Positions 1-36,327 of a stretch of 36,327 nucleotides of DNA are shown here, in pieces. The translations under genes and the position numbers were made by a program. A model generated the notes under the pieces. The model had not been told where the DNA came from, searched no databases, and was given only the letters and a program-made list of their open reading frames with translations. Source of the stretch: Phycisphaerae bacterium (GTDB taxonomy: Bacteria > Planctomycetota > Phycisphaerae > UBA1845); contig JAUIEW010000020.1 of assembly GCA_030429365.1 (NCBI GenBank), positions 1-36,327 on the forward strand. The letters are read 5' to 3'. Numbering within the stretch: the first letter of the stretch is position 1; every line of letters begins with the position of its first letter.

Positions 1-2150
1 AGCGGCGCGGCGGAGGGCGCGTCCGCGGGCGGATCCGGGTCACGGCGCGCGTAGCCGATCGCCAGCGCCGCGATCGCGGCCATCGTTTGCGGATGCCCCT
101 CTGGAAACACGGCGCGCGACGTCTTTAAGATATCGCGATAGAGAGGCGTCGCCTGTTCGGGCTTGCCCTGCCCTTCCAGGAACACCGCGTAGTTGTGCGT
201 CACAATCAACGTGCGCGGATCGGAGTCGCCAAAAGCCTTGCGACACCCGGGAAGTAGACGATTGAGAATATCTTCCGCATCGTCAAATCGCTTCAGCGCC
301 TCGTAAATCGCCACAAGATTGTTCATCGACGCCAGCGTATCCGGATCGTCCGCACCAAACTTCCGCTCGCGAACAGCCAGGTTCTTCTCATAAATTGGTA
401 ACGCGTCGGCATTGCGCCCCATTCGCCGAAGCAGGCCTGCGTAATTATTCGCAGCCACCAGCGCCCGGCGCGAATCTTCACCCATTGCGGCTTCAAATCC
501 TTCGTACGCCTGCCGCAAGAACCGCTCGGCATCGTCAAACTCGTTGCGGGTTGCTCGAACGTGCCCAAGACTGCCCATCGCCACCAGCGTGTCTTCGTGA
601 TTTTCGCCGAGATGTTCGCGGGCGGTCTCCATCGCCGCGACAAACTCCGCGTCGGACTCTTCATATAACCCAAGTCCGAAGTAGGTGTTGCCCAAAGCGA
701 TATGAAGCGCCACCCGCACATCGGGTTCGTCTGCAAAGCTCGTCCCAATCTCGCCCCTAGCCGAGTCCAACACGTCGGCCACGCGCACGTCATGCCCCGA
801 CAGCTGCGGATTCGGCGCACTGAAAATGTTTACAAGAAACGCGTTGACCGCTTCCGCCTGCTCGGCTTCACGTCGAGCGTCCTGCTCTGCGGCGTTTGCC
901 AGCTCCGCGTTTTCGGTCGCTTCCTTTTCTGCAACAACGGCGCGGTTGCGATCGATGGTCACTTGAACCAGTGCGGCGACCAACGCCACCAGCGCCACCA
1001 CGACCACACCCACCAGCGACTTGTTGCGCCGCGCAAACTTTCGAAACTGATAGAACGTACTTGTCGGCCGAGCACTGATCGCCTGATCCGAAAGGTATCT
1101 GCGAATGTCAGCCGCAAAGTCCGACGCCGATTGATAGCGCCGCTCCTTTTCCTTCTGAAGCGCCTTGCCAACGATCGTCTCAACGTCACCGCGCAGCGAA
1201 CGATTGATCGCGCTCAATCGTGACGGCTCCTTTTCGACAATCGTCCGCGCGGCTTGCGGGATCGTCATGTCGGTGATGTCCTGCGGCAACTGACCCGTGA
1301 GCAGTTCAAAGCAAATCACGCCAAGCGAATACACGTCGCTGCGAATGTCGAGGTCGCGCGATCTGCCGCCCAGTTGCTCCGGACTCATGTAAGCGATCGT
1401 CCCGACCAATTTGCCCGTCACCGTCTCGGTGGCTGTCCCCTGCACGTCACCGCCGACGATTCGCGCGATACCGAAGTCAAGAATCTTGGGTTGGCCAGTG
1501 CTATCGACGAGTATATTGCTCGGTTTCAAATCCCGATGGATCAGTCCCTTTTGATGGGCGTGATGCACCGCATCGCACAGCTTCGCGACAAGCTCCAACC
1601 GCTGACGGGCGGACAGATGATGTGCATTCGCGTATTCGGTCAGCGAATGACCCTCGATGTATTCCATCGCAAAGAACGGCTGGCGTGTGCCATTCGCGTC
1701 AGCCGTCCCCGCTTCAAAGACCTGGGCGATCCCCGGATGTTGCAACCATCCGAGCACCTGCGATTCCTGTTCGAATCGTCGCAACAACTCGCGCGATTCC
1801 ACTCCGGGACGAATCACCTTCAACGCGACTTGGCGATTGGGCCGCTCCTGCTGAGCAAGGTAAACAACCCCCATCCCCCCTTCGCCAAGTTTGCGGATGA
1901 TCGAATAGCTGCCGATCGTCGCGTGCAACAGACCACTATCGCCTGCAACCGCCCGTGCCGCCTGCGAAGGTGCCGCATCGACAAAGCTGATCGGATCGGC
2001 ATCGTTGGCGATCAGCGCCTCCACCTCACGACGAAGCGCCGCATCATCTGCACATGCCTCATCCAGAAATGACGCCCGCTCGCCCGCATCGAGCGCGACG
2101 GCTTGATCGAACAAGGACATGAGTTTGCGGTGTCGATCGGAGGCCATCAT
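1..2150 (-). CDS. Serine/threonine protein kinase with TPR domain (partial, 3' end outside window)
   Basis: Predicted membrane-anchored Hanks-type kinase that phosphorylates Ser/Thr on partner proteins. The translation from 2150 shows a leader of about 75 residues typical of planctomycete kinases. The kinase domain follows: glycine loop GEGGMG (about 89-94), VALK lysine (K111), HRDLKPSN (about 205-212) and DFG (about 225-227). All catalytic residues are present. A hydrophobic segment (SLVGVVVVALVALVAALVQV, around residue 365) would place the kinase in the cytoplasm and the C-terminal part outside. That part consists of TPR-like repeats rich in A..Y...G....A motifs and is still open at the window edge. 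Two adjacent ATGs (2150, 2147) are possible starts. It starts 30 bp after the sigma-factor stop on the same strand, so the two are probably co-transcribed. This sigma/kinase pairing recurs in planctomycetes (family knowledge). Its substrate cannot be inferred. Confidence 0.93.
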   Translation of the reverse strand, partial: MMASDRHRKLMSLFDQAVALDAGERASFLDEACADDAALRREVEALIANDADPISFVDAAPSQAARAVAGDSGLLHATIGSYSIIRKLGEGGMGVVYLAQQERPNRQVALKVIRPGVESRELLRRFEQESQVLGWLQHPGIAQVFEAGTADANGTRQPFFAMEYIEGHSLTEYANAHHLSARQRLELVAKLCDAVHHAHQKGLIHRDLKPSNILVDSTGQPKILDFGIARIVGGDVQGTATETVTGKLVGTIAYMSPEQLGGRSRDLDIRSDVYSLGVICFELLTGQLPQDITDMTIPQAARTIVEKEPSRLSAINRSLRGDVETIVGKALQKEKERRYQSASDFAADIRRYLSDQAISARPTSTFYQFRKFARRNKSLVGVVVVALVALVAALVQVTIDRNRAVVAEKEATENAELANAAEQDARREAEQAEAVNAFLVNIFSAPNPQLSGHDVRVADVLDSARGEIGTSFADEPDVRVALHIALGNTYFGLGLYEESDAEFVAAMETAREHLGENHEDTLVAMGSLGHVRATRNEFDDAERFLRQAYEGFEAAMGEDSRRALVAANNYAGLLRRMGRNADALPIYEKNLAVRERKFGADDPDTLASMNNLVAIYEALKRFDDAEDILNRLLPGCRKAFGDSDPRTLIVTHNYAVFLEGQGKPEQATPLYRDILKTSRAVFPEGHPQTMAAIAALAIGYARRDPDPPADAPSAAP

Positions 2151-2180
2151 TTCGCTGCGTCACCTTCAAAACGGGTTCGC

Positions 2181-2792
2181 TTAATCTTCAGCGTCGCGCA
2201 AGCGCATGCTCAACCACGCCCGCACTCGCCGCCATTCGTTCTCAATCGTTCGCGTCGAAAGCTCCAGAACCTTCGCCACCTCGGGCACGGTCAACCCGCC
2301 GAAGAACCGCAGCTCAACAATCCGAGCCTGTCGCTCATCCAACTCAGCCAACTCGCTGAGCACGTCATCGAACGCAACGATATCAACAATGCTCGGCGAT
2401 GTGCTCTTGATCCCCGACAACGTCACCCGCTCCCCACCCGCACCGCGCTTCAACGTCCGCTTGCCGCGTGCATAGTCCTTAAGAATCTGCCGCATCGCCG
2501 TCGCAGCCACCGCGAAAAAGTGCGCCCGATCCTCCCAACTCGGCGGTGACGACTTCGCCAGCTTCACAAACGCCTCGTGCACCAGCGCCGTCGGCTGCAG
2601 CGTGTGCTCCGGCTGCTGCCCCTGAAAACAACTGCGCGCCAGCGCCCGCAGATTTTCATAAACCAGGTCGAACAACTCGTTGGCCGCCCGCGCATCCCCC
2701 TGCCGCATGCGGGCGAGGATCAGCGTGGCGTCGCCCGGAGAATCATCCGGCGAACCTGCAGGTTGTTGCGACTCGGTCGTCATGCGTTTCAT
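2181..2792 (-). CDS. ECF-type RNA polymerase sigma factor, TIGR02999-like
   Basis: About 203 residues, a normal length for a group-4 (ECF) sigma factor that directs RNA polymerase to a small regulon. Region 2 is recognisable in the stretch LFDLVYENLRALARSCF, followed by HTLQPTALVHEAFVKL and an RAHFFAVAATAMRQILKDYAR block. These together are characteristic of the planctomycete/acidobacterial TIGR02999 group. Region 4 carries an ELDERQARIVELRFFGGLTV helix-turn-helix. No anti-sigma factor is adjacent. Instead the TPR kinase follows 30 bp downstream on the same strand, suggesting control through phosphorylation (inference). Starts at 2792 (MKRM) and 2783 (MTTE) are both possible. Confidence 0.93.
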   Translation of the reverse strand: MKRMTTESQQPAGSPDDSPGDATLILARMRQGDARAANELFDLVYENLRALARSCFQGQQPEHTLQPTALVHEAFVKLAKSSPPSWEDRAHFFAVAATAMRQILKDYARGKRTLKRGAGGERVTLSGIKSTSPSIVDIVAFDDVLSELAELDERQARIVELRFFGGLTVPEVAKVLELSTRTIENEWRRVRAWLSMRLRDAED

Positions 2793-2986
2793 TCTAACGA
2801 ATGCGCGTTTAAGGCACTATCACACAACGCGTTACGCACCACCAAGGGCGATTTGAAGATTCCTTTGCGGGGTTTTCGCCCAAACCGCGTTTACCAATTA
2901 GCCGGCTCGCGAATCGCCGAACGACGTACGCGACCGGCCAGCGGGATGGGGTTTTGTGTCAATTTGAAAAACAGGATGAAAACAGA
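2793..2986. other. Divergent intergenic region between sigma factor and lipoprotein genes
   Basis: About 190 bp separates the minus-strand sigma gene from the plus-strand lipoprotein gene, so it should hold promoters for both. I see no convincing -35/-10 pair or operator. The only clear signal is the AGGAT ribosome binding site at 2973-2977, which sets the lipoprotein start. Confidence 0.4.
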
Positions 2987-4546
2987 ATGCAGATGAATCG
3001 AGTCAGGTCATGGATGGCAAGAATGCTTCCGGCGGTGATGGTTGCAGGGTTGATGATATCAACCGGCTGCACACCGATGGCCCCCACCGGTGATGGAGGG
3101 TCGGGCGGTAACGATGGCGGCAGCGATGGCGGCAGCAACGGGGGAAATGACGGCGGAAGTAACGATGGCGGTTCCGGCGGCAATGACGGCGGCGACGGCG
3201 CCAAAGCCGCGATCATCAAGACGCAGATTATTGTCGGCCTTGGGGGGAAGATCGACGTGGGCGATGATCTGCTCGTTTACGGTGTTGGCAATGACGAAGA
3301 CGAGAACGTGGTCTTCGCCCGTTTCAATCAACCGCCGGGCGTCCACTTCTTGATCCCATCGGAAATCGACGAGGACACCGACGGCGGCACGATGATCCCC
3401 GGCAGCGATCAACTGTTCGGTCACCGCGACTTCGAAGTTGCGGGTAAGAAAGTCGCCCTCGTCCGCTCCAACAATTCGATGTCGATCTACGACACCCAGA
3501 CCGACAACCTCGTCGACATCGATTCGTCGGAGATCACGCTCCACGCGCTCCCGACCGTTCAGGATGTTCCGGGCAACACGATCTCTGACGGTCCTTATGT
3601 CGCGACCATCAACGGCACCGACGAAGTCGCCGACGGCAACGCCATAAAGGTCATCGACACCAGCGGCGACCAACCCGTCGTGATGAGTTTCCCGAATCCG
3701 TTCGGTGAACTGAACGAAGAAGTCACCCAGTTCAGCCAGGTTATCGTCGATGCCGACAGTCGTCAGGTCGTAGCCGCCGGCACGAGTTTCCAAAACGACT
3801 TCTACCTGTGGAACCTCGACGATCCGAACGCGGCGGCCGAACGTTTCGATGCCGGCCCGGGAACGGAGTTCGGCCTCATCGGTGAAGCGACGCAGATGCG
3901 GCTGGAAGACGGCTACCTGATCTACCACGACGTCTCCGACTTCGACCCGGTGGTGACGATGGTGAAGCTTTCCGACCGAACCGTGCACCGTTTCGATTCC
4001 AGTCTCGAAGAGTCGCCAGTCGCACTCGCCGGCGGCCAACTCGGCTACTTCATGTTCGAAGAAGACGCCGACCTCGAAGACAGCTCGCCAAGTACGTTGA
4101 TGTTGCGAAGCGCTATCGGCGATGTTGCCAGCGCGCCAGCCGTCACCCGCGCAAACCAACTCGATCTCTACGATTTCCGCAGCACAAGCGTGAGCCTCGC
4201 ATCCAATGCCGGTCCGACATTCTCACAGGAAGACTGCGCCGAACAGAAGCACGTCGGGTATGGCGAGAGCATGTGCATCACGCCCGATGGAAATCGTTGG
4301 TTCATCGGCGGTGGAAGTCAGCCGCGAGCGCAGGACTTCGTGCTAATGAGTACCGGCGGTGCGTTCTCCGACATCGAAGACCCCGAAGGCACGACGGTGA
4401 CCGGTTCCCTCATGGGCGCGGACCTTGTCTGCTCTGCCGACGCCGTTGCGTTCCGCGGTTTGCGTGAAACCGGCGACGGTACTGGCTGCATTCCGCTTCA
4501 GGACTGGGTGATCTCCGTCATCGTGCTGGATCGCCTCGACAACTAG
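2987..4546 (+). CDS. Exported lipoprotein with Gly/Asp/Asn/Ser-rich linker, probable beta-propeller
   Basis: Function not recognised. The chosen ATG (2987) has an AGGAT ribosome binding site nine bases upstream, better than the in-frame TTG at 2954. The N-terminus (MNRVRSWMARMLPAVMVAG...) is a lipoprotein-type signal peptide ending in ISTGC, with Cys about 28 as the likely lipidated residue. A low-complexity linker of GGS, GGN and DGG units follows (residues about 34-63) and would hold the rest away from the membrane. The remaining roughly 455 residues have recurring short beta-strand patterns (for example YVATIN, SIYDTQTDNLV, FYLWNLDD) that suggest a WD/TolB-like propeller. That fold assignment is inference. 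Such lipoproteins are common in planctomycetes. The gene stands alone, with about 200 bp before the next gene. Confidence 0.8.
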   Translation: MQMNRVRSWMARMLPAVMVAGLMISTGCTPMAPTGDGGSGGNDGGSDGGSNGGNDGGSNDGGSGGNDGGDGAKAAIIKTQIIVGLGGKIDVGDDLLVYGVGNDEDENVVFARFNQPPGVHFLIPSEIDEDTDGGTMIPGSDQLFGHRDFEVAGKKVALVRSNNSMSIYDTQTDNLVDIDSSEITLHALPTVQDVPGNTISDGPYVATINGTDEVADGNAIKVIDTSGDQPVVMSFPNPFGELNEEVTQFSQVIVDADSRQVVAAGTSFQNDFYLWNLDDPNAAAERFDAGPGTEFGLIGEATQMRLEDGYLIYHDVSDFDPVVTMVKLSDRTVHRFDSSLEESPVALAGGQLGYFMFEEDADLEDSSPSTLMLRSAIGDVASAPAVTRANQLDLYDFRSTSVSLASNAGPTFSQEDCAEQKHVGYGESMCITPDGNRWFIGGGSQPRAQDFVLMSTGGAFSDIEDPEGTTVTGSLMGADLVCSADAVAFRGLRETGDGTGCIPLQDWVISVIVLDRLDN

Positions 4547-4751
4547 TCCGGCACGCCCATCCATTTAGAAACAATGACCGCCTGTGCGGGCGTTCATTCG
4601 CGCCAGCCCCCGGGGGCGACCTTCAACCGTGGTCGTCTCCGGGGCATTTTGCGCGCCGACAAGTTTCGACATGCCGGCCTTTCACACCAGTACGCCGATG
4701 CGGTATGGATGGTATTTCCATTGGGCCTTATTTGTACAAGGATGAACTACC

Positions 4752-5765
4752 ATGCTCCGACGCCTGCTATTCGTCACCGCGATCTCGACGTTCGCCACGC
4801 TGTCCTTCGCCGATGAGCAACCGAAATCAGAAGAACCGCAAGGCGTCGACAAGGTCTGCGCCGAAGCGAAAGCCGTGCGTCCGCTCATGCCATCGGCCAT
4901 CGCCCAAACGTATCTCGATGCGGCATCCAAGTTGCCGCGCATCGAAGGACGCACGCTGTTTCTCGACGAAGCCAGTCATACGTACTATCGCCCCCAGCGC
5001 CGCGCCGAAATCGAAAAAGAAAAAGGCGTCACCCTTGTTGAAAAGTCCGTCTCCGAAAACTTTTACTACAACACCAAGTTCGGTACGCCCATCGCCTACG
5101 TCCGCGCCCTCGAACTCTACGCACCGCACAGCGATGGCCAACTCGCGGGCAAACGCATTCTCGATTTTGGTTATGGCAACATTGGCCAACTGCGGATGCT
5201 TGCGGCGTGCGGTGTCGATGCGGTCGGCGTGGACATCGATCCGCTGATTCGCGAACTTTATAGCCAGCCCGAAGATCAGGGCGAAGTCGCCAGCGATGCG
5301 GGCAAGCACGGACACGTCAAGCTCATCGACGGCCGCTTCCCCGACATCAGCGACGATGTCGGCGGTGGATATGATCTGATCACGTCAAAGAACACGCTCA
5401 AGAACGGGTTCTTTCATCCCGAGCGCGAAGTGCCCAAAGAGCGATTGGTGGACCTCGGCGTGTCGCTCGAAGAATTCGCTAAATCCATCCACAAAGCCCT
5501 CAAGCCCAACGGCGTGTTTTTGATTTACAACATTTGCCCAGCCCCCAGCAAACCCGACGAACCATACAAACACTGGGCGGATGGCCGCTGCCCTTTCACC
5601 AAAGAAATGCTGGAAAAAACCGGCTTCCAAGTCGTCAGCTACAACGCCAACGACGACAAGGAAACCAGAAAGATGGCCGAAGCCCTCGGATGGGGAAAAC
5701 CCGATCGCGGCATGGACCTGGAAAACGATTTGTTCGGGTTCTACACGATCGCGATCAAGAAGTAG
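4752..5765 (+). CDS. Exported SAM-dependent methyltransferase-like protein
   Basis: 337 residues. An AAGGA ribosome binding site (4738-4742) sits nine bases before the ATG. The first about 20 residues (MLRRLLFVTAISTFATLSFA) form a Sec signal peptide, so the mature protein should be periplasmic. The central region has a Rossmann methyltransferase motif I (ILDFGYGNIGQ, about 136-146), an acidic end of strand 2 (GVDID, about 160) and a later segment YDLITSKNTLKNG resembling motif II/III surroundings. The C-terminal part has a typical LKPNGVFLIYNI strand and ends in FGFYTIAIKK. SAM is normally cytosolic, so an exported methyltransferase fold is odd. It may bind another ligand, or the signal may be a membrane anchor. 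Substrate unknown. It converges with the thioredoxin gene, 65 bp apart. Confidence 0.8.
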   Translation: MLRRLLFVTAISTFATLSFADEQPKSEEPQGVDKVCAEAKAVRPLMPSAIAQTYLDAASKLPRIEGRTLFLDEASHTYYRPQRRAEIEKEKGVTLVEKSVSENFYYNTKFGTPIAYVRALELYAPHSDGQLAGKRILDFGYGNIGQLRMLAACGVDAVGVDIDPLIRELYSQPEDQGEVASDAGKHGHVKLIDGRFPDISDDVGGGYDLITSKNTLKNGFFHPEREVPKERLVDLGVSLEEFAKSIHKALKPNGVFLIYNICPAPSKPDEPYKHWADGRCPFTKEMLEKTGFQVVSYNANDDKETRKMAEALGWGKPDRGMDLENDLFGFYTIAIKK

Positions 5766-5830
5766 TGAGCCGCGCATTGTATGTGACGTGCAATCCTGCG
5801 CACCAATCAGGATTCAAACCGACCAATCAC

Positions 5831-7216
5831 CTAGCAGCCGAAATCCTGCTGGCAACTTTTGATCAACGCCCGGTCGCGTTCGTTCTCGAAATCCGCTTCC
5901 TTCGCACCCAATAACTCGCACGCTTCTTTCGTTTTGTCCAGCGCATCGAGCACGCGGACGAGCGTATCCAGAATCGCAGCACTCGACTCGTTGCTCATTT
6001 CAAACGCCTTTTGAGCCTGTGTCACGTTCGCGGGAATTGGCTTGCCGCTGAGGTAACCGTGCCACGCCAGCAAGTTGTAAGTCTCTTGGCTGTCGTCGAT
6101 TTCCAAGGCTTTGTCAGCCAACCGGGCGGCTGCCACCAAGTCTTCGACACCCATTAAGACTTCGTAGTATTTCGCAATCTCCTCGACAAGCATGCGTCGG
6201 CGAATCGCTTCCACTTCCTCGCGCTGCTCCTCTGGAATCATGCTACTCACCATCTCCATGCCGCTGATTCGCCCGGCGATCCGACTTTCAATATCAGTGG
6301 ACGCCACGATTTCTTCGTAGCGTTTGTTCTTTAGGAGCTGGTCAAACACCGAACGTTGAAGCTGTTTCACTGCGGGCCAATCCGGATGCTCTGCACGAAG
6401 CTGGTCATAGATCTCAAGCGTTCTTTCCTCTTCGCCAAGCTCTCTGTTGAGCGATGCAAAATCCAATGCCGGTTTGTCCCGCATCCCTTCGCCGAACATG
6501 CTCCACATCGACGCCTTCTTTGGCGCTTCACTTATCACCCGAGCCTCAGCCGCATCGCGACGTTTGCGCAACTCTTCCAGTGCAGGCGGGTGTTTTCTAC
6601 CCAGGCGCGCAATATCAGAAAGAAGATACGAGTTGCGAACCCCGGTAAATCCGATCGCGTTGTCATTTCCATGATCGTAGCACCAGAGATACTCCTTGAG
6701 CGCCTCTTCGTATTTGCCCATCCGCACGAGCGATTGTGCGTAATCCATTCTGGCCATCGGATCGTTTTCGCCGGCGGCTTCGAGTTTCTCCTTGGCGCGC
6801 TCTATCGGCGACTTGCCGGACTTGATGGCGTTGGCTTCGGCGAGAAATTCCTCAGGCGCATGAACACCCGATAGCAGACCAGCCACTTCGCCGTCCGGTT
6901 TGACGAACAGCAAGCTGGGATAGGAGTCAATGCGGTACTTGGTGGCCAGCGCGACTTCTTTCTCCGCGTCGATCTTCAGCGGGATCGTGTTCTCTCCAAG
7001 CCACTTGATCACCGTCTCATCTGTGAAGGTGGTCTTGTCCATGATCTTGCAGGGGGCACACCAGGTCGTGTAAAAGTCCACGAAGACCAGTTTGCCCTCC
7101 GTCTTGGCCTTTGCGCACGCATCGTCAAACGAACTTGAAACAAAAAGCCCCTCGCCAGCCAACAACGGCGAAGCGAAAATCGTCACTACCAGTGCTGACC
7201 TTGTTATCCAGTTCAT
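5831..7216 (-). CDS. Exported thioredoxin-fold protein with C-terminal TPR-like helices
   Basis: About 461 residues from ATG 7216, chosen over the in-frame GTG at 7225 because AAAGG lies eight bases upstream. Signal peptide MNWITRSALVVTIFASPLLA. A thioredoxin domain follows (about 25-135) with active site WCAPC (C53, C56) and the cis-proline segment SYPSLLF, so it should catalyse thiol-disulfide exchange in the periplasm. The remaining 320 residues are helical with TPR-like repeats (for example ALKEYLWCYDHG, AARLADKALEID). This thioredoxin-plus-TPR layout is common in planctomycetes and Bacteroidetes. Partners are not evident, although cytochrome maturation would be one use given the octaheme cytochrome in this window (speculative). 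It converges with the exported methyltransferase. Confidence 0.9.
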   Translation of the reverse strand: MNWITRSALVVTIFASPLLAGEGLFVSSSFDDACAKAKTEGKLVFVDFYTTWCAPCKIMDKTTFTDETVIKWLGENTIPLKIDAEKEVALATKYRIDSYPSLLFVKPDGEVAGLLSGVHAPEEFLAEANAIKSGKSPIERAKEKLEAAGENDPMARMDYAQSLVRMGKYEEALKEYLWCYDHGNDNAIGFTGVRNSYLLSDIARLGRKHPPALEELRKRRDAAEARVISEAPKKASMWSMFGEGMRDKPALDFASLNRELGEEERTLEIYDQLRAEHPDWPAVKQLQRSVFDQLLKNKRYEEIVASTDIESRIAGRISGMEMVSSMIPEEQREEVEAIRRRMLVEEIAKYYEVLMGVEDLVAAARLADKALEIDDSQETYNLLAWHGYLSGKPIPANVTQAQKAFEMSNESSAAILDTLVRVLDALDKTKEACELLGAKEADFENERDRALIKSCQQDFGC

Positions 7217-7427
7217 CGCAAGCACCTTTCAGAGTTCAACATACCAGCCCGCCAGACTCAGCCGACTCCAGCTACCATAGCGTAAGGATTGGTGACATGA
7301 TTCACAAACGATAAGGCGTTAATGCAACAAGACAGCCCGCCATACGGCATATACCCGCAGCTTTCCTGTGCGTTGCAACTGGAAGACCGCGCTCCGAGTC
7401 GGTACGATCATCGTCCGGAGGCTTACG

Positions 7428-8069
7428 ATGGGCATAATTCGATCTCGAACCACTTTCCCGAACCATGCACCAAGTCTTGAGCAAATCTGCGACAAGATTC
7501 AATCGGTCAGCGGCCTGCCTGTAACTGTTCTTGAAATTGACGTGGAAATCCCGAATCGATTCATGGCAAGGATTGCATTTGCATGCGCACCCGATGAACG
7601 CCTGAAAATATGTGCATCGCGCGAGTATCTTCGCCGGCACAAAATGGCGAATTCCGAATTGGTCGATCCCAATCAGGAGGCCACTTCCGAGAGAGTCACT
7701 CGCGAAACCCCTCGGCCAAATGCAAGAGAGCTCATCGAACTCATTGGATATGTGGGGCAGGAGATGACTCTGTTCTTCGTAGCGGAACATGCCCTTGAGG
7801 CCTTGGGCGGCACTCGCAATGAACCGATTGACGACCCAGAAATGAGCGTGTTTCTTTCCGAATTCAAGCGACCAATTGACGAAGAAGCACTAAAGAAGCG
7901 CCACAAAGAAAATCGACGTAACAACCGGATGATGAAGGCGCTCATGATGATTTCATTACCGGTCATTATCCCTTTATACTTTGTTTTTGGCATTATTAGT
8001 TGTGTCATTGGTGTGCCTTTCGCCCTTGCCAAATTGAGGCAGCGAAAGAGTCGGACGAGCAGAGCATGA
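7428..8069 (+). CDS. Hypothetical protein with C-terminal membrane segment
   Basis: About 213 residues, not recognised. The start at 7428 has a GGAGG site (7417-7421) six bases upstream, preferred over an in-frame start 60 bases earlier. The N-terminal 150 residues are soluble and mixed alpha/beta. A charged stretch (EALKKRHKENRRNNRMMK) precedes a strong hydrophobic segment (LPVIIPLYFVFGIISCVIG) and a basic tail, so it is probably C-terminally anchored. Its stop overlaps the next start in an ATGA, indicating translational coupling to the small membrane gene downstream. It is divergent from the thioredoxin gene with about 210 bp between them. Confidence 0.7.
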   Translation: MGIIRSRTTFPNHAPSLEQICDKIQSVSGLPVTVLEIDVEIPNRFMARIAFACAPDERLKICASREYLRRHKMANSELVDPNQEATSERVTRETPRPNARELIELIGYVGQEMTLFFVAEHALEALGGTRNEPIDDPEMSVFLSEFKRPIDEEALKKRHKENRRNNRMMKALMMISLPVIIPLYFVFGIISCVIGVPFALAKLRQRKSRTSRA

Positions 8070-8227
8070 AGAACTCAATCACACCAATTCGGTCGATTGA
8101 TTCGCGTGCCCAGCCAGGTGTGCTTGGCGTGATACGGTTCTTGCTGACTGTCAGTTTGCTGTTCGTCTTGATTTGCATATTCTGCGGCATCATCATGTTC
8201 AAACTAATGCCACTCTTTCTCGATTGA
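8066..8227 (+). CDS. Small single-pass membrane protein (53 aa)
   Basis: The start ATG at 8066 overlaps the upstream stop by four bases (ATGA), the main argument for this start. The 53 residues comprise a short polar N-terminus (MKNSITPIRSIDSRAQPGVL) and one hydrophobic helix (LLTVSLLFVLICIFCGIIMF) up to the C-terminus. No family recognised. It lies between two hypothetical genes read on the same strand and is followed 10 bp later by the next start, so the three genes form a compact unit. It could be a subunit of, or anchor for, its neighbour. Confidence 0.6.
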   Translation: MKNSITPIRSIDSRAQPGVLGVIRFLLTVSLLFVLICIFCGIIMFKLMPLFLD

Positions 8228-8237
8228 AGCATCCATA

Positions 8238-8963
8238 ATGACAGCAACTTTCATTTCGATTCTATTCACATTCGCCATTGCCGCTGACGATCCGCCCAAA
8301 CCCTTCTGGCGTATCAATTATGAAAAGGGAGTCAAAGCGCAAAAGCGTGGCCGACATGCCGAAGTCATCAACTATTTCACGCATGCGCTTGAAAAAGCGG
8401 TCAATGACAAGGAAGTCCGAAAGACCGAAGTGATTCCCGAAATGTATCATGCTGTGGGAATCTCCTATAAAGCGCTAGCAGAAGTTGAAGAAAACGACAG
8501 GTCTCGAAAGTTCAAATACACGCATTCAATAAATTCACTGCGAAGCGCCCGCTCCTGGTACACATCGTTACGCGGAATCGACGATCCGATCATCATGGAG
8601 ATCAATCACGAACTCGCCGAAGTCCGCGAAGCCCAAATGTTGTTGTCCAGCACACTTAGCACTTACATGGGCCAGCGGCCGGACACCAACGAGAGACGCG
8701 AAGGGGTATGGGAAACGTATCTCATAGTCCTCGCCGACAAAGAGAAGCGACTCGGGCCCGACGATCCTGAAGTCATCAAGTATCGACGAGACATCAACCG
8801 CAGAATCTGGAAAACAATCCGCCGCATGCGCGTCTTGGTCAAGGCGTGCAAGTACGAAGAACGGGCGTACAGCGCCGAAGCCGAAATCGACGAGTTGGAA
8901 AAACTCGCCGACGAATTGAAGGACGCCAACAAATCCGTCCAAGAGGCGACGGCCAACCCGTAG
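8238..8963 (+). CDS. Exported helical (TPR-like) hypothetical protein
   Basis: 241 residues with a short signal peptide (MTATFISILFTFAIAADD). The mature part is strongly helical and charged. An early segment (YEKGVKAQKRGRHAEVINYF) resembles a TPR helix pair, and the C-terminus (AEAEIDELEKLADELKDAN) looks like a coiled coil. The middle segment with LGPDDPEVIKYR resembles the TPR_10/NB-ARC-like repeats seen in planctomycete kinases. No enzyme motif. It begins 10 bp after the small membrane gene, so it is probably the third gene of the same transcript. Function unknown. Confidence 0.7.
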   Translation: MTATFISILFTFAIAADDPPKPFWRINYEKGVKAQKRGRHAEVINYFTHALEKAVNDKEVRKTEVIPEMYHAVGISYKALAEVEENDRSRKFKYTHSINSLRSARSWYTSLRGIDDPIIMEINHELAEVREAQMLLSSTLSTYMGQRPDTNERREGVWETYLIVLADKEKRLGPDDPEVIKYRRDINRRIWKTIRRMRVLVKACKYEERAYSAEAEIDELEKLADELKDANKSVQEATANP

Positions 8964-9389
8964 GTCAGCGCCTGCCCAATCCCCTTGATTCAATCGTCAC
9001 GCCGCTCGCCCGCTATATTCTTAGAGGGCTCTAAGGATATTGGATTCCCGATTGCTGGCATTCTAGGCTCATTTCTTCGCCTTTGCGTTCGACGCGTTTC
9101 CCAACACCGATCCGACAATCCAGTCGACCATCATCCGTTGGACGGAATCGCTGCAGGCAGAATCGCGTTCATCGGCGCCGACGCACTGCGACAAGCATGG
9201 GTTCGGGCATCGCGATTATTGGACGCTGGAAACCGACTGTGTCAAGCATATGTCACTTTTGTGATCTACCGGTGTATGCGCTTTTTGCCAGCGGGCCGAA
9301 TGCGTTAGAATAACAACGACTCGATGGCTTCGACGATCAACGTCTCGGAGCGTGTCGTTTTGAGCAATCCGGGGAAAGGGAACGAGGCC
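8964..9389 (+). other. Intergenic stretch (426 bp) before the secreted EEP gene
   Basis: No gene supported here. The stretch has a perfect 7-bp inverted repeat with a two-base spacer (CTTAGAGGGCTCTAAG, 9020-9035) not followed by a T-run, so it is more like an operator than a terminator. A possible but weak promoter for the downstream gene is TTGCCA (9285-9290) and TAGAAT (9306-9311), with a short 15-bp spacer. Confidence 0.35.
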
Positions 9390-11627
9390 ATGGTTTCATC
9401 TTCACGTCGTTTTTTCGTGCGCGCGGAGGTTTTCATTGTCGCGGCGCTCTTCGTCGCCACCATCGCAAGTAGCGCGCACGCCTTCGACCCGCTGTCTGGC
9501 GACTATTCAAAGGACGACGCGCTCGACGTGCGCATCGTCGCATACAATCACGCCCGCAATTTCATCGAAAACGCGAGTAACGATGCCGCGTTCAACCGGA
9601 TCCTGACCGCGCTGAGTCCCGACATCATCTGTTTCGAGGAATTCACCAGCGCCGTGTCCGTCAGCGATGTCGCCAATCGCATGAACAGCATCCTGCCGAC
9701 ACCCGGTGGATGGCAGGTTCACTTCGGGTTGCTCGGAGGCATCCGCACCGTGCTCGTCTCGCGGTATCCACTGACCATGACGCGCATCGACACGATCCCC
9801 GCATCCTCATCGCGCGGGGTGACCATTGCCCTGGTCGATCTTCCAGATGCCACCCATCCCCAGGATGTCTATCTGCTCGGCGTTCACCTCAAGTGCTGCG
9901 GCGACCCCGGTGGCACCGAAGACGCAAGTCGTCAGGACAGTGCCGACGCGATCGCCAACTGGCTGGGTGATGCACGCGGTGTCGCCCGCGCTTCCGGAAA
10001 CAACGTTGTCCTGCCCAGCGACACCCCCATGATCGTGCTGGGCGATTTCAATCTGGTCGGCGGACCACAACCCGAGGACACGATCACGACCGGCGACATT
10101 CAAGACGAGGCGACTTACGGCGTTGACGTGTCCGGCGACTGGGATGCCAGCGACATGACCAATCTCATGCCAGCCGACCCGTTCACCGGAGATACCTTCA
10201 CCTGGCAAGGAAGCCAGAGTTTCCCGCCATCCGCGCTCGATCGAATGTTCTACACCGACAGCGTGGTGACCGTGGCCAACAGTTTTGTATTGAATACCGA
10301 CACCATGTCGGCACCGGCATTGGCAGCCGCCGGCTTGCAATCTGGCGACACGTTGCCTGCCAACTCTTCGGATCATCTCCCGATCGTCATGGACCTTAGA
10401 ATGGCAAGCACGACGTGCACGGTCGATCCGGATTGCGATGACGGCTTGTTCTGCAACGGTGTTGAAACGTGCGACGGCAACAGTTCGTGCCAACCGGGCG
10501 TCGATCCGTGCCCCGGCGATTTGTGCAACGAAGTGCTCGACGAATGTGGTTCGTGCTCAGCCGACGGCGACTGCGACGATGGCAATGCCTGCACGACCGA
10601 CGCGTGCAATGGTGGAGCTTGCGAAAGCGCATGCCCGAACCAGATCGATCTATTCCCTTACAGCGAAAACTTCGATTCGGGATTTGGATTGTGGAATAAC
10701 GCCGTCGGCGATGACATCGACTGGACCCGCCTCAGCGGCTCGACACCGTCCAGCGGAACTGGACCGTCCGGCGATCATACGACGGGTTCAGGATCGTACG
10801 TCTACACCGAAGCGTCAGCCGCCAACAACGGTAACCCGAACAAGACAGCCCTTCTTCAGAGTCCCTGCATCGACTTGACCGGCGCCAATGCCGCAACCCT
10901 GACGTTCTGGTATCACATGTTCGGTACCAGCGTTGGCTCCCTGAATGTCGAAGTTTCCGATGACTGTTCCACTTGGACAAGCCTGTTCAGCGTGTCGGGC
11001 GATCAGGGTAACCAATGGCTTCAGGCTAACATTGATCTCACTTCGCACGTCGGGGCGGTCATAACGATTCGCTTCAGAGGCGTCACCGGTTCAAGCTGGA
11101 GCAGCGACATCTCCATCGACGACATTGCCATCACGGTCGTACCGGGCTGCTCGATCGATGATGACTGCGACGATGGCGTGTTCTGCAACGGGATGGAAAC
11201 TTGCGATGCCGGTACATGCAACGCGGGGACACCGGTCTCCTGCGACGACGGGATCGCATGCACAACCGACACATGCAACGAGGGAACGGATTCCTGCGAC
11301 CACACGCCAATTGACGCCAGTTGCGGCAACGGTCTCTTTTGCGACGGCGCCGAGGTTTGCGACCCGGTCTTGGACTGCGTTGCCGGATTCACGCCCTGCG
11401 GTATCGAAACGTGGTGCAGAGAGTCTGACGATTCCTGCGTCCCGTTTGGCAACGGCGACTTCGAATCCGACGGCGATGTGGATCTGATGGACTATGGCAT
11501 GTTCATGTCCTGCTTTGGCCTTTCAGCCAGTGGCGGCTGTGAGTGGGCCAACCTGACGGGTGACGAATTCGTCGATCTCGCCGACTTGCAAACGTTTGTT
11601 GGTCTGCTTGCGGGTCCAAACCAATAA
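9390..11627 (+). CDS. Secreted endonuclease/exonuclease/phosphatase-family protein with Cys-rich repeats, MAM domain and dockerin-like C-terminus
   Basis: About 745 residues from ATG 9390 (AAAGGG nine bases upstream), preferred to an ATG 66 bases earlier because a signal peptide then begins at once (RRFFVRAEVF...SSAHA). Residues about 35-340 form an EEP fold (DNase I/sphingomyelinase superfamily) with an EEF metal acid, GDFN (218-221) and a C-terminal SSDHLPI (D328, H329), the expected catalytic residues for phosphodiester or phosphomonoester cleavage. Next come Cys-rich repeats of the form DPDCDDGLFCNGVETC (about 345-415), a MAM-like beta-sandwich (about 418-585) and a second Cys-rich block. 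The tail has two Asp-rich loops (DGDVDLMDYG and DEFVDLADL) like planctomycete dockerin-type calcium motifs. Substrate (nucleic acid, phospholipid or other) is undecided. Confidence 0.88.
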   Translation: MVSSSRRFFVRAEVFIVAALFVATIASSAHAFDPLSGDYSKDDALDVRIVAYNHARNFIENASNDAAFNRILTALSPDIICFEEFTSAVSVSDVANRMNSILPTPGGWQVHFGLLGGIRTVLVSRYPLTMTRIDTIPASSSRGVTIALVDLPDATHPQDVYLLGVHLKCCGDPGGTEDASRQDSADAIANWLGDARGVARASGNNVVLPSDTPMIVLGDFNLVGGPQPEDTITTGDIQDEATYGVDVSGDWDASDMTNLMPADPFTGDTFTWQGSQSFPPSALDRMFYTDSVVTVANSFVLNTDTMSAPALAAAGLQSGDTLPANSSDHLPIVMDLRMASTTCTVDPDCDDGLFCNGVETCDGNSSCQPGVDPCPGDLCNEVLDECGSCSADGDCDDGNACTTDACNGGACESACPNQIDLFPYSENFDSGFGLWNNAVGDDIDWTRLSGSTPSSGTGPSGDHTTGSGSYVYTEASAANNGNPNKTALLQSPCIDLTGANAATLTFWYHMFGTSVGSLNVEVSDDCSTWTSLFSVSGDQGNQWLQANIDLTSHVGAVITIRFRGVTGSSWSSDISIDDIAITVVPGCSIDDDCDDGVFCNGMETCDAGTCNAGTPVSCDDGIACTTDTCNEGTDSCDHTPIDASCGNGLFCDGAEVCDPVLDCVAGFTPCGIETWCRESDDSCVPFGNGDFESDGDVDLMDYGMFMSCFGLSASGGCEWANLTGDEFVDLADLQTFVGLLAGPNQ

Positions 11628-12114
11628 GCCACGCCGTGCGGGTGTCCGGATAGCAATGAGCGATCCCGCGCGATCGGGGCGTTATATAGCGACATCGATC
11701 GATCCATAGCTCTGCCTGAATTCGACGCTGCATGGACCCCGTGCTCGCGTAATCCATTGAACAAAATACAGTTACGAATATCTGCCCGCCCCCGGTCAAC
11801 GGTCAATTGACGTGTCGTTTGTCCACATTTGACGCGCCCCCGGTGGCACGCGATGTGCACCACTCCTTGGATCGTATGTACGTCCCAAGCTTGTGGTGTA
11901 TCCATTGCAACTCGGCTTGGGGATCTTGGTACGGGCAGATGACAGCACAATGATCCTTCGCAAAACATCGGTCGGCGGACCATCGCCATCCGCACAGTCG
12001 ACATCTGCCCCACGAACTTCCCAATCAACAGTTGATACGGCAACACCAATCATCCGCGTCTTCGGGCCACGCGCGATGCACCTTCCAACCATGTTGTCAC
12101 CAGGAGTCCGAAAT
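11628..12114 (+). other. Intergenic region (487 bp) upstream of the octaheme cytochrome gene
   Basis: The reading frame of the cytochrome extends upstream through 11893, but the sequence there is not protein-like for an exported cytochrome, so I treat it as non-coding. It contains a perfect palindrome GTCAATTGAC (11802-11811) preceded by a further GTCAA half-site, possibly an operator for the cytochrome gene (inference). No clear terminator for the upstream gene and no recognisable promoter hexamers. Confidence 0.35.
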
Positions 12115-14640
12115 ATGCAGAACATCATCACCCGCAGCATGAAACTGATGGCCTTCGCGCCGCTCGCATTGTGGCTCGGTTGCACACCGCCTACCGACCC
12201 GACCTCCAAACTGATCGACGTTCACCAATTCCAGTACGACGAAGCAACCGCTGAGTACGTCGTGCAGGGTGAACGCATCGCCGAGTCCAAAGTCAAAGCC
12301 GACATGGTGAACCAGTTGTGCATCAAGTGTCACCAGGACTCTGCCGCCGAGTTGAAAGACTCGGTGCACTACCGCTGGGCTTCCCGCAACGACAACGTGC
12401 TGTTTCCCGGCGGCGGCGCGCACGGCATGATCGATCGCGCCTGCGGACTACCGGCATCGACATCGCTGATCAACTTCACGAGCGATGTTCAACTCGACGA
12501 ATGCGGCAAGTGCCATGTTGGCCGCTACCTGCCGATGGTCGAACAGATGCTCGTCGGCTCGTTTACGGAAATGGGTCTAACCGACGCCGAAACCCAGGCC
12601 GCCCGGATCATGGACGGCGGAATGGACTGCCTGATCTGCCACGCTGAATCGTATCGCTCCTATCCCGAAGATGCGGTATTCGTCGCAAACTTCGCTCCGG
12701 ACGACGCCCACTCACCAACGGCTGAAGGATACGCCCGCGTCGCCCGCGATGACACGGACTTCGACGGTGATGGTCAGCCCGACCCACTCATCGACACCGA
12801 CGGCGATGGCGAGCCGGACACGCCGCTGATGATGGACCGCGACGGCGACGGCATGCCTGAAACCCCATGGCCAACCGTCGCACAGGATCGCAGCGTCGAA
12901 GCGATGGGCTCCATCGGCATGACCAACGATCACACCTGCCTGCGCTGCCACGAACACGCCCGCACCGGTTACAAACGCGGCACGCTGTTTCGCGAGGGAC
13001 ACGACGTCCACGCAACGTCCGACGCGGTAGCCGCCCTCGGTGGCGGTGAAGGACGGCGTTGCGTCGCATGTCACACTGCCACCCATCACAAGTTCAAACG
13101 TGGCGACAACGTCGGCGGCGACCTCATGGCGGCTGACTTTGAAATCGGGTCCGAAGAAAACGAACTGAACTGCATGTCATGTCACCAGACGCAGGACCTC
13201 AACCCGGCCTACCACTCGACCGCGCACCTTGCGGCGATGTCATGCGAAACCTGCCACATCCCGCACACCACCGGAATCACCTATGCCCTTTGGGGACACG
13301 GTGCGAACATCACCTTTGGCCGCAGCGATGAAGGCCTCGACACGCTACGGATCACGAGCGATCACTTCCTCGACGACGGCACCGATGAAGACGTCAACAG
13401 CGACTTCGAGGCCTACAAGACCAATCCCACACTGATGTGGTTCAACGGTCAGGTGTCATTCCTTGCCCAACCGCTGACACTGCGTGGCACACCCGGCGCG
13501 AAGATCACGCCGTTCAAACCGATGGCCAACGGCATGGTGTTCGACGCGAGGTTCTTCGACGGCATCATGACCGGCAACGACGCGATGGATGGCCAATACC
13601 AATACAACGCCCACAGCATGTATCGATTCCTCGCGGGTGGAAACAACGCCGATGTCTTCGGCGCGCTCGATTTCCTCGACATGAGCCCAGAAGAAGCCCG
13701 CCAGATCACGCTGAACGATTTCATGTCGGAAAACCCCGACCGCCAGGCGATGGCGCTCATGCAGATTTTCCCGAACCTGACATACTTCGAAAAAACCGCG
13801 TTTGGCTATGTACGCTACACGGTGGGAAGCGATTCGCCGTGGGATGAGAACATGGACGGTTACGTCGATGTTGGTGCACCGTTCTATTTCGACATGCTAG
13901 CCGCCGCAAACAACGGGCTTCGTTCGTTCCAGGGATTCAACGGCCCGATGGGACTGCCAGCCGACTATTCCTGGTATCCGCCGTTTGAAGATGAATCCAA
14001 CCTCATCAGCATGAAAGTTCCCGACGGCACGCTCATCAAAATGTTCCTCTCGATGCAGGCGATGAACCTGCCGCCCGAGCAACAACCGGGATTCATGCAA
14101 ATGGTCGCGAACTATCCGGCGTTCTCAAACGGTATCACGCTGGGCGGTCACGGCGTTCGTCCGAAAGAGCAAGCCGTCGGCGCGGGCATGGACTGCAAAG
14201 CGTGCCACGGATCGGGCGGTTTGATGGATCATCCGATCCCAGTGACGACCACGGTGATGCGCGAAGTCGAAGGCTTCGGAACGTTTGAATTCCCGGTCTA
14301 CCGCTGGCGATACTACAACATGCACGAGTTGACCGACCTCGGGCTGCTGACATCCGATGAGGAGATCGTCGCGGGAACCGCCAGCGTCGACATCGCGGGT
14401 GACGCGACCTATGTGCGCGACAGCGACAACACCATCGTCGTCAATTACATGAACCCTGCTGGCGAAAGATCGTATCGGTCAGCCGACAACGCGGAATCGC
14501 TCGCAGGCACCGACCTGACCGCGGACGACCTGAGCTTCAACGGCGGATCGTGGATGCCGGTGCTCGAACCGGTCGTCAAGACGATTCCGAACTACGAAGT
14601 GCTGGGCTACACCGCGGAAGAAATGCTGTTTATGGATTAG
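12115..14640 (+). CDS. Octaheme c-type cytochrome lipoprotein with internal calcium-binding-type repeats
   Basis: 841 residues from ATG 12115 (GGAG eight bases upstream). The short signal peptide ends with LWLGC, so it is probably a lipoprotein facing the periplasm or cell surface. Eight covalent heme sites CxxCH are visible: C69, C130, C172, C275, C316, C353, C377 and, far downstream, C694. Between sites 3 and 4 (about 213-250) lies a series of thrombospondin-3-like acidic motifs (DFDGDGQPD, DTDGDGEPD, DRDGDGMPE). The length and eight hemes recall octaheme reductases/oxidoreductases (hydroxylamine, nitrite, tetrathionate), but the usual catalytic CxxCK or crosslinking tyrosine context is not recognisable. 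The safe call is electron transfer or an unknown redox activity. The gene is single and ends before a strong terminator. Confidence 0.92.
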   Translation: MQNIITRSMKLMAFAPLALWLGCTPPTDPTSKLIDVHQFQYDEATAEYVVQGERIAESKVKADMVNQLCIKCHQDSAAELKDSVHYRWASRNDNVLFPGGGAHGMIDRACGLPASTSLINFTSDVQLDECGKCHVGRYLPMVEQMLVGSFTEMGLTDAETQAARIMDGGMDCLICHAESYRSYPEDAVFVANFAPDDAHSPTAEGYARVARDDTDFDGDGQPDPLIDTDGDGEPDTPLMMDRDGDGMPETPWPTVAQDRSVEAMGSIGMTNDHTCLRCHEHARTGYKRGTLFREGHDVHATSDAVAALGGGEGRRCVACHTATHHKFKRGDNVGGDLMAADFEIGSEENELNCMSCHQTQDLNPAYHSTAHLAAMSCETCHIPHTTGITYALWGHGANITFGRSDEGLDTLRITSDHFLDDGTDEDVNSDFEAYKTNPTLMWFNGQVSFLAQPLTLRGTPGAKITPFKPMANGMVFDARFFDGIMTGNDAMDGQYQYNAHSMYRFLAGGNNADVFGALDFLDMSPEEARQITLNDFMSENPDRQAMALMQIFPNLTYFEKTAFGYVRYTVGSDSPWDENMDGYVDVGAPFYFDMLAAANNGLRSFQGFNGPMGLPADYSWYPPFEDESNLISMKVPDGTLIKMFLSMQAMNLPPEQQPGFMQMVANYPAFSNGITLGGHGVRPKEQAVGAGMDCKACHGSGGLMDHPIPVTTTVMREVEGFGTFEFPVYRWRYYNMHELTDLGLLTSDEEIVAGTASVDIAGDATYVRDSDNTIVVNYMNPAGERSYRSADNAESLAGTDLTADDLSFNGGSWMPVLEPVVKTIPNYEVLGYTAEEMLFMD

Positions 14641-14676
14641 AGCGCATTGGATCGAGACTTGTGATACCACAACGCC

Positions 14677-14703
14677 GTCATTCCCGCGCAGGCGGGAATC
14701 CAG
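14677..14703. repeat. Short palindromic dispersed-type repeat (ATTCCCGC-GCAG-GCGGGAAT)
   Basis: An 8-bp perfect inverted repeat (14680-14687 and 14692-14699) around a GCAG loop, flanked by GTC and CCAG. The same core is a widespread bacterial intergenic repeat resembling the neisserial dRS3 unit (from memory). Only one copy is seen in this window. It lies between the cytochrome stop and its terminator. Confidence 0.55.
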
Positions 14704-14780
14704 GAGTAAACGCAAAGCGATCCAAACGCCTATGACAACCACCCCCCGAGTACGCACGGACTGCGAACTCGATCGCGTTG

Positions 14781-14818
14781 GAAGGCCCGCTGATTGTTTG
14801 GTGGGCCTTCTTTTGTTT
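14781..14818 (+). terminator. Rho-independent terminator after the octaheme cytochrome gene
   Basis: Stem GAAGGCCC (14781-14788) pairs with GGGCCTTC (14803-14810). It can be extended inwards by a G-T and a C-G pair, leaving a loop of about 10 bases, and is followed by TTTTGTTT. Orientation fits plus-strand transcription of the cytochrome, about 140 bp after its stop. Confidence 0.8.
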
Positions 14819-14848
14819 GCACGCAACCGAATGATCGAAGAAATGATC

Positions 14849-15895
14849 TCAGGGTTGGGTCTTCCGCCCGGTTGTCGGAGACTTCCGGGCGGCCGGCTTG
14901 AGCACACCGAGCGCGACGACGGGTACGCCGGGAAACGCGACCGACGAATCGGAATGACCGAGCACGATCCCGCGATGGGCTGACACGACCGTCTCCAGAA
15001 GTTTGCCGAACGCGTTGTAGACCTTGGCCACCGGCTGACCGTTTTCGATGAGGTCGCCCGGCTTGACCAGAAAACGAATGATCCCGCTCGTCGAACTCAA
15101 TGCGCCATCCGAATACGCCAGAAAACGTTTGCGACAGTCGCGATGAAGTTCGAACTCAAACGGCTCGTCCTGCTTGGCCACCATGCCCAGTTCAGCGAGC
15201 ACATTCCAGATCGCCCGCACCCCGTGGTCCACATTCACTTCGTTGACGACATACGCCTCGCCAAGTTCCAGCGTGATCGCTGCAATGTCGCTTCGCAGCA
15301 GACTGCCCGACAGCGTCCTGCGTGATACCAGCGTTTCAGAGAAGCTGTTCGACTCCTCAACCAACGGCAGACCTGTCGTCCGCGCGAACCGGCGCGCCTG
15401 GGCAAAGGCTTCACGGTGGGCCGTGCTTCGCTGCGGGTCGATCACCGCATAGGGAATCGAGTTGCGCCAGTCGTTGTGCAAATCGAGCACGAGCGCCGGT
15501 TTGGTTTGAACGATCTCGTCAAAGATCATCGCCGCGATGCGCTGCGCGAGCGATCCGTTGGGGTTTCCCGGAAAGCTACGATTCAAATCCTCGCCGCCGA
15601 TCGAAATGTGGCGCGTCCCAACTTCAAAACCCATCGGATTCATCAATGGAAACGCCCGCACCTCTCCGCACAAGAGCGGCTTGCGCTTCAACCGCCGAAA
15701 CACTTCCTGGATCACCACCACCCCGCCCACTTCGTCGCCGTGCGCGCAGGCCGTCAACCAAAGCGCTGGCCCTGCTTTCGAAGCGGTCGCCCGCATCATC
15801 GCCAAACGTCGGCGCGATAGGTCGGAACCCGTCAGGATTTTCAAGAAAGAATACCGCACCCCGGGCCGGGGCGACTTGCCTGTTCGCTCAGTCAT
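14849..15895 (-). CDS. Aspartoacylase/succinylglutamate-desuccinylase (AstE/AspA) family zinc hydrolase
   Basis: About 348 residues from ATG 15895 (an in-frame TTG at 15928 is the alternative; neither has a clear ribosome binding site). The fold is the M14-like carboxypeptidase family that cleaves N-acyl amino acids or related amides. Zinc ligands are visible as HGDE (H52, E55) and DLHND (H140), and the substrate-binding DLNRSFPG is at about 103-110. The C-terminal 100 residues form a beta-rich domain with ISFLVKPGD/GQPVAKV-like strands, as in family members. It is the last of three co-directional genes after the ATP-grasp fusion and the MgtC-like gene (68 bp gap). Relatives of this family often sit beside ATP-grasp ligases (family knowledge), so a role in trimming or releasing an amide-linked product is plausible but unproven. 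Confidence 0.88.
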   Translation of the reverse strand: MTERTGKSPRPGVRYSFLKILTGSDLSRRRLAMMRATASKAGPALWLTACAHGDEVGGVVVIQEVFRRLKRKPLLCGEVRAFPLMNPMGFEVGTRHISIGGEDLNRSFPGNPNGSLAQRIAAMIFDEIVQTKPALVLDLHNDWRNSIPYAVIDPQRSTAHREAFAQARRFARTTGLPLVEESNSFSETLVSRRTLSGSLLRSDIAAITLELGEAYVVNEVNVDHGVRAIWNVLAELGMVAKQDEPFEFELHRDCRKRFLAYSDGALSSTSGIIRFLVKPGDLIENGQPVAKVYNAFGKLLETVVSAHRGIVLGHSDSSVAFPGVPVVALGVLKPAARKSPTTGRKTQP

Positions 15896-15963
15896 CGTTG
15901 AGGTCAACTTGAGTTGAGTCCGGCGCAACTGTTCTACCGAAGTGTCGCGTGGACGAGATCATC

Positions 15964-16482
15964 TCAGGCATGTCCGCCATTGTGCCTTCGTCGTTTCCGT
16001 TTGATCAACCGCCGATGCACACCGCGCTGCATCACCCCGAAGGTGCCCTCGATCTTGTTGACGCCGATGAGAATAACCACAGCCAGCATCGCCAGCTTCA
16101 CCGCGGTCAGATGAAACCCGGAAGCAATCGTCACTCCGATCGCCGCAAGAATCCAAATCGCAGCCGCCGACGTCACCCCGACAACCAATCCATCACGAGA
16201 CATCATCACGCCAGCTCCCAGAAACCCGACGCCGGTAATGATCTGCCCGATCACGCGTGACGGGTCCGTCGATTGTGCGGCGACCGCGTTGGAAATGGTG
16301 ACGAAGATGTAGGTGCTCAGACAAACCAGCACGCTCGTGCGAATGCCCACCGGCTTGCCGAGCATCTGCCGCTCCAAACCGATAATCGTACCACACAACA
16401 TCGCACAACCGATCGCCATCCAATTCAGCGGAGCGATACTAAAGAGTTCTTCAGGCACGGCCAACACTTCCTCGTGATTCAA
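15964..16482 (-). CDS. MgtC/SapB-family membrane protein
   Basis: 172 residues. The N-terminal part shows the MgtC signature: GTIIGLERQ, GIRT, then GVGFLGAGVMM and TSAAAIWILAAIG, spread over four to five hydrophobic segments, ending in a basic cytoplasmic tail (RRLIKRKRRRH). Family members modulate membrane physiology and ATP synthase/phosphate or magnesium homeostasis. The exact transport role is disputed. The start is a TTG at 16482, 14 bp after the stop of the upstream fusion gene with a weak GGTGG site. No better ATG precedes the first membrane segment. Its position between a ligase-type enzyme and a deacylase is unusual and suggests a shared transcript. Confidence 0.9.
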   Translation of the reverse strand: MNHEEVLAVPEELFSIAPLNWMAIGCAMLCGTIIGLERQMLGKPVGIRTSVLVCLSTYIFVTISNAVAAQSTDPSRVIGQIITGVGFLGAGVMMSRDGLVVGVTSAAAIWILAAIGVTIASGFHLTAVKLAMLAVVILIGVNKIEGTFGVMQRGVHRRLIKRKRRRHNGGHA

Positions 16483-16496
16483 AACCGACCACCGCT

Positions 16497-18446
16497 CTAT
16501 TCCGCGGCGCTTTGCAGCTTGACCGACTCGCTGTGCGTCCGTTCCTGGGCGGCTTCAATGATCAACCGCAGAAGATCCGAATAGCGTAGTCCAGCATAGC
16601 CGGCCATCATGTTAAACTTACCGTCCCAGCACCAACCGGGATTCGGGTTCACTTCCATCAGTTTGATGACGCCGTTCGCATCGGCTCGGAAGTCGAACCT
16701 TGCGTAGTCGCGACATTCAAGCCGCTCGAACAGCGTGTTGGAATGGTCGTAGAGCGTGCGACGCTGCTCTTCGGAGATGTCGGCTTCGGTGTACTGGACC
16801 TGGTCCCAATAGGGCGAATCCGGACGCCACTTCGATTCGTAGCAAAGAATCTTCGGCAACCCCTGGGGCAGTCGTGAGTAGTCAACCTGAAGCGCCGGCA
16901 GCGTGCGATACGACAAGCCGGGGTTACCAACCACCCCGACGGAATACTCCGTCCCCTCCAGAAATTCCTGAATCAGAATCGCGCAGCGCCCAAACGAATT
17001 TCGCAGCCACTCGATGTAGGCCATCAACTCGGTCGGATTCCGTACCACCGCATCCTTCGTGATGCCGACGCTGCTGTCGCCAAAGTTTGGTTTCACCAGC
17101 GCGGGAAAGGTAGCCGGCAACGTCGCGACGCTGTCATCCGGTCCGATGTACGACTCCATCGGCGTAGGAATGTCGAGCGACTCGGCGAATCCGCGCACTA
17201 GGTTCTTGTTGTAGCAAAGCCCAAGACATGCCGCCCCCGCACCGCTGTAGGGAATCCCGTGCATGTCCAACAGCGCCGGAACGTGCAGTTCCAACGTCGC
17301 GCGATTCCAATAGCCTTCGTCGCAAAAATTCAAGACAAACGATGGCGGTTCAGCGCGAAGTCGTCCCGCGAGCGACTGATGTTCATCGATGTAGGAGAAC
17401 TCGTAATCGGTCAGTTCGGCCAGCGCGACCTTGAGCCGATCGACGGTATCAATGTCGAGCGGGTTGAACTTCCCGTCCACCTTGATCGTGTCGGGCAGCG
17501 ACGGATCGCCCAAAAGAACTGTGACCTTCGGAAACGCGGGAGCCGACCGACTTGGCGGCGTCACTGACTTTGATCGACGCGAAAGCCGCGCAGTCAGAAT
17601 AATGCGGTGGGCCATCATGCCCAGGTCCTGCCCGCGATCGGAATCGGCTTCCAGCGTGCCGTGATAGCGAACCGATTCGAACCCGACCTTTTCAAGCAGG
17701 CTGGTCAGTTGCTCCTTTGAATAAAGGCGTTCGGCGTAGAACTGGTCGGCGATGATGCCCCGTTCCGAATGGGTGATCACTTCGCGCGAGATGATGCGCT
17801 CGCCATCTTTCGCCAGCGCCCGCTCGCGACAGACGAAGTGGTTCTGGTCGATCCACTCCCACGAACGCGGTTCAAAACCGGTTCGCATCCAGTCGCCGTC
17901 AACCACGTCCAGAAATACAACACCGCCGGGCATCAGCGAACTGGCAACGGCTTCGAGAACGGACTCGTCGTCGCGTTTCTGTTCGAAGTAGCCGAACGAG
18001 TTGCCCATCAACATGACGCAGTGAAACAGCTTGTCGCGCCGGCGAAACTTGCGGGCGTCGCCTTCGTGAAACGATGCCGACAGATTCTCTGCAGCCGCAC
18101 GTTTGCGGGCGAGGCGGATGAGGTAGCGCGACCGGTCGATGCCCGTGACTTCTTTGAAGCCGCGGCGGGCAAACTCCAGCGAGTGTCGCCCCTGTCCGCA
18201 GCAGACATCGAGGATGCGGTCGTTCGGATCCAATGCCGCGGCTTTGATGACGAGATCGACCTCGCGCTGCGTGTTCTCGGAATTCTCGACGACATCGCCG
18301 TCGGTCTTGAGGTATGCGGCGTTAAAGAGTGTTCGCCACCAATCGGAAGGAAGGTGTCGTTCCAAATCCGAAACCGGACCGAACGTGCGCGGAGCGGTTG
18401 CGGGACGCCGTCCAGCCGAGCTGGACTGCTTGCGGGTATCAGCCAT
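16497..18446 (-). CDS. Fusion protein: class I SAM methyltransferase + D-Ala-D-Ala-ligase-like ATP-grasp
   Basis: 649 residues, ATG 18446 with GAGGAA seven bases upstream. Residues about 30-290 form a Rossmann methyltransferase: motif I ILDVCCGQG (78-86), acidic TGIDRS (101-106), GDAR (129-132) and LMPGGVVFLDV (171-181). Residues about 306-635 form a complete ATP-grasp domain of the D-Ala-D-Ala ligase type: LNFCDEG (372-378), IPYSGA (398-403), ATP lysine in VKPNFGDSSVGI (451-462), QEFLEGTEYSVGV (493-505) and the metal-binding EVNPNPG (598-604). Ddl enzymes join carboxylate and amine through an acyl-phosphate. The methyltransferase would modify substrate or product. A true cell-wall ligase would not normally carry a methyltransferase, so this is more likely a dedicated peptide- or amide-bond-forming enzyme. 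First gene of a three-gene minus-strand set. Confidence 0.92.
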   Translation of the reverse strand: MADTRKQSSSAGRRPATAPRTFGPVSDLERHLPSDWWRTLFNAAYLKTDGDVVENSENTQREVDLVIKAAALDPNDRILDVCCGQGRHSLEFARRGFKEVTGIDRSRYLIRLARKRAAAENLSASFHEGDARKFRRRDKLFHCVMLMGNSFGYFEQKRDDESVLEAVASSLMPGGVVFLDVVDGDWMRTGFEPRSWEWIDQNHFVCRERALAKDGERIISREVITHSERGIIADQFYAERLYSKEQLTSLLEKVGFESVRYHGTLEADSDRGQDLGMMAHRIILTARLSRRSKSVTPPSRSAPAFPKVTVLLGDPSLPDTIKVDGKFNPLDIDTVDRLKVALAELTDYEFSYIDEHQSLAGRLRAEPPSFVLNFCDEGYWNRATLELHVPALLDMHGIPYSGAGAACLGLCYNKNLVRGFAESLDIPTPMESYIGPDDSVATLPATFPALVKPNFGDSSVGITKDAVVRNPTELMAYIEWLRNSFGRCAILIQEFLEGTEYSVGVVGNPGLSYRTLPALQVDYSRLPQGLPKILCYESKWRPDSPYWDQVQYTEADISEEQRRTLYDHSNTLFERLECRDYARFDFRADANGVIKLMEVNPNPGWCWDGKFNMMAGYAGLRYSDLLRLIIEAAQERTHSESVKLQSAAE

Positions 18447-18806
18447 CTATCGTTCCTCAAAAGAACGGGCCAAACTGCGCGGTTCGTTTCAACCGACGAG
18501 CACCCAGCGTCTCGTCGCAACGTCACCCAACTCACTGCACACGGCGGGCCGACCTCAAGCCGATCCGCGACACCCTTTTGTTATGTCTTGTAGCTCTGTG
18601 AGGCGACGAAAATCTAGCGTTGTTGTGCACGCTGTCAACGAACTTTCTAAGCAATTTTTCAAGCCCCCGACACCCCGCCCGAATGCCGCCCTCAAGGGCC
18701 AAAATCGCCGCCAACCAACCGACGTCCGCCAAGCCCAGCCGCCCTGCTCCCCACCGCAACCGGCAACTGCCTTGGCGATTATGCGGAGCGGTGGATAATG
18801 GACGAC
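18447..18806 (+). other. Intergenic region with decayed copy of an integration-associated tail
   Basis: A 360-bp divergent region. Its last 60 bases (18771-18830, running into the next gene) align at 53 of 61 positions with 21754-21814, which is preceded there by a reading frame ending PEPLRTAVLAIVRSSG. Here the same frame reads ATALAIMRSGG and then stops, so it seems a decayed copy. No gene is supported in the rest. Confidence 0.5.
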
Positions 18807-19241
18807 ATGAGACGGCGAATCCGAAAACGGACACTAAAATGGGCGGGGCTTGGGCTGTGCTCTGCTCTAGCTGGTATGTTGATATTCGGTTTATTTTGGA
18901 ACGCATGCTATTGCGGCAGTAATTGGGCGATCGGTTCCGCCAATCTCACTCTTCATGGCAGTACTTTTCCAAACCCAGATTTACTCGCAGACGCATCACC
19001 AGGTTGGCACTTCGGACATGTCGAAGGTCAGCCTATTTGGTGGCCCAAACTAATTAGGGTAACCGCTCTCAAGACTCTTTGTATTCCGATTTGGATGTTC
19101 TTAATGCCGGCAGCAACCGCGACCGCTTATCTGTGGTATGCGGACCGTCGCCCCCAAATCGGCGGCATGAATTGCGGCTACAACCTGACGAGCAACGCCA
19201 GCGGCGTGTGTCCAGAATGCGGAGCTTTCCTTGGTGAATAG
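18807..19241 (+). CDS. Zinc-ribbon membrane protein, one cysteine lost
   Basis: About 144 residues from ATG 18807, chosen over ATG 18798 because its paralogues downstream begin with the same basic MxRxIR pattern. Two hydrophobic segments (LGLCSALAGMLIFGLFW and a second near 105-120) enclose an extracytoplasmic part. The C-terminus carries the planctomycete zinc ribbon CGYNLTSNASGVCPECG, but the first cysteine of the first knuckle is replaced: the paralogues read CxxCGY, this one GMNCGY. Only three zinc ligands remain. It overlaps the next gene by eight bases. Function unknown. Confidence 0.65.
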   Translation: MRRRIRKRTLKWAGLGLCSALAGMLIFGLFWNACYCGSNWAIGSANLTLHGSTFPNPDLLADASPGWHFGHVEGQPIWWPKLIRVTALKTLCIPIWMFLMPAATATAYLWYADRRPQIGGMNCGYNLTSNASGVCPECGAFLGE

Positions 19242-19635
19242 ACGTAAACCTTATCTCACGGCGTTCGGCATTGGATTGCTACTAACGCTCTTGACGTCCA
19301 TGGCGACTGATATTTTGCTCGCCCATGGCACAGGATTTAGCTCGAAAACGATCTACATGGGGCAACCGCTGACAATTCTAACATTCGCGCGAACGACTCA
19401 AAACGGGAATCAAGCCTCGTCTTGGAGGTTTTCAATTCTGGCACTCGCATTCGACATGGTATTCTGGTCGGCATTTGGCCTTATGATTTCGGGGGCATAT
19501 TGGAAGTACCGAAAAGCGAAACAATCTGAGTCGGGTCTATGCACATCATGCGGATATAACCTAACGGGCAATGAATCCGGCATCTGCCCGGAATGCGGCG
19601 AGCCAGTTCCACGCGAATTCAAACGTGATCGCTAA
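19234..19635 (+). CDS. Zinc-ribbon membrane protein
   Basis: About 133 residues. The start is GTG 19234 or TTG 19231, both served by GGAG at 19221-19224 and overlapping the preceding gene, so translation is probably coupled. There are two hydrophobic segments (AFGIGLLLTLLTSMATDILL; ILALAFDMVFWSAFGLMISG) and a C-terminal zinc ribbon with four cysteines (CTSCGYNLTGN, then CPECG). The ribbon would face the cytoplasm if both segments span the membrane. This family is abundant in planctomycetes, with no assigned function that I know. It is the second of an array of related genes. Confidence 0.7.
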   Translation: MNRRKPYLTAFGIGLLLTLLTSMATDILLAHGTGFSSKTIYMGQPLTILTFARTTQNGNQASSWRFSILALAFDMVFWSAFGLMISGAYWKYRKAKQSESGLCTSCGYNLTGNESGICPECGEPVPREFKRDR

Positions 19636-19644
19636 AGGTGACCC

Positions 19645-20094
19645 ATGCGACGCAAGATCAGAACATTCATGCTGATTATTTCATCGGCCCTGCTGGGTCT
19701 CTTGACCGCTGGCGGGCTGTCCGGTTTCGCATGGCAGAGCGGGTCGTTTGTCACTGGCTCGAAACTGACCGTTACGATTTCTCACGCAAACATCACCTAT
19801 GAACGCTGGAGGTCAGTGAAAGCCGGATGGTCGGGATCTATTCCTGATTGGAATTGGCTTGGCGCGTCGTGTCGCAGTAGAACCTTCCAGCGTTCAACTT
19901 ATACGGATGTGATCATACCCACATGGATGCTGTTCGTGGTTCTCGGTTCGTATCCGCTATACGCATGGCTACGCCATACTCGAATTCGACAGGTCAGACA
20001 GCGAACGGGCTTATGCGCCAAGTGCGGCTACGACCTAACGGGCAACGCCACCGGCAAATGCTCTGAATGTGGCACGGCAATCGAATTGACTTGA
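19645..20094 (+). CDS. Zinc-ribbon membrane protein
   Basis: 149 residues, ATG 19645 with AAGGTG just upstream and a nine-base gap to the previous stop. It has an N-terminal hydrophobic segment (LIISSALLGLLTAGGLSGF), an extracytoplasmic Trp-rich stretch of about 80 residues, a second segment (PTWMLFVVLGSYPLYAWL) and a C-terminal zinc ribbon CAKCGYDLTGNATGKCSECG with all four cysteines. Same architecture as its two upstream paralogues, but the middle part is not alike at a glance, so the copies are old or have diverged fast. Probably in one transcript with them. Function unknown. Confidence 0.72.
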   Translation: MRRKIRTFMLIISSALLGLLTAGGLSGFAWQSGSFVTGSKLTVTISHANITYERWRSVKAGWSGSIPDWNWLGASCRSRTFQRSTYTDVIIPTWMLFVVLGSYPLYAWLRHTRIRQVRQRTGLCAKCGYDLTGNATGKCSECGTAIELT

Positions 20095-20182
20095 ACGGCT
20101 ATTGGATTTCGCCTTAGCGATTTACCTTGACCACGGTACACAAGCACTAAATCTTTCGTTTCTTCTCGACGGGGGCAGACAA

Positions 20183-20314
20183 ATGGATTGGATTGACGTC
20201 CTGGTGAAAGTGGGCTCGTTTGCAACCTTCGTCATCTTCGGTATTGCGGTTTGGATCATGAAAAAGGAAGCGGATAAGAAGAAAGCCTCGCAAGATCCCA
20301 AGGACGAAAAATAG
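20183..20314 (+). CDS. Very small single-pass membrane protein (43 aa)
   Basis: ATG 20183 is preferred over an in-frame TTG at 20102 because it begins directly with a membrane helix (LVKVGSFATFVIFGIAVWIM) followed by a Lys/Asp-rich tail (KKEADKKKASQDPKDEK). No family is recognised. It sits between two zinc-ribbon membrane genes and is followed four bases later by the next start, consistent with co-translation. Coding status rests on this context and on the helix-plus-charged-tail composition. Confidence 0.5.
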   Translation: MDWIDVLVKVGSFATFVIFGIAVWIMKKEADKKKASQDPKDEK

Positions 20315-20318
20315 GCAC

Positions 20319-20639
20319 ATGAAAAAACGAATCCGCATAAGGCGATTTCTTATTGGATTTGCTTCTGCAATGTGTGCGGCGTTCGTGGGAATGTGGATCG
20401 ACCGGCATCACTTCCCATTCATCCGTGCACTCGGTTCGCTGGTAAACGAATATCACCGCACGCTCAAGTCAATTGGCACGCTGCTCTTACTGATGCTCAC
20501 CCCGGTTGCACTTACAGCATACTTCTTCTGGCGAATCAACCATAAGCCGAAAGGCAAATGCGCAGAATGCGGCTACAACCTGACCGGCAACGTCAGCGGC
20601 GTCTGCCCGGAATGCGGAACGGCGATCGAACCAACGTAG
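20319..20639 (+). CDS. Zinc-ribbon membrane protein, short form
   Basis: 106 residues beginning MKKRIRIRRF, the same basic start as the other array members. Two hydrophobic segments (FLIGFASAMCAAFVGMW; TLLLLMLTPVALTAYFFW) and a complete zinc ribbon CAECGYNLTGNVSGVCPECG close to the C-terminus. It begins four bases after the preceding microprotein stop and ends 46 bp from a convergent zinc-ribbon gene. Last member of the plus-strand array. Function unknown. Confidence 0.72.
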   Translation: MKKRIRIRRFLIGFASAMCAAFVGMWIDRHHFPFIRALGSLVNEYHRTLKSIGTLLLLMLTPVALTAYFFWRINHKPKGKCAECGYNLTGNVSGVCPECGTAIEPT

Positions 20640-20685
20640 AGCGCCCCCCGAACTCACCCGGTCGAACGAAGCGGACACCAATACG

Positions 20686-21306
20686 TTAGTTTTGCAGGGA
20701 GGCGTTGCGCGATTGGGGGGCTCTCGAATTATTACTTTGGGCTTGATGTTCAGCGAGAATCGACCTCGCTTTGTGGATGAGTTCCGAGTACGCCAAATTG
20801 TACATGGGTCTGCTGATCCGAATTCGCCGACCATCATCCAAGTAGAGCCAGTCGCAGAGAAATGCACCCTGTTTGATACTCTGAATGTGCGCCCACTTAG
20901 ATTCTCGCGGCTTGCCCCACTGGTGAACGCGTATACCCCAGCTGTTCACGGCCACATAGTACTCTCGATTAACTCCGAACAAGAGAACCGCAGCGCCCAC
21001 AATGCTAACCGCTGACGCGATCCCATATCCGTATCCGCCCCGGTGATCGTTAAGCATGCTGGGGGTCACGCCTGGGGGAAGAATGGCACCGGCAGGTACA
21101 GAAGTTGTGAAGCTATTGTGGGCAGCCAATCCGTACAAGACGGCTTGTAAGAGAAACAGGAAAACCAGAAACCGTATGGGAGGTCGCCAGACAACCGTGG
21201 TTCCGTCGTAGCGAAACCCGCACTCCGGACACCTTCCCACGCCAGGCAATCCGCGCCAGGAGTAACCGCATTCAGGGCAATTACGCTCAGCATTCTTCGC
21301 TTGCAC
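20686..21306 (-). CDS. Zinc-ribbon / transmembrane / PH-like protein
   Basis: 206 residues, GTG start at 21306. Unlike the neighbouring array, the zinc ribbon is N-terminal (CPECGYSWRGLPGVGRCPEC). Two hydrophobic segments follow (RFLVFLFLLQAVLYGLAA; YGIASAVSIVGAAVLLFG), then a beta-rich part (YYVAVNSWGIRVHQWG..., IKQGAFLCDWLYLDDGRRI) that resembles bacterial PH-like domains (fold call is inference). Its convergent orientation relative to the other zinc-ribbon genes and the different order of parts suggest a separate lineage of the same ribbon. Function unknown. Confidence 0.68.
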   Translation of the reverse strand: MQAKNAERNCPECGYSWRGLPGVGRCPECGFRYDGTTVVWRPPIRFLVFLFLLQAVLYGLAAHNSFTTSVPAGAILPPGVTPSMLNDHRGGYGYGIASAVSIVGAAVLLFGVNREYYVAVNSWGIRVHQWGKPRESKWAHIQSIKQGAFLCDWLYLDDGRRIRISRPMYNLAYSELIHKARSILAEHQAQSNNSRAPQSRNASLQN

Positions 21307-21529
21307 GCCTCGATTATCCCCGCATGAAGAAGCAAGTAAAGCGCCGCGTGCTCTGGATCAATCCAACCAATTCACTAAAGAGTCACTTCTAGAGCCCACC
21401 CATGACGTGAGGTTCAAACGAATCGGTGCCCGTGAATGTTGTCGCACAAGGGAATATCGCCACGCCGCCATTGTCAGAATTGAACGGAAGTCAGCCGGCC
21501 CAGTGCGAACAACAAACATGCGAGAAACA

Positions 21530-21591
21530 AAAAATGCGACGACTCGCAATGGAGTCGTCGCATTCGTAATACCCCCAAGGGGACTCGAACC
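21530..21591 (-). repeat. Left direct repeat: tRNA-Glu 3' end plus terminator (putative att site)
   Basis: These 62 bases match 32126-32187 at 57 of 62 positions in the same orientation, including an exact 23-bp run (21569-21591 = 32165-32187) covering the 3' end of tRNA-Glu into its T arm. Beyond 21591 the match stops, so this is only a 3' fragment of a tRNA. The other part is an 11-bp perfect hairpin (TGCGACGACTC / GAGTCGTCGCA, loop GCAATG) followed on the minus strand by a T-run, that is, the tRNA terminator. This is what integration at a tRNA 3' end leaves on the far side of an element. Confidence 0.75.
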
Positions 21592-21781
21592 AAAAGACGT
21601 AAACGATTATGATTCCAACGACTTAGAAAATCAGCCCATTCCAAGCGCTGCAAAAAGCGCAGCACTTTCGGCCAAAACGCCCGAAATCGACCCCGAATTG
21701 CAAACCATCATCGAAGCATGGCCAAGCCTACCCGAGCCGCTCCGTACGGCAGTCTTGGCGATTGTGCGGAGTAGTGGATAA
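21592..21781 (+). pseudogene. Relic C-terminal tail next to the att-like repeat
   Basis: Reading through the tRNA fragment in the plus direction gives IPPRGLEP, then an open frame ending DPELQTIIEAWPSLPEPLR and AVLAIVRSSG. I recall similar tails next to tRNA fragments and integrase genes in planctomycetes, but cannot check this here. There is no start codon with a ribosome binding site and no catalytic integrase motif, so I treat it as the remnant of a longer gene. A more decayed copy lies at about 18700-18797. Confidence 0.45.
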
Positions 21782-21790
21782 TGGGCGGGC

Positions 21791-21892
21791 ATGAAACGGC
21801 GAATCCGAAAGCGGCGTGTTCTGTGCCGAATAAGAACCTGTTCGGCGAGTGCAAATTGCCGCTTCGACACTTGCGTCACGTCGTCTTGTTAA
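21791..21892 (+). pseudogene. Truncated 5' end of a zinc-ribbon membrane gene
   Basis: The frame starts MKRRIRKRR, matching the start of the intact gene at 18807 (MRRRIRKR) within a block of 53/61 identical bases. After about 24 bases similarity ends and the frame stops after 33 codons without membrane segment or ribbon. Either this is a copy cut by whatever placed the efflux genes next to it, or only the 5' end was duplicated. Confidence 0.5.
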
Positions 21893-21902
21893 TGCAACGG
21901 GC

Positions 21903-24900
21903 CTAATTGGGGTCGTTCGGCCTTGCGATTCGTAATATCGTGGGAACGAACAGAAGGTTCATGATCGTTGAAGTCACCAAACCTCCGACAATAACGACGG
22001 CGAGAGGGAATTCAATTTCATGGCCGGGCTTGTTGCCGGCGATCACCAGGGGAATCAATCCGAGACCAGTTGAAAGCGCAGTCATCAGGATCGGCGATAA
22101 CCGTTCCTGCGCCCCTCGAATCAATAAGTCCACGTTCAACGGTTCACCGGTCTCACTTAAGAGATGTTCATAGTGGCTGACCATCATGATGCCGTTTCGT
22201 CCGGCGATTCCGAGGACGGTCACAAACCCCACCAGTGAACCCAACGAAAGTACGCCACCGCTGATGAATACGGCTGCCACACCGCCGACCAGTGAAAACG
22301 CCAGCGTCAGAACGATGAGGGCTGTCAGACGGATCGATTCGAATTCCACGTAGAGCAAGAGAACAATCAAGGCGACGGCAGCCAGTGCAAAAGTCATCAG
22401 CCGGCGCTGGGAAGCCTGACGCGCCTCGAACTCGCCCAGGAACTCGGGGTGGTATCCGCGATCGAATGTCAACGCTTCGACCTTGGCGCGTACATCGCGG
22501 GCAACGCTTCCGAGGTCGCGCCCCTTTGCATTGCAGGTGACGTCGATGCGCCGTGATGCGGCTTCGCGTTTGATCGCATTGGGCGCGGGCGTTATTTGAA
22601 TGTCGGCAAGGTCACCCAACCGAGCCTGCCCGCCTGAAGGTAAATCGATCAGCAAGTCGTTTAGTCGATGAGGATCGTCGCGCAAGCCGTCGCTACCCCG
22701 CACGGCGACATTGAAAACCATTTGGGATTCGTAGATTTCTCCGACCTTCGTACCTTGCAGAAGAGTTGTGGCGGGCCTGCGAACGTCGGCTGCTCGCAGT
22801 CCAAAGATGGAGGCGGCATCGGGTTTCAACGTCACCTGGATTTGCGGGACGAGCGTTTGTTGTTCGATGTGCAGGTCCGACACGCCCTCGATGCCTTCGA
22901 TCGCGTCGTAAACGTCCTGCGCTTTGGTGCGCAGGGTTGCCAACTCCGGTCCGTAGAGGCGCACAACAATACTTGCACTTGCACCGGTCAGCACTTCCTT
23001 GATGCGTTCCTTCAGATATGTCAGGACATCGCGATAGATGCCTGGGTACTCGTCAATGACGGCTTGGATGCTGGCCATCGTTTTCTCGAAATCAGCTTCC
23101 GGTTCAACGCTTACCCAAAGTTCACAAAACTCCGGTCCGACGACTTCGTCGGCGACTTCTGCGCGCCCCAGGTGTGCGCCGAAATTCCGAACGCCGGGGA
23201 TCGCGCGCAGCTTGCGACTGACGTTAACGGTGGAGCGACTTAATGCGTCGAGCGATGTGCCGGGCTTTTCAACCCAGTGCATCAGGAAATCGGTTTCCTG
23301 AAAATGCGGCAGGAACTCCTCGCCGAGCATGGGAACGCTCAACACCGCCCCAAACAGTACGCCGACAACGAGGATTCCGACGACGACGGGACGGCCTATG
23401 AAAATCAGCAGAATTCTGCGATAGGCGGATTTCATCCAGCGAACGAAGAACGGATCTTCGGCGATGTGTTGGGCATTGGGCAGGAGTAAGAGACTGAGCG
23501 CCGGCGTCACCGTTAGGGCGACCAACAGCGACACCAGAATTGCAAGAATGTACGACATCGCCAACGGACGAAAGAACGTTCCTGCCAGCCCCTCCAGAAA
23601 GAAAATCGGCAGAAAAACAAGGATGACAATCATCGTCGCAAAAACGACGGCACTTCGCACCTCTAGCGATGCTTTGAGGACGACGCGGAACGGCGACAGA
23701 GGCGTCGCCAGTTGTGCATTGAGGCGGAGTCTTCGGGCGATGTTTTCCACGTCGATGATCGCATCGTCAACGACTTCGCCCACGGCGATGACGAGACCGG
23801 CCAACGTCATTACATTGATGGTGCCGCCGCGCCAATAGAGCACAAGCAGCGCACCGAAGATCGAAAGCGGGATGGCCACTAGGCTGATCATCGCCGTGCG
23901 CCAGTTGAAGAGGAACATGACGAGGATGACCGCAACGAGCAGCGAACCCAGCATCATCGCGTGGGTCAGGTTGTCGATCGACCGCTCCACGAAAGATGCC
24001 GGGCGAAAGATGGTCGAGTCGATTTCGACGTCGGTAAGACCCGGCTTCAACAGTTCGATCGCGGCTTCGACTTGGCGGGTGACTTCAAGCGTGTTACCCC
24101 AGGGCTGCTTTTCAACGATAAGCAGCAGACCCGGGCCATCGTTAATCACGGCGTCGCCGATGGGTGGCGGAAAACCTTCGACCACATCGGCAACATCGCC
24201 AAGGCGTACAATCGCCCCGTCTTGAAAAGCGACGACGGTCCGTGCGAGATCGTCAGCCGTTTGAACGGCTGACGCATGTCGAATCGGAATACGCTGGTTG
24301 GGCGTGTCTACAAACCCGCCTGCACCGACGACCGTCGCATCGCCTGCCGCTCGTATCACGGCGTCGAGCGTGATGTTGTGGGCCTGCAAACGCTCCGGCG
24401 TGACGCGAACCTGCAACTCGCGATCACGTTGTCCCCAGATCGCCACGTTTGCGACACCGGATACGGCCATCAGGTGCGGACGGATTGTCCACTTCGCCAA
24501 TGTCGTCAGTTCAATTTGCGAGAGCGTGTCCGAGGAAACGCCGATTTTGAGTACCCGACTGAGCGACGACAAAGGCGACAACAGTACCGGTGGGCTGGCA
24601 ACGATGGGCAGGCGTGGCGCTTCGATGGCCAGGCGCTCCTGCACGAGTTGCCGCGCTTCCATCAGATCGGCGTCCTCGTCCAGATATAGCACGATGGATG
24701 AAAGCCCCAACACGGATTTCGACCGTAGCGTTTGCAGACGCGGCGTTCCGTTCAAGGCGCTTTCGAGCGGAACCGTGATCAGACTTTCGACTTCTTCGGT
24801 TGAAAGGCCCGGCGCTTCGGTCTGAATCTCGATACGCGGTGGAGCAAACTCGGGAAAGACATCCAGCGGAACCTGTGATGTCGATTGGACACCGGCCAGC

Positions 24901-24971
24901 AGCAAACCGATGGCGATGGCCAGCACGAGTACGCGAAGTCGCAATGAGGTTTTGACGATCCATGCAAGCAT
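21903..24971 (-). CDS. HME-family RND efflux pump (CzcA/CusA-like inner-membrane transporter)
   Basis: About 1022 residues from ATG 24971. A TTG at 25034 would add 21 residues overlapping the upstream gene, but family members begin as here ([19 protein letters not shown]). It is the proton-driven pump of a tripartite exporter. Twelve membrane segments and two large periplasmic loops are expected and the hydrophobic pattern fits, with PLDVFPEF after TM1. TM4 carries [14 protein letters not shown] (397-410), whose acidic residues serve proton relay. This differs from the DFG...DGAVV form of zinc/cobalt pumps and the AIGAMVDAAIV form of copper/silver pumps (from memory), so the metal is not assigned. 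Terminal gene of the efflux transcript. The stop is about 80 bp from the truncated zinc-ribbon relic. Confidence 0.95.
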
Positions 24972-25014
24972 GTGATTGAATCTCGCAAACAGCCGATGGC
25001 CAGTTCGTGTCCCG

Positions 25015-26301
25015 CTAGTGGCCCGAAGCCCCAAATTCGATGCCGAACAATTCCGCTGCGCCGGTTGTTACGACGGGATCGCCTTCAACAATTCCACTTG
25101 AGACTTGCACCGATTGACCGACCGAGTGCGCGATCGCGATTCGCTTTCTGACATAGGTGCCCTCGCTTTCGGCAACGTACACCCACGAGTCACCGTGAAT
25201 GTCATAGAGAACCGCCATTCTCGGAATGACGAGCGCTTCGGTTTCGCCCTTGGCAGGAATTGAAACGATCAATCTTTCACCGGCTTGGAATTCTCGTTTG
25301 GCATTGTCGAGTTCGTAATACAAATCAACGGTCGCGGTTGTCGAAGTAGCAGTGGGCGGAGCGAGGACAGGGGCAAGGGCAAACTCGGAAGAAGAAGACT
25401 TACCAAGCCTTCGAGCATGAGCCGATTCGTCTAACGATAGATGTTGAATGTCACCCACATAAACGCTGACGCGAACCCAAAGAGGATTAGCCGCCGTGAT
25501 TTCGCAAAGCGGTGCCCCGTTGGCGATGACCTCATTCGGTGCAACCAGTAGCCGCTGAACAATGCCACTGAATGGAACCGCTATTTGCAGTGCGGTGCTT
25601 TTCGTTTCGCCACTGAGAGCATTTAGCGTTGACTCAATTACCTCGCGCCGGACCTGTGCTGCTTCCAAGGCGGCTTGGGCCATGCGGTGATTCGCGGTCG
25701 CTTCATCGAGCGAACGTACTGAACCGGCATTCTCCTGAACGAGTTTCTGTGCCCGTTCGAGCGCGACCTTGGTACCGCCAAGTTGCGCGTTGGCGGCTTC
25801 GACATCGCCGACGGCCTGGGCCCTCGCTGATTCCAGATCGGCGCGGGCCCGAACCATCGCAATCCGGTCGGCAGGGTTAAGAACCTCGCCATGTCCCTGA
25901 AGCGAGGGGATCAACTGGAACAACGCGTCGCCTGTCGAAACGGTCGCGCCGGCTTGGGGAAAGGTTCCTTGTTCGGTTGTCGCAATGGTGCCAGCGAGCG
26001 GCGCGGAAATCATGATTGAGCGCCCTTCCGGAATCACAACTGCACCGCCATAGGTTCGATGGTTGCTAACGGCTTCAATGCGTGCGGGTACCGTTTGTAT
26101 GTCGAGGTGTGTTCGGGCGTCGTTCGATAGCGTGATGGTGGTAAGTTTGGATTCCGGTTGCGGATGGCTTACCGATACGCGTTCTTCGTGCGAGTGATCA
26201 CCACCGTCCTTTGCGGCGGAAGACTCTGTGCAACCGCTACTGGAATGTACGACGCTGACAACCGCTAATAGTCTTAAAAGTTTTCGCATCATCAAACCCA
26301 T
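25015..26301 (-). CDS. RND efflux membrane fusion protein (CusB/CzcB-like)
   Basis: 428 residues with a lipoprotein signal ([20 protein letters not shown]), so anchored in the inner membrane and bridging pump to outer-membrane channel. A His-containing patch ([14 protein letters not shown], about 33-46) just after the anchor could bind metal. A barrel-sandwich segment ([22 protein letters not shown]), a long alpha-hairpin ([21 protein letters not shown] through about residue 225) and a beta-barrel region ([22 protein letters not shown]) follow the usual order. Start codons at 26301, 26292 and 26289 are all possible. The first lies four bases after the stop of the upstream microprotein. The pump gene follows about 40 bp downstream of its stop. 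HlyD/MFP family, metal-efflux branch likely from context. Confidence 0.93.
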
Positions 26302-26305
26302 GACC

Positions 26306-26404
26306 CTAGAAAAGGAATGCGGCGAGAATCTGCCGGACGAAATCGAGAAGGAATCCGAAAACCGACTGAAAGAACATTTCCAGCGTCTGTGTTGTTGGAG
26401 TCAT
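26306..26404 (-). CDS. 32-residue hydrophobic microprotein inside the efflux operon
   Basis: ATG at 26404 with AAAGG eight bases upstream, stop TAG at 26306-26308, four bases before the fusion-protein start. The peptide starts MTPTTQTLEMFFQSVFGF and continues LLDFVRQILAAFLF. It is amphipathic to hydrophobic and ends at a phenylalanine. It fills the 120-bp gap between the TolC-like and fusion-protein genes exactly, with its own ribosome binding site, so it is likely translated. I recall similar small peptides at this place in other metal-efflux operons but cannot verify it. Small helical subunits exist for other RND pumps (AcrZ), so a pump-associated role is a reasonable guess. Confidence 0.65.
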   Translation of the reverse strand: MTPTTQTLEMFFQSVFGFLLDFVRQILAAFLF

Positions 26405-26422
26405 GTTTATACCTTTGGTCGT

Positions 26423-27967
26423 TCAATTCGGATTAGCTGTCATCGATTCGGTACTTGAGTCCGTCAGATCAAGCGCGTTCGTTCCGGGAAGTTTTCCGCC
26501 GCACGCACGGGCTAACTCGGCCTGTGTTACCAGCAGGTTTCGCAGTGCATCAGCCGACTGTTGCTTCTGCCCAAACATAGCGTTCTGCGCTTCGATCAGG
26601 ATTAAAACGCTTTCCTCGCCATTCTCGTATCGCCGCTGTGCCGTCCTGATATTCTCCTGGGCCTGAGGAAGCACCTCATTTTCAAACAGCGCATGTTGCT
26701 TATGGGTGGCTCGGGCGTTGTTGGACGCCTGTCGAATGTCGGCGGTCATCGTGTCGAGCAGGAATTCTCGTTCTTTGTTCAACCTCTCGTATACGAACTT
26801 TGCCTTGGCAATCTGTGCCTGATTTTGATCCCAGATCGGGAGAGTCAATTGGATGCTTGTGCCGAAAAGCGCATCGATGATCTGGTTGCGCATGACGTTG
26901 CGTTGCCCTTTGGATTGGATCGTCGGAGCGGTCAATCGCCCAGCAGCGATCGATGCGCGAGCGGTGTCGGCCAACAACTTGCGATCCGGAAGGGTTCGTT
27001 GCTCTGTGCGTTCGCCTTCAAGTCCGATGATCAGGCTGGGAAAAACCTTCATCAACTGCAAATCGATGTCTTGGGAAGCCGCTTCGACCTGCGCATCGGC
27101 GATTTGAATATCAAATCGGTTGACCGTTGCGACCGCGATCAACTCGTCGTCCGATGCAACGGCATGCTGCTCGTCGGCAAATGAATCGGCCAGTTGCCAG
27201 CTATCATCCCAGCGCACCACGCCGAGATTTTGCGCCAATGCAATGCGCGCATTTTCCAAATTGCGGGCAGCCAACAGCGCGTCATTCTCAGCCTGCAACA
27301 CCTGCGAGCGGACCAAACCGGCATCCAACGGGCTCGTCTCACCGGCATCAAGTCGCACCTGAGCGAGACGCAATGACTGCTGCGCGAGTTCAAGGTTGTC
27401 ATTCGCGATGACGTTCAACCGCTCGCGCCACAGGCAATCGTAATAGAGCGACTGCGTGGTCGTTGCGATACGAACGGCTTCATTCAGGACAGCCAACACC
27501 GTCTGTCGAAGCTGTGCTTCGGCGATCCTTTTCTTGACGGGAATCTGCCACAGATCGACAAGTTGCTGAGCCAGCCCAAGCCTTAATTCGCTCCGGCCAC
27601 CGCCTTCAATGAGTCGCGTTCCAATCACAAGCGACGGGTTGGTCCACAATCCGGATTGAACAACATCGGCACGCGACGCCCCGATCGTTTGAAACAGCGA
27701 TTGAAAATAGCGGTTGTTGAGCAAGGCCACGCTCACGGCTTCGTTGGCGGTGAGTCCGTCATCGAACAAAGCGAGCACTTTCTCGTCGGTTTCCAATTCG
27801 GCCAATGGGTCGAAGACGTCATCGACACCGAGTCGATCCTTGATTCGACTCGCAGCATCCTGGAAATCGGGTTTGGGATTGACCTGCGCGCACCCGAATA
27901 CACAGCACGAAACGATGATACACAAGGCAAGTGTTGCGCAATGTTGTTGACGAGTAAGAATGGTCAC
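26423..27967 (-). CDS. TolC-family outer-membrane efflux lipoprotein (CusC/CzcC-like)
   Basis: About 514 residues from GTG 27967. The frame is open to 28123, but the signal peptide (RQQHCATLALCIIVSCCVFGC, lipobox VFGC) begins just after this GTG, with AGGGA about 11 bases upstream. It forms the trimeric outer-membrane channel of the tripartite exporter. Two OEP repeats are visible: NRYFQSLFQTIGASRADVVQ...GLWTNPSLVIG near the start of the first, and IWDQNQAQIAKAKFVYERL for the second, with long helices rich in Ala/Gln and the family NP motif (TNPSL). First gene of the minus-strand efflux set and divergent from the regulator pair, sharing a roughly 200-bp promoter region. Confidence 0.92.
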   Translation of the reverse strand: MTILTRQQHCATLALCIIVSCCVFGCAQVNPKPDFQDAASRIKDRLGVDDVFDPLAELETDEKVLALFDDGLTANEAVSVALLNNRYFQSLFQTIGASRADVVQSGLWTNPSLVIGTRLIEGGGRSELRLGLAQQLVDLWQIPVKKRIAEAQLRQTVLAVLNEAVRIATTTQSLYYDCLWRERLNVIANDNLELAQQSLRLAQVRLDAGETSPLDAGLVRSQVLQAENDALLAARNLENARIALAQNLGVVRWDDSWQLADSFADEQHAVASDDELIAVATVNRFDIQIADAQVEAASQDIDLQLMKVFPSLIIGLEGERTEQRTLPDRKLLADTARASIAAGRLTAPTIQSKGQRNVMRNQIIDALFGTSIQLTLPIWDQNQAQIAKAKFVYERLNKEREFLLDTMTADIRQASNNARATHKQHALFENEVLPQAQENIRTAQRRYENGEESVLILIEAQNAMFGQKQQSADALRNLLVTQAELARACGGKLPGTNALDLTDSSTESMTANPN

Positions 27968-28044
27968 GTTCTGAAAGATCCCTGATTTAAAGCTTCTGAT
28001 GGCAGATCGTATTGACGCATCGTGGACAGAACATGAACGCAACA

Positions 28045-28059
28045 TGACAATCCTGTAAT
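28045..28059. promoter_or_regulatory. Cop-box-like operator between efflux and regulator genes
   Basis: TGACAATCCTGTAAT fits the pattern TGACAnnnnTGTnAT that I recall for CopR-type metal regulators. It lies in the divergent region 27968-28174, about 78 bp before the efflux start and 115 bp before the regulator start, which suits autoregulation plus control of efflux. The match is by eye from memory. Confidence 0.4.
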
Positions 28060-28174
28060 CTTGCCCATTTGGTGCATGACGAAATCGGCTACGGATTGCG
28101 TTTGGCCGGTGTTGCGGAAACAATTTGGAATTTGGCTAAGGGAGAAGTGAATCCCCCGGCGATGGACGTGCATC

Positions 28175-28861
28175 ATGCGAGCATTGGTAATTGAAGATGA
28201 TCGAGCCGTATCGCAATTCATCGAGCGAGGCTTGCGCGAAAACGGATTCGCAGTCGAGGTCGCGTTTGATGGACACGATGGCATGCAGACTGCCGAAGCC
28301 ACCGAACACGATGTGATCGTTCTGGACTTAATGCTTCCGGGGCGCGATGGATTCAGCATACTCAGTCAGATGCGGCAGGCCGGCAATAAGACGCCAGTGA
28401 TTTGCCTTACCGCCCGGGACTCGGTGGATGACCGCGTTACCGGATTGGACCTCGGAGCCGACGACTATCTCGTCAAGCCATTTAGTTTTGCTGAGCTACT
28501 CGCGCGAATTCGTGCGCTGCTACGCCGCGGCTCCCAACTTCTCGACAACCCGATCAAGATCGCGGACCTCTCAATCGATATTACGACTCGACAGGTTCGA
28601 CGCTCGGAGCAACGAATTGATCTCTCCGCGCGCGAGTTTGAGTTGCTCGAGTATCTCGCTCGCCACACTGGACAAGTGTTGTCTCGAACGATGCTGCTCG
28701 AAAAAGTCTGGGATGTAAACCGAGATCCACAAACCAACGTCGTCGATGTGCATATCAATCGGTTGCGCAAGAAAATCGACCGTGGTTTTTCAAAGTCATT
28801 GATCCACACAATTCGCGGTGTCGGATACGTCATTCGCGATACTGGTGGCGCATCCCAATGA
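28175..28861 (+). CDS. OmpR-family two-component response regulator (CusR/CopR-like)
   Basis: 228 residues. The receiver domain (1-115) has acidic E7-D8-D9, phospho-acceptor D51 (VIVLDLMLPGRDG), T79 and K101 (LVKPFSF). The DNA-binding winged helix (about 130-225) has LSAREFELLEYLARHTGQVL and VDVHINRLRKKID, typical of heavy-metal regulators. It would activate the divergent efflux genes when phosphorylated by the kinase encoded next. Its stop overlaps the kinase start (ATGA), indicating coupled translation. No strong ribosome binding site precedes the ATG at 28175, but homologous proteins start at the same place (MRALVIEDD). Confidence 0.95.
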   Translation: MRALVIEDDRAVSQFIERGLRENGFAVEVAFDGHDGMQTAEATEHDVIVLDLMLPGRDGFSILSQMRQAGNKTPVICLTARDSVDDRVTGLDLGADDYLVKPFSFAELLARIRALLRRGSQLLDNPIKIADLSIDITTRQVRRSEQRIDLSAREFELLEYLARHTGQVLSRTMLLEKVWDVNRDPQTNVVDVHINRLRKKIDRGFSKSLIHTIRGVGYVIRDTGGASQ

Positions 28862-30303
28862 AGATCGGTACACGGCTCACGCTTTGGGGAACGATCATCA
28901 CGCTCGCCACGTGTGCTGCCGTTTGTATCACGTTGTACATTGGGTTGAGCGTCTCTTTACACCGCGAGGTTGACAGTTTCCTCGAAGGGGAAGTGCAGGA
29001 GTTTCTCGCCATCCTGCTGGAGGAAGGGCCGGGAGGGTTCGACGCCATCGAAGCCGACATCCAGCGTGAGTTGGGAAGTCGGGCTCGCAATGACTTGACC
29101 TTTCGGCTGCTGGACCTTGAGGGCCGTCTGATTCTTGCAAGTCATACCGACCCGGAATTACCCGACCCCTGGATATTCAAGCGAGCGGGACTGAAAGATT
29201 CCGATGTATGGTTCGACACGGTGAGCCCCGACGGTGCGAACCATTCGACGCGCGCGTGCAGCACCGTCGCGGAGTTGCCGCAACGCGGGGAACACATCGT
29301 TCAGGCGACCTATTCGCTGGTAGGCGTGGATGCTGAACTGGGTCAATTCATGCGCCTTGAATTAATGGTGCTTTCTGCTGCACTCGTTTGTTCTTTTCTG
29401 GGAGGACGTTTCTTCGCTCGCAAGAGCTTGAAACCAATCCAGAAAATGACGGAGACCGCCAGCGCAATCAATGCCAGCAATCTGTCCGCACGACTTGAGC
29501 ATGCAGCAAACTTCGACGAGATTGATCAACTCGCCCGTGTACTAAATGAAATGCTTGAGCGGTTGGAGCGCCAGGTTCAACGAATCCGCCAATTCACTGC
29601 GGATGCGGCGCACGAACTGCGCACGCCGATTGCGGCACTGCGCGGTAACGCAGAACTCGCGTTGGGTGAAGCTGCCGATGCCAATCGCCGCCGTGAAGCA
29701 TTGGAAGAAAGCATCGAAGAATACGACCGACTTTCTCGTCTGACGGAAGACCTGCTTTCACTGGCACGTGCTGACGCTGGACAGTTGCTCTCAGCGCGTC
29801 AGCCGGTTGATGTTGGCAAGGCGATCGAAGACGTAGTCGATCTCTTCAGCGCGCTTGCGGAAGAACGGGGTATCGAGCTTTCTACATCAGTCGGATGCAA
29901 CGCCGTGATTGATGCAGACCCAGGTAGAGTCAGACAAGTCTTGAGCAACGTGTTTGACAACGCTTTGAAGTTCACGGATCGGGGTGGCGAAGTACGGGCC
30001 GTGCTAAGCACCGCGCATGACAAAGCGTTCCTGACGATCTCTGACAATGGAATCGGAATCGAACACGAGAACATCCCGAAACTATTTGATCGATTCTACC
30101 GCGCAGACAAAGCCCGCTCCCGCAGTTCCTCACTCAAGGGAGAGAGCAATGGATTCGGACTTGGCTTACCAATCTGCTATTCGATCATGGCCGCCCATGG
30201 AGGGAGCATCCGCGTGGAGTCTTCTGTTGGCCGAGGCACATCCGTCTTCATTGAGTTCCCGTTGTCGATTGAATTGGATAAGGCCACTGAAGCAGGTACT
30301 TGA
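28858..30303 (+). CDS. Membrane sensor histidine kinase (CusS-like), partner of the response regulator
   Basis: 481 residues. TM1 (LWGTIITLATCAAVCITLYIG) and TM2 (about 168-186, MVLSAALVCSFLGGRFF) flank a periplasmic sensor of about 130 residues. A HAMP linker (KPIQKMTETASAINASNL) is followed by a HisKA domain with phospho-acceptor H252 in FTADAAHELRTPIAAL. The ATPase domain has the N box (NVFDNALKF), DNGIGIEHENIPKLFDRFYRAD and GFGLGLPI. All key residues are intact. Sensor ligand not readable from the sequence; a metal ion is likely by context. It starts four bases inside the regulator gene. Confidence 0.95.
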   Translation: MKIGTRLTLWGTIITLATCAAVCITLYIGLSVSLHREVDSFLEGEVQEFLAILLEEGPGGFDAIEADIQRELGSRARNDLTFRLLDLEGRLILASHTDPELPDPWIFKRAGLKDSDVWFDTVSPDGANHSTRACSTVAELPQRGEHIVQATYSLVGVDAELGQFMRLELMVLSAALVCSFLGGRFFARKSLKPIQKMTETASAINASNLSARLEHAANFDEIDQLARVLNEMLERLERQVQRIRQFTADAAHELRTPIAALRGNAELALGEAADANRRREALEESIEEYDRLSRLTEDLLSLARADAGQLLSARQPVDVGKAIEDVVDLFSALAEERGIELSTSVGCNAVIDADPGRVRQVLSNVFDNALKFTDRGGEVRAVLSTAHDKAFLTISDNGIGIEHENIPKLFDRFYRADKARSRSSSLKGESNGFGLGLPICYSIMAAHGGSIRVESSVGRGTSVFIEFPLSIELDKATEAGT

Positions 30304-30402
30304 ATTCTCATCAACTTCTCATGTCCAGTAGGGTAAATGATCGGCACAGGTTGTTTGGGCAAGAATGTTCGCCGGATTTCACGCACTAAAGGAGATGTGA
30401 CC

Positions 30403-30903
30403 GTGAGTAGGCGCAAACACACGAATCGTATGGCGGTCGTAATTGTTGGTTTTCTGGTCGTAGTTGCGTTTGGCACGATGGCCATCGCACTTGACGAGGA
30501 TGTGTCGATGGGTGACGTCCCCAAGGCCGCGAGAGACGCCATCCTTCGTGCGGCTGGCGGTGCGAAGTTCGAAGAGGTGGAACGCGAAATCCACGACGGC
30601 GCTGCGGTTTATGAGGCCGAATGGACGGTCGACGAGCGTGAACACGAAGTCTGCGTGACTGAGGACGGAACGGTCGTCGAGACGGAGGTGGAAATCCCCG
30701 CTTCGGAAGCACCCGCAGCCGTCCGCGACATCATTGCAAAGACTTTTGGCGCTGACGCGAAAGTCAAGGTCGAAAAGAAAATGATCGTCATGTATGAAGT
30801 TGAGGGCAAAGGACGTGAGATCCTCGTGTCTCCGACAGGAAAAACCCATGACGACATGGAGTACGATGATGACGGCGACGACGATGACGACGATCGCGAT
30901 TGA
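30403..30903 (+). CDS. Exported PepSY-like protein with acidic tail
   Basis: About 166 residues. The GTG at 30403 has an AAAGGAG site eight bases upstream and opens a signal peptide (NRMAVVIVGFLVVVAFGTMA). Two related segments follow (DVPKAARDAILRAAGGAKFE, and PAAVRDIIAKTFGADAKVK), each with strands after it (VYEAEWTVDE; MYEVEGKGREILV), the pattern of PepSY-like repeats. The C-terminus (YDDDGDDDDDDRD) is strongly acidic and might bind cations. It lies 100 bp after the kinase gene. PepSY-type proteins often accompany metal-regulated two-component systems (family knowledge), so a periplasmic metal-binding or sensor-modulating role is suggested. Confidence 0.78.
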   Translation: MSRRKHTNRMAVVIVGFLVVVAFGTMAIALDEDVSMGDVPKAARDAILRAAGGAKFEEVEREIHDGAAVYEAEWTVDEREHEVCVTEDGTVVETEVEIPASEAPAAVRDIIAKTFGADAKVKVEKKMIVMYEVEGKGREILVSPTGKTHDDMEYDDDGDDDDDDRD

Positions 30904-31124
30904 CCGAACTCATCCTGCCCTAGATGGATAGCACTTTTCTGTTTAGGCGATTGCGAATAACCGGCAACCGAGCTCCGACCCTTCTGCTTGCAGCGAAGGA
31001 CGCTGTGAGCGATTAGATCGCCAGCCTGGGTGCCGGGGCTGCCGACTACCTGATCAATCCATTTGCATTCGACCAGTTGTTGGCAAGGGTAAGCCTCATT
31101 TTGGACCTTCATCTGGGAGCGTAA
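30904..31124 (+). pseudogene. Decayed response-regulator receiver fragment
   Basis: Read in the frame of 30903, the translation contains ELILP, a stop, then RLRITGNRAPTLLLAAKDAV, a second stop, and IASLGAGAADYLINPFAFDQ LLARV. This aligns along its length with residues about 50-112 of the regulator encoded at 28175 (LDLMLP, MRQAGNKTPVICLTARDSV, LGADDYLVKPFSFAELLARI). In-frame stops, the missing N-terminus and DNA-binding domain, and Asn in place of the conserved Lys show it is dead. Divergence is high, so it derives from another regulator or an old duplication. Confidence 0.72.
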
Positions 31125-31456
31125 AAATAGTGTTTGCGTCTTACGGCAATTGGTGGAGAGGCCAACCCTTCCATGCGCGCCTCGGAAGGAGCGACCATAC
31201 CCCACCAAAATCCGGCATGGCACCAACAGCGGGTGAATGGTTGCGCGTGAATCACTTCAAAAAAATGTGAATAGTGCGCTGGCCGGGATTGATCCTGTCG
31301 CGCTAGAATCGGCGGAAGTCGGTCAATTGAATCACCGTTTTGGTGGCCCCGTTGCGATGTTCCAGCGCGACATATGCGAGGGGGGACGGGGTCGGTACGG
31401 ACTGCGGTTGATTGCAGCTTGATTCCGTTGCAAGCGGTCAAACATTCCCCAATGCA
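31125..31456. other. Intergenic stretch (332 bp) without recognisable gene
   Basis: Between the decayed regulator fragment and the small hypothetical gene. Short frames exist on both strands, but none has a ribosome binding site, a plausible start or recognisable motifs. It may be further debris from the decayed regulator locus. Confidence 0.35.
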
Positions 31457-31846
31457 ATGTCGATCTTCGCGCGAATCCGAAAACTGTTGCGGACTCACAT
31501 CCCATTGTCCGAGCGGTTTGTCGTGACGTGGGATGACGAATCCGTCTATCTCGATGATCGATGGAAAAGGAGAAAACGCGCAAAAGCGGAATTTCGGTGG
31601 ACCGACATTAAACGTATTTGTTTCCACGCAAGAGATTTCACTCTGCACGATTGGATTCACGTCTTCGTGACGGGCAGAGACAAGAGCTACACGATCCCGG
31701 TCGCAGCGGAAAATGGCGGCGCGTTCTGGGACGAAATTCTCAGACGCGGGCTATTCGACCCTGATCTGTCAGATGCAGCATTTCGTGCAAGCGAGGGGCT
31801 ATTCTGCTGGCCATCGCCAGCAACCGCCGAAACCGACCCGCCATAA
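31457..31846 (+). CDS. Small hypothetical protein, PH-like fold possible
   Basis: About 129 residues from ATG 31457 (an in-frame TTG 45 bases upstream has no support). No membrane segment or signal. The pattern ERFVVTWDDESVYL, then FRWTDIKRICFHARDF, then DWIHVFVTGRDKSYTIPVA and a final helix (GGAFWDEILRRGLF) resembles small bacterial proteins with a PH-like beta-barrel capped by a helix. This is a fold guess, not a function. Last gene before the tRNA, on the right side of the candidate island. The tail (ATAETDPP) is unstructured. Confidence 0.6.
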   Translation: MSIFARIRKLLRTHIPLSERFVVTWDDESVYLDDRWKRRKRAKAEFRWTDIKRICFHARDFTLHDWIHVFVTGRDKSYTIPVAAENGGAFWDEILRRGLFDPDLSDAAFRASEGLFCWPSPATAETDPP

Positions 31847-32125
31847 TGACTGAGACAACACCGAATCACGTCCGAAGATAATTGCGCGACGCCGGGCAGG
31901 CCGAACCAAGTTCAAAGCCTCGCGCGTGCGTGAGGAAATTCGAATGGGGCCACCTTTCAGGTATCGGTTTTCTTGCCACACCCCTGGGCGAGTAACGCAG
32001 GTACCTTTGGTCATCTCACCCGGAAGGATCGCGAATCCAATTAAGCAACGAGATGAAACTACTATCACTGTCGTCGCTAGACGAAACTCAGTACGCTGGG
32101 CGCAAGAAGTGATCACGCGGTGAAT
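31847..32125. other. Gene-free stretch left of the tRNA terminator
   Basis: About 280 bp between the last island gene and the right-hand repeat. I see no conserved gene, promoter or mobile-element end. A 65-codon open frame here has no ribosome binding site or motif. Confidence 0.35.
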
Positions 32126-32187
32126 AAAAATGCGACGACTCACATTAGGGTCGTCGCATTCGTGATACCCCCAAGGGGACTCGAACC
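32126..32187 (-). repeat. Right direct repeat overlapping tRNA-Glu 3' end and terminator (putative att site)
   Basis: Counterpart of 21530-21591 (57/62 identical, same orientation). It covers the last 22 bases of tRNA-Glu plus its downstream hairpin (TGCGACGACTC / GGGTCGTCGCA), with a T-run on the minus strand. The loop and one stem position differ from the left copy, so the copies have diverged. Confidence 0.75.
32131..32157 (-). terminator. Intrinsic terminator of tRNA-Glu
   Basis: Eleven-base inverted repeat around ACATTA, with one imperfect pair, starting eight bases beyond the tRNA 3' end in the minus direction and followed there by five Ts (32126-32130 complement). Confidence 0.65.
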
Positions 32188-32238
32188 CCTGTCTTCAGGA
32201 TGAGAACCTGATATCCTAGGCCGCTAGACGATGGGGGC
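32166..32238 (-). tRNA. tRNA-Glu (anticodon CTC)
   Basis: 73 bases on the minus strand. Acceptor stem GCCCCCA pairs with TGGGGGT (first pair G-T), discriminator A, no encoded CCA. The D arm includes TCTAGCGGCCTAGGA. Anticodon stem TCAGG/CCTGA encloses TTCTCAT, giving anticodon CTC. T arm is AGGGGTTCGAGTCCCCT. Overall close to the bacterial tRNA-Glu consensus. Confidence 0.95.
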
Positions 32239-32514
32239 GGCTTGCATTTTGCTTCCTTTGCCTTCTGCAAAATGGCTTGTTTCAAGGGGATAACCGTAGC
32301 GATTTGCGGTGCTTCCGTCAACGGCGGCGGCGATGCGTTGGGGCCCGTTGCCTGGGCGCGGAGCTTCCCGAGCCGCTTGGTTGGGTCGGCTGCCGGCTTG
32401 CTCTGGGGACGCTATCGGTTTGGGTGGGTCCCGTGCTGCCTTGGCCTGGGTTCAACATGTTGCAGTGGATACGCTTGGAATTTCCAGACTGCGACCAATC
32501 AGACTACGCGTCGT
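32239..32514. other. GC-rich gap upstream of tRNA-Glu
   Basis: 276 bp between the tRNA 5' end and the Ser/Gln-rich gene. It must contain the tRNA promoter (minus strand), but no convincing hexamer pair is visible. No gene seen. Confidence 0.3.
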
Positions 32515-33039
32515 CTACCCGGCCACGTCCATCTTGCCGCCTGATTGGGCCTCGCCGGACTGTCCGTCACCCGTTTGATATTGCGAGATGGACTGGACGG
32601 CTTGGGCGGTATCCAGGCGCGACGACATCTGCTGAATCTGTACGGTGTTCGTCGACGTCTCAATCGCGAGATAAAACGAATTGTTCTTCCCGCCGGCCAA
32701 CTCTTCCAACGCTTTCATCGAACCCTGTCCGCTTTGGCTGGCCGACTCGTCGCCGTTGAGCAGCGCATTGAGAATCAGCGCCGCGATGAGCAGCTTGAGA
32801 TACTGATTATTCTGAGCCAACTCCGGACTGATCGTTTCGAGCAGCGCACCGACCTGCTCCTGCACCATCGTCGTGCGCGACGTCGTCGACGTGATCGATA
32901 TGGACTGACTCGAATACGACTGTTGCGAAATCGACTGCTGCGACGCCACCTGCTGCGAATCGGCAGACGTCAGCGCCGAGCGGTTGGTCGGCTGAGACTG
33001 ATAACTTGGGTTCAGACCTGTCGGTTCAATCGGTTGCAT
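32515..33039 (-). CDS. Ser/Gln-rich hypothetical protein
   Basis: 174 residues, ATG 33039 with a strong GAGGAGG site nine bases upstream. Residues 1-60 are low-complexity and rich in Ser, Gln and Thr (for example SQQVASQQSISQQSYSSQSI). A middle helix has a hydrophobic core (YLKLLIAALILNALLNGDE, about 80-98). The last part is again Gln/Ser-rich (TVQIQQMSSRLDTAQAVQSI). No signal peptide or known domain. It could be a disordered scaffold or a flagellar/secretion accessory, but nothing in the neighbourhood supports a choice. Divergent from ispE with 331 bp between them. Confidence 0.65.
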   Translation of the reverse strand: MQPIEPTGLNPSYQSQPTNRSALTSADSQQVASQQSISQQSYSSQSISITSTTSRTTMVQEQVGALLETISPELAQNNQYLKLLIAALILNALLNGDESASQSGQGSMKALEELAGGKNNSFYLAIETSTNTVQIQQMSSRLDTAQAVQSISQYQTGDGQSGEAQSGGKMDVAG

Positions 33040-33370
33040 TTCAATCCGCCTCCTCGGGTGGCATCAAGACAAACGGGGTCTTGTTGACCAACCAAACTGC
33101 AAGGCGCGGTGCCAATGCGTTGATTCGAGGCGTGTTAAATGCAACTCATTGCAAATTCCCGACTTAGTGCCAAAATAACCAAAACGCGTGCGGTTCCGAT
33201 TGCGCGGGCGTGATTCTTTTGTGCACAAAGGACCGCAATACCGCCTTGTTTTCCAGCGTTTCGTGATGATTTCTGGAAACGTCGACGCGTTCGAAATGTC
33301 GCCAACGGACATCGCACCGAATCGAAGCCGATCGTCGATGTTCCGATAACGCAACCGAAACCAAACATGA
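33040..33370. other. Divergent intergenic region upstream of ispE
   Basis: 331 bp holding the start regions of the Ser/Gln-rich gene (strong GAGGAGG site at its edge) and of ispE. Minus-strand frames across it have no ribosome binding site or motif. No clear promoter hexamers or operators. Confidence 0.35.
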
Positions 33371-34237
33371 GTGCCAACGATCTTGAAGGTACGCGCACCC
33401 GGAAAAATCAACCTTGCCTTACAGGTCCTTCGCAAACGCGACGACGGATTTCACGAAATCCGTTCGCTGATGGTCTCGGTCGGGTTGGCCGACGACGTCA
33501 TCGTTGAAACCATTGACCGCAACCACATCGAAGTCACGTGCGACGCCCCCAACGTTCCGTGCGACCCATCCAATCTCGCGTTTCGGGCGGCAGAAAACCT
33601 CAAGCGACACACCGGCGTCAAAACCGGCTGCCGTATCCATCTGGTCAAACGCATCCCGGTGGGCGCAGGCATGGGCGGTGGCAGCAGTGACGCTGCGGCT
33701 ACGATGATCGCGTTAAATCGCTTGTGGCGGCTGGGTTGGAGTCGTGCTCGGCTCGCGGAAGTCGGCGCGGAAATCGGTTCCGACATCCCGTTTTTCTTTT
33801 GGCCAAGCGGCGCTCGCGTCTATGGACGGGGCGAGTGCATCAAACCGACGAAGATGACCTGGCGCGGCTTCGCCGGGCTCGTTTCATCGGGCGATCACGT
33901 ATCCACCGTCGAAGTCTACAAGCGCTGCACACCGCGCGACACACCCGACAACCTTCAGGCAATCGGCAGCGCCAATTCAACTGCCGAGATCGCCCCGCAG
34001 TTGTGCAACGATCTCGAAGCCAGCGTATTCGAAGTCGCACCACGCGTGCGCGAGATGCGCGACGCACTCATCGAAACAAAGATCGCATCCGAGAACATCC
34101 GCGTCACCGGCGCGGGGTCGGTATTGTTCGAACTGTTCGACGATCGCAAGTCAGCCGACGCCTTCGTCGAACGTGCCGGCAAGTGCCCGCTGGTCGCGTC
34201 GTCCTGGGTCGTCGCCATCCCCGCCCCGCCGGCCTAA
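33371..34237 (+). CDS. ispE: 4-diphosphocytidyl-2-C-methyl-D-erythritol kinase
   Basis: 288 residues, the usual length. GHMP kinase that phosphorylates the 2-hydroxyl of CDP-methylerythritol with ATP in the non-mevalonate (MEP) isoprenoid pathway, in the cytosol. N-terminal APGKINLAL with the catalytic lysine (K12), ATP-binding loop PVGAGMGGGSSDAAA (96-110) and IGSDIPFFF with catalytic Asp (D138) are all present. A C-terminal motif VTGAGSVLFELF matches the third GHMP motif. The start is GTG 33371 without a strong ribosome binding site. No earlier in-frame ATG is better. The hldE-type gene follows about 100 bp later on the same strand. Confidence 0.95.
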   Translation: MPTILKVRAPGKINLALQVLRKRDDGFHEIRSLMVSVGLADDVIVETIDRNHIEVTCDAPNVPCDPSNLAFRAAENLKRHTGVKTGCRIHLVKRIPVGAGMGGGSSDAAATMIALNRLWRLGWSRARLAEVGAEIGSDIPFFFWPSGARVYGRGECIKPTKMTWRGFAGLVSSGDHVSTVEVYKRCTPRDTPDNLQAIGSANSTAEIAPQLCNDLEASVFEVAPRVREMRDALIETKIASENIRVTGAGSVLFELFDDRKSADAFVERAGKCPLVASSWVVAIPAPPA

Positions 34238-34340
34238 CTGCACCCGGAATTCGCCGTTTGGGCCTGCATTTATTGACCGATTCGACCGCGCTTCATAGCA
34301 TGGCCCATTCGCCGAATATGTTGGCTGGAGATTGTCATTG

Positions 34341-35843
34341 ATGGCTCAGGAATTGGATATATTTGTCAAGCAAGCGGCGGCCAAGCGCGTGCTGCTGGTG
34401 GGCGACTTGATCCTCGATCGCTACGTGTATGGCGACGCCGAGCGGATCAGCCCGGAAGCGCCGGTACCGGTGCTGCGGGTGGTCGACCGAAGCGATGCGG
34501 TTGGTGGAAGCGGTAACGTCGCCGCATGCCTGAAAGCCCTCGGTGTCGATCCGGTGGTGTGCGGTGTGGTCGGGACCGATGCGTCGGGTCAGCGTTTAAA
34601 AACACTGCTCACCGAAGCCGGCGCGCTGTGCGATCACGTGCTCGAAGTCAGCGACCGCCCCACCATCACCAAAACGCGTTTCGTCGGGTTGGCCCAACAC
34701 CGTCACCGCCAGCAACTCATGCGCGTCGACGAAGAAGCAACCATTCCCTTGAGCGATGCCGATCGAAAGAAGATTGCTGAGATCGCCGTCAGCGCCGTCA
34801 GCCAGGTCGATGCGGTTTGTATTGAAGACTACGACAAGGGCGTGGTGACATCTGAACTCGTCAAAGCCGTCGTCGAAACCGCCAACCGCAGCGGTACGAT
34901 GGTGCTCGTCGATCCAGCCCGCCTGTCCGACTATTCACGATACAACAATGCAACCGTCTTCACGCCCAACCGCGCCGAACTCGCGATGGTTGTCGGGCGA
35001 ACGTCCACAGCGCTCGACGAAATCGCCGGCGACGCCGAGGCGCTGCGAAAGAAACTCGGCGCGAAGGCAATCGTGGTGACGCTCGATCGCGAAGGCGCGG
35101 TCATCGTCGAAGAAGGCAAGTCTTGGGTGCATGTGCCCACGCGGCCGCGCAGCGTTTACGACAACACCGGCGCAGGTGACGCGGTATTGGCGATGCTGGC
35201 GACGGCTGTCGTTGGCGGCGCAACCATGCCACAAGCCGTCAAACTTGCGAACATCGCGGGCGGACTTGAGGTCGAGAAATTCGGATGCGTTCCCATCACC
35301 GCCGACGAAGTGCTCGCAGAACTGCGCCTGGAATCGAGCAACCGTCGCGGCAAACTCCGGTCCGTTGACGAACTGGTCAACGAGCTCAAACTGCGTCGCG
35401 ACCGGGGTGAAACCGTCGTCTTCACCAACGGATGCTTTGATATCTTACATGCCGGCCACGTGGACTTCCTGTCGCGCTGCCGTCAGGAAGGCTCGCTGCT
35501 GGTGGTGGGTTTGAATTCGGACGCATCGGTGAAACAGCAGAACAAAGGCGACGATCGTCCGATCAATGGCGAATTGGATCGGGCGGCAGTATTGGGCGGG
35601 CTCGCGAGCGTGGACTACGTCACGCTGTTCGACGAAGAGACGCCGCTGAATCTGATCCAAAAGGTCTGCCCAGATGTGTTGGCCAAGGGCGAAGATTGGG
35701 CGGATCGCGGCGTGGTGGGTGGCGATTTTGTCACCGGACAAGGCGGAGCGGTGAAGTTGATCCCGCTGCTTTCCGGACGAAGCACGACCAACGTCGTGGA
35801 AAAAATTCGCACGTCCCTGGAGCAATCAGCACTCGACGCTTGA
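34341..35843 (+). CDS. hldE: Bifunctional heptose 7-phosphate kinase / heptose 1-phosphate nucleotidyltransferase
   Basis: 500 residues from ATG 34341 (GGAG at 34326-34329; a TTG nine bases earlier is possible). The N-terminal PfkB/ribokinase-fold kinase has GGSGNVAACLKALG (about 55-68) and the catalytic DNTGAGDAVLA (GAGD at 277-280). The C-terminal nucleotidyltransferase has TNGCFDILHAGHVDFL (from residue 362), with the HxGH motif, and ends in GRSTTNVVEKI. The two halves are the enzymes that make ADP-heptose for lipopolysaccharide inner core; the fused form is the enterobacterial type. This implies an LPS-like outer membrane. The phosphatase and HldD steps are not in view. The epimerase gene starts about 130 bp downstream. 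Confidence 0.93.
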   Translation: MAQELDIFVKQAAAKRVLLVGDLILDRYVYGDAERISPEAPVPVLRVVDRSDAVGGSGNVAACLKALGVDPVVCGVVGTDASGQRLKTLLTEAGALCDHVLEVSDRPTITKTRFVGLAQHRHRQQLMRVDEEATIPLSDADRKKIAEIAVSAVSQVDAVCIEDYDKGVVTSELVKAVVETANRSGTMVLVDPARLSDYSRYNNATVFTPNRAELAMVVGRTSTALDEIAGDAEALRKKLGAKAIVVTLDREGAVIVEEGKSWVHVPTRPRSVYDNTGAGDAVLAMLATAVVGGATMPQAVKLANIAGGLEVEKFGCVPITADEVLAELRLESSNRRGKLRSVDELVNELKLRRDRGETVVFTNGCFDILHAGHVDFLSRCRQEGSLLVVGLNSDASVKQQNKGDDRPINGELDRAAVLGGLASVDYVTLFDEETPLNLIQKVCPDVLAKGEDWADRGVVGGDFVTGQGGAVKLIPLLSGRSTTNVVEKIRTSLEQSALDA

Positions 35844-35974
35844 CGTCAACAGCGCATCAATGCGGTTTCGTAAAGACAAGTAGCAGGCAGAATCGTTAGA
35901 CAATCCATTCGACAACTGGCACCGATGAACCAACCGATGATGCCAAGCGTCTTAACACCAAGGAATCAAACGGC

Positions 35975-36327
35975 ATGAAAGTATTGGTCACCGGTTCAAG
36001 CGGTCAGATTGGCACCAACGTCGGCTTGGCTCTTCTGGATCGCGGCGATAGCGTCGTCGGCATCGACAAACGAGTCAACACCTGGACGGACAAAATCGAA
36101 ACGGTTCAACTCGACCTGGCCAAAGCCTCCGTCGAAGACATCCCCAAGGGCCCGTTCGATGTCGTTCTGCACCTCGCGGCCAACGCCAAGGTCTATGAAC
36201 TGGTCGAGCAACCGCAGCGAGCGATGGACAACGTGCAGACACTGTTTACCACTCTGGAATTCTGCCGTCAGAACAAAACGCCGATCATCTTCGCAAGCTC
36301 ACGCGAAGTGTATGGCGACATCCATCA
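35975..36327 (+). CDS. NAD-dependent sugar epimerase/dehydratase (partial, 3' end outside window)
   Basis: ATG 35975 with AAGGA about 10 bases upstream. The 117 visible residues begin MKVLVTGSSGQIGTNV, the TGxxGxxG NAD-binding motif of extended short-chain dehydrogenases. An acidic residue ends strand 2 (VVGIDKR), then come DLAK, a VVLHLAA strand and FASSREVYGD, where the active-site serine region and start of the YxxxK stretch would lie. Family members interconvert or dehydrate nucleotide sugars. Proximity to hldE suggests envelope polysaccharide or ADP-heptose epimerisation, but the sequence looks more like a UDP-sugar epimerase than HldD (tentative). Runs off the right edge. Confidence 0.85.
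   Translation, partial: MKVLVTGSSGQIGTNVGLALLDRGDSVVGIDKRVNTWTDKIETVQLDLAKASVEDIPKGPFDVVLHLAANAKVYELVEQPQRAMDNVQTLFTTLEFCRQNKTPIIFASSREVYGDIH

Follow-up and report, generated by a model that had tools for sequence, protein, structure and literature searches.

The octaheme tetrathionate reductases (OTRs; TIGR04315) are the closest described relatives of the protein analyzed here. A lysine-ligated second heme is the hallmark of OTRs (PMC11024163), heme II has been named as the catalytic one, and nitrite, hydroxylamine and tetrathionate are all reduced (PMC4484225); an OTR from the Beggiatoaceae also reduces nitrite and tetrathionate in vitro (PMC6449678). MmcA, the methanogenesis multiheme cytochrome (TIGR04314), is an OTR relative that has turned into an electron conduit, with seven hemes and without heme 2 and the lysine (PMC11024163), and the HAO/ONR proteins belong to the same wider octaheme fold family as our protein (PMC9213671). 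The window, that is, the whole stretch of 36,327 nucleotides that was analyzed (contig JAUIEW010000020.1 of a Phycisphaerae bacterium, assembly GCA_030429365.1), encodes an octaheme cytochrome which, as judged from alignments and profile comparisons, is a member of a previously unlabelled clade of the OTR superfamily, sister to the OTRs and marked by inserts, and not a new kind of octaheme protein. We put at about 0.75 the probability that this divergent, enlarged member of the sister clade is an OTR-type reductase acting at a Lys-ligated heme 2. Full-text searches of the open-access literature found no earlier account of an OTR clade with such inserts.

The gene (12115-14640, on the + strand, as are all of the features of this gene given below) is an open frame of 841 amino acids and a stop codon, preceded by a Shine-Dalgarno-like AGGAG (12102-12106) 8 nt 5' of the ATG at 12115, and conserved over its full length in relatives with 44-69% identity. 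A hairpin with a T tail downstream (14780-14811) resembles a terminator by consensus match only, in a scan whose terminator count was no higher than in shuffles. The putative signal peptide (12115-12183) ends in a lipobox-like LWLG-C, in which the Cys following the Gly is residue 23, suggesting that the product is probably a lipoprotein; many of the relatives have clearer lipoboxes (LLAGC, LLSGC, ITAGC), and some have signal peptides of a non-lipid type. The gene stands alone, with no recognizable sulfur or nitrogen genes beside it in the window. Elsewhere in the window, 9324-11627 (+) codes for a protein in which an endonuclease/exonuclease/phosphatase domain precedes a MAM domain, a type known chiefly from animals; 16497-18446 (-) codes for one protein that joins a SAM methyltransferase domain, at the N terminus, to an ATP-grasp domain of the D-Ala-D-Ala ligase type at the C terminus; and 21903-30303 carries genes for an RND efflux pump, a membrane fusion protein and an outer membrane factor, adjoined by a two-component system in the opposite direction, an ordinary arrangement.

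Eight CxxCH motifs are present in the protein. The first seven, identified by motif and by alignment with OTRs, are CIKCH (heme 1, residues 69-73, 12319-12333, in the same column as OTR heme 1), CGKCH (heme 2, the predicted catalytic heme, 130-134, 12502-12516, aligned with OTR heme 2), CLICH (heme 3, 172-176, 12628-12642), CLRCH (heme 4, 275-279, 12937-12951), CVACH (heme 5, 316-320, 13060-13074), CMSCH (heme 6, 353-357, 13171-13185) and CETCH (heme 7, 377-381, 13243-13257); the eighth is CKACH (heme 8, 694-698, 14194-14208). When the protein was shuffled 20,000 times, no shuffle had as many as three CxxCH motifs; the other frames of the window have at most one each; and all eight motifs are kept in full-length relatives. 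A motif scan thus bears out the original prediction as to seven clustered sites with an eighth at residue 694, 317 residues further on, and as to the absence of CxxCK, since every CxxC in the 841 residues is a CxxCH. It had also been suggested that this spacing does not match familiar octaheme families and that heme 8 is isolated, and neither view survives the comparison with OTRs. The steps from heme to heme are 61, 42, 103, 41, 37, 24 and 317 residues in the window protein and 55, 24, 39, 40, 28, 23 and 169 in an example of a classical OTR, and classical OTRs in general have seven clustered hemes with the eighth 162-205 residues further on.

The best match of the protein among the NCBIfam models is TIGR04315, the tetrathionate reductase family octaheme cytochrome (E=3.5e-20), at 72.4 bits versus a cutoff of 375, and a genome search with this family across the phylum yielded classical OTRs and showed two stretches of the window protein matching the model collinearly. 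TIGR04315 is also matched by all 20 of the scanned relatives, a higher count than for any other multiheme model. In a joint alignment with OTRs the eight CxxCH motifs fall in shared columns (8/8), and profile-profile comparison gives E=1.2e-36 and a probability of 99.9%; the match spans residues 59-479 and keeps hemes 1-7 in register with OTR, as it does the WFNG...AKITPFK segment that follows them. When the remaining C-terminal part is compared alone, it finds the heme 8 site of OTR (H.V.PKE.AL...C..CH) at E=2e-7, while no other site of OTR does better than 0.02 (the next best is at 0.024); H679 (14149-14151) is the counterpart in this comparison of the invariant His of the OTR motif HMV.PKE.AL. 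Because the match is selective, heme 8 is the ordinary heme 8 of an OTR, shifted along the chain by an insertion. Moreover, the clade profile (A2) matches the Shewanella oneidensis OTR, SO4144 (PDB 1SP3), at 1.4e-9 in three collinear stretches. The window protein and OTR have in common the order and register of eight CxxCH motifs with heme 8 apart, the Lys and the Cys discussed below, most of the distal His residues, and the segments that follow heme 7 and precede heme 8.

The residues of the predicted active site are conserved as well. K287 (12973-12975), within GYKRG, and C110 (12442-12444), within DRACGLP, are invariant in the clade, C110 in the A2 alignment, and lie opposite K153 and C64 of OTR, respectively, both by hhalign and in a MAFFT alignment that includes intermediate sequences. 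The 1SP3 numbers were counted on the alignment, which makes the Lys in DAVKHGD residue 153 and the Cys in NNFC residue 64; both residues are invariant in 17 OTRs. A first MAFFT run had set C64 opposite T122, with C110 off by 12 columns, an assignment that was dropped after hhalign and the inclusion of intermediates. The two residues of OTR, Cys64 and Lys153, may engage in some special chemistry with each other. Since K153 is the ligand of the catalytic heme in OTR (PMC11024163), K287 is likely to ligate heme 2 in the window protein.

What sets the protein apart from OTRs is its size, 841 amino acids versus the 440 positions of the family model, its probable lipoprotein nature, and three insertions. 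Between hemes 3 and 4 there are about 60 additional amino acids, with three D-x-D-G-D-G-x-x-[DE] loops of calcium type (residues 215-249, 12757-12861); three DxDGDG motifs, as first reported from the sequence, do lie between these hemes, at 215, 227 and 241. Of the 20,000 shuffled sequences, 35 had one loop of this type. The block is absent from OTRs and present in most full-length relatives, but its loops are degenerate or partly missing in those from Cocleimonas and Thiocapsa and in L065, L070 and L072, so that the calcium-type insert is not universal in the wider clade. A second insert of about 135 amino acids (about 480-613, 13552-13953), facing a gap in all OTRs, separates the OTR-like segment after heme 7 from heme 8, and has a fourth and less regular loop, DENMDGYVD (577-585, 13843-13869), whose D577, D581, G582 and D585 are invariant in the A1 alignment and which takes the canonical form D.NGDG..D in the relatives L054 and L055. 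The third, of about 115 amino acids (14233-14583), extends from heme 8 to a terminal LGY motif and likewise faces a gap in OTRs. Sequence searches matched the second insert to nothing in Pfam or the PDB and the third to nothing in the PDB. By motif, the loops resemble the calcium loops of dockerin or thrombospondin-3, and they may bind calcium. AlphaFold gave a pLDDT of 32 when run without an alignment and of 50.7 with 20 sequences, when residues 72-390 (hemes 1-7) stayed below 50 and confident values, up to a pLDDT of 93, were confined to some stretches of the added region; fold searches with this poor model found no match in the PDB. The heme region of the model being unusable, heme 8 was assigned by the sequence homology described above.

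A pattern scan of genome collections with the single sequence found no relatives; an alignment-based scan of these collections found 20 loci. The members are from Planctomycetota (including Phycisphaerae), Cocleimonas, Thiotrichaceae, Thiocapsa, Thiohalocapsa, Sedimenticola and a few deltaproteobacterial MAGs, and the long form is present in 3 of 114 genomes of the same order and in 5 of the 392 of a sample of the phylum. In a maximum-likelihood tree, which is midpoint-rooted only, 18 long forms separate from 11 OTRs with 100/100 support. This separation, together with a score of 72 against the 375 bits of the cutoff, leads us to place the window protein in a sister clade and not in TIGR04315 itself. 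Because a classical OTR above the cutoff is also encoded in six of nine long-form genomes tested, the long form represents a separate branch and not a replacement; Thiocapsa roseopersicina DSM 217 has both forms, whereas by TIGR04315 search the window genome and that of Cocleimonas flava DSM 24830 have the long form and no classical OTR. Intermediate proteins also exist: L070, which scores 150 bits with TIGR04315, and L072 both have shorter inserts along with the clade motif PGGGAHGMxDRxC.

Several related proteins have other architectures. OTR-related proteins in Thiocapsa and Thiohalocapsa genomes (L095, L090, L089) are 730-766 amino acids long, with GKINRACGIPGS and GAKRG motifs, or, in one form of 882 amino acids, have a PKD-like N-terminal part; in the regions of the Cys and the Lys, these proteins form a bridge from OTR to the window clade. 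One long-form relative (L011/L054; contig 192, 1-3933) lies inside an open frame of 1311 amino acids with 16 CxxCH in total, both ends of which run off the contig; upstream of the octaheme part there are additional CxxCH motifs as well as segments resembling NHL and dockerin, and further CxxCH motifs follow it. In the same phylum, L020 and L025 are OTR-type genes fused in frame with extra CxxCH motifs, 13 of them in one frame.

The loci of the relatives have for the most part no conserved gene neighborhood, with two exceptions. A CRP/FNR-like regulator adjoins the octaheme gene in three loci (L059, L061 and L068, of Thiotrichaceae, Thiocapsa and Sedimenticola), which would suit control by oxygen or nitrogen oxides. 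In two loci, both of Cocleimonas, a lipoprotein-like protein with five CxxCH motifs and a weak likeness to ExtKL is encoded divergently from the adjoining octaheme gene (L056, 7735-9528, -; L057, 7636-9384, -). A gene for cytochrome c assembly is present in the window genome, which on contig 79 (about 31339-31584; L098) also codes for a membrane-anchored protein of 567 amino acids with seven CxxCH motifs and a NapC/NirT match, a possible quinol dehydrogenase and electron donor to the octaheme protein; NrfA was not found as a companion in this genome.

Following export, the protein would acquire eight hemes c and face the periplasm, probably held by a lipid anchor. Electrons from the quinol pool most likely then pass through a heme chain of OTR type to heme 2, where K287 would take the place of the distal His, with C110 beside it, and where a small oxidized compound would be reduced. 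The substrate is most likely an oxidized sulfur or nitrogen compound, candidates being tetrathionate or another polythionate-like compound, nitrite and hydroxylamine; the occurrence of the clade in sulfur-oxidizing bacteria is weakly consistent with a sulfur compound. The calcium-type loops and the inserts of about 135 and 115 amino acids are additions to an OTR core, and most likely stabilize it and reshape substrate access or the docking of a partner.

MmcA and the window clade are alike in being divergent branches off the OTR stock, and the protein could also be an MmcA-like conduit on an OTR scaffold, with no catalysis of its own, relaying electrons between periplasmic or outer-surface partners while lipid-anchored and docked via the added domain. 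The precedent of MmcA, the lipoprotein-like N-termini in the clade, the fused form with 16 CxxCH motifs and the five-heme lipoprotein divergently encoded in both Cocleimonas loci would suit such a role. However, heme 2 and the Lys were lost in MmcA, whereas here they are invariant along with C110, which argues that the catalytic site has been kept; their presence rules out that the window protein is an MmcA, and we consider a conduit unlikely. More tentatively than the main reading, we can also picture an enzyme in its own right, acting on a substrate of its own: an octaheme reductase anchored at the surface or in the periplasm in which the calcium-loaded insert between hemes 3 and 4, together with the domain added around heme 8, governs how the Lys-ligated heme is reached or how the protein docks to an extracellular partner, and which is patchily distributed in Planctomycetota and sulfur-oxidizing Gammaproteobacteria and kept alongside an ordinary OTR.

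Membership of the HAO/ONR branch, with hydroxylamine, hydrazine or nitrite chemistry at a CxxCK or cross-linked catalytic heme, would account for the number of hemes, but it is very improbable given that the best NCBIfam match is to OTR and that Pfam and NCBIfam profile searches found no HAO/ONR family match; a CxxCK catalytic heme of the ONR/NrfA type is itself ruled out by the motifs present. A decaheme of the MtrC/OmcA type was also rejected, the protein having eight hemes and not ten, and no full-length match: the MtrC/OmcA and DmsE/MtrA decahemes give weak local matches (30-38 bits) on the closely packed hemes 4-7, that to PF22113 being of 30 bits. The MccA sulfite reductase has a CX15CH heme motif, and a search for C-X(2-15)-CH returned CxxCH only. 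The suggestion that this is a new type of octaheme, unrelated to those known, was reasonable in that no curated multiheme model matches the protein above its cutoff and that there are three large insertions, and this much of it stands: the protein lies outside the curated families (72 versus 375 bits, no HAO/ONR match) and its calcium-type insert is real. The novelty itself does not, in view of the one-to-one register with OTR over eight hemes (E=1e-36), the conserved Lys and Cys and the intermediates, and an origin apart from all known octahemes seems to us remoter still than the HAO/ONR branch.

The window protein very probably works like an OTR, though it lies outside TIGR04315. Annotation with TIGR04315 at its cutoff will miss members of the clade, which is also found in named sulfur bacteria (T. 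roseopersicina DSM 217 and C. flava DSM 24830). The physiological role of OTR is unsettled, and a sister clade that has the catalytic Lys and Cys together with added loops and an added domain offers a way to ask what this scaffold is selected for.
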